Below the pieces are notes generated by a model. It was not told the DNA's origin. It made no database searches and saw only the letters and a list, made by a program, of their open reading frames with translations. DNA of 51,174 nucleotides from Sulfurovum sp. (GTDB lineage: Bacteria; Campylobacterota; Campylobacteria; Campylobacterales; Sulfurovaceae). Positions 1-51,174 of the stretch are shown here, in pieces (position 1 is the stretch's first letter; each line of letters begins with the position of its first letter). Location: positions 1 through 51,174 of the forward strand of contig JALSUP010000202.1 of the NCBI GenBank assembly GCA_027071315.1. Reading direction: 5' to 3'. A program made the translations under genes and the position numbers.

Positions 1-78
1 AAATACAGAGAATTTTATGACAATGTTAAGCAATAGTCCTCAAAGGGTTTCTAACTATTTTAAGCATGAAAAAATTGC

Positions 79-1257
79 TTATGCGGCGGTATCTTGATTT
101 GACTGTTTAGTTAGTGCCGTAATAAAAACATTCATGGAAAACTTAAAACACTTCGTTCCAAAGGATTCCATATATGTTAATAACATGTCATTTGTGTGTT
201 CTGACGCTTTCTCTCTTCCATATAATGCAGGACTGTATTTGTAAAACAGGTAGAGGAAAGAGGCCGCCTCAAGGGAAAGTGGTACATCTCCATCCCTGAA
301 CTGACTGTTTTTTACTTTCAGATGATTCCGCATCAGAAGATCATCAACAATATTTCCATGAGACAACGCTTCTTTCTCAAAGGGGTAAAGAAATACATTC
401 TCTTTACCCCATACATCATCAAGATTTTCCAATCTGTCCCTATAATGAGGATACAGTAAATGCAGGCTTGCAAAGTCGGCACTACCCCTCTTTACGCTTT
501 CCATGAACATATGCTTCATATGGGCAATAGGAGTCTGAACATAGGCTACCACCCGAACCTTTTCAAAAAATCCAAAAAGATATGTTCGAAGAGCACTCAA
601 TTCATCTCTCTTCATCGTACTGACTCCCGCGCAGGAGAGGACACAGGTCTTTCCCTGAGCATCATCCTCTACAAATGTACGGAACTGCTTATCAATATAC
701 TTTTGCAGGGAGTCAGTTCCCTGCTCTGAATAGTCCGGCACCGGTATATACCTGCCCGTTTTCGTTCCGTCCGAAAAAAGTGTATATAGGGGCATATTGT
801 AACCGGGCATTTTCAGGTCAATATAGAAGAAATTGACATTGTTCTCATTGTTCGACAGATTGTTCTGCATCGTGAAGGAATCCGTCATATGCATCCCTAC
901 ATGCAGGATACAGCAATCCCCTTTTTCCCTCTGGAAGCTGGACTGTGATACCGTTTGCTGTCGAAACGTTGTCAAGGCATCTCCGAGAGACAATCCATAA
1001 CCGCTCTCCTTTACCATGATCTCTATATGGTTCCGTTCCGTAAGGTATCTGTCGCCGAGTACAAAATGAAAGCCTGCATCCCCTGTGGGGTGCATACCAT
1101 GTTCTTTCAGATCCTGACGGTGGATATCCGCTTTTTCTTCCGATACTTTCTGATGATCGATATACAGTTCCAGTGTGACGTTTTGATCCAAACGTGTTTC
1201 ATCAAAACACCAGCCGGAGATATACTGCGGTTCAACAGTATCTACACAGTATTTCAT
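79..1257 (-). CDS. Sulfotransferase-fold pseudoenzyme with N-terminal GW/HPTG domain
   Basis: The protein has 392 residues. Residues 1-100 form a beta-rich domain with a GW pair (15-16) and an HPTG motif (56-59). The same domain ends the 306-aa protein encoded at 8632-9552. From residue about 117 the sequence follows the bacterial sulfotransferase pattern, but the PAPS 5'-phosphosulfate loop normally written HxGxxKTGTTxLQ reads HVGMHMTDSFTMQ (119-131), so the key Lys and Gly are replaced. The second PAPS motif, normally YxRxP-x5-S, reads YVQTPIAHMKH, so Arg and Ser are also gone. I infer the fold is kept but sulfotransfer is probably lost; a regulatory or scaffold role is possible. It is last in a leftward gene string, 4 bp after the upstream gene. 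Its base composition is less AT-rich than the three genes before it. Confidence 0.7.
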   Translation of the reverse strand: MKYCVDTVEPQYISGWCFDETRLDQNVTLELYIDHQKVSEEKADIHRQDLKEHGMHPTGDAGFHFVLGDRYLTERNHIEIMVKESGYGLSLGDALTTFRQQTVSQSSFQREKGDCCILHVGMHMTDSFTMQNNLSNNENNVNFFYIDLKMPGYNMPLYTLFSDGTKTGRYIPVPDYSEQGTDSLQKYIDKQFRTFVEDDAQGKTCVLSCAGVSTMKRDELSALRTYLFGFFEKVRVVAYVQTPIAHMKHMFMESVKRGSADFASLHLLYPHYRDRLENLDDVWGKENVFLYPFEKEALSHGNIVDDLLMRNHLKVKNSQFRDGDVPLSLEAASFLYLFYKYSPALYGREKASEHTNDMLLTYMESFGTKCFKFSMNVFITALTKQSNQDTAA

Positions 1258-1261
1258 CCTG

Positions 1262-2254
1262 CTATTTCAATATCTCCGTAAGCTTCAGGAAATCATAGGT
1301 CATTGTATAGGGTGTTGTTTCAGGAATGGTATAGCGCGGATGCGGATACCAGCTCATCAATATACATATATCGGGATTTCCTCCTAATGTTTTATAACGT
1401 CTTGCCATTTTGACAAGATTAAGATAAAATAATTTATCCGAACGTTTACCACCTTCGTTATCTGTAAATATTTTTCCATATTGGATCCCCATGTTGTACT
1501 TAACATACTTTTCTACATTCAGGATCTTTTCCCATGTCGATCCTTTCCAATGCCTCATGATTAAACTATAGGGAGCATCAAGTAAAATACTGTGAAGCTT
1601 TACCCCGTTTTTTTCCATTATTTTCATGAGGTCACGATAAGGTTTTTTATAGGGAAGACCCTTGATCGGTAACGCATCGATAAGACCGAATTTTATTTTC
1701 GGGTATTTTGCATGGATCGTTTTTGCATATCTTACGATATCATCAATCCGTTGTTGCATCGGATAGTCATACACATCCTTCAGCTCTGTCCCAAAAGACT
1801 TTTGTCTACTCAAGGCACTTTGAAAATAGATATAATCCACTTTCACTCCCATTCTATAGAGTTTATCAATCATATTTAATTCTTTGATATATCCCTGCTT
1901 TGTCTTAGAATTTAAATTTGTTAATGTAGCCCCCCGTACATTCAATGCCAGTTTCACATTATGACTTTTAAGTGTTCTATAAAATTTATACTTTATAAAA
2001 TAATCACTAATATGGTTTTGTTTTGAATATAATGAATTTAATCGAAGCATATACACATTCATATTTTGCAAGCTTCTTCTCCAGGAAGCAGTATCACTAA
2101 ATTTATAAATGGCATCGGGTGCAAGGTATCCCATTTTTCCCAAATGATTGTCCTGATACCACATTTCACAACTTTTCGCAGTAAGTGTACCACCAAACAA
2201 TAGCCAAGTGGCCAATATACCAATATACAAAAATTTCAATTTTTTTATCTTCAT
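1262..2254 (-). CDS. Secreted protein of unknown function, possible TIM-barrel glycosidase-like
   Basis: The protein has 330 residues with a clear N-terminal signal peptide: basic MKIKKLK, a hydrophobic stretch, then TAKSC near residue 28. I do not recognise the family with certainty. The mature part shows repeated strand-helix units, with strand-like segments such as VKLALNV, VKVDYIYFQ, IKFGLIDA, VKLHSILLDA and DICILMSWYPHP at fairly even spacing. This is the texture of a TIM barrel and would suit a polysaccharide-acting hydrolase or lyase. No catalytic pair can be assigned by eye. The start ATG has an AGGAAGAG ribosome-binding site inside the end of the upstream sulfotransferase gene, one base after its stop, so the two are cotranscribed. 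It is strongly AT-rich, like the next two genes upstream. The functional guess is inference from context only. Confidence 0.55.
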   Translation of the reverse strand: MKIKKLKFLYIGILATWLLFGGTLTAKSCEMWYQDNHLGKMGYLAPDAIYKFSDTASWRRSLQNMNVYMLRLNSLYSKQNHISDYFIKYKFYRTLKSHNVKLALNVRGATLTNLNSKTKQGYIKELNMIDKLYRMGVKVDYIYFQSALSRQKSFGTELKDVYDYPMQQRIDDIVRYAKTIHAKYPKIKFGLIDALPIKGLPYKKPYRDLMKIMEKNGVKLHSILLDAPYSLIMRHWKGSTWEKILNVEKYVKYNMGIQYGKIFTDNEGGKRSDKLFYLNLVKMARRYKTLGGNPDICILMSWYPHPRYTIPETTPYTMTYDFLKLTEILK

Positions 2255-2255
2255 T

Positions 2256-3299
2256 TTAACTCTTCCTATAATGTTTTAAAAAAGATTTTTTTTCTTTCTC
2301 ATTCAAAAAGATATCAGAGAACTTATAGTTCATTTCCTTGTAATAATTGAGGATTTCCGTACGTAACTCTTCATTGACAAGATTTATTTTTATTTTCTTT
2401 TTTAAAAGTTCTCTACTTCTTGTTATTTCATTTTCAACAGGTTCCGGCAAATCATTACAATTCAATTGTTTTTTACAATACACTTTGAGATTATCTTTTA
2501 AAATATTAAAAAAATTATCATATTCCTTGCTTTTTTTATAATTTAAGGAAATGTTTAATAATGGTTTAATTATATTCATTTGTCTAAATGGAAAATTATT
2601 TTTTGAAAGGTTAGGAAACTCTCTATCTATAACAGAAGTCAGCTTTGAAAGCTCCGGTATCAAACTTGCATTTTCGTTCAATTGCATCTCTAGATCTACA
2701 TGATCAGTTATTCCAAGTGCTTTTGCAAAGTCTCTACATACATCTCCATCATCTAAAAGCTCTCTATCATATATTCTAACGATCATATTCTCTTTTTTAA
2801 ATACTGGCATCCATCTTGTCATGAGTTTATTCGGATGCATTCCCCAGATATCTTTGTATTTTTTAAAAGCATTTTCAATAGAAAAAAGATACTCTGTCTC
2901 GATGTCTTTTTGCCTCTGTAAAAATTGTGAAGGAATCATATCTACTTGATTCCTGATATAAACAATAATTTTTATATCCATATTCCAATATAGTTTTTTC
3001 AATTCCTCCAAATAATATTTTGGAGCACCAAAAATCCTTTCGGTTGAGATAATCATCTTCGATGCTGGAGAGCTCTCGAACTTTTGTTTAAGCTGAGTAT
3101 GAACAGGTCTATCCCTCTCCCACATAGATGTATCAAAAGGTGTTGAAACAAGGTTGTGATGATTAGGTTGTTTGGGATGCGTAGGATGATACATGATACC
3201 TGCATCCAAAAGGTGTTGTTCACTTTGACCCAACATATGCTGGATCGAAGTGGTTCCTGTCTTTCCTGATCCTATATGTATAATAACTTCTTTCTTCAT
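2256..3299 (-). CDS. PAPS-dependent sulfotransferase family protein
   Basis: The protein has about 347 residues. The N-terminus carries an intact PAPS-binding loop, GSGKTGTTSIQ, and the second PAPS motif is intact as IVYIRNQVDMIPSQF (Arg and Ser present), about 100 residues later, with an ISTER segment between them. This family transfers sulfate from PAPS to hydroxyls or amines of carbohydrates; the acceptor cannot be read from sequence. I prefer the ATG at 3299 over that at 3305, because a GAGAG ribosome-binding site lies 6 nt before it. It is the first of a three-gene string running to position 79. It is very AT-rich against the genes beyond 5 kb, a sign of separate origin. An adjoining transposase scar lies directly upstream. 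Confidence 0.8.
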   Translation of the reverse strand: MKKEVIIHIGSGKTGTTSIQHMLGQSEQHLLDAGIMYHPTHPKQPNHHNLVSTPFDTSMWERDRPVHTQLKQKFESSPASKMIISTERIFGAPKYYLEELKKLYWNMDIKIIVYIRNQVDMIPSQFLQRQKDIETEYLFSIENAFKKYKDIWGMHPNKLMTRWMPVFKKENMIVRIYDRELLDDGDVCRDFAKALGITDHVDLEMQLNENASLIPELSKLTSVIDREFPNLSKNNFPFRQMNIIKPLLNISLNYKKSKEYDNFFNILKDNLKVYCKKQLNCNDLPEPVENEITRSRELLKKKIKINLVNEELRTEILNYYKEMNYKFSDIFLNEKEKKSFLKHYRKS

Positions 3300-3355
3300 A
3301 TTCATCTCTCATAGTTTTTTTTATAAAATAAAATTATTTTAGGGTTAAGATAACT

Positions 3356-3530
3356 TCAGAGGTTCATTCCTAAAGATTCCTCACACAATTTTTTGTACAG
3401 CTCTTCACTTCTATGGTTGAACCTGAACTCACATTCTTTCAAATCTAAATTGAAGTTCTTTCTATCTATTATCCTCTGAATTTAACTAATCTTATTTTAG
3501 CATAACTCCAGAAAGAAGTAGATAAACCGC
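3356..3530 (-). pseudogene. IS1595-family (ISXO2/IS1016-like) transposase C-terminal remnant
   Basis: Reading leftwards, the interval encodes TSFWSYAKIRLVKFRG and, after a one-base frame change near 3478, DRKNFNLDLKECEFRFNHR followed by LYKKLCEESL and a stop. This matches the well-known end of IS1595-group transposases: an FWSYAKRRLxKFxG motif, then a LHLKECEFRFNxR motif, then LYKxLL. The rest of the transposase and any clear terminal repeats are missing. The relic fills the 287-bp gap between two sulfotransferase genes, both unusually AT-rich, so insertion-sequence traffic probably helped build this cluster. The reading is by eye and the frameshift position is approximate. Confidence 0.7.
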
Positions 3531-3586
3531 TTCTTGGTACTTATTTTAATCTAAAAAATTGCTATTATATTACTTGCTTCTATGCT

Positions 3587-4732
3587 TCATTTTATAGCCG
3601 GTTTTTTTACTAATGCTTTTTCATATTCTTTCAACTTTTTCTCTATAACTGGACCGCCTGGACGTAAAATTTTAGCTGCATTCATTAATGTGTAAGCGCT
3701 CAAGAGATCTTCCTCTTCAACTCTTATCGCCTCATCCCTTAAAGCATTTAGAATTCTAGGATCTTGAATCGAAAGCTCTTTTTGGTCGATCCTTTCTTTT
3801 AAGAGATCGACCAAAATAGATAATATACTTTCAAACTCTTGAATATGTTCAAATTGTTTATCAACGATTATTTTATTATTTTGATCAAAAACTTTTAGTT
3901 GCTTATTTTTGAAATATTTACTATTAATGTTATCTATTTTATTTTGATATTTATTTTTTAAGAATTCTTCAATTGCAGGATTATAATAGATCTCTGTGTT
4001 TAATTCTGGATTAGAATAAATAATTTTATCAGATACTTTTGTGCAAAATTCATCAGACTTAAAATCAATTTTTTTAGCATAAATTATATTTGAAATACGA
4101 ATCAACTGTGATTCAAAAACAGATAAAGATCTGTTGACTTTTTTATTTTTCATTTTATTTAAAGAATTATAATTAAGTGATAAAGCTTCCGCAAAAGAAA
4201 TATCCAAGCCCTTTGATTTTTCACTATCATAATGCAAAACTTGAATATTGGAGCAAACAGATTCATATTTTTCCAAAACTGCAAATTGTTCTATGTTTTC
4301 TAACCCATATACATAATCTTCAAAAGTCAATTTCATAGAATGTCTTTTAATGGTCTGCAAATATAACGAATAGACTACATCATAGATATCTCGAATATAA
4401 ATAATTATGTTTAATTCTATATTTAAGTCGTTACATACATTCTGCACAACACTAATCTCTTCCCGTGTTAAAGTTTGAAAAACTTCACTAGAAAATAATA
4501 CATTGTTTTCATTTTGGAAAAGTTCTAATAAATAGTTTTTTATATTTCCCGTTCTTATAATCCCAACTAAAAAAACACCATTTCCAGAAGAGATAGCATA
4601 ATCATCTAATTCCCGATTATCTGGATAATTGATTCCCAGCTCTTTAAAATTAAGCTTATTCTGCGACAACCATACTTGTAAAGCTGATGAGCCCGTTTTA
4701 CCTGCCCCTATATGTAAAAAAAGTTTTTTCAT
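3587..4732 (-). CDS. PAPS-dependent sulfotransferase family protein
   Basis: The protein has 381 residues from the chosen start. It opens MKKLFLHIGAGKTGSSALQ, an intact PAPS loop, and has the second motif IIYIRDIYDVVYSLYLQ with Arg and Ser in place. An LFSSEVF segment lies between, as in related enzymes. The C-terminal 100 residues are helical and charged and resemble the repeat-like tail of the 460-aa paralogue at 9557-10939 (ILRPGGP here, RLRPEGK there). The start is set at 4732 because the upstream truncated sulfotransferase gene ends in an ATGA stop-start overlap at exactly this ATG, implying translational coupling. The gene is very AT-rich. The acceptor is unknown; a capsular polysaccharide is inferred from the neighbouring exporter. 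Confidence 0.78.
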   Translation of the reverse strand: MKKLFLHIGAGKTGSSALQVWLSQNKLNFKELGINYPDNRELDDYAISSGNGVFLVGIIRTGNIKNYLLELFQNENNVLFSSEVFQTLTREEISVVQNVCNDLNIELNIIIYIRDIYDVVYSLYLQTIKRHSMKLTFEDYVYGLENIEQFAVLEKYESVCSNIQVLHYDSEKSKGLDISFAEALSLNYNSLNKMKNKKVNRSLSVFESQLIRISNIIYAKKIDFKSDEFCTKVSDKIIYSNPELNTEIYYNPAIEEFLKNKYQNKIDNINSKYFKNKQLKVFDQNNKIIVDKQFEHIQEFESILSILVDLLKERIDQKELSIQDPRILNALRDEAIRVEEEDLLSAYTLMNAAKILRPGGPVIEKKLKEYEKALVKKPAIK

Positions 4733-5052
4733 TTTATCCACCACGCATATTTTCTTTCTATTTGAGTCACAAACTGGTTTAAAGTATTTTTGCTAATCAA
4801 ATTTCTAATAAATTGAATTTTTTTATTATTATCATTTATACTGCTAAGTCTGAACATACCCCTCTGAAAAGCTTCTCCCTTGTCGTTGGAAAGCAAATGA
4901 GTCACAATATGGTGCTGTCCCTTTGCCATGTAGAATACTTTTGGATAGACCAGGTTATGCTGCTTCAATTGTTCGGGATGGCTTTCCCATAGTTTCTGTA
5001 AATAGGTTGTACCTGTCTTATGTGGCCCTACATGTAAGTATACTGTTGACAT
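4729..5052 (-). pseudogene. Truncated sulfotransferase (N-terminal PAPS-loop domain only)
   Basis: The 107 residues begin MSTVYLHVGPHKTGTTYLQ, a textbook PAPS loop, with a good AAGGAG ribosome-binding site 6 nt before the ATG at 5052. Family members are usually 250-400 residues and carry a second PAPS motif about 100 residues later. Here the reading frame ends first, in KYAWWIK, and the stop overlaps the start of the next sulfotransferase gene (ATGA). It therefore lacks the 3'-phosphate-binding Arg/Ser and cannot be a complete enzyme. It may be a deletion relic whose translation still drives the downstream gene, or a small free-standing PAPS-loop protein. The relic view is more likely. Confidence 0.65.
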
Positions 5053-5112
5053 TTCTATCTCCTTCTTATGCAACATGCAATAAATAAGTTAAAACTTTCT
5101 GGAACAAAGCAG

Positions 5113-8100
5113 TTATATCCCGCGTTCCGTAAGAATATCCATAATATCCAATGCTTTGTTACCCGTAAAGTCATCTTCAAGATGGAGGATACTCAATACA
5201 TCATCGTCCAGAAGGCGATGCATGATCATATACTCGTAGGTAAAAAGCGAGATCGCTTTGATTCTTTCATTTTCCAGATCGATGAAATCAGGGGAGACAA
5301 TGGAAAGTGCGGATATATAGTCTCTTATACCGTCCATCATTCTGTTCTGTACTTCAATGGATTCGTGTTTCTCTTTATAGTCAGGTACGATCTCCCCCTC
5401 CTGGTCCGTAAAACGGATCAGCTGGCCTTTGTCCGAGGTCAAGAAAGCTTCCAGTACCAGCGCGTACTTGTAAACGATATTACTATTGTCCGCGGGGTCG
5501 ATCCTGTCGGCGAAATAGCCATACAGCCGATTCTCTTCACTTTCTATACGTTTTACCTTTTCTGTCGTGACAAAATACTCTCCTGTCAGTTTTTTACCGG
5601 TCAGCTGATGCAGGTAGTTCTGGATCGTACCGGAGTATCCAAGGTCGATCAGCACATCTTCCCCCTCTTCAAAGAAGCCTATGGAATCAAGATAGGCCAG
5701 GTAGGCCCTGTTCTCCTCTTTGGCATGCGTGTTGATCAGGTCGATATGGTCGACAAGCAGCCTATAGGCTTTTTCAAGGCCGTTCTCATCATCGATCTCA
5801 AAATCCTCGATACCGCTTTCTTCAAGAAAACGCTCATCAAGCCCTACCCTGCTGTAAAGCATACTGCTGAACATCCCCGCATAGTTCCCCAGGTCCATGA
5901 TCATGTTCTTCAGGTTCTCTTCGTCCTTCATAATGGCACCGAGCATAGCCCTTCGCGATATCTGGAGATACTCTGCTTTCCCTTTGGGTTCGAGCTCTTT
6001 TGTCGCGAGGAAATGCTCAAATGTCTTTTGAATGAAGTATCCGTCCCTTGCAAGGAAAAAGATCCTTTCATCCCCGAATTTATGGTAGATATTGTTGACG
6101 AACAGGTAAAAGAAAGGGGCCAGCGCCGTATACCCGAAGGTATACGGTGAATATTTCTTCGAAAACTTCAACACGGTGTCAGAGAGTTCAAAGGCTGATG
6201 AAAAGAGCCGGTTGACCACAGGCCCCATCAGCAGCATCTCCTGCTCCGACACCTGGCCGAAACGCTGTTTGAACGCTTTACCGAAGGGAGATTCGAAGAA
6301 CGCGTTCCGCTCGGAGAGCACGTGAAAGGTACCAATACCGAAATCGCCCGGAAGTTTCGCATCGGAGACTTCGCTGTCCCCTATCATCAATGTTTTGGCC
6401 GGGTCGATACGCTTCGACTCCACCAGATGCTTCCATACCGTGGTATTGTCTTTTCGGTAGCCGGTATCGGAAGAGACGAGCACATTCTCTTCCCTGTACG
6501 GAATGGCATGTTTTTTCAGGATCGCTATTACCTGTTTTGTCGTCAGGTACATATCGCTGACAAAAAGTACATCGATCCCCTTGTCATAGGCATACTGCAG
6601 CAGTGCTACGGTATCCGGTTTGGGGATGAGTACCTCAAGTTCATATTCGAAATCCATCTCTCGAAGATACGCTACCATCTCAGGTGTATAGTCACTGTAG
6701 AGGTGGATATGGTCGTAGATATCCTCGTAGCTGACATCCCCCTCATGGGTATCGGAGATTCTCAGCTGATATTCCGTCTCTTTTCGTACTTTCATGAAGT
6801 CCGACCGGATGGAGAATGCTTTGTCGAACTTCTCCTCCATGATCCTGAAAAGGTTGTCGGGGTAGAAGAGAGTACGCGTGACCAGTGTATCGAAAACATC
6901 GAAGATGACACAGGCTTTTTCTTTGACGATACCTTTGGCCGTTTCCAGCGTCTTGGCCTCATGCTGATTGAAGTTCTTGTGCGTCACGTTCTTCGTGTAC
7001 TGCATAAGTTTACGGTTCTGTTCTATGTAGTCATAGCCGTTCAGCCGTGTCACGTAGGCAAAAAGACGCTCAAGCCCGTGGGCGATGGTACCGTCATTCC
7101 CTATGGGCTCCTCCGGAAAATCCACATAGCCTATGCCCGAATGAAGGATCTGCCTGATCGCATCCGGCCTGAACCAGAACATCGTACCCGCCGGATAGTC
7201 GATATAGGTCTGCTCCAGCAGGGGCTTCAGCTGTGTCAGCTGCAGCCTCTCCAGCAGTCCATTAACCACGCCTTTGTTGGTCAGCCAGGTGTAGCCCCAG
7301 TAGGGGATCATCCCGTAATTGTCCGAGAAGAGCAGTCCGAGTTTTTCGTTTTCCACAAAAGCGCCCAAAATGTCATCGACGATCTCTTTGCTTCCCAGAA
7401 GATTGTGATAAAGGTGGTTCCTCCAGTTTGTCTGCTCACTTCCGCCATAGAGTGATTTTTTACCGTGGATCTTGCAGCAGAGATCGTACGACTTCAATGC
7501 TTCCGAGAACTCTACCAGGAAAGGAGCCACATCGCGGCCCCTGTTCTGTACAGGTTTGACCGTGACATTCCTGTACCCTTTCTCTTTCAGAAATGCCTCG
7601 ATCTCTTCCACATCGGCATCTTCCGAGACGGAGATAAAAAGGTCCGGCCGGGGTGAGATATTGTCGATGGAACCGATAATGTCTTCAAGTACATCGATAT
7701 AGAATGCATGGATCACCACCGCGATCTTCAGGTCGATCTTTTCAACGGGCTGAGGGGCAAGGGGCAAAGGCAAAAGTTCAACAGTGACATTGTCCATGTT
7801 ATTTTCCATAGTACTTCGGTTCTCACTTTGGCCTGCAAGGATGTAATGGACCAAAGGGTTGATAGAGGAATGAAGTACTTCAGGATATCGTTCCAGATAA
7901 TACGCGGTATTGAAAGTCGCGCTCGGGTTTCGTAATTCTTTCGCTCCGAACAGAAGGTAATGCAGCACCGGTTCCAGAGGACTGTCGGCCAGATCTTTAT
8001 AGTTCTCCCTATAGAACAATGCATCAAAAAGACCGCTTTCATCAATGATCATTCTGTTCAGGGAAAGGGAGTCGAAGCTTGGTGTCCCAACACCTTCTTC

Positions 8101-8481
8101 AGTCTTCATCAGACGCTTTCCTTCGAGCACCTCTTTATACCCAAAAAGCAGAAAGTGTTCAAAACCGGACAAAAAGTCCTTTTTGATGACCTTCTCATTC
8201 ACGTCGTCATTTAACATAAGATATGTTTTCTCATCATAGGCACTCAAGCCTTCCAAAAGAACCCGTCTTCCGGCATAGAGTTCTTCCATACCTATTTCAC
8301 GAAAATGTCTGTCTATGCTTTGTATTTCTCCCTTTTCAAGTGCGAGGTAGAGATCTGTATTCTTTTGCAGATATGCCATCTCATCCAGTTCCGAACGGAA
8401 TATATTATAGGCCTTCTTGCTCAATACACCGGGGATTATTTGAGACTTGAAAGATTGCAACCAATATTTATATTTTTTCAT
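5113..8481 (-). CDS. Giant RgpF-like glycan protein fused to HAD-like (COG5610-type) module
   Basis: The protein has 1122 residues and no signal peptide or membrane segment. Residues about 60-240 hold repeats of the type LHYLLFGxxExRNPS / INPLVHYILAG, common in large capsule glycosyltransferases. Residues about 250-490 match the rhamnan-synthesis F (RgpF) pattern, with IAVVIHAFY, a QNRGRDVAPFL segment, and KIHGKKS followed by a WRNHL motif. From about 523 an HAD-like hydrolase follows, with motif I FDVFDTLV (nucleophile candidate D528), a VSDMYLT segment near 640 and MIGDSEVSD near 700. The last 350 residues resemble the extension seen in COG5610 proteins, including FLARDGYFIQ and DLGYSGTIQ. 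Fusion of a glycan-assembly domain with a phosphatase-like domain suggests both transfer and dephosphorylation steps on the surface polysaccharide. The substrate is unknown. Confidence 0.75.
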   Translation of the reverse strand: MKKYKYWLQSFKSQIIPGVLSKKAYNIFRSELDEMAYLQKNTDLYLALEKGEIQSIDRHFREIGMEELYAGRRVLLEGLSAYDEKTYLMLNDDVNEKVIKKDFLSGFEHFLLFGYKEVLEGKRLMKTEEGVGTPSFDSLSLNRMIIDESGLFDALFYRENYKDLADSPLEPVLHYLLFGAKELRNPSATFNTAYYLERYPEVLHSSINPLVHYILAGQSENRSTMENNMDNVTVELLPLPLAPQPVEKIDLKIAVVIHAFYIDVLEDIIGSIDNISPRPDLFISVSEDADVEEIEAFLKEKGYRNVTVKPVQNRGRDVAPFLVEFSEALKSYDLCCKIHGKKSLYGGSEQTNWRNHLYHNLLGSKEIVDDILGAFVENEKLGLLFSDNYGMIPYWGYTWLTNKGVVNGLLERLQLTQLKPLLEQTYIDYPAGTMFWFRPDAIRQILHSGIGYVDFPEEPIGNDGTIAHGLERLFAYVTRLNGYDYIEQNRKLMQYTKNVTHKNFNQHEAKTLETAKGIVKEKACVIFDVFDTLVTRTLFYPDNLFRIMEEKFDKAFSIRSDFMKVRKETEYQLRISDTHEGDVSYEDIYDHIHLYSDYTPEMVAYLREMDFEYELEVLIPKPDTVALLQYAYDKGIDVLFVSDMYLTTKQVIAILKKHAIPYREENVLVSSDTGYRKDNTTVWKHLVESKRIDPAKTLMIGDSEVSDAKLPGDFGIGTFHVLSERNAFFESPFGKAFKQRFGQVSEQEMLLMGPVVNRLFSSAFELSDTVLKFSKKYSPYTFGYTALAPFFYLFVNNIYHKFGDERIFFLARDGYFIQKTFEHFLATKELEPKGKAEYLQISRRAMLGAIMKDEENLKNMIMDLGNYAGMFSSMLYSRVGLDERFLEESGIEDFEIDDENGLEKAYRLLVDHIDLINTHAKEENRAYLAYLDSIGFFEEGEDVLIDLGYSGTIQNYLHQLTGKKLTGEYFVTTEKVKRIESEENRLYGYFADRIDPADNSNIVYKYALVLEAFLTSDKGQLIRFTDQEGEIVPDYKEKHESIEVQNRMMDGIRDYISALSIVSPDFIDLENERIKAISLFTYEYMIMHRLLDDDVLSILHLEDDFTGNKALDIMDILTERGI

Positions 8482-8587
8482 TGATATATCTCTTTTATTA
8501 TATTGCTGAATTATATCCTAATAAACAGAAAATATTACTGTCAAAGAATTATCGTACAAAAATACAGTATCGTATCACTTCATCTTT

Positions 8588-8595
8588 GCTATAAT
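8588..8595 (+). promoter_or_regulatory. Extended -10 promoter for the 306-aa gene
   Basis: The sequence TGCTATAAT ends at 8595: a perfect -10 hexamer (8590-8595) preceded by the TGn extension. It lies 36 bp before the ATG at 8632, which has an AGAAGG ribosome-binding site 9 nt upstream. No good -35 is visible, as expected for an extended -10 promoter. The same block is the divergent spacer for the large leftward gene starting at 8481. Confidence 0.55.
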
Positions 8596-8631
8596 GCTCT
8601 TTAATCACACAAGAGAAGAAGGTATGCCATT

Positions 8632-9552
8632 ATGGAAGATTTCAAAATTCTGCATTTTCAGGATCTCTCAATAGAGAATGCCACCTTATATACAAAACCA
8701 CTGCCGGAAACAGAACTTACATATGATGACCATACAACAGTGGTGATCATGCGGGACCCTTACGAGTATTTCAATAGCATCCTGGAACACTATATTCAGC
8801 ATGAAATGAGCCCGAGTCTTTCCAGAGAAACACGCCAGGCCATAAGTACCATGCGTGATGAAGAATTTTTGGCATGGTTTTCCACACTGAACTATCTGCC
8901 GGTCATCAACCCACAGACATTCCAGCTCGACCTGCGCAAACGGATCAAAACAGCAGAGGAACGTCTTGCGCTTTTTGACTATGTCGTACCCTATGAAAAA
9001 ATAGATCTTTTCCTGACACATATCGCTCCCGATATCAAGATACAAAAAAGCCCGTCATCCGAACCATCTTTTTCTCTGAGTGCATTAAAAGGCAGTGAAC
9101 TGGCAGAAACATTCATAGGCAAAGACCTGCAGCTTTATGCACAGGCACAGACTTTGTGGAACTTGTCTGAGTCCAACCAGTACAAATCGCTTAAATTGCT
9201 TATAGAGAAAAAAGAACCCAAGAAAAAACAGAAACAACAGAAACTGTACCGGGGCGTTGTGGGCAAGATAAGCGAAAACACGGTACGGGGATGGGTTTTT
9301 CATATGAAACAAAAGGAAAGCATCACGGTAGGTATCTACAGGAACGGTACCCTGATAAAGGAAACAAAGGCTGACAAAATGCGACCGGATATTCAGGAAC
9401 TCATGGACCATCCCACCGGCAAGTGCGGTATCCATGTTGTCTTTGAGACTGCTATGTTCAAAGCCGGTGATACAGTGGAGATCAAAACAGTGCCTGACAA
9501 TGCCATTATCCATTTAGGGAAACAGGCACAGGCATTTCTGGACGTCAAATAA
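8632..9552 (+). CDS. Sulfotransferase-like half protein lacking the PAPS loop, with C-terminal GW/HPTG domain
   Basis: The protein has 306 residues and is the only rightward gene in the polysaccharide cluster. Residues 1-200 resemble the second half of a bacterial sulfotransferase. The 3'-phosphate motif is intact (VVIMRDPYEYFNSIL), but no HxGxxKTGTT loop is present and none is encoded upstream. A Lys/Gln-rich linker (about 193-203) leads to a C-terminal domain with GW, RPDIQEL and HPTGKCGIH. This aligns with the N-terminal domain of the 392-aa protein at 79-1257. The two incomplete proteins thus share one accessory domain at opposite ends. It may act with another sulfotransferase, serve as a glycan-binding protein, or be a decayed enzyme. 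It has its own promoter, so it is probably expressed. Its stop lies 4 bp from the stop of the convergent neighbour. Confidence 0.65.
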   Translation: MEDFKILHFQDLSIENATLYTKPLPETELTYDDHTTVVIMRDPYEYFNSILEHYIQHEMSPSLSRETRQAISTMRDEEFLAWFSTLNYLPVINPQTFQLDLRKRIKTAEERLALFDYVVPYEKIDLFLTHIAPDIKIQKSPSSEPSFSLSALKGSELAETFIGKDLQLYAQAQTLWNLSESNQYKSLKLLIEKKEPKKKQKQQKLYRGVVGKISENTVRGWVFHMKQKESITVGIYRNGTLIKETKADKMRPDIQELMDHPTGKCGIHVVFETAMFKAGDTVEIKTVPDNAIIHLGKQAQAFLDVK

Positions 9553-9556
9553 GTTC

Positions 9557-10939
9557 TTATAGCGTATCAGATAATGCTTTAAGCGATTCGCGTAATGCAG
9601 CGATCGCCTTTCCTTCAGGCCGCAGTCTATGTGCCCTGTCAATGACCCTGTAGGCATTCCGAATATCGCCTCTTCTCTCAAGTAATATAGCGATATCACG
9701 CAAAATATCCGCTTCCTTATATGTGCCGGAACTTATCCGGTCCAACTGTCCCTGCCTGAACCAATGGTCTACCGCGGCATACTCTTCAATATGAGGTATC
9801 TTCAAAAAACCGGCCAATGTGAAAAGTGCATAGCCACTGTATCCAAGTTCAAGCTTTTTCACTGTACACTGAAACAGATACTCTTTTATCTTCTCATCTT
9901 TCTCCAGATAGTCAAATGCCTTCTGCAGCGATATAGCTTTGTTCTCAATGGTATGTCCATCCTCTGTCTGCTCCATCTTTATTGCAGAGGAGACATCCGC
10001 ACCCTGCAGATAAGTTTCACTGATCCTTTTTTCTTCTTTCTCAAAAAAAGCCCTTAACTGCCTATACAGCTCTTGGTACTGACTGCTTTTATGTTTTCCG
10101 GACGGCATACCGGAATAGATTTCGGAATATTTCTGCAAACTCACATCGATCGTATCATTGAGCGGGGATTCACGCTCAATCACATGGTTGATCATTCTTT
10201 TCAGTTCCAGTGCGTCATCAGTATAACTGGGGTTTATTTTTTTGTTATTCAAGACAAAACCATCCAGCCCCATACCCAGATGTTCTATGAAATCTTTTTC
10301 TATGCGTCCTCCGCTAAAATGATCACGACCGTAAGGTCTTACGGTAAGATTCTCCCTGCCTACCACTTCTTCCCACTCCTGATACGTCGCCAAAAAAGAT
10401 TTATTGACCAGGTTTGCTGCACTGTTCTGACTACGCAGGACAGACTGCGCATACTGACTGAAGGTTACAGTGCCGTAATGCCTTTTGATCAACTGATTGT
10501 GTACGGAGATATAATACTCCACTATATCTCTATGATAAGCGATCACCAAAACTCTTTTATCTTTTAAAAAAGGTTTCATTTTTTGTGCGAGATTAAAAAA
10601 TGCTTCAGATGAAAGCAGCAGTAATCTGTTTTTTCTTTTTGCAGATTCATACCAGGTGTTAAACAATATCTTCGCTTCTTCCGGACGCTCCTGCATCAAG
10701 TCGATCGCCAACTTTGAATGTCCTCCTGAAATACCGTTTGGATCTATATCGTGTTTGGGATAATAGACTTCTTTGTTCTGAAGTACAGAGTGATTTTTGA
10801 GAAAAAAATGCTGGAGTGCGGATGTTCCCGACTTCGGTGCACCGACATGCAGTACGATATCATAGCGGTCTTTCAGCTCCAGGGGTTCATGTCGTCCTTT
10901 TGTCAATTTGTGTTTTAGAAAACTTTTTATATATTCCAT
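9557..10939 (-). CDS. PAPS-dependent sulfotransferase family protein with helical C-terminal extension
   Basis: The protein has 460 residues. After a basic 25-residue leader comes DIVLHVGAPKSGTSALQHF, an intact PAPS loop of the APKSGTS type. The second motif is VLVIAYHRDIVEYYISVHNQ with Arg and Ser present, and LLLSSEAFF lies between. From about residue 330 the protein is helical and repeat-like (tetratricopeptide-like, for example IRNAYRVIDRAHRLRPEGKAI), making it longer than typical members. This C-terminal extension has a counterpart in the 381-aa paralogue at 3587-4732. It lies 9 bp downstream of the glycosyltransferase gene, in the same direction as the exporter genes, and is therefore part of the exporter operon. 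It is the best candidate for a fully working sulfotransferase acting on the exported glycan. Confidence 0.8.
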   Translation of the reverse strand: MEYIKSFLKHKLTKGRHEPLELKDRYDIVLHVGAPKSGTSALQHFFLKNHSVLQNKEVYYPKHDIDPNGISGGHSKLAIDLMQERPEEAKILFNTWYESAKRKNRLLLLSSEAFFNLAQKMKPFLKDKRVLVIAYHRDIVEYYISVHNQLIKRHYGTVTFSQYAQSVLRSQNSAANLVNKSFLATYQEWEEVVGRENLTVRPYGRDHFSGGRIEKDFIEHLGMGLDGFVLNNKKINPSYTDDALELKRMINHVIERESPLNDTIDVSLQKYSEIYSGMPSGKHKSSQYQELYRQLRAFFEKEEKRISETYLQGADVSSAIKMEQTEDGHTIENKAISLQKAFDYLEKDEKIKEYLFQCTVKKLELGYSGYALFTLAGFLKIPHIEEYAAVDHWFRQGQLDRISSGTYKEADILRDIAILLERRGDIRNAYRVIDRAHRLRPEGKAIAALRESLKALSDTL

Positions 10940-10948
10940 ACTGATCGG

Positions 10949-12799
10949 TCACCTTCTGTTATTTATTCGAAAATCTTCGAACATTTTGCTCAGATGCGTA
11001 TTGTAGCAACGGTCATTCTCCAGATTCTTTTTCCATTTTTTCTTCATATAGGCGATCTCCCGGCCAAAACGTTCCTGTTTCTCTTTCGTGTCTTCAGCCC
11101 CCCTGCTTCGTGATTCATGATGATAGAGTTCGACATAGGGTGTCCAGAGGTTTCTATATCCTTTTTTTTGCAGTTTGAGGCAGAAGTCCACATCATTGAA
11201 TGCCACGGAGAGATTCTCCTCATCGAGTCCACCCACCTCTTCATAGAGCGCTTTTTCCACTACAAGGCATGCACCTGTTACCGCCACATAATTCTGAATG
11301 ATCTTCAAACGGGAAAAATAGCCGAAAGAATCTTTGGGGAAATATTTATGGGAATGTCCCGCTACTCCGCCGATGCCAAGAACGATACCGGCATGCTGAA
11401 TAGTATTGTCCCTATAATAGAGCATTGCCCCGACAGCCCCTATATCCGGGCGTAGTACATGCTGGACCAGCTCGGTAAGCCAATGCTCACTGATGATCTC
11501 CACATCATTATTCAACAAGGCCACGACCTCACCTCTGGCCTGTGTCACACCGAAATTATTGATCGCCGAGAAGTTGAATGGTTTATGATATTCTATCACA
11601 CGTATATTGTCATATTTCTTCAGTGATTCAAAATACTTCAGTATCTTCGGCTCCGAACTCTCATTGTCAAGAATAATGATCTCATAATTCTTATAGTCAG
11701 TGTATTTCAAGATACTGTTGATACATTTAGATAACAGTGTGTACCTGTCCCGGGTGGGGATAATAATGGAAACCAGCGGTGCTTCCTTCTCCAGATGATA
11801 CTCGACCTTATAGGTGTTCTCAACCATACCATACCCAACGGTAACCTGTTTTCCTGCATGCTTGAAATAATCCTGAAGTGCCCTAAGCGCAGAACTGCCC
11901 GCATAACTCTTGGCAGAGGGGTCCAGGGCGGTTGATCCTTCAATGGCACGCCAATGATACAGTATCTTTTCAATATGACCCACTTCCGTATTGTCTATAT
12001 GGTGAAGACAGCGCAAAAAGAGATCATAATCCTGGCTCCCTTCATAGCCGGTTCTGAATCCACCTGCTTTGTCCACGATATCCTTACGGATCAGGGTCAT
12101 GTGGGAGAGGTAGTTCTGAGAGAAGAACATATCGGGATTCCACCCCGATTTGAAGTGAGGATCATAACGCCTGTTCTTTGCGTCTATCTTATCTTCATCT
12201 GAATAGATCAGTTTGAGATGAGGCTTTTTGTTCAATCTTTTCACCATGCTGTATAGCGCATCGGGTGCTAAAAGGTCATCATGGTCCAAAAAGGTCACAT
12301 ATGCACCTGTTGCCATCTCCAGAGCAGAGTTCGATGCCTCAGAGATATGACCGTTCTTCGCGCGCAACACGACCTTGATCCGCTCGTCCTTCAATGCGTA
12401 CTGGTTGAGGACATCGATGGTCTCCTGCGAAACCGAAGCGTCATCGGCGATACAGAGTTCCCAACGGGAATAACTCTGGTCCCGAACCGACTCTATCGCC
12501 TGTACCAGGTAAATTTCTTCTGTATTGTAAGTCGGCATGATGATGGAGATGAGCGGTCTGTACTCCAGAACCCTGACCTTTTTCCGTTGCTTTTCATTCT
12601 TTTTGATCCATTTTTGATACGCCGACTCGGCAGTAATGTTGTTACTCGCATGCGGTACAAGTGAATAATACTCCCTGTTCAGATGAGAACGTACTTCTTT
12701 CATACCGTTCTTGCGGTAGCGCGCATAAGACTTTCGCAACACACGTAAAGGTGATGTCCCGCGCTCATGCCATAGGATATAGAGTATCTTTTTAAACAT
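10949..12799 (-). CDS. Two-domain family 2 glycosyltransferase
   Basis: The protein has 616 residues with two GT-A (GT2) domains. The first, from about residue 85, has PLISIIMPTYNT, a DDAS nucleotide-binding motif, TFLDHDDLL (the DxD element) and a later GGFRTGYEGSQDYDLFLR acceptor-side block. The second, from about 345, has VSIIIPTRDRYTLL, ILDNES, LLNNDVEII and GGLDEENLSVAFNDVDFC. No membrane segments are obvious, so it is probably a cytoplasmic, membrane-associated enzyme extending or finishing the surface polysaccharide. It sits 7 bp after the KpsE-like gene in the exporter operon. The sugars cannot be predicted. This layout is typical of O-antigen and capsule loci. Confidence 0.88.
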   Translation of the reverse strand: MFKKILYILWHERGTSPLRVLRKSYARYRKNGMKEVRSHLNREYYSLVPHASNNITAESAYQKWIKKNEKQRKKVRVLEYRPLISIIMPTYNTEEIYLVQAIESVRDQSYSRWELCIADDASVSQETIDVLNQYALKDERIKVVLRAKNGHISEASNSALEMATGAYVTFLDHDDLLAPDALYSMVKRLNKKPHLKLIYSDEDKIDAKNRRYDPHFKSGWNPDMFFSQNYLSHMTLIRKDIVDKAGGFRTGYEGSQDYDLFLRCLHHIDNTEVGHIEKILYHWRAIEGSTALDPSAKSYAGSSALRALQDYFKHAGKQVTVGYGMVENTYKVEYHLEKEAPLVSIIIPTRDRYTLLSKCINSILKYTDYKNYEIIILDNESSEPKILKYFESLKKYDNIRVIEYHKPFNFSAINNFGVTQARGEVVALLNNDVEIISEHWLTELVQHVLRPDIGAVGAMLYYRDNTIQHAGIVLGIGGVAGHSHKYFPKDSFGYFSRLKIIQNYVAVTGACLVVEKALYEEVGGLDEENLSVAFNDVDFCLKLQKKGYRNLWTPYVELYHHESRSRGAEDTKEKQERFGREIAYMKKKWKKNLENDRCYNTHLSKMFEDFRINNRR

Positions 12800-12806
12800 C
12801 AGTATC

Positions 12807-13898
12807 CTAATCCTGATGATCTCTGATGATCATAAGGACAATACTGATAATAGTGTACAGGGAAAAGAGTATGATAAGCCAGGTAAAGATATCCCAGATA
12901 ATATCCGGATAGGTGAATGTCTCAGGCACTTCCGGTTTGGAAACAACGATCAGGTGTTTGGCATTCTGTCTCACTTCTGTTTTCAACTGCTCCTGATTGA
13001 TAAGTGTTTGTTTGTAAACCTCTTTGGAAAATTCCATTTCACTTTTTAAAAGTTCAAAATCAAAGACATTGGTATTAAGTTTGCCCTGACTTTCTCCTGC
13101 CAGTTCTTTTTTCACCCTTTTAATAGATTTCTTAATGTTAATAATGGTCTCTTTGATCATTCTCATCTCTTTACCATTGGGATTCCAGGTTTTTAACTTA
13201 CTGTTATAATCCACTTCATTTTTAATAAGATCTGTTTCCAAAGTTGCCAATATCGTACTCTTGCGTTCAACATCAAGATTGGGGTCTATGGTACCGTGCG
13301 TATTCTGATACTGGATCAATGCTTTGATGGCTTTAATGAACAATGCTTTATTCTCATCACGCTGCTTAATGATGAATTCCAACCCGACTTCCGCATTTTC
13401 ACGGGAGAAACTGTTGATAATCTCATCGGAACGTTTAATAATGGCTTCAAGTATTTGCTTGGCAACTGTCGGGTCAGTATGGATGAAAGACAAAGAGAGG
13501 GTTCCGGAGGGTTCGTCATACAGCACTTCAAGGTCGTCATTGTATTTTTCGACCAAATTCTTTTTACTGGCTTCATAATACTGGATAGGGGAATCTTTAT
13601 AAAGTCTTTGCAGCACATCCAGGTCCTCACTCACATAGTGTTCTGAAAGATGAAAGGTCGCATCGATATAGTTGTACATTTCATTTGAGCGCATATAGAG
13701 TTCGATCACTTTTGAATCCTGCATGGTACTTGAAGTCGGCCCCAACAGTGCGGAGCTTAAGTCCATACTCTGTTTTTCAGAGAGGTCTTTGAGCAGGATG
13801 ATACTTTCGGATTCATAGCGCTCCGTTTCGATATAAACAATATATCCCACTACGGCAAGAAATATGGCCGTAAACAATATTCTAAAAAAATTTTTCAT
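12807..13898 (-). CDS. kpsE: Capsule polysaccharide export inner-membrane protein, KpsE/BexC/CtrB-like
   Basis: The protein has 363 residues with the classic co-polymerase layout: one N-terminal membrane helix (about 6-22), a long periplasmic part rich in coiled-coil helices (about 130-300), and a second membrane helix near the C-terminus (about 335-357) preceded by a Pro-rich stretch (VVSKPEVPETFTYP). SESIILLKDLSEKQSMDL near residue 30 and the LLGPTSST segment are typical of the BexC/CtrB/KpsE group. It bridges the ABC transporter to the outer-membrane exit channel. Its start overlaps the ATPase gene by 4 bp. No KpsD-like outer-membrane channel or KpsC/KpsS genes are in the window, so they must lie elsewhere or be replaced. 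Confidence 0.85.
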   Translation of the reverse strand: MKNFFRILFTAIFLAVVGYIVYIETERYESESIILLKDLSEKQSMDLSSALLGPTSSTMQDSKVIELYMRSNEMYNYIDATFHLSEHYVSEDLDVLQRLYKDSPIQYYEASKKNLVEKYNDDLEVLYDEPSGTLSLSFIHTDPTVAKQILEAIIKRSDEIINSFSRENAEVGLEFIIKQRDENKALFIKAIKALIQYQNTHGTIDPNLDVERKSTILATLETDLIKNEVDYNSKLKTWNPNGKEMRMIKETIINIKKSIKRVKKELAGESQGKLNTNVFDFELLKSEMEFSKEVYKQTLINQEQLKTEVRQNAKHLIVVSKPEVPETFTYPDIIWDIFTWLIILFSLYTIISIVLMIIRDHQD

Positions 13899-14569
13899 TT
13901 TTTCCCTTCTTTTTCATTTATCTCTCGATAATATTTAATGCCATCTTCTATATTTTCATAATAATTCAGTTCACCATTGTTCAGCACCATCCCCGCATCA
14001 CACATGGACAAAAGCGTTTTCGGATTATGACTGACCAGTATGATATGGCAACGGCCGATCTTCTCCTTCAGGGCATCTGATGCTTTCTGCTGAAAAACAG
14101 GATCCCCTGTCGCTAACGTTTCATCAATAATCAGATAATCGAAATCAAAGGGCAGACTCATTCCAAAGCCCAGACGTCCCCTCATCCCGGAAGAATAGGT
14201 ACTGACAGGCAGATCGAAATATTCACCCAATTCGGCAAAATCCCTGACATATTCAATGATCTCTTCTGTTTCCTGCGGGTCCTTGTTATAAAGATTGCAT
14301 ACGAATTTCACATTCGCCTTTCCGGACATTGTGGGTACAACTCCGCCGGCAAGCCCCATCGGCCAGGAAAAGCTGTTGTTCGAGTAGATCGTACCTTCAT
14401 TCGGGAATTCTATCTTCCCCAGCATCCGCATCAGCGTTGATTTCCCTGTACCGTTACGCCCGATCAAACCGATATTGATATCGGGAAGGGTCAGGGAAAC
14501 ATCTTTCAAGAGATATTTTTTGCTTTCATCCGTTTTAAAATATTTGGTTACATTACGTAGTTCAATCAC
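13895..14569 (-). CDS. kpsT: Capsule polysaccharide ABC exporter ATPase, KpsT-like
   Basis: The protein has 224 residues from the chosen GTG. Walker A is GRNGTGKST, the signature motif is YSSGMRGRLGFGMSL, Walker B is FDYLIIDETLATGD, and the switch His lies in ILVSHNP. The combination YSSGMRGRLGF plus short length is typical of KpsT/BexA ATPases exporting capsular polysaccharide. I take the GTG at 14569 as the start because it forms a GTGA overlap with the stop of the permease gene and gives the usual family length; an upstream ATG at 14608 would add 13 residues inside the permease frame. It is coupled on both sides: permease stop-start overlap upstream and a 4-bp overlap with the KpsE-like gene downstream. 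Confidence 0.88.
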   Translation of the reverse strand: MIELRNVTKYFKTDESKKYLLKDVSLTLPDINIGLIGRNGTGKSTLMRMLGKIEFPNEGTIYSNNSFSWPMGLAGGVVPTMSGKANVKFVCNLYNKDPQETEEIIEYVRDFAELGEYFDLPVSTYSSGMRGRLGFGMSLPFDFDYLIIDETLATGDPVFQQKASDALKEKIGRCHIILVSHNPKTLLSMCDAGMVLNNGELNYYENIEDGIKYYREINEKEGKK

Positions 14570-15348
14570 AGTGATATGATCCTTTTTTCCAATTTTTGGT
14601 ACAGCCATGCTCCAATGAACATAGGAACGACTGTCCAGTACATCATAAACTGATAGTCGACGAAACGGTCATCCAGTTCAGGGATATACGCCGCGTGGAT
14701 CATTTCCATGAAGTGGACCAGAGGGTTATAGAGAAAATACTCCTGGTATTCCGCAGGAACGGAGATGATAGGAAAAAAAACAGCTGAGCCCAGCAGGAGT
14801 GCAAAAGACATGATACCGATCACCCTTCCGATACTGATATAAAAGGCACTTCCTATCGCCGCCACAAGACTGACAGAAATGGAAAAAACGATCAGCCAGA
14901 GGTACCCAAGGAATACCATTAGTATGTTCTGTGGTGCTATATTCCCATACTGAAAGAAAAACCCAATAAAAAGGAACATAAGAACAATGATACTGGTTAT
15001 GAACATCGTCTTTAACAATCTGGCCAGTATCGTATCGATCGGCTTCACCTGTTTATAGATGAAGAGCTGTTTGTTCGCAATAAACGCATTGGTCGAACCG
15101 GACAGGGTATCACGGAACATATTAAAGGCGATAAAACCGGAGGCCATGAAGGTAGCGACATCATAGTTCTCACTCCCTCCCCCCAGGATAAATCCCCGAA
15201 GTATCACGAAAAGAGCTACCTGCATAAAAGGTTGAAAAAAAGTCCAGAACAGACCTGCTTTCCCCACACTGATACTTTTATTTATCTCCCTCAAAAAAAG
15301 TGCTTTCTCAACAGCTAAAAAAATTTGAAACGGTTTTCTTAATGTCAA
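14566..15348 (-). CDS. kpsM: Capsule polysaccharide ABC exporter permease, KpsM-like
   Basis: The protein has 260 residues and about six hydrophobic segments in the ABC-2 transporter arrangement. It has the family-typical N-terminal block with LFLREINKSISVGKAGLFW, then FQPFMQV. It forms the membrane channel for the glycan, paired with the ATPase encoded next. No ATG lies near the expected start; the TTG at 15348 has a GGGGAG ribosome-binding site 10 nt upstream and is accepted. It is the first gene of the exporter operon. A -10 box lies about 35 bp upstream. Confidence 0.87.
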   Translation of the reverse strand: MTLRKPFQIFLAVEKALFLREINKSISVGKAGLFWTFFQPFMQVALFVILRGFILGGGSENYDVATFMASGFIAFNMFRDTLSGSTNAFIANKQLFIYKQVKPIDTILARLLKTMFITSIIVLMFLFIGFFFQYGNIAPQNILMVFLGYLWLIVFSISVSLVAAIGSAFYISIGRVIGIMSFALLLGSAVFFPIISVPAEYQEYFLYNPLVHFMEMIHAAYIPELDDRFVDYQFMMYWTVVPMFIGAWLYQKLEKRIISL

Positions 15349-15380
15349 AGCCTGTTTACTCCCCTCGAATATAATACTTT

Positions 15381-15389
15381 ATTATAGCA
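15381..15389 (-). promoter_or_regulatory. Extended -10 promoter of the capsule export operon
   Basis: On the minus strand TGCTATAAT occurs with the -10 hexamer at 15386-15381, about 30 bp before the TTG start of the KpsM-like gene. The upstream sequence is AT-rich without a convincing -35. This is the only good promoter seen for the leftward genes down to the large HAD/RgpF gene. Confidence 0.5.
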
Positions 15390-15676
15390 TAATTTTTAAA
15401 AAGTTAAGAAAAAAATTGGAAGAAGAGAAGAGAAAAACTACCAAGCCAGGAGACTCAGTGGTGTTAACGTTAAAGTAAGATTAGTTCGAAATTCTGCAGG
15501 TAACATTGGTCCCATCACAGAGTCTCCACAAAATGAGGTTTGCAATCATGATCCATTTTATTTCAACTGTATCCAAATATTATTATATTACAATATTAGA
15601 ACCTAAGAAAATAATGAAGATAAAGAACCAATATATGAAAAATAACAATGAAAATTATCTAAAACAACAGTCTCAC

Positions 15677-16780
15677 ATGCGGAGTGAAACGGCCATAAAT
15701 GTGACAAAAACATGGATGCCCGACAAAGATAAATATAAGTCTTATGTTGACAAGATATATGAAACAGGCTGGGTGACAAGCTACAGTCCACTTGTTCAGG
15801 AGCTTGAAAAAAGATTGACAGCATATTTGAATGTGAAAAATATAGTCCTTGTATCGAGTGGGACTGCTGCTCTTGAAATAGCGTATAAATTACTGAAATT
15901 AAAAGGAGAGGTGATTACCACACCTTTTTCTTTCATAGCCACCACAAGTTCTCTTGTCAACAGTGGTCTAAAACCGATCTATGCCGATATAGACCCCCAG
16001 ACATTCAACATGGATCCTGAAAATATTGAAGCGTTGATCACAGAAAAGACTTCTGCCATTGTACCGGTCCATGTTTTTGGAAATGCCTGCGAGATGGATA
16101 GTGTAGAGGCTATAGCAAAAAAACATGACCTTAAAGTGATATATGATGCTGCACATACCTTTGATGTTGATTATGAGGGAGAGAGTATTTTGAAGTGTGG
16201 TGATGTTTCCGTCATCAGTTTTCAGGCTACAAAACTGTTTCATACCATAGAAGGCGGTGCGATTATCATCGAGGATGATGATATGGCCAACGAAGCTAAA
16301 ATGTTGTCAAATTTTGGCATAAATGGTTCTGAAAGCATTGGCTACCTTGGAATGAACGCTAAGATGAATGAGTTTCAGGCAGCAATGGGTTTATGTGTTT
16401 TGGATGATATAGAGTACATTTTACAAGAACGTAAGCGGATTTCTATGCTGTACAAAGATCATTTATCAGAAAAGGTACAATTACAAAAACAAAATGTAAA
16501 ATCGACTAAAAATTACAGTTATGTACCTATAGTACTACCCAGTGAAGAAAAATGTTTAGAGATACAGCATACATTGAATGAACATAACATCTACCCGCGC
16601 AGATACTTTTATCCTTCTCTTGATACCCTTGATTTTATTGAAATAGAAAATGAGTGTGCAGTTTCCCGTAGTATTTCTAGCCGTATATTGTGTTTGCCCA
16701 TTTATCCAGGATTGGAAGAGAAAATTATTATGGACATAGTGCAGGTAGTTAATTCAATCGTCAATGACGAAGAGTGTTAA
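15677..16780 (+). CDS. DegT/DnrJ/EryC1/StrS-family PLP sugar aminotransferase
   Basis: The product has 367 residues from the chosen ATG. Family landmarks are INVTKTWMPDKDKY at the N-terminus, VSSGTAALEIAY (cofactor phosphate loop), TTPFSFIATTSSLV, DIDPQTFNMDP, VHVFGNACEMD, IYDAAHTFDV (Asp that contacts the pyridine ring) and SFQATKLFHTIEGG with the Schiff-base Lys (SFQATK; many homologues have SFHATK). It makes aminodeoxy-sugar nucleotides used in surface glycans. In-frame ATGs at 15614 and 15635 would add residues, but homologues begin near INVTKT, so 15677 is preferred; no ribosome-binding site decides it. It is divergent from the capsule exporter and AT-richer than it. The gap 15349-15676 holds only the exporter promoter and AT-rich sequence that I cannot assign. 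Confidence 0.85.
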   Translation: MRSETAINVTKTWMPDKDKYKSYVDKIYETGWVTSYSPLVQELEKRLTAYLNVKNIVLVSSGTAALEIAYKLLKLKGEVITTPFSFIATTSSLVNSGLKPIYADIDPQTFNMDPENIEALITEKTSAIVPVHVFGNACEMDSVEAIAKKHDLKVIYDAAHTFDVDYEGESILKCGDVSVISFQATKLFHTIEGGAIIIEDDDMANEAKMLSNFGINGSESIGYLGMNAKMNEFQAAMGLCVLDDIEYILQERKRISMLYKDHLSEKVQLQKQNVKSTKNYSYVPIVLPSEEKCLEIQHTLNEHNIYPRRYFYPSLDTLDFIEIENECAVSRSISSRILCLPIYPGLEEKIIMDIVQVVNSIVNDEEC

Positions 16781-16790
16781 AGTTTATTCT

Positions 16791-16866
16791 TTGGCAGCCT
16801 GGCGATCTGTGAGACAGACCCATAGCTTTCCGCTCTTTTTACCGGGGAGATAAAAAGATTGGCTTT
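16791..16866 (-). ncRNA. c-di-GMP-I (GEMM)-like riboswitch motif, orphan
   Basis: Read leftwards, the sequence contains GCGGAAAGCTATGGGTCTG and, after a short CTC loop, CAGATCGCCAGGCTGCC. This follows the 3' half of the GEMM consensus (GCAAAGCcacGGGuCU-loop-AGnnaGCCgGGuuGCC) closely in sequence and pairing. The 5' half is reduced: GCCAATC stands for GGCAAACC, then comes a 7-bp stem CTTTTTA/TAAAAAG with a 9-nt loop in place of the usual GNRA-capped stem. What follows leftwards is the antisense of the aminotransferase gene, so no gene is under its control here. It may be a stranded relic of a former leader, or its 3' gene was displaced by the aminotransferase. The match was made by eye. Confidence 0.4.
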
Positions 16867-16944
16867 ATCAGAAAACAATTAGTTTTTAAGTTTGTAGACT
16901 AAAACCGAAATATTGACTACTTGATAAAATCATATAATTTAAAC

Positions 16945-17295
16945 TTACGCTTTTTTCACAAATTCCTGCTTAAGTTTAATAGCACCGACACCTGGAACTT
17001 TACAGTCAATATTGTGACCGTCGTTGCCTTCGACAAGGCGGATACTCTTGATCTTGGTACCGACTTTGATCCCGTCGCTGCTGCCTTTGACTTTAAGGTC
17101 TTTGATGACCGTAACACTGTCACCGTCTTCTAAAATATTGCCGTTGGCATCTTTCACAACCAGTACTGCTTCCGCTTCTTCTGCTGCTGATTCTTCTTTG
17201 CTCCACTCATGTGCACACTCAGGACAGATATAGAGACTACCGTCCTCGTAAGTATATTCGCTGCCGCACTTTGGACAATTAGGTATATTTTCCAT
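16945..17295 (-). CDS. yjdM: YjdM/PhnA-family zinc-ribbon protein
   Basis: The protein has 116 residues. The N-terminus is a zinc ribbon with two CxxC pairs (CPKCGSEY and CPECAHEW). The C-terminal beta domain has [26 protein letters not shown] and the [19 protein letters not shown] block typical of the family once named PhnA (alkylphosphonate uptake operon protein, now YjdM). The cellular role is not firmly known, and family members occur without phosphonate genes, as here. An acidic Ala/Glu-rich stretch (34-43) links the two domains. It is a single-gene unit. Confidence 0.88.
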
Positions 17296-17354
17296 TTTTT
17301 TCCTTTTTAGTATTGATAAAAAGTATTTTACTCTTATAATATTAAAAAAATGTA

Positions 17355-19385
17355 TTAAAATGAATACTTTAAATTGGTATAGATGTAACGTCCCGGCTCA
17401 TTCATGAGCATGACATCACCGCCGCCGGCAATAAGCGTCAAATCTTCATAGGTGTTGGAGAGTGCATAGGTTTTGTCGAAAAGGTTGTCGACACCCACGG
17501 TGACTTCAAAATGCTCTGCAAACGTTTTTGTCCCTTTGAGATTTACCACAGCATAGCCAGGAAGAGCCTGCTCTCCGTTCTCCAGGTCAAACTCATCCCA
17601 TTGGCTGACAGCGACCATCTCCGCACGGAGTAAAATGTCATCGGCATTGTCATAATTTACCGCAGCAATGAATTTCATAGGTGGGATCTCCGGCATGTTG
17701 GTACCCGTCTGTCCGCTGAGCAGAGCATCTTTTTCACCTCTCTGGTAGGCAAGACTTCCGTCGACATAGATACTGTCCGTGGCAATGTAGTTTCCGCTTA
17801 CTTCAAAGCCATACAGCGTGGCATCCATATTTTCAAAACGGTTGAGCATTTTGTCGGCACTGTAAAAGATGAAGTCACCCAACTTACTGTAGAAGACTTT
17901 GGCTTTGAGTGTGGCATCTTCAAACTTGCTTTCTGCCCCAAGGTCGAACTCTGTATTGGTCACCATGTCAAGGTCGGGTGTACCTAAAACCATACCCGCT
18001 TTCTGGAAATAAAGTTCACGCCCATCCGGTACTCTTGAAGAGTGTCCCACCCCTGCGAAGACTTTACTCTTTTCACTCGGATGGTAAGTAACGAGCACAT
18101 TACCATTGAGGGCATTGTAGTCATTGCTTTGCAGTTTTCCTTCAGGTGTGACCGAACTGTCATCGTAACGTAAACCAAGGTCAACGTCAAAGCTGTTCAA
18201 AACAATATGGTCTTTGGCAAAGAAAGCAATATTTTCGGTATCGACATTGGGAATACTCACTCCCTTATACATATCATTCATACCATAATAGGCACCATCC
18301 CAGTTACGCAGAGAGTAGTCCAGACCGACAGTGATCTCATGGTTATCCACATCAAACCTGTTTTTGATCTTGGCACCGCGTGTATCGGTAGTAAGCCAGT
18401 TCTTCATTAACATCATGTCGGATGCTTTTCTATAATAGTTGGACATCGGGTGATCGACATCTGACTTATAGAGTTGTATCTCAAGCTCTTTTGAGTAAGT
18501 ACCAAGATCTTTGATCGTATACTCCGCATTATAGATGTTGGAGTCATCATAGAGTGCATCCATCGGTGTGGAAGGATACAGGACATCATCTGACCGGTTC
18601 CCCGTATAGCTCAGTCTCAACTGCTGATCATCTGTAATATCCCAGTACATTTTCGCCAGAACTGTCTTTTTGGTAAAAGCATCCATGTCACGGTACTCGT
18701 CTTTATAGGCTGCCCCTTTCAACTTCATATCATGTAACTTGTCTCCATTCAGATTATCGGCAATGTAGTTATCGACCTGCTCTGCAAAAGTATTGCCGTC
18801 ACCGTCTTCATACTGTCCTCCACGCTCGGCAGAAGCACTCAACAGAAAACGTACTGTGTCAGTACCGCCGCTTATCATGGCAGAGGCTTTTTTGTATGCC
18901 CAGGAACCGAAATTCAGACTGACATCACCCTTCACTTCTTTGGTAGGTTTAAGTGTCTCCACATTGACATTGGCACTCAAGGCACCAAAGTTTTCCACAT
19001 CGTAAGGTCCGTCATCAATGGTAATGTAGTCGATGTTATTTGTCAGAACATGCGAGACAGGCGGGTCCATTCTGTTTGGGCAGGCACCGTAAATTTTTGC
19101 ACCGTCAATAGTGACATTAATGTTGTCTTTTTTCTGTCCTCTGACAATAACGTCGTTCGCAATACCTGAACGTCGTACCAGTGACACAGAAGCAGACTGT
19201 TTGAATAAGGCTTCCCCCAGGTCAGCAGACTTAATGTCATCGCCGTGTACATCTTTCACCACTTCCGTATCTACTTTTGCCTCGACATCAATGGTCCCCA
19301 TCTCTACCTGTGCTGCCTGCAATGAAATGGCACATGCCATTGAAAGCACAATCCCCGTTTTAATTGTTCTCATTTTCTTCCCCAT
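17355..19385 (-). CDS. TonB-dependent outer-membrane receptor, OprC/NosA-like copper type
   Basis: The protein has 676 residues with a signal peptide ([21 protein letters not shown]). A plug domain follows with [16 protein letters not shown] and [18 protein letters not shown], then a 22-strand-type barrel ending in an aromatic C-terminus (YTNLKYSF). After the plug Gly-Ala comes C102-P-N-R-M106-D-P-P, the CxxxM element followed by MDPP that characterises copper receptors OprC and NosA. No clear TonB box is visible, although EMGTIDVEA just after cleavage is a candidate. The likely role is copper capture at the cell surface. The tonB-exbD-exbB genes are 0.8 kb away, separated by a toxin-antitoxin pair. 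ATG at 19373 (MRTIK) is an alternative start. Confidence 0.8.
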
Positions 19386-19472
19386 GTTTTGTTTGTTTGT
19401 GGGATTATGGCATCCTTATGTTAATTATGTGTTAAACGTATGGGGTATGTCTAAAGATACAAATTTATTTTC

Positions 19473-19501
19473 TTGACAATCAGAGTCTATTTATATATAA
19501 T
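19473..19501 (+). promoter_or_regulatory. Consensus sigma-70 promoter of the vapBC-like module
   Basis: TTGACA (19473-19478) and TATAAT (19496-19501) are both perfect hexamers with a 17-bp spacer. The ATG at 19531 follows with AGGAG 6 nt before it. The stretch 19490-19520 is an alternating TA-rich sequence in which an autorepressor could bind, but no single clean palindrome stands out. Confidence 0.8.
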
Positions 19502-19530
19502 ATAAACACATATATATAAAAGGAGAGTTG

Positions 19531-19782
19531 ATGCAGAGTGTATCTATTGGTGAAATACAAAAAAACATTAGTCTGATCACCAAATTGACAGAAGCCATTA
19601 CCATTGTTGATAAGCGTAAAAATAAAAATGTTGCTATTGTCTATCCTCTTAGAGAAGATTCTATTATTGCTTCACTGGCAGGCAAATACAGGGATAAAGT
19701 CAGAAAAGTGGATGATCTTGAAATGGCAAAAGAAGAAGCGATGAAACAGGTAATGGCAGAAAAATATGATCTACCAAATTGA
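19531..19782 (+). CDS. Type II antitoxin, Phd/VapB-like
   Basis: The protein has 83 residues. The N-terminal half reads SVSIGEIQKNISLITKLTEAITIVDKRKNKNVAIVYPL, the beta-alpha-alpha pattern of Phd/YefM-type DNA-binding antitoxins. The C-terminal half is charged and helical (KVDDLEMAKEEAMKQVMAEKYDLPN), the part that usually wraps the toxin. The ATG at 19531 has AGGAG at good spacing. The gene overlaps the toxin gene by 17 bp, which couples translation. The partner is a PIN-domain toxin. Autorepression from the consensus promoter upstream is expected from family knowledge. Confidence 0.75.
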   Translation: MQSVSIGEIQKNISLITKLTEAITIVDKRKNKNVAIVYPLREDSIIASLAGKYRDKVRKVDDLEMAKEEAMKQVMAEKYDLPN

Positions 19783-20143
19783 TACCAATGTCATCATTCG
19801 TTTTCTGGTGGGTGATCATCCTGAACATTTGGAAATAGCTTCAGAGATATTTTTAAAGATCGAACAGGGAGAATACAAAGTCGAAATTCTTGAGTCCGTA
19901 CTTATGGAAGTCCTTTTTGTATTGACCAAATTTTATAAGCTTCCGAAAAAAGATGTTATTAATGATCTAAAAAAAATTATTGCGCTTCAGGGTATTGTGG
20001 GTGACAAGATCTTGCTTATCGAAACCCTTACTGTGGTTGCATCTAAGAACATAGACTTTGTCGATGCCCTCATCTGTGCAAAGAGTCATTTGTATGGCTA
20101 TGGAAAATTAAGTTTTGATAAAGACGTTACTCGAAAATGTTAA
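19766..20143 (+). CDS. Type II toxin, PIN-domain ribonuclease (VapC-like)
   Basis: The protein has 125 residues. The PIN acidic set can be placed: D6 in YQIDTNVIIRFL, E48 in LMEVLFVL, D100 in NIDFVDALICA and D118 or D120 in LSFDKD. These bind Mg2+ and cut RNA in the family. The length is normal, so the toxin looks intact. It overlaps the antitoxin gene. The stop is followed at once by the 18-bp GGGCACCTCTAATAAGAA sequence that recurs after the second toxin-antitoxin module. Confidence 0.82.
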   Translation: MIYQIDTNVIIRFLVGDHPEHLEIASEIFLKIEQGEYKVEILESVLMEVLFVLTKFYKLPKKDVINDLKKIIALQGIVGDKILLIETLTVVASKNIDFVDALICAKSHLYGYGKLSFDKDVTRKC

Positions 20144-20161
20144 GGGCACCTCTAATAAGAA
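20144..20161 (+). repeat. 18-bp repeat, copy 1 (possible IS-end scar)
   Basis: GGGCACCTCTAATAAGAA directly follows the VapC-like stop codon and differs in one base from 23628-23645. It also resembles the first 15 bases of the terminal repeats of the miniature element at 44237-44512 (GGGCACATCTAATAA). No partner inverted copy is seen within this module. Confidence 0.55.
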
Positions 20162-20166
20162 ATTGA

Positions 20167-20901
20167 TTAACGCAGTTTATACCGAAGCGATAGATTGACC
20201 GTTGTCGGTAAACGTAAGGGTGCGTTTTTCACATTGACGGGGAAGGCTTTTTTGACGGCTGATCGGGCGGAGTTTTGGAAGACTTTTGGGCCTGAGACTC
20301 TGATGTTTCCGACATGACCGTTTTTGAGAATGGTAAATTTAACTTTGACTACACCCTGCATACCTCTTTTTTGTGCGATGCGTGGGTAGGATTTTTTTCT
20401 GTTGATCTTTGCTCTGATACTTGCAAGGAACTGACTTTTTTTGTTTGGGTCCACCCTGCTGGAGGTGGCACGTCGTGAAGAAGCACGGCTTGAGACTTTT
20501 TTCTTCTTGACATGCTTTTTCTTTTTCGTCTTTTTTTTCTTTTTGACTACTTTTTTGGGCTTGGGTTTCTTTTCTATTTTCTTCACCACAGGCTTTGGCT
20601 CAATCACCGGTTTCTCTTCCACAACAGGTTCAGGCAGAGGCTCAGGAATGATCTCCGGTTCTATAACTTCCGGTTCCGGCTCAGGCTCAACTTTATCTTC
20701 TTTAATAGGCTCTTTGATGGGCTCAGGGGGTTGTTCAATGACTTCAGGGACGAACTGTGAAAGGGAGAGGTTGATGGTTTTGTCTTTCTCTTTCTGGGAG
20801 ACGACAAAATGCTCTGACATCATAAAAATATAGGCAAGAAAAAGAGAAATATAGATGAGGCTGGTGAGGGAAAAGGAGACTTTATAGCGATGTTTCTTCA
20901 C
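20167..20901 (-). CDS. tonB: Energy transducer TonB
   Basis: The protein has 244 residues. One N-terminal membrane helix (about 10-30) is followed by a Pro/Glu-rich spacer (about 55-100), a strongly Lys-rich stretch (about 105-135) and the C-terminal TonB domain. That domain contains YPRIAQKRGMQGVVKVKFTILKNGHV and a final beta strand (LSLRYKLR). It couples the ExbB/ExbD proton motor to outer-membrane receptors, most simply the OprC-like receptor nearby. It is the last gene of exbB-exbD-tonB, 16 bp after exbD. Confidence 0.92.
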   Translation of the reverse strand: MKKHRYKVSFSLTSLIYISLFLAYIFMMSEHFVVSQKEKDKTINLSLSQFVPEVIEQPPEPIKEPIKEDKVEPEPEPEVIEPEIIPEPLPEPVVEEKPVIEPKPVVKKIEKKPKPKKVVKKKKKTKKKKHVKKKKVSSRASSRRATSSRVDPNKKSQFLASIRAKINRKKSYPRIAQKRGMQGVVKVKFTILKNGHVGNIRVSGPKVFQNSARSAVKKAFPVNVKNAPLRLPTTVNLSLRYKLR

Positions 20902-20917
20902 AAGCAGCCTTCAGACT

Positions 20918-21292
20918 TTATTTCGTAACAATAGAGATGTTTTCGAAACCTTTCTCTTTCATGAAGTCGATCACATCTACAAAATAGTGAAAATCTGTCT
21001 TCTTGTCTGTATGCAGAGAGACGGTGTCTTTTTTAACATCAAGCTTTGAAAGTTTTTCTTTAATGGCTTCAAGAGGCAGTTCCTCTTTGTTGAAAAAATA
21101 CTTTCCGTCTTTGTCTATGGCAATAATGAGGTTTTTCCTGTCTTCCTGCTTTTTGGTACTGGCTGACGGCAGGTCGATCTTAATGGTCTTGTTATTGACG
21201 AATGAAGCCGTTGCCAAAACAATTACTAGCAGTACCAGAACAATGTCGATGAACGGTACGACGTTCATCTTGTCAAAGCGTTCGCGTCTCAT
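20918..21292 (-). CDS. exbD: Biopolymer transport protein ExbD
   Basis: The protein has 124 residues from the ATG at 21292, which overlaps the exbB stop as TAATG. An upstream in-frame codon would add 13 residues lying inside exbB. The sequence opens MRRERFDKMNVVPFIDIVLVLLVI. D16 in the single membrane helix is the conserved proton-carrying Asp. The periplasmic domain has the family KTIKIDLPSAS and IDKDGKYFFN segments. It works with ExbB as the motor for TonB. Confidence 0.92.
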   Translation of the reverse strand: MRRERFDKMNVVPFIDIVLVLLVIVLATASFVNNKTIKIDLPSASTKKQEDRKNLIIAIDKDGKYFFNKEELPLEAIKEKLSKLDVKKDTVSLHTDKKTDFHYFVDVIDFMKEKGFENISIVTK

Positions 21293-21741
21293 TACTTTCT
21301 CAGACCTTTTTTGTCCTGGTGTATCTCCCATTCAGAAAGAATTCTGTCAACTTTGGTAAGCAGGGCATTGTAAAATACAGTGGCAGGAATGGCCACGACA
21401 AGCCCCGCTGCAGTTGCTTTAAGTGCCAGAGCCAGGTGCTTCATAATTTCACCGGGGTTAATGGTGTCCTGCTGGTCACCAATGATGTAAAAAGTCAAGA
21501 TAATAGCGATAACCGTTCCCAAAAGACCGATATAGGGTGCATTCACACCAATGGAAGCAATGGTTGAAAGATTTTTGGAAAGATCAAGTTCCAACTCTTT
21601 TTCATGATTGTACTCTTCAAGTTTGACTGAACGGTAAAATAAAATACGTTCAATGGCCAAGGCAAATGTTAAAAAACTCAAAAAGGCTAACAGGCCGATG
21701 ATCCCGTAATCTACTATATTTTTTATCTCTTCTACTGGCAT
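21292..21741 (-). CDS. exbB: TonB-system proton channel ExbB
   Basis: The protein has 149 residues with three membrane helices: an N-terminal one (about 10-30) and two after a cytoplasmic stretch. The MotA/TolQ/ExbB signature is clear: NLSTIASIGVNAPYIGLLGTVIAIILTF, then GEIMKHLALALKATAAGLVVAIPATVFYN. It is the first gene of the operon and is translationally coupled to exbD. The short form is common in Campylobacterota. The divergent spacer to mltB (21742-21915) should hold its promoter, but no strong hexamers stand out. Confidence 0.92.
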   Translation of the reverse strand: MPVEEIKNIVDYGIIGLLAFLSFLTFALAIERILFYRSVKLEEYNHEKELELDLSKNLSTIASIGVNAPYIGLLGTVIAIILTFYIIGDQQDTINPGEIMKHLALALKATAAGLVVAIPATVFYNALLTKVDRILSEWEIHQDKKGLRK

Positions 21742-21915
21742 TTTTCTTCTTTAAAATAGTGTTTATGATTAGAATTATATTTAAAATTAAATAATAGTGC
21801 ATTAATTCTTGGGAAATACACAGCTATCACACACATTTGGTTTATACTTTGTTGACATTGTCGTGTTACAATCGACCTATAGGCAACTTGATTTACCCTA
21901 TGTAGAAGGAACAAA

Positions 21916-22935
21916 ATGAAATTGATAAAACTGCTTTTACTCTTGGCTTTACTCTTAAACACAGCACTTTTTGCCAAAGATTACAGTAAAGACCCCCATG
22001 TCCAGCAATTTATTAAAAATATGTCTCGACAATACCACTTTAGCCGTTCTGAACTGACAACACTCTTTTCTCATGCGAAGTACCAGAAACGGGCATTGGC
22101 TATTTATGTCCCTTCTTTGAGACCCAAATGGAAACCGCCGAAAGTACGTAAGAAACTGGGCTCATGGGACCGTTACCAGAATATATTCATGAAAGACAAA
22201 AAAATAGACCGCGGCGTTGCTTATATGCATACGCATAAGAACGATCTGAAACGGGCCTATGCCAAATATGGTGTTGAGCCGGAATATATTACTGCCATCA
22301 TAGGGGTAGAGAGTCATTACGGTATCAACCGTGGGAAATTCCCGGTTTTTGACACTTTAACCACACTGGCATTTGAATACAACAGGAGACAGAAATTCTA
22401 CCGTTCCGAGCTCAAAGAGTTCTTACTCATGACCCGCCGTGAAGGGGTGAACCCCAGAAATGTCAAAGGCTCGTATGCGGGTGCCATTGGTCTGGGACAA
22501 TTCATGCCGAGTAACTATAAAACCTTCGTGGTGGACTTTAATCATGACGGGCATAAACAGATGAACAATCATACCGATGCCATAGGGAGTATTGCACACT
22601 ATTTTCAACGTCACCATTGGAAAAAGCACCAGCCTGTTGCCACACGTGTATCATACCCCGGTACCCGATACAATGGTCATAAAACAGGCTATAAATACAA
22701 ATACAACCGTGCTTCACTTAAAGGGATCGAGCCAAAAGTGCCGTTCAATTACCATGGGAAAGTACACCTCATCAAACTTAAACGCTACAGTTACGATGAA
22801 CTCTGGTATGGGACACATAACTTCTATGTCATCACACGCTATAACCACAGCTCTTACTACGCCATGATGATACACCAACTGGCACAAGAGCTTAAAAAAG
22901 GCTATAAGAAAAAATATGGGGAAGTGCTGCGTTAG
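21916..22935 (+). CDS. mltB: Lytic murein transglycosylase B
   Basis: The protein has 339 residues with a signal peptide (MKLIKLLLLLALLLNTALFA). It is a Slt/MltB-type enzyme that cleaves peptidoglycan to 1,6-anhydro muropeptides in the periplasm. Landmarks are KYGVEPEYITAIIGVESHYG, with the catalytic Glu in GVES, then GKFPVFDTLTTLAFEY, GSYAGAIGLGQFMPS and AIGSIAHYFQRHHW. No lipobox Cys is present, so it is probably soluble. The C-terminal 90 residues are basic and aromatic, longer than in the shortest homologues. It is transcribed divergently from exbB. Confidence 0.9.
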   Translation: MKLIKLLLLLALLLNTALFAKDYSKDPHVQQFIKNMSRQYHFSRSELTTLFSHAKYQKRALAIYVPSLRPKWKPPKVRKKLGSWDRYQNIFMKDKKIDRGVAYMHTHKNDLKRAYAKYGVEPEYITAIIGVESHYGINRGKFPVFDTLTTLAFEYNRRQKFYRSELKEFLLMTRREGVNPRNVKGSYAGAIGLGQFMPSNYKTFVVDFNHDGHKQMNNHTDAIGSIAHYFQRHHWKKHQPVATRVSYPGTRYNGHKTGYKYKYNRASLKGIEPKVPFNYHGKVHLIKLKRYSYDELWYGTHNFYVITRYNHSSYYAMMIHQLAQELKKGYKKKYGEVLR

Positions 22936-22979
22936 TCCCTTCTATTCCAGTACAGCTCCTTTTACAGCTCCTTTTCTGC

Positions 22980-23014
22980 TTGACATATTGTATCTAAATG
23001 GATACAATATGTCA
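22980..23014 (+). promoter_or_regulatory. Promoter with embedded perfect palindrome (operator) of the second TA module
   Basis: TTGACA (22980-22985) and TACAAT (23003-23008) are 17 bp apart. A perfect inverted repeat with 14-bp arms TGACATATTGTATC / GATACAATATGTCA and a 6-bp spacer covers 22981-23014, from the -35 to the first base of the toxin ATG. Binding of the HTH antitoxin here would shut the promoter fully. Transcription from this -10 would begin almost at the ATG, so the message should be leaderless. Confidence 0.8.
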
Positions 23015-23313
23015 TGTATGAAATAAAATCTACAATAGCATTTTCCAAGTGGCTCTCCAAACTCAAAGACATGAAAGCACGTATTGCTGTTGCCAGACGC
23101 ATTGAAAGAATGCAACATGGTAATTTTGGAGATGTAAAATCAGTCGGCACTTCACTCTCAGAATTGAGGATCACAACAGGTCCAGGCTATAGAATTTATT
23201 TTACAAAAAAAGAGGAACAGATTATTATTTTATTGGTTGGAGGTGACAAGTCCACACAGACCAAAGATATAGAAAAAGCTAAAAAATTATTAGAGGAGTA
23301 TAATCATGAATAA
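23014..23313 (+). CDS. Type II toxin, RelE/HigB-like (Gp49 family)
   Basis: The protein has 99 residues. MYEIKSTIAFSKWLSKLKD and IERMQHGNFGDVKSVGTSLSELRITTGPGYRIYF match the addiction-module killer group of the RelE/ParE superfamily (Gp49/HigB-like), with GPGYRIYF and the later IIILLVGGDKSTQ strand as its hallmarks. Family toxins are ribosome-linked mRNA nucleases. The toxin gene comes first and overlaps the antitoxin gene by 8 bp, as in HigBA-type modules. No ribosome-binding site precedes the ATG, and the promoter lies immediately upstream, so leaderless translation is likely. Confidence 0.85.
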   Translation: MYEIKSTIAFSKWLSKLKDMKARIAVARRIERMQHGNFGDVKSVGTSLSELRITTGPGYRIYFTKKEEQIIILLVGGDKSTQTKDIEKAKKLLEEYNHE

Positions 23314-23596
23314 TGAACTAATACCTTTTGACATCACCGAATATCTTGACAGTGAAGAGGCAATAGCCGAGTATCTTTCACAAGTCCTTGAAGTGGGTGA
23401 CAATGAAGAGTTTTTAAGAGCCATAGGACACATTGCAAAAGCAAAAGGAATGGCCCAAATAGCAAATGACACCGGACTTGGGAGAGAGAGTCTGTACAAA
23501 GCATTTCGCCCCAATGCCAAACCTAGATTTGACACAGTAATGAAAGTTATAAATGCTCTCAAACTTCAACTCCATACTCAACCTCGTAGTGCTTGA
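23306..23596 (+). CDS. Type II antitoxin, HTH HigA-like
   Basis: The protein has 96 residues. The N-terminus (PFDITEYLDSEEAIAEYLSQ) is the usual toxin-contact part of this antidote group. A helix-turn-helix follows at about 47-85 (GMAQIANDTGLGRESLYKAFRPNAKPRFDTVMKVINAL). The likely operator is the perfect palindrome over the module promoter. An AGAGGAG ribosome-binding site sits within the toxin gene end. The module looks intact. Confidence 0.85.
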   Translation: MNNELIPFDITEYLDSEEAIAEYLSQVLEVGDNEEFLRAIGHIAKAKGMAQIANDTGLGRESLYKAFRPNAKPRFDTVMKVINALKLQLHTQPRSA

Positions 23597-23627
23597 AGTA
23601 CCCCCTTAGATTAGCGTGATAAGTGTA

Positions 23628-23645
23628 GGGCACCTCTATTAAGAA
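23628..23645 (+). repeat. 18-bp repeat, copy 2 (possible IS-end scar)
   Basis: GGGCACCTCTATTAAGAA lies 31 bp after the antitoxin stop, in the same orientation as copy 1 after the other toxin-antitoxin module; 17 of 18 bases agree. The base preceding both copies is A within a TA-containing context, which fits but does not prove an insertion-sequence end. Confidence 0.55.
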
Positions 23646-23741
23646 TGCTTATTTTTTTGGATACTCCGGATGACAGTATTCTGTACCAAGTGAACAACAT
23701 CCATCTGTAACGCCTTGATCTACCAAGGCATCACTAAACGC

Positions 23742-23789
23742 CTGACAGGGGATGTGACTTCAGTCACATGTCAGCGACTGAAGTCGCTG
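23742..23789. repeat. Tandem short palindromes (GACTTCAGTC / GACTGAAGTC cores)
   Basis: ATGTGACT-TC-AGTCACAT (23752-23769) and CAGCGACT-GA-AGTCGCTG (23772-23789) are two perfect 8-bp-arm hairpins with 2-nt centres and mirrored cores. CTGACA (23742-23747) can pair with TGTCAG (23769-23774), so the second arm could be claimed by either structure. There is no T-run, so this is not an ordinary terminator. Such paired hairpins are typical of IS200/IS605 ends or REP-type elements. Confidence 0.5.
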
Positions 23790-23802
23790 CTCCAGAGTAC
23801 GC

Positions 23803-24912
23803 CTATGCCATCTTTTCACTCTTCACTTTGATGGAAACCAAAGCATCTTTCAACTTACTTTCGGTCTCTTTGAGCTCTTCAAGTGCTTTGCCTCTTGCGG
23901 CTTTACCCTCCTGGGCTATTTTCAGTGAGTCATTGAGGGTTTCAATGAGCGTATTGTTTGCTTTTTTAATACTCTCAATGTCATAAATACCTCTCTCCAT
24001 CTGCGTACGCACTTCCCTATTGGCTTCGCGTAGGCCGTCTGCATTTTTTTCAAGTAACTCATTGGTGAGGTCACTTGCCGACTTAATACTCTTTGCCGCA
24101 TCATGCGAACGGAAGATCGTAATGGTCTGTGCCAGTTGATTGCGCCAGAGAGGGACAGTATTGACCAGGGTAGAGGTGATCTTGGAGATGAGGGATTTGT
24201 CATTCTCCTGTACCAGTCTAATGCTCGGAAGCGATTGCATGGCAACCTGTCTGGAGAGTTTGAGGTCATAGACTTTACGCTCGAGGTCATCTCTGAAACC
24301 GCGTATCTCTTTGAGTTCCTGAATGGCCATCATATCTTGCGTCTCTGCCTTGGAAGCATACTCGGGAATGCTCTTTTCATCAAGCTCTTTGAGTTTCTCT
24401 TCCCCTGCTTTAATGTAGAGTTCAAGCCCGCGGAAGTACTCAAGGTTGGCATCGTACAGTTTGTCCAGAGAAACCACATCTTTCATGAGTGTGCTCTTGT
24501 GCTTTTCAAGGTCGTTGGCGACAAGGTCTATCTGGTCTCTTACTTTTTCATACTCTTGCAGAAATGTTACCAAAGGTGAAGAAGCACCAAAAAGTTTTTT
24601 ATGCCAGGGAAGCTTTTTGTTCGGGTTGAGTTCATCGATGTCAAAGCCCCGTATGGAAGCTACAAGCTGATTGAGAGACTCACCTGCGGCACCGATGTCT
24701 TTGTTTTTCACACCGTCTATCATACGGTTCGAGACTTCATCAAGTTTTTCCTGTGCATCCATACCGAAATAGATGACAGAGTTTCTCTCTTTATGGTCCA
24801 GCTTACGCATGGCCTCCTGCACTTTTGCCTCTTCCTGAGGCAATATGTCTGTGACCTCTGTTTCGTGCTTCTCTATGGCACTCTCGACCATCTCTTTTAC
24901 TTCTGTTTCCAT
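23803..24912 (-). CDS. telA: TelA/KlaA-family toxic anion resistance protein
   Basis: The protein has 369 residues, almost entirely helical, with long coiled-coil stretches and no membrane segments. Family blocks include a LNQLVASIRGFDIDEL-type segment followed by a short KLFG linker (about 82-110), a central LVTFLQEYEKVRDQIDLVANDLEKHK helix and IRLVQENDKSLISKITSTLVNTVPLWRNQLAQ. TelA proteins are linked to tellurite and other envelope stress resistance; the mechanism is unknown. It is 13 bp downstream of the XpaC-like gene, the usual pairing for this family. Confidence 0.87.
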   Translation of the reverse strand: METEVKEMVESAIEKHETEVTDILPQEEAKVQEAMRKLDHKERNSVIYFGMDAQEKLDEVSNRMIDGVKNKDIGAAGESLNQLVASIRGFDIDELNPNKKLPWHKKLFGASSPLVTFLQEYEKVRDQIDLVANDLEKHKSTLMKDVVSLDKLYDANLEYFRGLELYIKAGEEKLKELDEKSIPEYASKAETQDMMAIQELKEIRGFRDDLERKVYDLKLSRQVAMQSLPSIRLVQENDKSLISKITSTLVNTVPLWRNQLAQTITIFRSHDAAKSIKSASDLTNELLEKNADGLREANREVRTQMERGIYDIESIKKANNTLIETLNDSLKIAQEGKAARGKALEELKETESKLKDALVSIKVKSEKMA

Positions 24913-24925
24913 GTTTATGTTCCTT

Positions 24926-25753
24926 TTAGTGTTCTATCTGTGCTTTGAGGGTATCGATGTTGACATCGAGGTCAAAAAGATGATTGGCTTTAAGTCGCTG
25001 CAACTCTTTCTCAAAACGTGCTTCTACTTCATCCATAAGTGTGAGTAGTTTTTCTCTAGTGTGAGGACTTATACTCTCCTCTTCTACGGCATTATAGGCT
25101 TCGATCACGTCTGCCACACCATCGAGATAGACCACAAGAAAGGTACGTGCAGCACGAATATTTTCAGGCTTATCGATAAGGGCATCCAAAATGGTTTGTG
25201 AATGTGTAACGGCAAGTTGTATCTTGTTGTACAGAGGACGGTCTTCTATCTTCTCTGCTGCTTTGCTGATGGCGTCTATCTTCTCTTCTGTTTCTGTCAA
25301 TACGGTTAAGACCAGTTCCGAAGAGATGTCACCAAAATCTTTCAGCTTGTCTTTTCTGGGGTCAAAACCATAATAGAGGAAAAAACCTGCAAAGGAGACG
25401 GCAGATAGGAAGAGTGTGTTAAAAAGTGTATAGTTCCCTGCAATATAAGAGGTATAATATACTGTGATCGCCAGGAGCACAGCAGCAAAGAGTTTCAGGG
25501 GAAATTTCGGTGCTTTGGTTAAAGCAGCCTCATCATATGCCTCTTCCTGTTCAAAGCCTTTTCGGGCAAGACGAAAAGTACCGTACATCAGTAAAAAGGC
25601 CAGTGCATTCAAAAAAAGTGCTTTCAGATTGAGTCCGAAGAGAGCAAAAATGACAGAGAAGAAAAGGGGCAGCAGGAAAAGGTAAAAGAGCCATCCACGC
25701 TGACGTTTCCAGGGGATAGATACGGCTTCAGAATTATATCGTTTGAGTATCAT
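24926..25753 (-). CDS. XpaC-like membrane protein (5-bromo-4-chloroindolyl phosphate hydrolysis family)
   Basis: The protein has 275 residues with four hydrophobic segments in the first 130 residues, arranged in two pairs (about 20-60 and 88-130). A soluble helical domain rich in Glu and Lys follows, with KAAEKIEDRPLYNKIQLAV and NIRAARTFLVVYLDG. This matches XpaC proteins, which accompany TelA in many genomes. The biochemical role is not known; the family name reflects an indirect phenotype. It starts 4 bp after the stop of a 31-aa membrane peptide encoded upstream. Confidence 0.8.
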   Translation of the reverse strand: MILKRYNSEAVSIPWKRQRGWLFYLFLLPLFFSVIFALFGLNLKALFLNALAFLLMYGTFRLARKGFEQEEAYDEAALTKAPKFPLKLFAAVLLAITVYYTSYIAGNYTLFNTLFLSAVSFAGFFLYYGFDPRKDKLKDFGDISSELVLTVLTETEEKIDAISKAAEKIEDRPLYNKIQLAVTHSQTILDALIDKPENIRAARTFLVVYLDGVADVIEAYNAVEEESISPHTREKLLTLMDEVEARFEKELQRLKANHLFDLDVNIDTLKAQIEH

Positions 25754-25757
25754 TACT

Positions 25758-25853
25758 TTAGCCCTGTATCATTTTCATAAGAGGCGCAAAGACTGCCGCT
25801 CCCACAGAAAAAAGTAAAAAAATAAAGCCAAATACTTTTTGGTATGCTGACAC
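25758..25853 (-). CDS. Small membrane protein (31 aa) upstream of xpaC-telA
   Basis: A short frame reads MSAYQKVFGFIFLLFSVGA followed by AVFAPLMKMIQG, starting at a GTG (25853) with an AAGGA ribosome-binding site 7 nt upstream and ending TAA just 4 bp before the xpaC ATG. The middle 18 residues form one membrane helix ending in Pro, with Lys near both ends. It is too short for usual gene calling. Position, ribosome-binding site and membrane character all support a real gene in the same operon. The function is unknown; an accessory subunit to XpaC is a guess. Confidence 0.55.
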   Translation of the reverse strand: MSAYQKVFGFIFLLFSVGAAVFAPLMKMIQG

Positions 25854-25908
25854 AATGATCCTTCTCTTTAAAGATAGAAAATTATATCAGCATTAGATGA
25901 ATGAAGAA

Positions 25909-26580
25909 TTAATGTTTTGTCTGCTTCATATCCGGTCTCTGCTCATCAGGCAGCTGTTTCATATCTGCTTCATCGAACATTTCAATTTTGGGTATGAGAA
26001 TGGCAATGAGAGAAACCACGACCCCGAAGATCAATACCACAAGATGTTCATGTCCTGGGAAGAACTCCGGAAGCGTCAGCTTACCCAGACTCTCGCCCAT
26101 CAACGGTTTAAAGAAGTCATCATAATAGACCGTGAAGACCAGACCGCCAAAAAGACCGCCAATAGCCCCGACAAGTACATCGATACGCCCTTCCGCAATG
26201 GAAACAGGCCCTGTTCCCGGACACTTCCCCATGATCGCCATGGAGATACCGAACAGGGTACCCCCGACAAGAAGTCCCTGCCAAATGACAGGTTTCACAT
26301 GATAATGTGCCCACCCTGCTTCGATCATAAAATACAGCCCGATACTGGTCAATCCCACCGTGAGAAAGAGCATCTTGGGAACAATGGTGTCTTTGAGCAT
26401 CGCAAAGCCTGCGATCTTTTCAAATTTGTCTACCCTGGTATACTGGATGATCCCTCCGAAAATAATACCGATAAGAAATACCAGTGCCAGAGAACCATGC
26501 CCCTGATGGATCACATTTTCAAACATTTGTGCCAGTCGTGACGCAAAATCGTCACCTTCAGTCACTACTCTGATATCCAT
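25909..26580 (-). CDS. YeeE/YedE-family sulfur transporter, half 2
   Basis: The protein has 223 residues with several membrane helices. The key Cys motif is AIMGKCPGTGPVSIAEG, the GxCPGT element that relays thiosulfate or related sulfur species in YeeE proteins. A variable acidic/basic cytoplasmic tail ends the protein. The upstream gene encodes the other half, with its own Cys motif; their coding regions share one base at 26580. Together they equal the fused YeeE protein of other bacteria. Import of reduced sulfur suits a sulfur oxidiser. Confidence 0.85.
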   Translation of the reverse strand: MDIRVVTEGDDFASRLAQMFENVIHQGHGSLALVFLIGIIFGGIIQYTRVDKFEKIAGFAMLKDTIVPKMLFLTVGLTSIGLYFMIEAGWAHYHVKPVIWQGLLVGGTLFGISMAIMGKCPGTGPVSIAEGRIDVLVGAIGGLFGGLVFTVYYDDFFKPLMGESLGKLTLPEFFPGHEHLVVLIFGVVVSLIAILIPKIEMFDEADMKQLPDEQRPDMKQTKH

Positions 26581-27089
26581 TACTGCTCCTTTGTATGGTA
26601 AAAAAGTTTACCGGTGATCACCACAGCGATCATCACCACGGTACCGAAGATCATTGAAGAGATCGCCATTTGGCTCATACCTGACATAAAGTGACCAGAG
26701 GTACATCCTCCTGCCAGTCTTGCACCGATGATCATGAAAAATCCGGAGACGAAACTCCAGAGCAGTCTGGAGAGTACCGAAGTGTTTTTATGTTTCTTCC
26801 AACCCGAGGGGATGAGTGAAATACGAAAACTTTTGGTAATGAAGACGGACGTGACAAAACCGCCGAAAAGTGCACCCATCAGCATAACACCTTCCCAGGC
26901 ACCGGCATTCTGTATCTCTTTAAGATAAGAGTATTTTTCAGGATCCAGATCAAAAACAAGGTCAGCAAAATAGGGAACATAGGTGGAAGCACCTATGGGT
27001 CTGTCCGCACCGAACACAGAAAAAGTTAAAAGTAAAAGACCGGACATCAGTATGCCTCCGGTCCACCAGGGTAAACGACTCATAATCAT
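26580..27089 (-). CDS. YeeE/YedE-family sulfur transporter, half 1
   Basis: The protein has 169 residues and four or so membrane helices. The conserved GARLAGGCTSGHFMSGM segment carries the family Cys. The first helix (about 8-27) could be read as a signal but is better seen as a membrane anchor. It is the first gene of a two-gene unit with the half at 25909-26580. Its start lies 332 bp from the divergent gene at 27422. Confidence 0.85.
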   Translation of the reverse strand: MIMSRLPWWTGGILMSGLLLLTFSVFGADRPIGASTYVPYFADLVFDLDPEKYSYLKEIQNAGAWEGVMLMGALFGGFVTSVFITKSFRISLIPSGWKKHKNTSVLSRLLWSFVSGFFMIIGARLAGGCTSGHFMSGMSQMAISSMIFGTVVMIAVVITGKLFYHTKEQ

Positions 27090-27276
27090 CCTTTTTATTT
27101 TTCAGTATTATAACATAAAAATATGACTTTAATAATATTTAATTATTTTATAGTACTCTTCAGCCTATTTGATGATGGGTAAAAATTGGTATCGTATAGT
27201 TGTCATTGTCACTAACACAGACTGCGTATTTTTTAACAATTTTAATCATTCTATTTGATACAAATGATCATATTTA

Positions 27277-27306
27277 TTGCATTTTACTGCAAAATTATGT
27301 TATAAT
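27277..27306 (+). promoter_or_regulatory. Sigma-70 promoter of the small secreted protein
   Basis: TTGCAT (27277-27282) is followed after 18 bp by TATAAT (27301-27306), with TG one base ahead of the -10 (extended -10). It leaves a leader of about 110 nt before the ATG at 27422. The rest of the gap 27090-27276 is AT-rich and should include the divergent promoter for the sulfur transporter; nothing else stands out. Confidence 0.6.
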
Positions 27307-27325
27307 AAATTATCTATGATTAAGA

Positions 27326-27349
27326 GAAAGACAAAACGGATTGTCTTTC
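27326..27349 (+). promoter_or_regulatory. Leader hairpin in the 5' untranslated region
   Basis: A perfect 9-bp inverted repeat GAAAGACAA / TTGTCTTTC with loop AACGGA sits about 15 nt after the predicted transcription start and 72 nt before the ATG. No T-run follows, so it is not a terminator. It could protect the 5' end of an abundant mRNA or bind a regulator. Confidence 0.5.
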
Positions 27350-27421
27350 CTGGTATAGAGAAAGAAATGCGTTGAATGGTCAATAGAGCCATTTTTACAA
27401 TTATTTTAAAAGGGGAAAAAA

Positions 27422-27856
27422 ATGAGTAAAGTAAAAAATTTCGGATCGATTATAGCACTGACGGCACTACTGGGTTTCACAACAGCGGCGACGGCAGCGG
27501 AGTACACCTATTGTTTTAATGATTCACAGTATTCTGTAGTTACACTGATGGTCAATCTGGATCAGGGTGTGATCGTCGGTGAAGCTTCTGCACCGGATTC
27601 CTGGTCATACAATGCAGCATTAACCGGAGCCATTAGTGGCAATACCGTCAGTTTCGCCATTGAATATCCAGATAATACCGGATTGAGATTCTATCAGGTA
27701 GCTCTAGGTACAATGACTGGAACGACATGGGGAAAGACCACGAGTGACCCTTCGCAGGGCTTGTATGATGCACCGCATGCAGCTTCATTGGTTTCCGTAC
27801 CGTGTGACGCACCTGCAAAAGCATCCAATGGCGGTGCCAACGGGGCAGCGAAGTAA
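27422..27856 (+). CDS. Small secreted protein of unknown function
   Basis: The protein has 144 residues with a signal peptide (MSKVKNFGSIIALTALLGFTTAATA, cut before AEYTYC). The mature part is predicted beta-rich, with alternating hydrophobic residues, Thr/Ser/Gly richness, and only two Cys (in EYTYC and VPCDAP) that could form a disulfide tying the ends of the domain. An Ala/Gly/Asn tail follows. I do not recognise the family. A good AAGGGG ribosome-binding site, an extended -10 promoter, a structured leader and hairpins downstream suggest a well-expressed single-gene unit, as for an abundant exported protein. Confidence 0.65.
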   Translation: MSKVKNFGSIIALTALLGFTTAATAAEYTYCFNDSQYSVVTLMVNLDQGVIVGEASAPDSWSYNAALTGAISGNTVSFAIEYPDNTGLRFYQVALGTMTGTTWGKTTSDPSQGLYDAPHAASLVSVPCDAPAKASNGGANGAAK

Positions 27857-27884
27857 ACATTCGCACATACGCGGAAAAGAAAAG

Positions 27885-27907
27885 CAGGACGGGGGTCCTG
27901 TTCTTCT
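27885..27907 (+). terminator. Rho-independent terminator-like hairpin after the secreted protein gene
   Basis: CAGGAC-GGGG-GTCCTG (27885-27900) is followed by TTCTTCT. It lies 28 bp past the stop codon at 27856. The U-tract is imperfect. Confidence 0.5.
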
Positions 27908-27915
27908 AAAAAAGT

Positions 27916-27947
27916 GGAGAATGAGAAATACTATTTTTTCATTCTCC
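27916..27947. terminator. Second hairpin, possible bidirectional terminator
   Basis: GGAGAATGA / TCATTCTCC is a perfect 9-bp-arm inverted repeat with a 14-nt loop that can extend pairing inward (AAA/TTT). It lies between the rightward secreted-protein gene and the leftward selO gene. T-rich sequence follows on the plus side (ATAGATTTTT). Confidence 0.5.
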
Positions 27948-28085
27948 TGAATAGATTTTTGTACGTTAACTCTCCTTCTCCATATTGAATTCATTTGTTC
28001 TGCTACCCAAACTACCTGCTCTAACTCTGTAGATCATCCCCATGAAAATATACTGCGAGCCAACTCTGCTGCAATCTTCACAACA

Positions 28086-29792
28086 TCAGGACGAGCAGCT
28101 CACATGCGAAATACCTGCGATATCAAAGAATTCAGCTGGCTTCTTTTGGTAGTACTTCTCTTCGATCTCTTCGGAGTGTTCGGCATAGGGGTTATTCATC
28201 ACCTCCTGCAGTTCGTCTATCTGGCTATGGTCTCCCTGGGCGGCTTTTTGATAGGCGGGGACGAGCAACCACTCGCGCAGGGTGTATTTGGGATTGACAG
28301 CTTTCATCTGTGATGAGAGTGCTTGACGAGATTCGGGTGTTGCAACATCGACAGAGGCTCTCCACTTTTCAAGCCACGCTCTCCATCGTTCCATGAGTGC
28401 CTCATCGTACATCTTATCACCATAAAAACTCTTCGCAAGCGCTGCGATATCCTCCGGGATCGAAGAGAGTTCCCGAAAGAAGATCGTATAGTCGACCGAG
28501 GTCTCTACCATGAGTGACATGAGTGCGTTGAAGAGTGTTGCATCGAAACGTTTCCAGCCCAGCTTGGCAGCCCACATTTTTATCATCTCTGCCTGCATCA
28601 CGGCAGGGAAATCATTTTTGATCTTCTCCAGTCTCTCCTGTGCAGTTTTGTCTGCAGCAAGAAGTGGTTCTAAGGCCAGACAGAACATCCCGAAGTTGCG
28701 CTCTGCAGCCCTGGGTTGGTTAAGAAAGGAGAAGTGTATGCCTCCGCCTGTCCACGGCTGATACCTCTGATCGAACATATCCATAAACCCGAAAGGACCG
28801 TAATCGAGTGTAAAACCACCTACGGCACAGTTGTCACTGTTGAAGTTTCCCTGACAGAATCCTACGCGGACCCAGTTCGCCACAAGCGAGGTGAGCCGCT
28901 TTCGGAATGCAAGTGCAAGCAACATGACTTTCTCTTCTAGTGGTAAAGAGTAGTCGATCTCTCCACTGTATTCTCGTGCTATGATATGCAGTACCATGCT
29001 TTCGAGCTCTTGCATCGCACGAGGATGTTCTTCTTTGCGTGCGCGACGGCCAAAAAGTTCGAGTTGACCGACACGCAGAAAGGAAGGTGCGACCCGTGTG
29101 GTAATGGCTACGGCTTCGTCGATCATCACTTCGGGGTCTCTGGAGTGGGAACCGCCCCTGAACCATGGACGCCTGACCGTCTCTGTCGCAGAAGTATAGA
29201 GCGTCAAAGAGCACGATGTGGGTATGCCAAGTGCATGCATATGCTCTTGTGCCAAAAACTCACGTACACTCGAGCGAAGTACGGCACGTCCATCGGCACC
29301 ACGACAATAAGGTGTTCTTCCGCCTCCTTTGAGCTGCATCTCCCAGCGTTTACCGTTTATCACACCCTCAAAGATCGAGACAGCACGGCCGTCACCGTAT
29401 CCGTTGCCTGTACGAAAGGGGCACTGTTCGTAGTACTCCGTACCATAGATAGAGAGTGCATACCCTGTCGCCCAACCCAAACGACGCATCGGTTCGGGCA
29501 GGCTCGAAGTATCACCGCTGAACATTTGCATAAAAGGTTTGGATCTTGCCAGTGCATCTGAAAAACCGAGTTCACGAAAAAACTGCTTGCTGTGTGCGAT
29601 ATATTTGGGGTTTTCTATGGGTGTAGGTTTGACAGGAACATAGTGGCCGCTGAAGACCTGTCTTGGATCGTGGTCTACACCGTCTTGGGTAGCCTGCGGA
29701 TCAGCATTCAGGCTGTCGATCAGCGAATAGTCTGCAAGTGCTGCGAGATCGTCAAGGCTTTCTATTGTAGTCGTGTTATCAGTTGCTTTCAT
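28086..29792 (-). CDS. selO: Protein adenylyltransferase SelO
   Basis: The protein has 568 residues. SelO pseudokinases transfer AMP to Ser/Thr/Tyr of target proteins and are linked to redox stress. Landmarks are [43 protein letters not shown] (nucleotide loop), [40 protein letters not shown] and [10 protein letters not shown]. The C-terminus ends VSCSS, the bacterial counterpart of the selenocysteine-containing tail in animal SelO, here with ordinary Cys. The N-terminal 40 residues are variable. An AAAAGGAA ribosome-binding site precedes the ATG. It is a single-gene unit with an inverted repeat upstream. Confidence 0.93.
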
Positions 29793-29831
29793 GGCGTTTC
29801 CTTTTTAGTCAGAGAGTTTAACTAGGAGATA

Positions 29832-29862
29832 TTTTATCTGATTTACACTATAGCAGATAAAA
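29832..29862. promoter_or_regulatory. Inverted repeat upstream of selO
   Basis: TTTTATCTG / CAGATAAAA forms perfect 9-bp arms around a 13-bp centre, 40-70 bp upstream of the selO start. It has no T-run in the selO direction and could be an operator or the terminator of the operon arriving from the right. Confidence 0.4.
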
Positions 29863-29896
29863 CTAAATTTTATTACACCAATAGATAACAAGCACT

Positions 29897-30046
29897 TTAA
29901 ATCATCTTCATGTTTTCCGGTACAGCTTCGGAAACTACTTTTATATCTTCTATCTTCAGTATGCGGTCACAAAGCGGGAGTATGGCTTCATCATGGGTGA
30001 CCATGATGACAGCTAGATTTTGGTCTACTGCTATTTTTTTAAGCAT
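29897..30046 (-). pseudogene. Duplicated 3' end of the ABC ATPase gene (relic)
   Basis: The frame of 49 codons reads MLKKIAVDQNLAVIMVTHDE, then AILPLCDRILKIED and a tail ending PENMKMI. The C-terminus of the intact ATPase encoded at 31021-31734 has MLKKIAIDQDVAIIMVTHDE and ends PENTKMI. The switch-His segment is present, but Walker A, signature and Walker B are absent. The relic lies directly after the lpxR-like gene, so that gene is bracketed by two related copies. DNA identity is clear but below perfect, so the event is not recent or the copy came from a paralogue. Confidence 0.8.
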
Positions 30047-30077
30047 TTCTACAAGATAATAAAAATTATTGTTTAGG

Positions 30078-31007
30078 TTAAAAACACCAGCTGACTGTCA
30101 TCCCGCCCCAGCGTTTATGTCTCTGATCGTTGACATGGGCTGACTTCAGTTTATAGGTATAATGAAAATTATCATACATAAGGTTTAGTGCAAACTGCCA
30201 GCCGATCGTACTTTTCATGGGTTCAATAGTATACCCCGTATCAATACCCTCATCAATGATATAATAATTGTACATACCATTGACAAAAATGCCTGCTGAG
30301 AGATCCCACTGGAATCCCTGTACTTTGTCTATATGCAAAAGGTCACTCTCGTCTGTGACCATAAAACTTCCTGCGGTAATAAAACTTCTCTGTGCAAAAC
30401 TGCTGATACGCACAGTCGTGGAAACCAGTCCACCTGTATAAAAGTTTCCCGCTTCTGCCCTTATGTTTGAGATGCTGTCAAATTTAAAACCTCTCCAATC
30501 CAAAGTATCTGTTTTATAGGCGAACTGATATGATACCCCTGCCATCAACTGGTCCCCAAGCTGATTGTCCCATCCTTTGAATCTGCCGTCACCTACCACT
30601 TTATGAAAAAAATCCTGTATCTCTTCCGCTTTGGTCATTGGGCCTACCGCACCTATATTGATACCAAATTCATGAAAATAATTCTCTTTTGATTTATACA
30701 GTAAAAAATTCATTTTGGCATACCCTGCATAAGGCAGATCATTCCATTGTGGCTCTGTGGCTTCTTTATCGGTAGGTGTGAACATCTGATGGGTGAGTGA
30801 GATGGCAGTATTAGTTTGCAGATCACTCAATACATTATTGAAAATGCTCTCTTCTTCCGAGTCTCTCATCCATATTAGAAAAGCACCATTCGTATAATGG
30901 TTGTCTTCTTTACTGCCGAAGAAGTCATTTTCAAGTGTAAAAGAGGCCGTATCACTGTAAAGCATTGTAGTCAAAACATACAAAAGCGGTATCAGTTTCT
31001 TTAACAT
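30078..31007 (-). CDS. lpxR: LpxR-like lipid A 3'-O-deacylase (DUF2219)
   Basis: The protein has 309 residues with a signal peptide (MLKKLIPLLYVLTTMLYSDTA). The first strand carries FTLENDFFGSKEDNHYTNG, the family block with the catalytic-site Asn-Asp and the YTNG motif; SLTHQMFTPTDKE and NDLPYAGYAK follow, all typical of LpxR. It ends with an aromatic outer-membrane barrel terminus (VSWCF). LpxR removes a 3'-acyloxyacyl chain from lipid A in the outer membrane. The ATG at 31007 follows AAGGAG by 6 nt, just after the ATPase stop, so it is in the exporter operon. Whether this protein deacylates lipid A or another lipid is not known. Confidence 0.82.
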   Translation of the reverse strand: MLKKLIPLLYVLTTMLYSDTASFTLENDFFGSKEDNHYTNGAFLIWMRDSEEESIFNNVLSDLQTNTAISLTHQMFTPTDKEATEPQWNDLPYAGYAKMNFLLYKSKENYFHEFGINIGAVGPMTKAEEIQDFFHKVVGDGRFKGWDNQLGDQLMAGVSYQFAYKTDTLDWRGFKFDSISNIRAEAGNFYTGGLVSTTVRISSFAQRSFITAGSFMVTDESDLLHIDKVQGFQWDLSAGIFVNGMYNYYIIDEGIDTGYTIEPMKSTIGWQFALNLMYDNFHYTYKLKSAHVNDQRHKRWGGMTVSWCF

Positions 31008-31020
31008 ACTCAACTCCTTG

Positions 31021-31734
31021 TTAGATCATCTTTGTATTTTCAGGTACCGCTTGGGAAACCACTTTTTTATCTTCAATCTTCAGTATTCTATCACAAAGTG
31101 GGAGCATGGCTTCATCGTGGGTGACCATGATGATGGCGACGTCCTGGTCGATGGCTATTTTTTTGAGCATTTTGACCACAGAGACCGAACGTGTCAGGTC
31201 GAGTGCTGCTGTGGGTTCGTCTGCCAAAATGATCTGCGGTTTGTTCGCCAGTGCTCTGGCAATGGCGACACGCTGGTTCTGCCCTCCGGAGAGTTGTGAA
31301 GACATACTGTGGGCCTTGTCTGCAATGTCAAAATAGTCCAGAAGTGCCATGGCATCTTTTTCCGCTTCCGCTTTTGACACACCGTTCGTCTGGGGAACCA
31401 GCGTCACATTCTCTATGACATTCAGAAAAGGGATCAGATAGTGCGCCTGAAAAATGAAGCCGATCTTTTCGCGGCGTATCTTTCGGGTCTCTTTGGTAAG
31501 CCAGGCGTTATCATATACCTTTTCATCTCCCAGCCAGATCGTTCCGCTGGTAGGCTCTTCAACACAGCCTATCATCATCAGCAGTGTTGTCTTCCCTGCG
31601 CCGCTGGGTGCGATGAGTGCCACCAGTTCCCCTTTATCCACCTGAAAATCGGCACCTTCAATGACACGCACCAGACTCTCATCTTTTCCGAAATGTTTGA
31701 CAAGATTTTCCACCTTGATCGCTTGCTCAGCCAT
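31021..31734 (-). CDS. ABC exporter ATPase, DevA/LolD/MacB-like
   Basis: The protein has 237 residues. Walker A is APSGAGKTT, Q-loop FIFQAHYLIPFL, signature LSGGQNQRVAIARALA, Walker B IILADEPTAALD, switch VTHDE. The sequence type is that of ATPases working with FtsX-like permeases (MacB/LolD/DevA group). It sits one base downstream of its permease gene. The final 50 residues are duplicated as a relic beyond lpxR. Confidence 0.92.
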   Translation of the reverse strand: MAEQAIKVENLVKHFGKDESLVRVIEGADFQVDKGELVALIAPSGAGKTTLLMMIGCVEEPTSGTIWLGDEKVYDNAWLTKETRKIRREKIGFIFQAHYLIPFLNVIENVTLVPQTNGVSKAEAEKDAMALLDYFDIADKAHSMSSQLSGGQNQRVAIARALANKPQIILADEPTAALDLTRSVSVVKMLKKIAIDQDVAIIMVTHDEAMLPLCDRILKIEDKKVVSQAVPENTKMI

Positions 31735-31735
31735 A

Positions 31736-32881
31736 TTAGCCTCCTATGGCAGACGACGGGTCTGCATTGATCACTTTTTTGATCCCGACGAGGGATGCCA
31801 GTATGGAAGCGATGATCACGACAATAAAGAGCATCCAGGCATCGGGAATTTCCAGTACCACCCGTTTGGGGAACTTACCGTAAATAAGATGCGAAAAGAT
31901 ATTGGCAAAAATGAAGGCCAGAAAGCCGAGCAGCAGCGTCTCCTGTGCGATCATTTTGATGATCATGCTGTTGGGAATACCGATGAGCTTCATGATCGCG
32001 ATCTCTTTCATCTTCTCCAGGGTCATCGTATAGATGATCAGGGCAATGATAATGGTGGAAACGATGATCAGGATACCGGTGAACATCCCTATCTGTTTAG
32101 ACGCTTTTTTGACCAGATTCTTGGTCAGTATCCATTTCTGTTCGGCAGCGGTATAGACACTTTTATATTTGAAGCGTTTGATCTCTTTGGCAACAGCATT
32201 GACATCGTAGCCCGGTTTCACTTTTGCCACGACTGTATTGACCATCAGTACTTCGCTGTTCTTAAAACCACGTGCCCTGTCGTTCCTGATGCGGTTATTG
32301 GAGTAGGAGAACTGCAGCTCCTGTGCATCTTTGAGTGAAATGTACACCAGAGGATCCCCACCCGAAGAGACCGTTCCGTGTGTCACACCGACCACTTTGT
32401 AACTGTGACGGAGCAGAGGGATCCTGTCTCCGAGTTTGAACCCTGTCGTATCGGTGACCACGATCTCATAATGCTCTCTCTCCAGTCCGTGCCCCTGTAC
32501 GATACGTTCCGGATTGATGGGGTCAATGGTACCCAGTGGGTCAAAGCCCATTGCCACCACACGTATCGGTTGTGGTTTTTGGGGAAGCTGTATATTCTGA
32601 AAGGTCAGTGCTTCAGCACTTTTAATACCGTCAATGACCCGCAGGGTATCTTTGAAATCGTCATGTATACGGGAAGCTTCGGCAAAAGGCCCGAGCGTAT
32701 CTTCCTGCACCACCCACAGGTCTGCTTTAATGTCGTTAAGCAATACCTGTGCATCGACGATCATGCCTCTGTAGACCCCGATCATAATGAGTACGATCCC
32801 CAGAAGCATCCCCACTCCCATGGCTGTGACAAGAAACTTCCCGAGGGTATGTTTGACATCTTTTTGAGCAAGATTGATCAT
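31736..32881 (-). CDS. ABC exporter permease, FtsX/DevC-like
   Basis: The protein has 381 residues with four membrane helices: one near the N-terminus (about 15-35) and three in the C-terminal third, with a large periplasmic domain between. This is the MacB/DevC arrangement. The FtsX-type block includes MKEIAIMKLIGIPNSMIIKMI in the cytoplasmic loop. The likely role is driving substrates from the periplasm through the adaptor and the TolC-like channel encoded upstream. The start overlaps the adaptor gene by 4 bp (ATGA). Confidence 0.88.
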   Translation of the reverse strand: MINLAQKDVKHTLGKFLVTAMGVGMLLGIVLIMIGVYRGMIVDAQVLLNDIKADLWVVQEDTLGPFAEASRIHDDFKDTLRVIDGIKSAEALTFQNIQLPQKPQPIRVVAMGFDPLGTIDPINPERIVQGHGLEREHYEIVVTDTTGFKLGDRIPLLRHSYKVVGVTHGTVSSGGDPLVYISLKDAQELQFSYSNNRIRNDRARGFKNSEVLMVNTVVAKVKPGYDVNAVAKEIKRFKYKSVYTAAEQKWILTKNLVKKASKQIGMFTGILIIVSTIIIALIIYTMTLEKMKEIAIMKLIGIPNSMIIKMIAQETLLLGFLAFIFANIFSHLIYGKFPKRVVLEIPDAWMLFIVVIIASILASLVGIKKVINADPSSAIGG

Positions 32882-34020
32882 AGGTGGATACGCATCCCTT
32901 CGCTAAGCGGTTTTTTCGTCTCTGAGACTATCAGTATCACCGTATCGGCATCAATACCTGAAACAGCAACCTCACCCTTGTCCCTCGCCAGCACTTTGAC
33001 CGCCATAAAGTGTGCTTTGTTCTCATACGCTGTCCAGATACCCGGTGTCAGGTCATGATACACAAGGGTATTTGCCGGTATTTTCAGTACCTCTTTAAGC
33101 CTGCTTGTGACAATGTTCACTTCTGCCTGTTCATTGATGTAAAAAGGTTTCGGAAGCGTCTTGAATGCCACATCAACCTCTTTTTCAAGTGTCACGGCAT
33201 CGGTCTGTGCCACAATACGCTTCACAATACCCTCATAATTTCTGTATGTCTGGGAACGCAGCGTGATCGTCGCTTCCTGTCCTACCTTGACCGACCCGCT
33301 GAGTCTTTCGTCAACGTAAGTCTTCACCCAGACCGTTTTTGGGTCAACGATCTTCAAAATGGGCTGTGTAGGCACAACACTCTGTGCCTCCTCAGCCTCT
33401 CGTGCAATGACATAACCGTCTACCGGTGCATAAATGCTGTATCGCGAAAGTTTTTCACTCAATGCTTCCACGGCTTTTTCCGCCCGTGTCACTTCCATTT
33501 TGGCAGAGCTGATATGGGCTTTCGTCGCCTTGATCTGTGCTTCTACCACATCCAGATCGGCTTTGGTTTTGTCATATTCGGATCTGGAGGCAAAGGCCTG
33601 TTTCTGTAGTCTTTCATAGCGATTGAATGTCAGTAAGGCCAAGGCTTTTTGTGCATTCAGACTCACCAGCTCCTCTTTGGATGCTTCAAGTTCCAGTGAA
33701 GCTTTATGTGCTGAGATCTTTGCCTCTTCAAGCAGTTTCGGCAGATCAACAGGATCCATACTTACCAAAAGATCGCCTTTTTTGACCCAGAGCCCTTCAT
33801 CACTCAATATCTGCACTATCTTCCCGCCGGTCTGCGCAGTGATCGCATAAATATTCTTTGCACCGACATTGCCCACACCGAACACTTCTGTGTGCATATC
33901 GCCTGTTTTGGGCGTCACTGTGTCATAGGTTGTTTTAGGAATATAGACTTTTTTGTAAAAGAGCATCGCTCCGGCTGCTATGGCAACTACGATCAGTCCA
34001 TATTTTACGGATCTTCTCAT
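32878..34020 (-). CDS. Periplasmic adaptor (membrane fusion) protein, HlyD/DevB-like
   Basis: The protein has 380 residues. An N-terminal membrane anchor (about 7-22) is followed by a barrel-sandwich half with GGKIVQILSDEGLWVKKGDLLVSMD, a coiled-coil hairpin (about 95-190) and the second half YSIYAPVDGYVIAREAEEAQSV. A beta-barrel domain with VKTYVDERLSGSVKVGQEATI follows. It bridges the inner-membrane ABC permease to the outer-membrane factor. The operon order outer-membrane factor, adaptor, permease, ATPase is complete for a tripartite exporter. It overlaps the outer-membrane-factor gene by one base (TAATG). Confidence 0.9.
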   Translation of the reverse strand: MRRSVKYGLIVVAIAAGAMLFYKKVYIPKTTYDTVTPKTGDMHTEVFGVGNVGAKNIYAITAQTGGKIVQILSDEGLWVKKGDLLVSMDPVDLPKLLEEAKISAHKASLELEASKEELVSLNAQKALALLTFNRYERLQKQAFASRSEYDKTKADLDVVEAQIKATKAHISSAKMEVTRAEKAVEALSEKLSRYSIYAPVDGYVIAREAEEAQSVVPTQPILKIVDPKTVWVKTYVDERLSGSVKVGQEATITLRSQTYRNYEGIVKRIVAQTDAVTLEKEVDVAFKTLPKPFYINEQAEVNIVTSRLKEVLKIPANTLVYHDLTPGIWTAYENKAHFMAVKVLARDKGEVAVSGIDADTVILIVSETKKPLSEGMRIHL

Positions 34021-35282
34021 TATATTTTTCCTTTCAGGTAATCAATACGGTCAATGGCGAGACTTTTGGAGTAGTAGGCTTCAAGCAGTCCCAGTTTGGC
34101 ATTCAGCACCAGCGTAGTGCTGTCCAGTAATTCAATGTAGGTTGCCAATCCCTCTTTGTATCGCGCCTCAAGCACCTTTCTTGTTTTGCGTGCTGATGTC
34201 AGCTGCGCTTTTTTTGCTCTGATACTCTTGTCGTAACGCCGAATGTCAATGACCAGTGAACGAAACTCCTCTGTCAGTGCCAGTGCCGTCGAAGCACTCT
34301 GCTCCCGGGCGATCTGATAGCCTATCTTCGCCTGCTGTTCCTGCGCGGTCAGTCTGCCGCCATGGTAGAGCGGCAGATTGTAGCTGACGCCCACATAGTC
34401 TGAATTGTACGAATTGAGTGTGTCAAATCTCGTATGTGACGCCACAATATCTACTGAGCCGAAGTGTGCCGCTTCGCTTGCATGGTGCAGCAACCTGTTC
34501 TTGTCGACCGTGCGTCGATCAAGCTGCATTCTGTAGTTGTGTGCCAAGACTTCCCGCTCTGCACTTTTGGCTGAAGTGAAATGCTTTTTAATGCTGCCTG
34601 CCTGGAGTGTGGTACTGTCAGGCAAAGTCATCCCGGTATAGAGGGAGAGAGACATTTTCGCTTTTTCAAAAGAGGCTTTGGCGATCGCCAGCGTGTCTTC
34701 CGCCACATAGACGGAAGAGAGAAACCTGCTGGCATCAGCCTGGGTCTTCAGACCCTGTTTTACCAACGCTTTGGACTGTGCATAAAAGGCTTTTTTGGCT
34801 TCAAGGTCTTTTTGTCTGACAGCAATGGCTTCTTTCTGAACCACTAGCAGTTCATAGAGTGATTTCACTTTGTAGGCAAGCAAAGCTTTGACCTCTTCAA
34901 GCGAGAGTTTTGAAATGTCTTCATCGATCTTCGATGCCGCTACCAGAGAGCTGGTCTTGGCAAAATCCCATACTTTCTGATGCACTGTCACCCCTGCATT
35001 CCAGGCCTCTTCATCTACGGTGTGAAACTGTCCGTTAACGGGCAGTGCAAAGGTTTGTGTGGGTGCATAGGTCGCTGAGAGATCAACCTGCGGAAGGTAG
35101 TCGGCATAGGCTGCATTGTACCCCTGTTCCGCCTGCTGTATACGCAGCATGAATGTTTTAACATCCGGATGGTGCGCCAGTGTTTTCGATATGGCAGTAT
35201 GAAGTGTTAACGTTTGGGCAGAAAGAGTTTGGAGCGCAATGAAAGCCCATAACCATAGTGATTGTTTTAAAATACGTTTCAA
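34020..35282 (-). CDS. TolC-family outer-membrane efflux protein
   Basis: The protein has about 420 residues from the chosen TTG. A signal peptide (LKRILKQSLWLWAFIALQTLSAQ) is followed by two homologous halves of long helices and short strands, as in TolC: repeated AEQGYNAAYADYLPQVDLSATY in half one and a YNLPLYHGGRLTAQ segment in half two. The TTG at 35282 has AAAGGA 8 nt upstream and starts exactly at the signal peptide; an upstream ATG would add 16 residues of unlikely sequence. It forms the outer-membrane duct of the tripartite exporter. Confidence 0.87.
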   Translation of the reverse strand: MKRILKQSLWLWAFIALQTLSAQTLTLHTAISKTLAHHPDVKTFMLRIQQAEQGYNAAYADYLPQVDLSATYAPTQTFALPVNGQFHTVDEEAWNAGVTVHQKVWDFAKTSSLVAASKIDEDISKLSLEEVKALLAYKVKSLYELLVVQKEAIAVRQKDLEAKKAFYAQSKALVKQGLKTQADASRFLSSVYVAEDTLAIAKASFEKAKMSLSLYTGMTLPDSTTLQAGSIKKHFTSAKSAEREVLAHNYRMQLDRRTVDKNRLLHHASEAAHFGSVDIVASHTRFDTLNSYNSDYVGVSYNLPLYHGGRLTAQEQQAKIGYQIAREQSASTALALTEEFRSLVIDIRRYDKSIRAKKAQLTSARKTRKVLEARYKEGLATYIELLDSTTLVLNAKLGLLEAYYSKSLAIDRIDYLKGKI

Positions 35283-35344
35283 AGCGATTTTTTCCTTTCT
35301 TGTTTGCATAGAATAGTAGCATTGCCACATGAATTATATGTGAA

Positions 35345-35923
35345 TTACCTGTTTTTATTTTGATGGGCATAGATCACAATGGCCACAAAGACACCACCCT
35401 GCACCACACCCAGTATGACTTCTGAAATAACTGCGATCATTGCCGGGAGTGTCTGGGGTATCCAGTCACCCGACCCCAGTGTCGTAAAGGTCACAGTGGA
35501 GATGTACATGGAGGTCACAAAACTGTGCTCCTGTATCATCTTCAGATTCTCCTGCGGGAATTGTGAATTGAGATGAAACAGGGTGAAAACATCGAACATA
35601 TTGAACAGTACCGCATAAAAAACAATCGTGATGATCGTCACTTCCAGATAGAGCAGTACGATCTGTATCAGGGCGAGATGCACATGGTTCTTCGAGCGGC
35701 TGAAGATGTAAACCGCAGTATCGAGCATGGTAAAACGTGCTACGACAATGTAGAGGATGTTGGCTATCAGGATCTTTTCACGATAAAGATCAAACCATTC
35801 AGGCCGCATACCATGCAGCACGACTTCCATTGCTAAAGGCAGCAGTACCAGAGGCAGTACAACAAAAGCGATCACTTCACTCTTTATCAGACGCTTCTCA
35901 CGCTGCAGAAACGTTCCTAACAT
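35345..35923 (-). CDS. Two-pore-helix potassium-channel-like membrane protein
   Basis: The protein has 192 residues and about four hydrophobic segments. Near the C-terminus lies a pore region, TVTFTTLGSGDWIP, where homologous K+ channels have T-x-GYGD; the filter here is TLGSGD, with Ser at the usual Tyr/Phe position. A last membrane helix (VISEVILGVVQGGVFVAIVIYA) follows. The family is Ion_trans_2. Ion selectivity cannot be assured with the altered filter. It overlaps the upstream gene by 7 bp and lies 62 bp before the TolC-like gene. Confidence 0.75.
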   Translation of the reverse strand: MLGTFLQREKRLIKSEVIAFVVLPLVLLPLAMEVVLHGMRPEWFDLYREKILIANILYIVVARFTMLDTAVYIFSRSKNHVHLALIQIVLLYLEVTIITIVFYAVLFNMFDVFTLFHLNSQFPQENLKMIQEHSFVTSMYISTVTFTTLGSGDWIPQTLPAMIAVISEVILGVVQGGVFVAIVIYAHQNKNR

Positions 35924-36246
35924 TTCTCGATCCTCACTCTTTCAAGCTTTTTTTCAAACGCTTCTGTAATGCTTTCCGCCTGTACCAGCCCCTCAAGAAA
36001 GATCTCTCCGTCTAGTACCAGTGTCGGGTCTTTTGTCACACCTTGTTCCACTGCCTTCATTGTATCATGTTCATACCTGAATTCTACACGCAAGGGCAAG
36101 TGTTTAACGGCACAGCTCAGCCGTTTGGAAAACTTGGCTGTTGAGACTTTGTCTCCGTAGAGTACGGCATGAAAAATCGGATATTCCGTTTTATCTGCAT
36201 TAAGTACTTCACCATCATTCATGGTATGACAGGCTTCATTACTCAT
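35917..36246 (-). CDS. Thioredoxin-fold protein without CxxC (unknown function)
   Basis: The protein has 109 residues and no signal peptide or membrane segment. Strand-helix order and the segment DPTLVLDGEIFLEGLVQAESITEAFEKKL look like the second half of a thioredoxin-like or glutaredoxin-like small domain, with the cis-Pro in KDPTLVLDG. There is no CxxC motif; single Cys residues are scattered. It overlaps the genes on both sides (4 and 7 bp). I cannot name a function; partnership with the exported thioredoxin-like protein upstream is a guess. Confidence 0.6.
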   Translation of the reverse strand: MSNEACHTMNDGEVLNADKTEYPIFHAVLYGDKVSTAKFSKRLSCAVKHLPLRVEFRYEHDTMKAVEQGVTKDPTLVLDGEIFLEGLVQAESITEAFEKKLERVRIEKC

Positions 36247-36626
36247 TTAAAATATTTCTCCAAAAGTGCAGTCAACGCTTCAGGTTTTAAAATGCCGACA
36301 TGTCGGAAAACTTCTGTACCTTTGCCGTCAAGTACGATCTGTGTCGGGATCATCTGAATTTTCAGTGTCACTGCGGCTTCCCGCTCTTTTTTGACATTGA
36401 CAAAGTAGATGGGGTACTCCGGATGTTCCTGCTTGACCGTGTAGAGCAGTTTTCCCATGACCCGGCAGCTTCGACAGCTATCGGAACCTACTTCAAGAAA
36501 GACGGCTTTGCCCGTACCGATCTGCTTTGAGACTTGTGCAAAGGCTGTCTCTTCCAGCATGGGCCTGCCGGCAGCATAAAGATTAAAGGTAAGTAAAAGT
36601 GTAAACAATAGCACTATTTTTTTCAT
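36243..36626 (-). CDS. Exported thioredoxin-like protein
   Basis: The protein has 127 residues with a signal peptide (MKKIVLLFTLLLTFNLYA). The thioredoxin motif is SDSCRSCRVMGKLLYTV (CxxC), preceded by KAVFLEVGS and followed by YPIYFVNVKK and the cis-Pro loop QMIPTQIVLDGKGTEVFRHVG. It should act in the periplasm on disulfides or as a reductant for an exported substrate. Overlap with the next gene by 4 bp ties it to the channel/exporter operon. Confidence 0.82.
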   Translation of the reverse strand: MKKIVLLFTLLLTFNLYAAGRPMLEETAFAQVSKQIGTGKAVFLEVGSDSCRSCRVMGKLLYTVKQEHPEYPIYFVNVKKEREAAVTLKIQMIPTQIVLDGKGTEVFRHVGILKPEALTALLEKYFK

Positions 36627-36635
36627 TATTTTTCC

Positions 36636-36959
36636 TTATTTTATTTGGTTGGCAATCTGATAGAGGTAGTCATGCATATCAAAATACCCTATCATCGCTT
36701 CAAACATCATACGCCAGCACAGTTCCATACACAAAAACATGGTGACGAATATCATCCAAAAGACTATTTTTCCATTGGAAGAGAAAGAAGCGTAAAACGT
36801 ATGCAGTTTGTCATTGATCTTTTTTACAAAAGAGAGATGTGCTATCAGGTAATCTTTAAATATATACAAGGCAACAGGCATAAGCACCGCACCGATATAA
36901 TAAAAAAAGATTAAAACATCTTGTGTTACAAACGTATTGAAAGTAAGTATATCTCTCAT
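36636..36959 (-). CDS. Small membrane protein of unknown function
   Basis: The protein has 107 residues with two or three hydrophobic segments (about 12-33 and 64-85). It is rich in Phe, Tyr and Met. I do not recognise a family for it. It is 9 bp upstream of the thioredoxin-like gene and appears to be the first gene of the operon that runs to lpxR. Its own promoter would be in 36960-36983 or within the cation-efflux relic. Confidence 0.55.
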   Translation of the reverse strand: MRDILTFNTFVTQDVLIFFYYIGAVLMPVALYIFKDYLIAHLSFVKKINDKLHTFYASFSSNGKIVFWMIFVTMFLCMELCWRMMFEAMIGYFDMHDYLYQIANQIK

Positions 36960-36983
36960 AAAAAAACCTTTTTAAATAATTAT

Positions 36984-37169
36984 CTATTTTTTGTCATCCC
37001 TGTCATACTCACACTGGAAAGTCATGTGTTCTATGTCGAAGTAATCATACAGTTTTTTCTCCAGTTTGTCCATCATTTTGCTTGAGACAGACAAGGAAAC
37101 ATATTTGTTGAAATCCAAGTGGGCTTCAAAATATGAAGATAGTGTACATCTTCGATATTAAGCACGGTT
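36984..37169 (-). pseudogene. Cation diffusion facilitator (CDF) C-terminal remnant
   Basis: One frame gives TVLNIEDVHYLHI; after a frame change near 37140 the next gives FEAHLDFNKYVSLSVSSKM, MDKLEKKLYDYFDIEHMTFQ and CEYDRDDKK with a stop at 36984. These are the cytoplasmic-domain blocks of CDF metal exporters (DVHxLHIW, then the HLxF strand, then FxIEHxTxQxE). About nine codons are missing at the frame change, and the membrane part of the gene is absent. Its start is cut by the end of the Tat-exported protein gene, which overlaps it by 12 bp. Confidence 0.8.
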
Positions 37170-38123
37170 GTTTAGGATAATTGTCTCATAAAAAGGCTCA
37201 ATAGGTCCTTCGACGATATAAGGAAATATCTTCATTACGTCTGCTCTGAAGCGTGGGTCTATATGAGAATTTTCATGGTCATACAGACTCTCCCAAACGC
37301 CATGGAACAGATAATGTGTTTTGTCATTTCCATCAGAAAAAGCACTCTGCAGGATTTCTGTTGAAATAGCTTTTCTATAGTGTAAATTTTGATAGGATCC
37401 GGGAATACCTACAGGGAATTTTGGATTATAATCAAAATCACCTTTTGCAGGGCGGAAAGTATTTTGTGCCACTTTTAGCAGTGAGGTACTTTTTTTGTTA
37501 AATACTGCCACATCTTTTGTAAAAATACCGACATGATTATTTACTGTCAGGTATCTATTTGTCGTTTTATCTTTTTGATTTTTTAAGAATTTTTGTATCT
37601 CTGCTTGTGAAGTATAAATATGTTCTCTATCACCGGCTGATACAGTTTTATATACACCCTCATGGTAATTTTTGCTGAGTGTTCCATATTTTGAAATAAC
37701 TTTTTCAAACCATTGTGTTGTTTTCGATACCATCAGATCATGATAATTCTCAAAACGAATAAAAAGTGAATAAAACAGTGGCATACTCCCCTCTTTACTT
37801 GCATCAAAATAGGCAGAACTTAAGACACCTTTTAAGGCTGTAGGGTAATTGTGCACCATTGTAGAATCACCCACCATATTTTTAAGACTTAATGACAAGA
37901 AGCCTTTTGTATGATGAAGTTTTTTCCCATACTCCGCTACATGTGCCAACATATCATCTTTAAATTTACCTATGATACGAAATTCAAAGTATAATGTCAC
38001 TGCACCGGAAGGCACCTTTTCACCTTTGGCAGGCTTCATCATACTTGCATTTGCCATTGCTGGTATCATAGCCATAGAACCCGCTGCCAAAGCAGCACCT
38101 TTTAAAAAATTACGTCTTTGCAT
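37158..38123 (-). CDS. Tat-exported protein of unknown function
   Basis: The protein has 321 residues from the chosen ATG. The N-terminus MQRRNFLKGAALAAGSMAMIP is a twin-arginine signal (RRNFLK), usually a sign of a protein folded with a cofactor before export. The ATG at 38123 has AAGGA 7 nt upstream; further upstream ATGs would place the Tat motif too far in. The mature part seems to hold two related halves, each with aromatic strands such as TLYFEFRIIGKF, PLFYSLFIRFENYHD and HYLFHGVWESLYDHENS. This could be a pair of ferredoxin-like alpha/beta barrels, as in heme- or quinone-binding monooxygenase folds. That is inference. The 3' end runs into a CDF relic. Confidence 0.6.
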   Translation of the reverse strand: MQRRNFLKGAALAAGSMAMIPAMANASMMKPAKGEKVPSGAVTLYFEFRIIGKFKDDMLAHVAEYGKKLHHTKGFLSLSLKNMVGDSTMVHNYPTALKGVLSSAYFDASKEGSMPLFYSLFIRFENYHDLMVSKTTQWFEKVISKYGTLSKNYHEGVYKTVSAGDREHIYTSQAEIQKFLKNQKDKTTNRYLTVNNHVGIFTKDVAVFNKKSTSLLKVAQNTFRPAKGDFDYNPKFPVGIPGSYQNLHYRKAISTEILQSAFSDGNDKTHYLFHGVWESLYDHENSHIDPRFRADVMKIFPYIVEGPIEPFYETIILNNRA

Positions 38124-38162
38124 TTTTAAATCCTTCATATAATAATATTTACGTTTAGTCAA

Positions 38163-38192
38163 TATAATTAACTAACCAGTGAGTTAATTATA
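38163..38192. promoter_or_regulatory. Perfect 11-bp palindrome upstream of the Tat-protein gene (operator candidate)
   Basis: TATAATTAACT and AGTTAATTATA are exact reverse complements with an 8-bp centre (AACCAGTG). The site is 40-70 bp upstream of the Tat-protein start and overlaps where its promoter should be. Its size and layout fit a TetR-type dimer-pair operator. No regulator gene is adjacent. The remaining spacer to 38390 is AT-rich and contains a possible promoter for the rightward gene (TTTACA near 38327, TAGAAT near 38348). Confidence 0.55.
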
Positions 38193-38389
38193 CTATTACT
38201 TTTTTAAAAAAAACTGAAAGATACTTTTTTAACAAAACAGTGATCTTGAACTTACTCATGCTTTCTTTTCAAACCTTTTCTCTGTTTTAACATAAGCACA
38301 GAACAGTCAAAACAGGCATAATTAATTTACAGTTCATAAATTTACTGTAGAATTTGACCAGACGGATTATTCACGGCTGAGGACTACAT

Positions 38390-38785
38390 ATGAAAAATGA
38401 TTTAAACGACAACATAGACCCCAAAGATCTTATGGCGGTTGAACGGGCGACAACCGCACTGATAGGGACTGCCATTTCTCTCATCATTCTGGGATTTGTA
38501 GTCGAAAAATTTGAACTTTTCCTACATCTTATTTCCGTAGAGTTAAAAGACAAAGCTTCTGTACCTATAGCACAGTTGGCCCATGCAGAATACTACAACT
38601 ATATCGGTATTATGATCGTTGCTGCCGGGATCATTCTTGCCCTCTATACCTATCGTTATTATACAAAATGGATCATACACCTGCAAAAAGGTGAACTCGA
38701 TACCGATAAGAATATCTATTTCCTACTCTCTGTTTTTATCGCTTTTATTGGTGTCCTGCTGCTTGCCAGTATGATCATACTCTGA
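38390..38785 (+). CDS. DUF202-family inner-membrane protein
   Basis: The protein has 131 residues with three membrane helices and the DUF202 entry block ERATTALIGTAISLIILGF near the N-terminus (homologues have RTxLAWxRTxLAxxxxG). The function of the family is not established. It is 13 bp upstream of the MbfA-like gene, and the two form an operon, so a link to iron handling or oxidative stress is inferred. A GAGG ribosome-binding site precedes the ATG. Confidence 0.8.
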   Translation: MKNDLNDNIDPKDLMAVERATTALIGTAISLIILGFVVEKFELFLHLISVELKDKASVPIAQLAHAEYYNYIGIMIVAAGIILALYTYRYYTKWIIHLQKGELDTDKNIYFLLSVFIAFIGVLLLASMIIL

Positions 38786-38798
38786 CAAAGGAAAGCTT

Positions 38799-39659
38799 AT
38801 GGAGATACAAAAAGCACTGACACAGCAACAAAACGAAATAAACGATTATGCACTCTACTCTGCACTGGCACGAAGAGAAAAAGACCCGCACAACAAAAGC
38901 GTCTACGAAAAAATCGCAAAAGAAGAAAAAACACATTACGACTTTTGGAAAAGCATCACCGGAAAATCGATCAAGGCAAACCATTTTCTGATCACTTGGT
39001 ATATGTTTCTGGCTTCAGTATTTGGTACTTCTTTTGCACTGAAACTGGCGGAGAAAAGGGAAAAAGGTGCAGAAGCATTTTACCGATCACTTTTCGACAC
39101 CTACCCTCAGGCAAAAGAGATCTATGCACAGGAGATGAATCATGAACGAGAGCTTATCAATATGCTACATGACAAAAAACTGCTTTATGCCGGTGCGATC
39201 GTTCTGGGAATGAACGATGCCCTTGTTGAACTTACAGGTACCCTCAGCGGTATTGCTCTGGCTTTTGACAAAAGTATGGTGGTAGGTGTTACCGGTATGA
39301 TCATGGGTATAGCCGCATCCATGTCCATGGCAGGTTCCTCCTACCTCGAAGCCAAAGAGAATCCGACCGACGGGATCAGCCCCGGTGTCTATGCTGCCTA
39401 TACCGGCATCTCCTATATTCTGACAACCTTTTTTCTCGTTTTTCCGTTTTTTGTGATAGAGAACATCGATATTGCACTTATCAGCATGTTCATTGCAGCA
39501 TTTATTGCCATTGTGTTGTATAACTTCTATATCTCTGTCGCAAAAGACCAGTCCTTCTATAGAAGAACCACACAGATGCTTGCCATTACTTTTGGTGTCG
39601 CCCTGATATCTTATGCCATCGGGTACAGCGTACACCATTATTTGGGGATACAGATCTAA
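38799..39659 (+). CDS. mbfA: Membrane-bound ferritin MbfA (ferritin-like domain fused to VIT1/CCC1)
   Basis: The protein has 286 residues. Residues 1-130 form a ferritin-like di-iron four-helix domain (E13, E43-x-x-H46 in KEEKTHYDFW, and a later NHERELI helix). From about 130 a VIT1/CCC1 transporter follows with five membrane helices: LGMNDALVELTGTLSGIALA, the GIAASMSMAGSSYLEAKEN block and others. In Bradyrhizobium and Agrobacterium, MbfA exports iron and protects against peroxide. The same role, moving Fe2+ out of the cytoplasm, is expected here. Confidence 0.85.
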   Translation: MEIQKALTQQQNEINDYALYSALARREKDPHNKSVYEKIAKEEKTHYDFWKSITGKSIKANHFLITWYMFLASVFGTSFALKLAEKREKGAEAFYRSLFDTYPQAKEIYAQEMNHERELINMLHDKKLLYAGAIVLGMNDALVELTGTLSGIALAFDKSMVVGVTGMIMGIAASMSMAGSSYLEAKENPTDGISPGVYAAYTGISYILTTFFLVFPFFVIENIDIALISMFIAAFIAIVLYNFYISVAKDQSFYRRTTQMLAITFGVALISYAIGYSVHHYLGIQI

Positions 39660-39724
39660 AGATATAATATAAGAGCACTACTTTAGCAACAGGTCAAGAT
39701 TTGAGACGAATACCACTTTTTACC

Positions 39725-41026
39725 TTAGGAAAAAATAGATTGGCGGAATGTTTTCTGCCAGTCTTCAGCCAGTGAACCAAGCATCTTTTGTTGGAATTTT
39801 TGTTTGTCCACTCCGGGAATATAATCTCTTGCCTTAAGGGGTTTGTTTTCTCCGTTATATCGGAAGATCTCAGAAAGAGTCATACCAAAATCCTGTTCAA
39901 CCATAGCAATACAATCATTGACAATGAATGGTGTACCGATTTGTTTCCCATGAAGTTCATCGTTGATCGCCTGAACAACTACTCTTGCCTGATTGGCCGC
40001 GACATAGCCGGTCTTTGGCATCGGGTCGCTTATGATGGCATCACCTATCACATAGACATCTTTGTGTTTGGTTGAAGAGAAGTCCTTATAGTTCACAGGA
40101 CACCAGTCTCCCTCAGTCAGATCATTGTCAAAAGCAAATCTTGCTGCTTTTTCAGGTGCGATAATGTTGAGTACATCTCCCTTGAACTCTTTACCCTCAC
40201 TGTTGATCAACACTTTTTTTGCAGCGTTGAGCTTGACGATCGTACCACCGTCTTTGGCCGCTACCCTCTCCAACGAAGCATTTTTTTTGCCAAAGTTAAA
40301 ATGTTTTTCCCAATAATAGGGGTAGACGTTGTCAAAAACAAAATCATCATTAGCATCCAGAATAGTGACTTTTGCAGTAGGATTTGACTCTTTTAACATG
40401 TGTACAATAAATGTTGCTCTTTCATAGGGTGCCGGCGGGCAGCGGTAAGGTGACTTTGGAACAGAAATGATCACCCTTCCCCCTTTAGGCAGAGAAAGTA
40501 TCTGCTTTTTCAGCAGGAGTGTTTGCGCATCGAGTTTCCAGGCAGAAGGGAAGCTCTTTTCAGCCAACTCTCTACTGTATCCCTCTATGGCACCATAGTC
40601 AAAACTGACACCGGGAGAGACAATGAGTTTGTCATAAGAAAGTACGGTATCATTTTCCAGACTTACCTGTTTTTTACGATAGTTTACATGTTCGGCCTTA
40701 GTATGAATAAAATTGACCTTATATCTGTTCTTCAAAGTTGTATAGGTAACGGTTTGATCTTTAACTGTTGCCCATCCCGGTAATATTTCATTACTTCCGG
40801 GACAAAACATATACTCTTTGTTGGGTTCTATAACCGTGATCTTTACTTCTGAATTCAACAGACGCATATACTTGGCAGCCGTCGCACCACCAATACCCCC
40901 ACCGATAATAACAAGGTGGAAAGCAGAAGCATCACTGGAAAGAGAAGAAGCATGTACCGAACTACCAAAGAGTATAGACTCAAGCGCCAACACACTTGAG
41001 AGTTGCAAAAAGTTTCTTCTGTTCAT
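39725..41026 (-). CDS. fccB: Flavocytochrome c sulfide dehydrogenase, FAD subunit
   Basis: The protein has 433 residues from the ATG at 41026, 22 bp after the fccA stop. It starts MNRRNFLQLSSVLA, a Tat signal. The FAD-binding fold has VIIGGGIGGATAAKYMR near residue 40 and DVYVIGDAI late. The two redox-active Cys of the family are present, in PYRCPPAPYERA and DWCPVNY. The enzyme oxidises sulfide to sulfur in the periplasm and passes electrons to the heme subunit. Upstream in-frame ATGs would overlap fccA and displace the Tat signal, so they are rejected. Confidence 0.9.
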   Translation of the reverse strand: MNRRNFLQLSSVLALESILFGSSVHASSLSSDASAFHLVIIGGGIGGATAAKYMRLLNSEVKITVIEPNKEYMFCPGSNEILPGWATVKDQTVTYTTLKNRYKVNFIHTKAEHVNYRKKQVSLENDTVLSYDKLIVSPGVSFDYGAIEGYSRELAEKSFPSAWKLDAQTLLLKKQILSLPKGGRVIISVPKSPYRCPPAPYERATFIVHMLKESNPTAKVTILDANDDFVFDNVYPYYWEKHFNFGKKNASLERVAAKDGGTIVKLNAAKKVLINSEGKEFKGDVLNIIAPEKAARFAFDNDLTEGDWCPVNYKDFSSTKHKDVYVIGDAIISDPMPKTGYVAANQARVVVQAINDELHGKQIGTPFIVNDCIAMVEQDFGMTLSEIFRYNGENKPLKARDYIPGVDKQKFQQKMLGSLAEDWQKTFRQSIFS

Positions 41027-41048
41027 AGTTTTATACCCTATAGGGGTC

Positions 41049-41537
41049 TTATTTTTCTGCATGGTCAGCCTTTTTTCCGTTCTGTTTTCCCCAAAGTGGT
41101 ACAGTGACATCCTCGTTCCAGTTTTTTTGTTTCCATTCTGTGGCTTTTAGTTTTGAAAAATAATCCGCCATCTTTTCTATCTCCTGATCGCTCAAAGGTT
41201 CAGCGACTATGGTCATAACAGTTGACTTCGAAGGTTTTTCGCTTTTATATGCCTGCATAATAGCAATAAATTCACTTTTATTCATACCGGCAATCCCCGG
41301 GATACTTGTGTTAAAAGAGGCGCCATTTGTCCCATGGCATCCTGAGCAGGCGTTGGCAAGCAGCCATCCTGACGGTGTAGGGTACTGTTTTGCAAGCTTG
41401 AAGTTTTCCTGGAGTGTCATAGGTCCCTGTTGGGCCTTCATCGATATAGAAAAGGTTTTGTTGTTTTCTGCTGCTTGTACAGAAGTAACAAAAACAGACA
41501 CACTCAATACAGCAATGCTAAAAAGTTTTTTCTTCAT
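41049..41537 (-). CDS. fccA: Flavocytochrome c sulfide dehydrogenase, cytochrome subunit
   Basis: The protein has 162 residues from the ATG at 41537, which has GAGAGGG 6 nt upstream. A Sec signal (MKKKLFSIAVLSVSVFVTSVQA) is followed by one heme c site, C64-S-G-C67-H68, and a distal Met candidate in PGIAGMNKSEF. The C-terminus is charged. It is a monoheme subunit, as in short FccA types (some species have two hemes). It lies directly after the APC permease gene and before fccB. Confidence 0.88.
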   Translation of the reverse strand: MKKKLFSIAVLSVSVFVTSVQAAENNKTFSISMKAQQGPMTLQENFKLAKQYPTPSGWLLANACSGCHGTNGASFNTSIPGIAGMNKSEFIAIMQAYKSEKPSKSTVMTIVAEPLSDQEIEKMADYFSKLKATEWKQKNWNEDVTVPLWGKQNGKKADHAEK

Positions 41538-41550
41538 AGTACCCTCTCTA

Positions 41551-42897
41551 TTATTTATCTTTTGAAGACATAGAATGCAATAGTGATTCAACTTCATTTT
41601 TAACTGAAAAGTGTGTTGTCTGCTTACTGACAACACGCTTCGTCACAAGTCTCAATATGATCTCAAGAGCAAAAGCCAATGCAAATGCCATAAGCATATA
41701 GTAGCCGATCATTGGCATATCTTTACTCGTATAGTAGAGTGTCAGACCGGCAATACCGAACATACCCAAAACAGCACCAAGCACAAGAAAGAAGTTAGCA
41801 CCGGTCTCCCTGATACGCAGTAAATGTCCTACATGGGTGATCCCCTGTATGATCAATACAACCAGCGCTGCAATGGTCGTGACTTCTGCAAGGTTAAGAA
41901 AGAGGATCATCGGAATGACGAGCAGTCCACTGATCACCAGACCCTCATAGGAGTTGTACATATTGTAAGTATAGTTCTTCGGGAGGTCACCGTCTTTTGC
42001 CATGGTATAGCCGATCTCGGTGGCAGCGTACAGTGTGGCATTGATCGCTGAGGCAGTCGCAAGTAAAGCAGTGGCTGCCATGATCTTGAAGCCCCATTCA
42101 CCAAAGATAGGCTTAGCCGCTTCTGCCAATGCATAGTCTTTCGCTTTTACAACCTCCGCTAACGGCAGGTTTCCCAGTACTGCAACTGAAGTTAAGATAT
42201 AAAGAAGTCCAACAAGGAGTATGGTAATAATGATCGAACGCATCATAGTATGTGACGGGTCATTCATATCTTCAACCGTATTGGTAATGACAGAAAATCC
42301 CTGATAGGCAAAAAAAGTCAGTCCAACGGCAAAGAACATCTCTTTCATAGGAGGCATATGACTTACACTTAAAAGTGGTGCTTTAATGTAAAACATGGCA
42401 ATCACGGTAAAAAGTACCAGTATGGTGACCTTGATGGAAACAATAATATTTTCAGATTTGGCCACCAGTGCTGCACCCACAAGGTTAATAAGCACAAAAA
42501 GTGTCACGACACCCAGTGCAAATAGATTGTCAGCATAAGGAACATGTGGTAGAAAAGTACTGGCATACGCACCAAATGACTTGGCAACGGCTGCAATGGC
42601 TATGAGTTGCGAGAAATAAAAGAGTACCCCTGCACTTCCTGAAAATATACCTTCACCAAAACCCTGTACCAGGTATTCGATGATCCCACCGCGTGAAGGA
42701 TAACGCAATGCAAGTTTTGCCAAAGAGTATCCACTGAGTAAGGCAGCGATACCGCCAAAAATAAAGGAAACCCAAACAAGGTTCCCCGCTATTGCTCCGG
42801 CTTGACCGATCACGATAAAGATACCGGCACCGACCATAGACCCGATCCCCAGCATCACTGCACTGAGTGTATTAAATGCTTTTTTTTCTACTGCCAT
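41551..42897 (-). CDS. APC-family amino acid/polyamine permease
   Basis: The protein has 448 residues with about 12 membrane helices. The N-terminal family signature is GIGSMVGAGIFIVIGQAG. Further APC blocks are FAYQGFSVITNTVEDMNDPS in helix 6 and ATASAINATLYAATEIGYTMAKDGDLP. The substrate is not predictable. It ends 13 bp before fccA, so it may be transcribed with the sulfide dehydrogenase; a role in sulfur amino acid or sulfur compound uptake is only a guess. Confidence 0.85.
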   Translation of the reverse strand: MAVEKKAFNTLSAVMLGIGSMVGAGIFIVIGQAGAIAGNLVWVSFIFGGIAALLSGYSLAKLALRYPSRGGIIEYLVQGFGEGIFSGSAGVLFYFSQLIAIAAVAKSFGAYASTFLPHVPYADNLFALGVVTLFVLINLVGAALVAKSENIIVSIKVTILVLFTVIAMFYIKAPLLSVSHMPPMKEMFFAVGLTFFAYQGFSVITNTVEDMNDPSHTMMRSIIITILLVGLLYILTSVAVLGNLPLAEVVKAKDYALAEAAKPIFGEWGFKIMAATALLATASAINATLYAATEIGYTMAKDGDLPKNYTYNMYNSYEGLVISGLLVIPMILFLNLAEVTTIAALVVLIIQGITHVGHLLRIRETGANFFLVLGAVLGMFGIAGLTLYYTSKDMPMIGYYMLMAFALAFALEIILRLVTKRVVSKQTTHFSVKNEVESLLHSMSSKDK

Positions 42898-42978
42898 GTT
42901 TGACCTTTTTAAATTTAAATGATTTCTTCGATATTATACCACCAATGTCATAGTGCTATACTGTCAATCTGTGATCAT

Positions 42979-44127
42979 TTAGTTGTACGGATTATTTTTA
43001 TCTTCCGCATTGATCGTTTTGATCTGTGCCGGTGTTACTACATCTTTTTTATCTTTTTTATCTTCTTTGACAAAAGCATTGGAAGTCTCTTTGAGATCAA
43101 AATTTTCAAACTTATCTTTATCTCTGGTCTCTTCTACTGCAGCTTTGGCAGCAGCTTCACCTTTAACATGACCTGCTTTAAGCGCTTTTTCTTCTGCCAC
43201 TCCGACACTGTCATGTAAGCCGGCATTGCCGACTTTTTCATTTCCCTGTGAAGGGTTTTTCAGTTGCACTTTTGTGATTCGTGTATGATGAACGATCTTT
43301 TTAAAATCTTCATTTATCGTATCATATAACTTTTCAACTTTGTTCTCACCCTTGATCTCTTTTTGGATCTTTTCTATACCGTCATTCAGTAATTTATACT
43401 CCGGATCATATTTTTTTGTATAACCAAGCAATGTAGCTCTTTTTAATTCTTCTTTCGCCGCATTCAGCAATTTTTGGGCATCCTCTTTTTGACTCTTATC
43501 CAGTTGGGAAGCTTCTATGATGAGATCTTGCGCTGTTAAAAGCGGGGTAGGCAAAACAATTTGACTGCTCACTAATGTACCAAACCCTTCCGCCAATGCA
43601 GTAAGTGCCGCTTTTTTATCACCTTTGTTCAATGCATCCAGCGCAGCTTTTGTTGATGCAGGGTAAAGTTTCATTGGGATAGCAATCACCGTAATATCCA
43701 ATTCATCTTTTAATGGGATCAACATTTCTATGGCTGTTTGTGTATCGTTTGCTTTGATGAGTTGTCTGCTAAGATCGAGTCTGGCTTTAATAGCGTCTGA
43801 AGACTCGGTAAAGCTGTATGCAGTAAGACTTTCTTCCAAAGGTATCAGGTCAAGTTTCGGGTCTGCTTTCAATGCGTTTTCAAAATTACTGCTTGCTGTC
43901 TGTAGCAGTTTTTTAGCTTCATCCGGTTTCCCTTCCTGAATGAGATGTGTCGCTTTAAAAGTTGCCTGAATTCCTTCAACCACCTCTTTAGGTGTTTTCT
44001 GCTGTTCTTTCATATGTGTATTGATCTGTTTTTCCATCAATGTTTTTGTAGGTGTTTTTGCCTGAATGGCAGTAGTGCTTAAAAGCAATCCGCAGGTGAG
44101 CGCTGAGAGTAACAATGTTTTTTTCAT
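42979..44127 (-). CDS. YfdX-family exported protein
   Basis: The protein has 382 residues with a signal peptide (MKKTLLLSALTCGLLLSTTAIQA). The mature part is helical, with ATHLIQEGKPDEAKKLLQTASSNFENALK, IPLEESLTAY, VIAIPMKLYPASTKAALDALNKGDKKAALTALA and LPTPLLTAQDLI, all features of YfdX domains, known from acid- and stress-induced enterobacterial proteins. The last 110 residues are a highly charged Lys/Asp/Glu tail not needed for the fold. An AAAGGACA ribosome-binding site precedes the ATG. Its 5' side borders the miniature element at 44237. Confidence 0.78.
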   Translation of the reverse strand: MKKTLLLSALTCGLLLSTTAIQAKTPTKTLMEKQINTHMKEQQKTPKEVVEGIQATFKATHLIQEGKPDEAKKLLQTASSNFENALKADPKLDLIPLEESLTAYSFTESSDAIKARLDLSRQLIKANDTQTAIEMLIPLKDELDITVIAIPMKLYPASTKAALDALNKGDKKAALTALAEGFGTLVSSQIVLPTPLLTAQDLIIEASQLDKSQKEDAQKLLNAAKEELKRATLLGYTKKYDPEYKLLNDGIEKIQKEIKGENKVEKLYDTINEDFKKIVHHTRITKVQLKNPSQGNEKVGNAGLHDSVGVAEEKALKAGHVKGEAAAKAAVEETRDKDKFENFDLKETSNAFVKEDKKDKKDVVTPAQIKTINAEDKNNPYN

Positions 44128-44236
44128 CTTGTGTCCTTTGATTTTTAGTTGTAAAACAAGTGTAGATGAAAAAATTTAACGAGGTCTGTCAGCCAGCTAA
44201 CAGTCGCTAAAAAAAATTCGTTGTAAAATGGCGGGA

Positions 44237-44512
44237 CATATGGGCACATCTAATAACCCTAGACGCTCATAATGAGTTTTGCAGATGTGAAATTTTGCAA
44301 GAGGCTTTCAAGTCCTAGCCAAAGCTAAGATGAAAGAAGCATCTTGTGAAAGATCGCGTCTGCAAAGCTCACCCTTTGGGCATTGCTAGCTTTGCTCTAT
44401 GCGGCGTTACACTTTTTTGACTTAGCTACGGCTAGGTCTTCAAAAGTGTGCCTTACCTAGAACAAAGCTAGTAATGTTATGAGCATCTAGGGTTATTAGA
44501 TGTACCCATATA
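44237..44512. mobile_element. Miniature inverted-repeat element with two internal foldbacks
   Basis: The ends (44237-44272 and 44477-44512) are 36-bp inverted repeats with three mismatches, starting near TGGGCACATCTAATAACCC and flanked by TA dinucleotides. Between them lie two large imperfect hairpins, 44274-44370 and 44381-44476, separated by ACCCTTTGGG. Each hairpin closes on the same tip, TAGC-N4-GCTA (44316-44327, N4 CAAA; 44423-44434, N4 TACG). No open reading frame is present. The whole folds as a three-stem cloverleaf. It fills most of the 421-bp gap between the YfdX-type gene and the rightward gene at 44550. Mobility is inferred from structure; only one full copy is in the window. Confidence 0.8.
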
Positions 44513-44549
44513 CAAGTGCAGCGCATAAGCCAGCGTTAGAGGAGAAGGT

Positions 44550-45029
44550 ATGTCAGATAAAGATGATATAAAAAAATATATAGAAAACAACCCTTACAGT
44601 CAAAAAAGTATGACAGCATTGATTGAGGAGTGTTATCGTGAAGCACTGTATGAATCTAAAAAAACAGGGCAGTCTGTTGAAAGTATGACGTATGAAATAC
44701 TTGAGGGAGTGGGAGAAGGCTCTCTTTTAAAACCAGAGTATGCCGAAGAGGTGTTGGAAAATATTTTAAATATTATCAGCGCTACCCTAGAAGAAAGTGC
44801 ACAAGAAAGTATTTACAGAAAAAAAAGAAAACTCTATTGGGCAAAAATGCAACTCTCTGAAACAATTGAGACAGAACAGTCTTATGTGAAAGAAGCCATA
44901 GAGGCATGCAGGGAATATGCCAAAGAGAAGTCTCTCAAGACATTGGAAGAGCAATTGCATCAATACGAATCAAAATTATCAAGGAACATCTATATTCTCG
45001 CAGAGAAAATAAAGTATAATGCAGAATAG
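44550..45029 (+). CDS. Cytoplasmic helical protein of unknown function
   Basis: The protein has 159 residues, with no signal peptide or membrane segment. It is almost all helix and acidic/basic, with likely coiled coil in the last 70 residues (LYWAKMQLSETIETEQSYVKEAIEACREYAKEK). I do not recognise a family. A strong AGGAGAAGG ribosome-binding site precedes the ATG, 37 bp after the miniature element, so the promoter may lie in or at the edge of that element. It is 15 bp upstream of the Crp/Fnr gene and probably cotranscribed. Confidence 0.6.
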   Translation: MSDKDDIKKYIENNPYSQKSMTALIEECYREALYESKKTGQSVESMTYEILEGVGEGSLLKPEYAEEVLENILNIISATLEESAQESIYRKKRKLYWAKMQLSETIETEQSYVKEAIEACREYAKEKSLKTLEEQLHQYESKLSRNIYILAEKIKYNAE

Positions 45030-45044
45030 TTTAAAAGGATAATA

Positions 45045-45770
45045 ATGTCTGAAGATAATGCCTTTCGTGAAGAGGCATATACGGTATTAAAGCAATCGAC
45101 ACTGTTCGGAAGGCTTGACTCGGAGATGCTTAAAAGTATGATAGCAGAGTGTACAGAGGTTCAATGGAAAAAAGCTGAGACCTTGGACCATGATATAGGG
45201 ATGAAGCATCTCTATATCATTATTTCAGGAAGATTGAAAATTACCCATATAGACCCGGAGTCAGGAAGAAGTTTGGCACTGTTTTTGAAAAGCAGTGGAG
45301 ATATTTTCGATGTATTCTCTTTGCTTGATGGTAAAGAACATGTCGTTTTCCCCGTTGTAATGGACAATATGACTGTTTTGCGTATTCCCATAGAGAGAGC
45401 GAGAAAATGGATACTTGAATACACCCAATTCAATGAATCTTTTTTGCCCTACCTTGGTAAAAAAATGAGAGAGCTTGAAGCCTTTGGTACCTCTTTGGTC
45501 TTCCATGACACCACAACCAGACTTGCCAACCTCATCTTAAAACATACAGATGCTTCCAAAGAGAACAGTTATGACCATTATCCTGTAAAACTGATCAATA
45601 ACCTTTCACATGAGTCTTTGGCAGAGATGATAGGCTCTGTGCGCTCCGTGGTCAGTACCCAAATGCATAAACTCAAAGATGAAGGCGTGATCGCCAGTAA
45701 AAGAGGACATTTGGCTGTCAAGAATTTTGAAAAACTTGTCAAAAAATGTGACCGTTATTTTTATGCATAA
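45045..45770 (+). CDS. Crp/Fnr-family transcriptional regulator
   Basis: The protein has 241 residues. The N-terminal effector domain (about 15-140) has the cyclic-nucleotide-binding fold with HLYIIISGRLKITHIDPESGRSLALFLKSSGDIFD. No Cys cluster of the FNR type is present. A long dimer helix follows, then a winged helix-turn-helix near 185-228 (SHESLAEMIGSVRSVVSTQMHKLKDEGVIASKRGHLAV), whose recognition helix contains the RSVVS segment. It overlaps the start of the mechanosensitive channel gene by 8 bp. The effector is unknown. It may control its own operon. Confidence 0.88.
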   Translation: MSEDNAFREEAYTVLKQSTLFGRLDSEMLKSMIAECTEVQWKKAETLDHDIGMKHLYIIISGRLKITHIDPESGRSLALFLKSSGDIFDVFSLLDGKEHVVFPVVMDNMTVLRIPIERARKWILEYTQFNESFLPYLGKKMRELEAFGTSLVFHDTTTRLANLILKHTDASKENSYDHYPVKLINNLSHESLAEMIGSVRSVVSTQMHKLKDEGVIASKRGHLAVKNFEKLVKKCDRYFYA

Positions 45771-47586
45771 ACAAATTATTATTTTTACACTACTGTTCTT
45801 CAGTACTTTTTTATTTTCTGCAGATCTTAATACGACATTGGTTGATGCCAACACGAGTACCTATGAACTACTATTGAAGAAAATGTCAAATGAGAAGAAT
45901 GCCACAGGAGATCATTCCCTTGAAGTGATGTTGCTGCATAAGCTCATTGACACCCAATATAAAAAAATTCCTGACATAGATCTGGTCCCCGTTAGAAATT
46001 CGCTAGGATATCAAAAATTATTTCTATCCTATTTGGATAACATCTATAATATTATTTCACTCAAAAAAGAAGTGAAAAAAAATACAAAAAAAATGGATAT
46101 CATCAAAACAGAAATTGCGCATGCAGATCACAGTGACCCGCAACTTTTTTCTCTCCAACTTCAAACTGCCTTTTATCAAAAGCAGGTACATATATACAGT
46201 CAACAGCTAAAGCATTACAACGAAAGGAACGACAGGCTTTCCCCTCTACTGATTCAAAGCATAAAATATATTCAATTTGACCAAAAATCTATAAAAGAAC
46301 ATCTTCAGACTGATTTAAAATCAATGGAAAAATATAATAATGAAATAATGAAATTAAAAATAGATAAAGATCAATATGGACTGAATAGAAATCAAAAACA
46401 ATTACATATCATCAATCAACAAATTCAAGTACTTCAAAATATCAATCTTAAAATAAAACATGATGTACTCTCTGAACAATTTTTACTCTTCTCTCATGCC
46501 TTGCATAAAAAAAGCGAACAAGCATTTGAAATAGAAAAAAAGCTAAGAAAACAACTCATTGTCTTTGGGGTACCCAAGGAGGTTTATTCCTCTGTTGTAT
46601 TTATGCTTTTAAAGATGGAGAATGAATATTTGGGAAACATTGCAACACTGACAGATTCAGGTGAGCAGGAGTTTAAAAGCCTGGTCTATTCCACATGGGA
46701 ATATGCCAATAGACCTGTTTTTTCCATAGGCGGTACCGAAATAAGTATATTAAAGATGACAATTTCTTTTATTATTCTTATCTTTGGTTTCCTGATTGCC
46801 GGTATGTATAAAAAGAAGATAGATTCACTTACTCTGAATAAAAGATCATTTACACCCTCTACACGCACGATGGTAGGGAATTTAGGGTATTATGTGATCA
46901 TTCTCATTGTCTTTTTTCTTGCATTGAATGTATTGGGCGTAAAACTCTCTTCTCTGGCTTTGGTTGCAGGAGCACTCTCTGTAGGGATTGGTTTTGGACT
47001 GCAAAATATTGTATCAAATTTTGTTTCAGGGTTGATATTGATGTTTGAAAAAAGTATCAAGATCGGTGATTATGTACAACTGGATGATGAAAACCTTCAT
47101 GGACATGTCGTTGACATTCGTATGCGCGCCACAACGATCAATACCAATGACAATATAGATATTATCGTCCCCAATCAAAATTTCATACAACACAATGTCA
47201 TTAATTGGACAATGAATGATAAAATTCGTCGTTTTGAAATTCCTTTCAGTGTCAAATACGGAACAGATGCCGAAGAGGTGATAGGATTGATCAAAAAGGC
47301 GGTGAATCAAAGTGCATTCTCTGACATATATACTACATCAGAGAGATATACACGTGTATTTATGACCGGTATGGGTGATAACAGCGTAAACTTTGAACTA
47401 CTGGTGTGGATCAAGGGGAATGATACCCTTTTTCCCCAAAGAACCACTTCACGCTTTTTGATCCTTATCTACAAAACACTTAACGAAAACCATATTGAGA
47501 TACCATTTCCACAACGTGACCTTCATATACGTTCTGTTGACGTACCTCTCTCTTTTGTGGTCAAGGAAGGGGATGAGAAGGCATAG
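45763..47586 (+). CDS. MscS-family mechanosensitive channel with long periplasmic domain
   Basis: The protein has about 607 residues from the ATG at 45763, where the signal peptide MHKQIIIFTLLFFSTFLFS begins. Residues about 25-320 form a periplasmic helical domain with coiled-coil stretches, as in MscK/YbiO-type large channels. Three membrane helices follow. The pore-lining helix and its exit are ALVAGALSVGIGFGLQNIVSNFVSGLILMFEKSIKIGDYV, the MscS signature. The C-terminal cytoplasmic vestibule has IVPNQNFIQHNVINW. It opens under membrane tension. The stop is one base from the stop of the convergent batD-like gene. Confidence 0.88.
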   Translation: MHKQIIIFTLLFFSTFLFSADLNTTLVDANTSTYELLLKKMSNEKNATGDHSLEVMLLHKLIDTQYKKIPDIDLVPVRNSLGYQKLFLSYLDNIYNIISLKKEVKKNTKKMDIIKTEIAHADHSDPQLFSLQLQTAFYQKQVHIYSQQLKHYNERNDRLSPLLIQSIKYIQFDQKSIKEHLQTDLKSMEKYNNEIMKLKIDKDQYGLNRNQKQLHIINQQIQVLQNINLKIKHDVLSEQFLLFSHALHKKSEQAFEIEKKLRKQLIVFGVPKEVYSSVVFMLLKMENEYLGNIATLTDSGEQEFKSLVYSTWEYANRPVFSIGGTEISILKMTISFIILIFGFLIAGMYKKKIDSLTLNKRSFTPSTRTMVGNLGYYVIILIVFFLALNVLGVKLSSLALVAGALSVGIGFGLQNIVSNFVSGLILMFEKSIKIGDYVQLDDENLHGHVVDIRMRATTINTNDNIDIIVPNQNFIQHNVINWTMNDKIRRFEIPFSVKYGTDAEEVIGLIKKAVNQSAFSDIYTTSERYTRVFMTGMGDNSVNFELLVWIKGNDTLFPQRTTSRFLILIYKTLNENHIEIPFPQRDLHIRSVDVPLSFVVKEGDEKA

Positions 47587-47587
47587 T

Positions 47588-49168
47588 TTATGTTCTTGTC
47601 TCGAAGTATTCCAGAACATACTCTTTATCTATCTCTTCTTTGCCGTGGCTGTAAATATTTTTCTCCAGTTTATTCAGGGTTTCTTTGACGCTATCGTCAG
47701 CATTTGCATACGGTAAAAGAATTTCCATGAGTGCCTTGTCGTCTTTGGCACGTAAGATCCTATCTACAATATTGACCTCTTTATGTGCTTTTTTACTTTT
47801 GATTCCTTTTTTTCTGAAGAGCAGCAGACCGGCAATAATAAGAATACTTAAAATCGCAGCCAGATACGGCCAGTTTGTCTTCTCTGTGAACCATGCTTTA
47901 ATCTCGTCTGCATTTACATTTGCACTTTTATTGCTCTCCGTGCCGGAAGCACCTGTCCCTGTGTTTTTTTCTTCAAGAAATGCTGCAGCATTTTGATGTG
48001 CTGTACCACCGGTCACGGTCACAGCAATGGGGTCTGTCTCAATTGTTTTTATGCTTTGTGTCTTTTTATCGAAATAGCTGAAAGAAACAGAGGGGATCGT
48101 ATAGTTACTCTCTGCCACAATGGCTGATTTTTCTATGACACTTCCCCTGTAAGTACCTGCCTCTACAGCAGCATTGACAATGGGTTCATCCGGGTAGACA
48201 ACAGCATTGGGAATATCAATATTGAATTTTTTAATATCGTCCAGATTTCCTTCACCTTCTATGACAATACGCAGATTAACCGGTTTGTTTGCAGCGACAG
48301 TTGTTTTATCTACCTCTGCTTTTATCTGAAAGTCACCATAAATATCCACATTTCCGGGCAATGCTTTGACTGTCAGTTCGGCCTGGTTTGAAAAGAGTTT
48401 TTTCCATTGCAGTCGTGAACCTCCAAAGGCAGAAAAGAAAGGATCATTGCCAAAAGCATTGTCAAAGAACGGGTCATCAAATGCAGGGTTTCGTCTTCTT
48501 TTTTTTGTAGCACTTCCAAGTTTGGCGAAGGTTGCAGGAATTGTGAATTTTCCTGCTTCCTGTGGAAAAAGCAAATAAGAGAACGTTTGCGTGATGTAGC
48601 CGTTTTCTGTAGCAGTTTTACTTCCCGGCAGTTTTTTTGCCCAAAAAGATTTTACTTCAGGTTCTGAGAGTTCCACTTTTTCATAGTGTGCATTGGGTGT
48701 ATGCTTAAAAACAAGATCCAACTGTACCGGCTCTCCCACATAGACCTCTTTTTTTGCCAGACGCATCTCCAGCTGTACAGAAGCATTTTTGCCTGCTGCC
48801 TGTGGTGCAGTGACCTGTAGGTCAAGCGGGCTCGTATGCGCTACCGCTCCGTCTACTTCAATGGCATAACTTGGTATTTTCATACTCTTCAGAGGCGTAA
48901 ATGTATACTGCCTGCTTAAAGAACGTGTGGTTCTTCCATTGATGGTAGAAATACTCTGACCCTGTGAGGTGCTCTGTACAGGGTACCCTCCCACACTGTC
49001 AACAGAAGGAAATTTGACACTATTCCCTTCTGCTTTCAGTGTCAATGTCACACTCTCTCCCCTTACTACAAGCGGATCACTAAGTATGGCTGAGACAGGT
49101 TGCCCCGCCCATAAAAAGTAAGGTATGGAAAGTAGTAAAAATAGTTTACCAAGGTGTCGTTTCTTCAT
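47588..49168 (-). CDS. batD: BatD-like oxygen/stress tolerance protein
   Basis: The protein has 526 residues with a signal peptide (LFLLLSIPYFLWAGQPVSA). A series of Ig-like beta domains follows, typical of BatD: LVVRGESVTLTLKAEGNS, LAKKEVYVGEPVQLDLVFKHTP and EVDKTTVAANKPVNLRIVIEGEGNL. One membrane helix lies near 438-454 (YLAAILSILIIAGLLLF), then a cytoplasmic helical tail. Bat proteins form a membrane complex of unclear mechanism linked to aerotolerance. It overlaps the TPR gene by 23 bp and is the last gene of the leftward bat operon. Confidence 0.85.
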   Translation of the reverse strand: MKKRHLGKLFLLLSIPYFLWAGQPVSAILSDPLVVRGESVTLTLKAEGNSVKFPSVDSVGGYPVQSTSQGQSISTINGRTTRSLSRQYTFTPLKSMKIPSYAIEVDGAVAHTSPLDLQVTAPQAAGKNASVQLEMRLAKKEVYVGEPVQLDLVFKHTPNAHYEKVELSEPEVKSFWAKKLPGSKTATENGYITQTFSYLLFPQEAGKFTIPATFAKLGSATKKRRRNPAFDDPFFDNAFGNDPFFSAFGGSRLQWKKLFSNQAELTVKALPGNVDIYGDFQIKAEVDKTTVAANKPVNLRIVIEGEGNLDDIKKFNIDIPNAVVYPDEPIVNAAVEAGTYRGSVIEKSAIVAESNYTIPSVSFSYFDKKTQSIKTIETDPIAVTVTGGTAHQNAAAFLEEKNTGTGASGTESNKSANVNADEIKAWFTEKTNWPYLAAILSILIIAGLLLFRKKGIKSKKAHKEVNIVDRILRAKDDKALMEILLPYANADDSVKETLNKLEKNIYSHGKEEIDKEYVLEYFETRT

Positions 49169-50216
49169 GATGTTCTCCTTTAGAATTTAATGGTACCAGG
49201 AGGGTATTTACCCCGCGTTTATCTAACATTTTGAGGTATTTTCCTACCTCTTTGTCACTGATCGGTTCTTTTTTAGCTGCTTTAACTGCAGCAGATTGAG
49301 ATATTTTGTTCTTTTCATTTTTCTTCTTTTCATCTCTCTTTTTTTCTGCATCTTTTTTCTTTTGCGCCATTTTTTGTGCTTCATTCATTGCTTTCTGTTT
49401 TTGCAACTGTGGTTTTTCTTTTTGCTTTGCACTTTTACTCTTTTGATCTTTATTTTTTTCCGATGGCTTCTTTTTTTGATCTTGCTTCTTCTGATCTTGC
49501 TTCTTCTGATCTTGTTTTTTCTGATCTTGTTTTTTCTGATCCTGTTTATTTTTATCTTTCTGATCCTTGTTTTTATTCTCTTTTGAATCACCTTTTTTCT
49601 TTTGGTCACTCTTATTTTTATCACTCTTTTTCTGATTCTTTTTGTTCTGGTCTTTTTTGTTTTGATCTTTCTGATCTTTATTCTTCTGACCACTCTTGTT
49701 CTGTTTCTGGTCTTTCTTTTGTTGATCATTCTTTTTTTGATCTTTTTTGTTTTTTTGGTCTTTTTTATTTTTCTGGTTTTGCTTCTTCTGATCTTTTTTC
49801 TTTTTTTGTTCTTCTTTCTCTTTTTTCTTTTTCTTCAAAAGTGCCAGGTTAAACTCTGTATTTTTGTCTTTTTTGATCTTCAGTGCTTTCTCGTATGCTT
49901 TTATACCTGCATCGAGCTGCCCGAGGTTTGCTTCACAGTTTCCTATGTTGTGCCATTTTTCATACGCCATCTTCGGATCTTTTATCTGAGCGTAAAGCGC
50001 CTTTGCCTCTTTGTATTTTTTAGCTTTGTACTGACTGTTCGCCAAATTGTATTTGGCTTCATCATTTTTTGTTTCAAGTGTTGCATACGCCTGTATGGCT
50101 TTGCTATAGTTATGGTCCCGGTATGCTTTCTCTGCTTTTCCCAATGTTACAAAATCAAGCATAGATGCCTGTGCAACAAAAGAAGAGAGAACAAGCAATA
50201 GCATCAATTTTTTCAT
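49146..50216 (-). CDS. Bat-operon TPR protein with Lys/Gln/Asp repeat region
   Basis: The protein has 356 residues with a signal peptide (MKKLMLLLVLSSFVAQA). TPR units span about 25-125 (AEKAYRDHNYSKAIQAYATLE; KWHNIGNCEANLGQLDAGIKAYEKALKI), as in BatC/BatE. Residues about 125-300 are almost only Lys, Gln, Asp, Asn and Glu in short repeats (such as KKQDQ), an extended, very basic and hydrophilic segment. The C-terminal 50 residues regain normal composition (KEPISDKEVGKYLKMLDKRGVNTLLVPL). The low-complexity part is longer than in typical homologues. It overlaps the VWA gene by 4 bp. Confidence 0.83.
   Translation of the reverse strand: MKKLMLLLVLSSFVAQASMLDFVTLGKAEKAYRDHNYSKAIQAYATLETKNDEAKYNLANSQYKAKKYKEAKALYAQIKDPKMAYEKWHNIGNCEANLGQLDAGIKAYEKALKIKKDKNTEFNLALLKKKKKEKEEQKKKKDQKKQNQKNKKDQKNKKDQKKNDQQKKDQKQNKSGQKNKDQKDQNKKDQNKKNQKKSDKNKSDQKKKGDSKENKNKDQKDKNKQDQKKQDQKKQDQKKQDQKKQDQKKKPSEKNKDQKSKSAKQKEKPQLQKQKAMNEAQKMAQKKKDAEKKRDEKKKNEKNKISQSAAVKAAKKEPISDKEVGKYLKMLDKRGVNTLLVPLNSKGEHHEETTPW
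49477..49551 (-). repeat. 15-bp in-frame tandem repeat inside the TPR protein gene
   Basis: Five units of 15 bp lie end to end (plus-strand unit TGATCTTGCTTCTTC, with TT changes in units 3-5). They encode repeated KKQDQ. Because the unit is a multiple of three, slippage would lengthen or shorten the linker by five residues without breaking the frame. Confidence 0.75.
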
Positions 50217-51174
50217 GACTTTCTCCTTGTGTAAAATGAGGAGAAAGAGAGTAGGAACAGCAGCAACGCTACGGCCAACGGATAAACGAAAAGTTCTTCT
50301 GTGTCACGAATCGTATGCTCTTTTTTCTCATTGTTTTTAAATTTAGCTATCATATTGTCTGCCAATTGTTTAATATCATTTTTCGTTAAACCTGCCTTCA
50401 GGTAGGCACCGCCTGTTTCAACAGCAAGTGCCTTGATGGCATCATTGCGTTTCACTACCACAATGTTCCCCTGCTTGTCTTTCACTATGCCCTGAGGGGT
50501 CTTTATGACACCTCCTTTTTCTGTACCGATGGCATAGACAAAGACTGTAATGCCATGCTCTTTTGCATAGGCGATCTCTCTGTCATAGTTTTTCTTGTCT
50601 CCACCGTCAGTAAAAAGAAGAAGTGCTTTCTTTTTTGATTTGTCTAAAAGGTTTTCTGTCGTATCCAGTGCACTTTCAATACTCGTACCTTTAAGGCTGA
50701 TATAGTCAAAGCTCATATTTTTGACCAGAAATCGCAAAGTATTGAAATCTTTTGTCAACGGTGAAACTAGAAAAGCACGGGAACTGAAACCGATTACTCC
50801 GATGCGTGCCTGTTTCATATCTGACAAAAAAGCATTAAATTTCTTTTTGGCAAAGGTAAACCTGTCGGGATAAATGTCATCTGCGAACATTGAGTTTGAA
50901 ATGTCAAATCCAACGATCACATCCATATTACTGGAGTGTACTTTGATCTCCCCGTTATCGATGATCGGTCGTGCCAATGCTATCATGCCGAATGCTATTG
51001 CAGCAATAAGCAGAACTTCTCTGACCCATTGAGGCAATACTCCTTTACTGTAACGCATCTTTTTCAAAAGGACTGCATCAAAATAAGGGCTCAAGGCATC
51101 TGAATGCTTTCTGATGAAAAAGAAGATCGGGACAAGCAAAAGCAGTGCCCATAAAAATAGACTGTTTTCAAAAT
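50213..51174 (-). CDS. batB: Bat-type von Willebrand factor A membrane protein (5' end outside window)
   Basis: The frame stays open to the right edge, so the N-terminus is cut off; a TTG at 51139 lies inside a hydrophobic helix and is unlikely as the true start. Visible parts are an N-terminal membrane helix (SLFLWALLLLVPIFFFI), a second helix before IALARP, the VWA domain with a MIDAS site (VGFDISNSMFADD, the DxSxS motif, and later LFTDGGD) and a C-terminal membrane helix (FVYPLAVALLLFLLSFSSFY). Layout and order VWA-TPR-BatD fit BatB (BatA is similar). It is probably preceded by further bat or moxR genes outside the window. Confidence 0.85.
   Translation of the reverse strand, partial: FENSLFLWALLLLVPIFFFIRKHSDALSPYFDAVLLKKMRYSKGVLPQWVREVLLIAAIAFGMIALARPIIDNGEIKVHSSNMDVIVGFDISNSMFADDIYPDRFTFAKKKFNAFLSDMKQARIGVIGFSSRAFLVSPLTKDFNTLRFLVKNMSFDYISLKGTSIESALDTTENLLDKSKKKALLLFTDGGDKKNYDREIAYAKEHGITVFVYAIGTEKGGVIKTPQGIVKDKQGNIVVVKRNDAIKALAVETGGAYLKAGLTKNDIKQLADNMIAKFKNNEKKEHTIRDTEELFVYPLAVALLLFLLSFSSFYTRRKS

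Follow-up and report, generated by a model that had tools for sequence, protein, structure and literature searches.

A 266-bp foldback sequence in the window, by which we mean the whole 51,174-nucleotide stretch of Sulfurovum sp. DNA analysed here, is a complete copy of a dispersed element that is well supported as a non-autonomous MITE with IS5-type ends. MITEs are commonly viewed as decaying transposon scraps. In this element two hairpins occupy the interior, and the fold of that core itself seems to be under selection; constancy of the fold across the order despite changing sequence and tips is what would be expected of a functional structured module that outlives its carriers. We consider it probable that the element is an IS5-type MITE that exchanges its tips, is moved in trans and contains a fold-conserved core recognised as a single-stranded nucleic acid.

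Anatomy and fold of the window copy

An initial annotation of the window had described an ordered foldback element at 44237-44512. Such an element is present and is far from a chance fold: its single-strand MFE is -151.8 kcal/mol, whereas 200 dinucleotide shuffles gave -69.2 +/- 5.0 kcal/mol and never reached so low a value (z -16.7). The element proper is 266 bp rather than the proposed 276 bp, because the ATAT at either outer end belongs to a 4-bp duplication of the target site (Table 1); the same bases had been included in the terminal inverted repeats, which exist but measure 31 bp rather than 36 bp. Two hairpins were found as described, with measured lengths of 99 and 96 nt in place of about 97 and 96 bp, and both apices have the form TAGC-N4-GCTA exactly as claimed. 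The CCC-TTT-GGG sequence is also there but is not a mere linker, since it folds into a mini-hairpin of its own. Specifically, the window copy reads as a 31-bp repeat, a 99-nt hairpin, the mini-hairpin, a 96-nt hairpin and a 31-bp repeat, with the type-2 hairpin coming first, and the stems, said to abut almost without gaps, leave no unpaired bases at all at the junction. The type-2 hairpin of this copy carries an internal loop at which most relatives have a tandem GA.

The element is flanked by a minus-strand YfdX-family gene (42979-44127) and by a gene to which no function is assigned (44550-45029), and both point away from it. Its position directly before such a gene is as stated in the initial annotation but incidental, as copies adjoin many different genes. 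When we looked for an empty site corresponding to the window copy, none of the 77 other genomes of the genus that were compared matched the neighbouring gene over its full length.

Table 1 Features of the element copy in the window.
Feature	Position	Strand	Basis or remark
Complete element, 266 bp	44242..44507	+	Boundaries from alignment of 98 copies and 4-bp target duplications
Left target-site duplication, ATAT	44238..44241	.	Duplications across copies
Right target-site duplication, ATAT	44508..44511	.	Duplications across copies
Left terminal inverted repeat	44242..44272	+	Type A tip GGGCACATCTAATAACCCTA, common to IS5-type elements
Right terminal inverted repeat	44477..44507	-	
Type-2 hairpin, 99 nt	44273..44371	+	Apex TAGC-CAAA-GCTA; best fold on + strand
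Apical motif of type-2 hairpin, CCTAGCCAAAGCTAAG	44314..44329	+	
Mini-hairpin CCC-TTT-GGG	44372..44380	.	Fourth arm of the junction, 3-bp stem
Type-1 hairpin, 96 nt	44381..44476	-	AAGGC/AACG internal loop; apex TAGC-CGTA-GCTA on - strand
Apical motif of type-1 hairpin, CCTAGCCGTAGCTAAG (- strand reading)	44421..44436	-	

Copies, target sites and genomic context

The suggestion that this is a repeated miniature element holds in its own genome, in the genus and in the order, the Campylobacterales, among whose sulfur-oxidising members the element is common. The host genome contains 13 near-complete copies together with several remnants that consist of tips only. Within the genus the element occurs in 35 of 61 sampled genomes, at up to more than 20 copies per genome, and in an order-wide sample any significant match, some matches being partial, was obtained in 69 of 399 genomes and 28 of 87 genera. 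The exact core pattern was found in MAGs labelled Sulfurovum, Sulfurimonas, Sulfurospirillum, Campylobacteraceae, Campylobacterales or Epsilonproteobacteria. Searches of viral contigs with the two-apex pattern gave no match, the element was not matched in phage records, and among plasmids a single record, from Sulfurovum mangrovi, matched in part.

Perfect 4-bp target duplications, 96% A or T, bound 56 of the 97 copies for which both flanks were available, as against a mean of 5.2 and a maximum of 15 when the flanks were permuted. Duplications of 2, 3, 5 or 6 bp were rare among these copies, and only two of eight copies with GAACCC tips had a perfect duplication. In one complete genome (G016; L025 and L137-L155) 20 copies share approximately 98.7% identity, and almost every one has a clean duplication that differs from the others, which indicates recent amplification.

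All 32 copies with both neighbours resolved are intergenic and none interrupts a long open reading frame. They lie between 16 divergent, 13 co-directional and 3 convergent gene pairs, as judged by simple ORF calling with uncurated starts, and the 13 co-directional placements divide 6 to 7 by element orientation. Such a distribution agrees with A/T-rich targets where genes start, and with orientation having no effect.

Tips and candidate transposases

Three tip variants, GGGCACCTCTAATAACCC, GGGNACCTCTAATAATAGGT and GAACCCTCTGAATAACC, occur in the genus. The initial annotation had proposed a search for transposase genes with the same ends, and IS5-family elements of 1.24-1.28 kb with matching tips do exist, the match extending over approximately 15-20 bp. 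Four of them (L107, L109, L111 and L130) have tips GAACCCTCTG; another of about 1.24 kb (L354), whose transposase frame is interrupted, has tips GGGCACCTCTAAAAA and the duplication TTAT; and the genome of the window itself holds an assembled IS5-family fragment bearing GGGCACCTCTAATAACCCTAT. Against the NCBIfam IS5 model NF033581 (cut-off 140 bits) the 336-aa protein of L111 scores 216.8 bits and the own-genome fragment 172 bits. The family thus shows the terminal inverted repeats, target duplications and dispersed non-coding copies by which MITEs are recognised, as well as autonomous elements with the same ends. An interior derived from the parent IS, a usual though not strictly required trait of MITEs, was not found; tips alone are shared, and by eye the IS and MITE sequences diverge beyond about 20 bp.

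Because IS5-family elements of the same genus and order share these tips, IS5-type transposases most likely mobilise the MITE in trans. The genome with the freshest burst (G016) gave no DDE_Tnp_1 (PF01609) or IS5_4 (NF033581) transposase at E 0.001, which counts against this view. On a tree of the core only, tip type switches 13 times; this tree is weak apart from its well-supported branches, which by themselves force at least two changes per type. The element appears, judging from this tree, to have swapped tips, which would let different IS enzymes carry it; this makes it a system in which transposase switching by a parasite can be tested.

Conservation of the fold across the order

At least seven further families of the order contain relatives of the element, with different stem sequences and several different tips. 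Partial matches fetched from those families mostly proved to be whole elements in which the stems, and often the tips, differed, apart from two chance matches inside genes (L322 and L323). The four-way junction of the relatives is built from a tip stem, a hairpin of about 98 nt, a mini-hairpin of 7-9 nt and a hairpin of about 100 nt, and in most of 25 diverged copies the junction has no gaps, the hairpins measure 95-103 nt and the mini-hairpin is either 7 or 9 nt long.

Covariation across copies, another check that had been proposed, revealed strong compensatory change in hairpin alignments made without a structural reference. For type 1 (24 sequences), 95.1% of cells are paired compared to 60.8% in shuffles, both sides have changed at 32 of 35 pairs, and the covariation score is 0.88 compared to 0.23. 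For type 2 (17 sequences) the corresponding values are 94.1% and 70.2%, 32 of 39 pairs, and 0.69 and 0.22. These figures are inflated by related rows; none of 500 shuffles attained any of the observed measures and every slid control was far lower. Relatedness alone cannot account for stems that are fully replaced from one family to another. An absence of further copies and of compensatory changes had been named as what would speak against the element, and both copies and compensatory changes were found; the idea that the fold is conserved beyond the needs of a plain MITE was borne out.

Certain motifs stay nearly invariant in the re-sequenced hairpins: type 1 has AAGGC facing AACG, type 2 an internal loop of tandem GA/AG, and either apex reads TAGC-CNNA-GCTA. 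These motifs can serve in a search for binding partners. No credible covariance-model match to the element was obtained in Rfam at gathering or relaxed thresholds, and we found no account of this family in Rfam or the searched open literature.

Some of the compensatory changes are supplied by arm-to-arm repair, because in two copies (L197, 7476-7574, and L173) the hairpin arms are now perfect palindromes, direct traces of correction of one arm by the other.

Strand preference and homology of the two hairpins

In the genus alignment a raw tally of G-T against A-C gave 549 to 72, which we discarded because consensus folding favours G-T. Each hairpin was instead compared with its own reverse complement by strand-swapped folding, together with symmetric-loop counts. 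The orientation with the CNNA apex is the more stable one in 30 of 34 type-1 hairpins (mean -5.7 kcal/mol) and in all 27 type-2 hairpins (mean -13.1 kcal/mol), and sites at which G-T exceeds A-C outnumber the opposite by 20 to 5 in type 1 and by 20 to 4 in type 2. For both types the preference flips on the reverse complement. The type-1 hairpin of the window copy (L001) is near neutral (+2.0) and is among the four exceptions. The terminal stem, used as a control, has no strand preference in the genus (p 0.38) and a mild opposite lean across diverged copies. Part of the wobble asymmetry could come from C-to-T mutation with a strand bias. Such a strand-resolved signature distinguishes an RNA or single-strand function from plain maintenance of a palindrome.

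Since the hairpins are inverted in the elements analysed, the preferences of the two types point to opposite strands; on either strand, the hairpin that folds well is the first one encountered when reading inward from its end. Covariance models of the two hairpins likewise match opposite strands, in the window (model R2 at 44272-44372, +, 96.3 bits; model R1 at 44477-44380, -, 95.5 bits) and at other loci. The type-1 model also detects the type-2 hairpin (E 2.7e-8), indicating that the two are homologous.

Explanations for the conserved core

Under the explanation that we favour, an IS5-type enzyme would act on the ends while a factor, of the cell or of the element, would recognise each hairpin as a single-stranded nucleic acid; the latter is the weakest step of the scheme, with RNA a slight first choice over single-stranded DNA as the recognised form. 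Transcripts would run into the element from both flanks, an insertion would thus act alike in both orientations, and recognition would allow insertions beside gene starts to be tolerated and the family to stay alive. More tentatively, the core may be an ancient module independent of any transposase, which has lasted throughout the order by taking over, again and again, the tips of whichever IS is at hand. Its dyad-symmetric, strand-specific hairpins, with protein- or ligand-binding internal loops, would then have a genuine activity, such as rendering insertions transparent to transcription arriving from either side or able to control it.

It is unlikely that the element is an ordinary MITE with a functionless core, in which undecayed palindromes are kept complementary by template switching between arms during replication. 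Typical MITEs are palindromic, A/T-rich and intergenic (PMC10969869), palindromised arms are directly visible in L197 and L173, and deletion derivatives persist; yet arm correction wipes out internal loops, whereas AAGGC/AACG, the tandem GA and the CNNA apex survive re-sequencing of the stems across families, G-T pairs recur at identical sites on one strand only, and the hairpins keep their lengths and the junction its gap-free form. An origin by repair or mutation only is less likely and does not explain the conserved loops and the recurrent wobble sites in re-sequenced stems. Movement as a folded single strand, one of the initial suggestions, would make the element a REPIN-like substrate of a RAYT-type Y1/HUH enzyme, its hairpins being recognised on the template of the lagging strand. 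REPINs are likewise inverted doublets of strand-specific hairpins, and Y1 genes are present in 58 of 78 genomes of the genus, but exact 4-bp duplications and IS5-type tips mark double-stranded cut-and-paste by a DDE enzyme. Y1 presence does not follow the element (28 of 35 genomes with it and 19 of 26 without; Fisher p = 0.55), and one genome with many copies (G020) has no Y1 gene, so we rejected a Y1/RAYT link and regard this mode of movement as quite improbable.

The initial annotation had also raised a structured RNA, that is, a single molecule comprising the entire cloverleaf, with one coding strand, and dispersed as a MITE. Extreme stability and massive covariation would suit it, but the arms are not all tuned to one strand, co-directional neighbours reveal no favoured orientation and Rfam has no match, making such an RNA very improbable; the inverted strand-specific hairpins argue against it and for a REPIN-like pair. 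We give least credence to the four-way junction being a recombination substrate, as also suggested initially, or a Holliday-junction substrate, with extruded cruciforms bound by a resolvase or nucleoid protein: the junction is conserved without gaps and the hairpin pair is dyad-symmetric, but a cruciform folds both strands together, so that a one-strand wobble preference in each hairpin is unexpected, and copies that have lost one arm persist.

Relation to known repeats

The element shares with IS5-family MITEs its matching terminal repeats, 4-bp A/T-rich duplications and non-coding, intergenic dispersal, whereas its interior is an independent conserved two-hairpin core rather than a shortened IS, with several tip types and many genera. 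Like Correia/NEMIS, ERIC and BOX-type repeats it is small, palindromic, intergenic, near gene starts and MITE-like; we know of no conserved four-way junction in those repeats. REPINs, for which a clover-like fold has been proposed, also combine two inverted homologous strand-specific hairpins with compensatory changes in one mobile unit (PMC3116915). Their hairpins are about 20 nt, compared to about 100 nt here, and the element differs further in its DDE-type tips and target duplications; by analogy the core would behave like an oversized REPIN, yet one in which the association with RAYT was not found. GTAG- and CGTC-tagged REP families, with stems of 6-13 and 8-9 bp, respectively, have been reported in a Sulfurovum strain (PMC3733652). 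These too are palindromic repeats of the same genus, but their stems are short and we identified no tag of such a kind in the element.

Derivatives and other sequences

Five copies (L202, L204, L234, L236 and L273) have lost the type-2 hairpin wholly or in its upper part and retain the tips and the type-1 hairpin. The type-2 hairpin is thus dispensable for the persistence of some copies, because copies without it keep intact tips; this sample was selected by the type-1 motif, so the converse loss would be invisible. In L264, L316 and L318 a second hairpin of the type-1 kind, with apex AGCTACTAGTAGCT, replaces the type-2 hairpin. Very short palindromes of two tips (L067, L072, L016 and L019; e.g. 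GGGCACCTCTAATAATAGGTGCCC), some of approximately 24-50 bp, look like deletions of the entire core. The flanks of L014 and L015 contain a different repeat with hairpins GCGACTTCAGTCGC ... GCGACTGAAGTCGC, which adjoins tips of the MITE family and is possibly another element with the same ends.

Elsewhere in the window, a lone tip without a partner at 20144-20158, GGGCACCTCTAATAA, is a probable remnant of the same family, and a c-di-GMP-I riboswitch aptamer lies at 16790-16873 on the minus strand, its 42.3 bits exceeding the gathering score.
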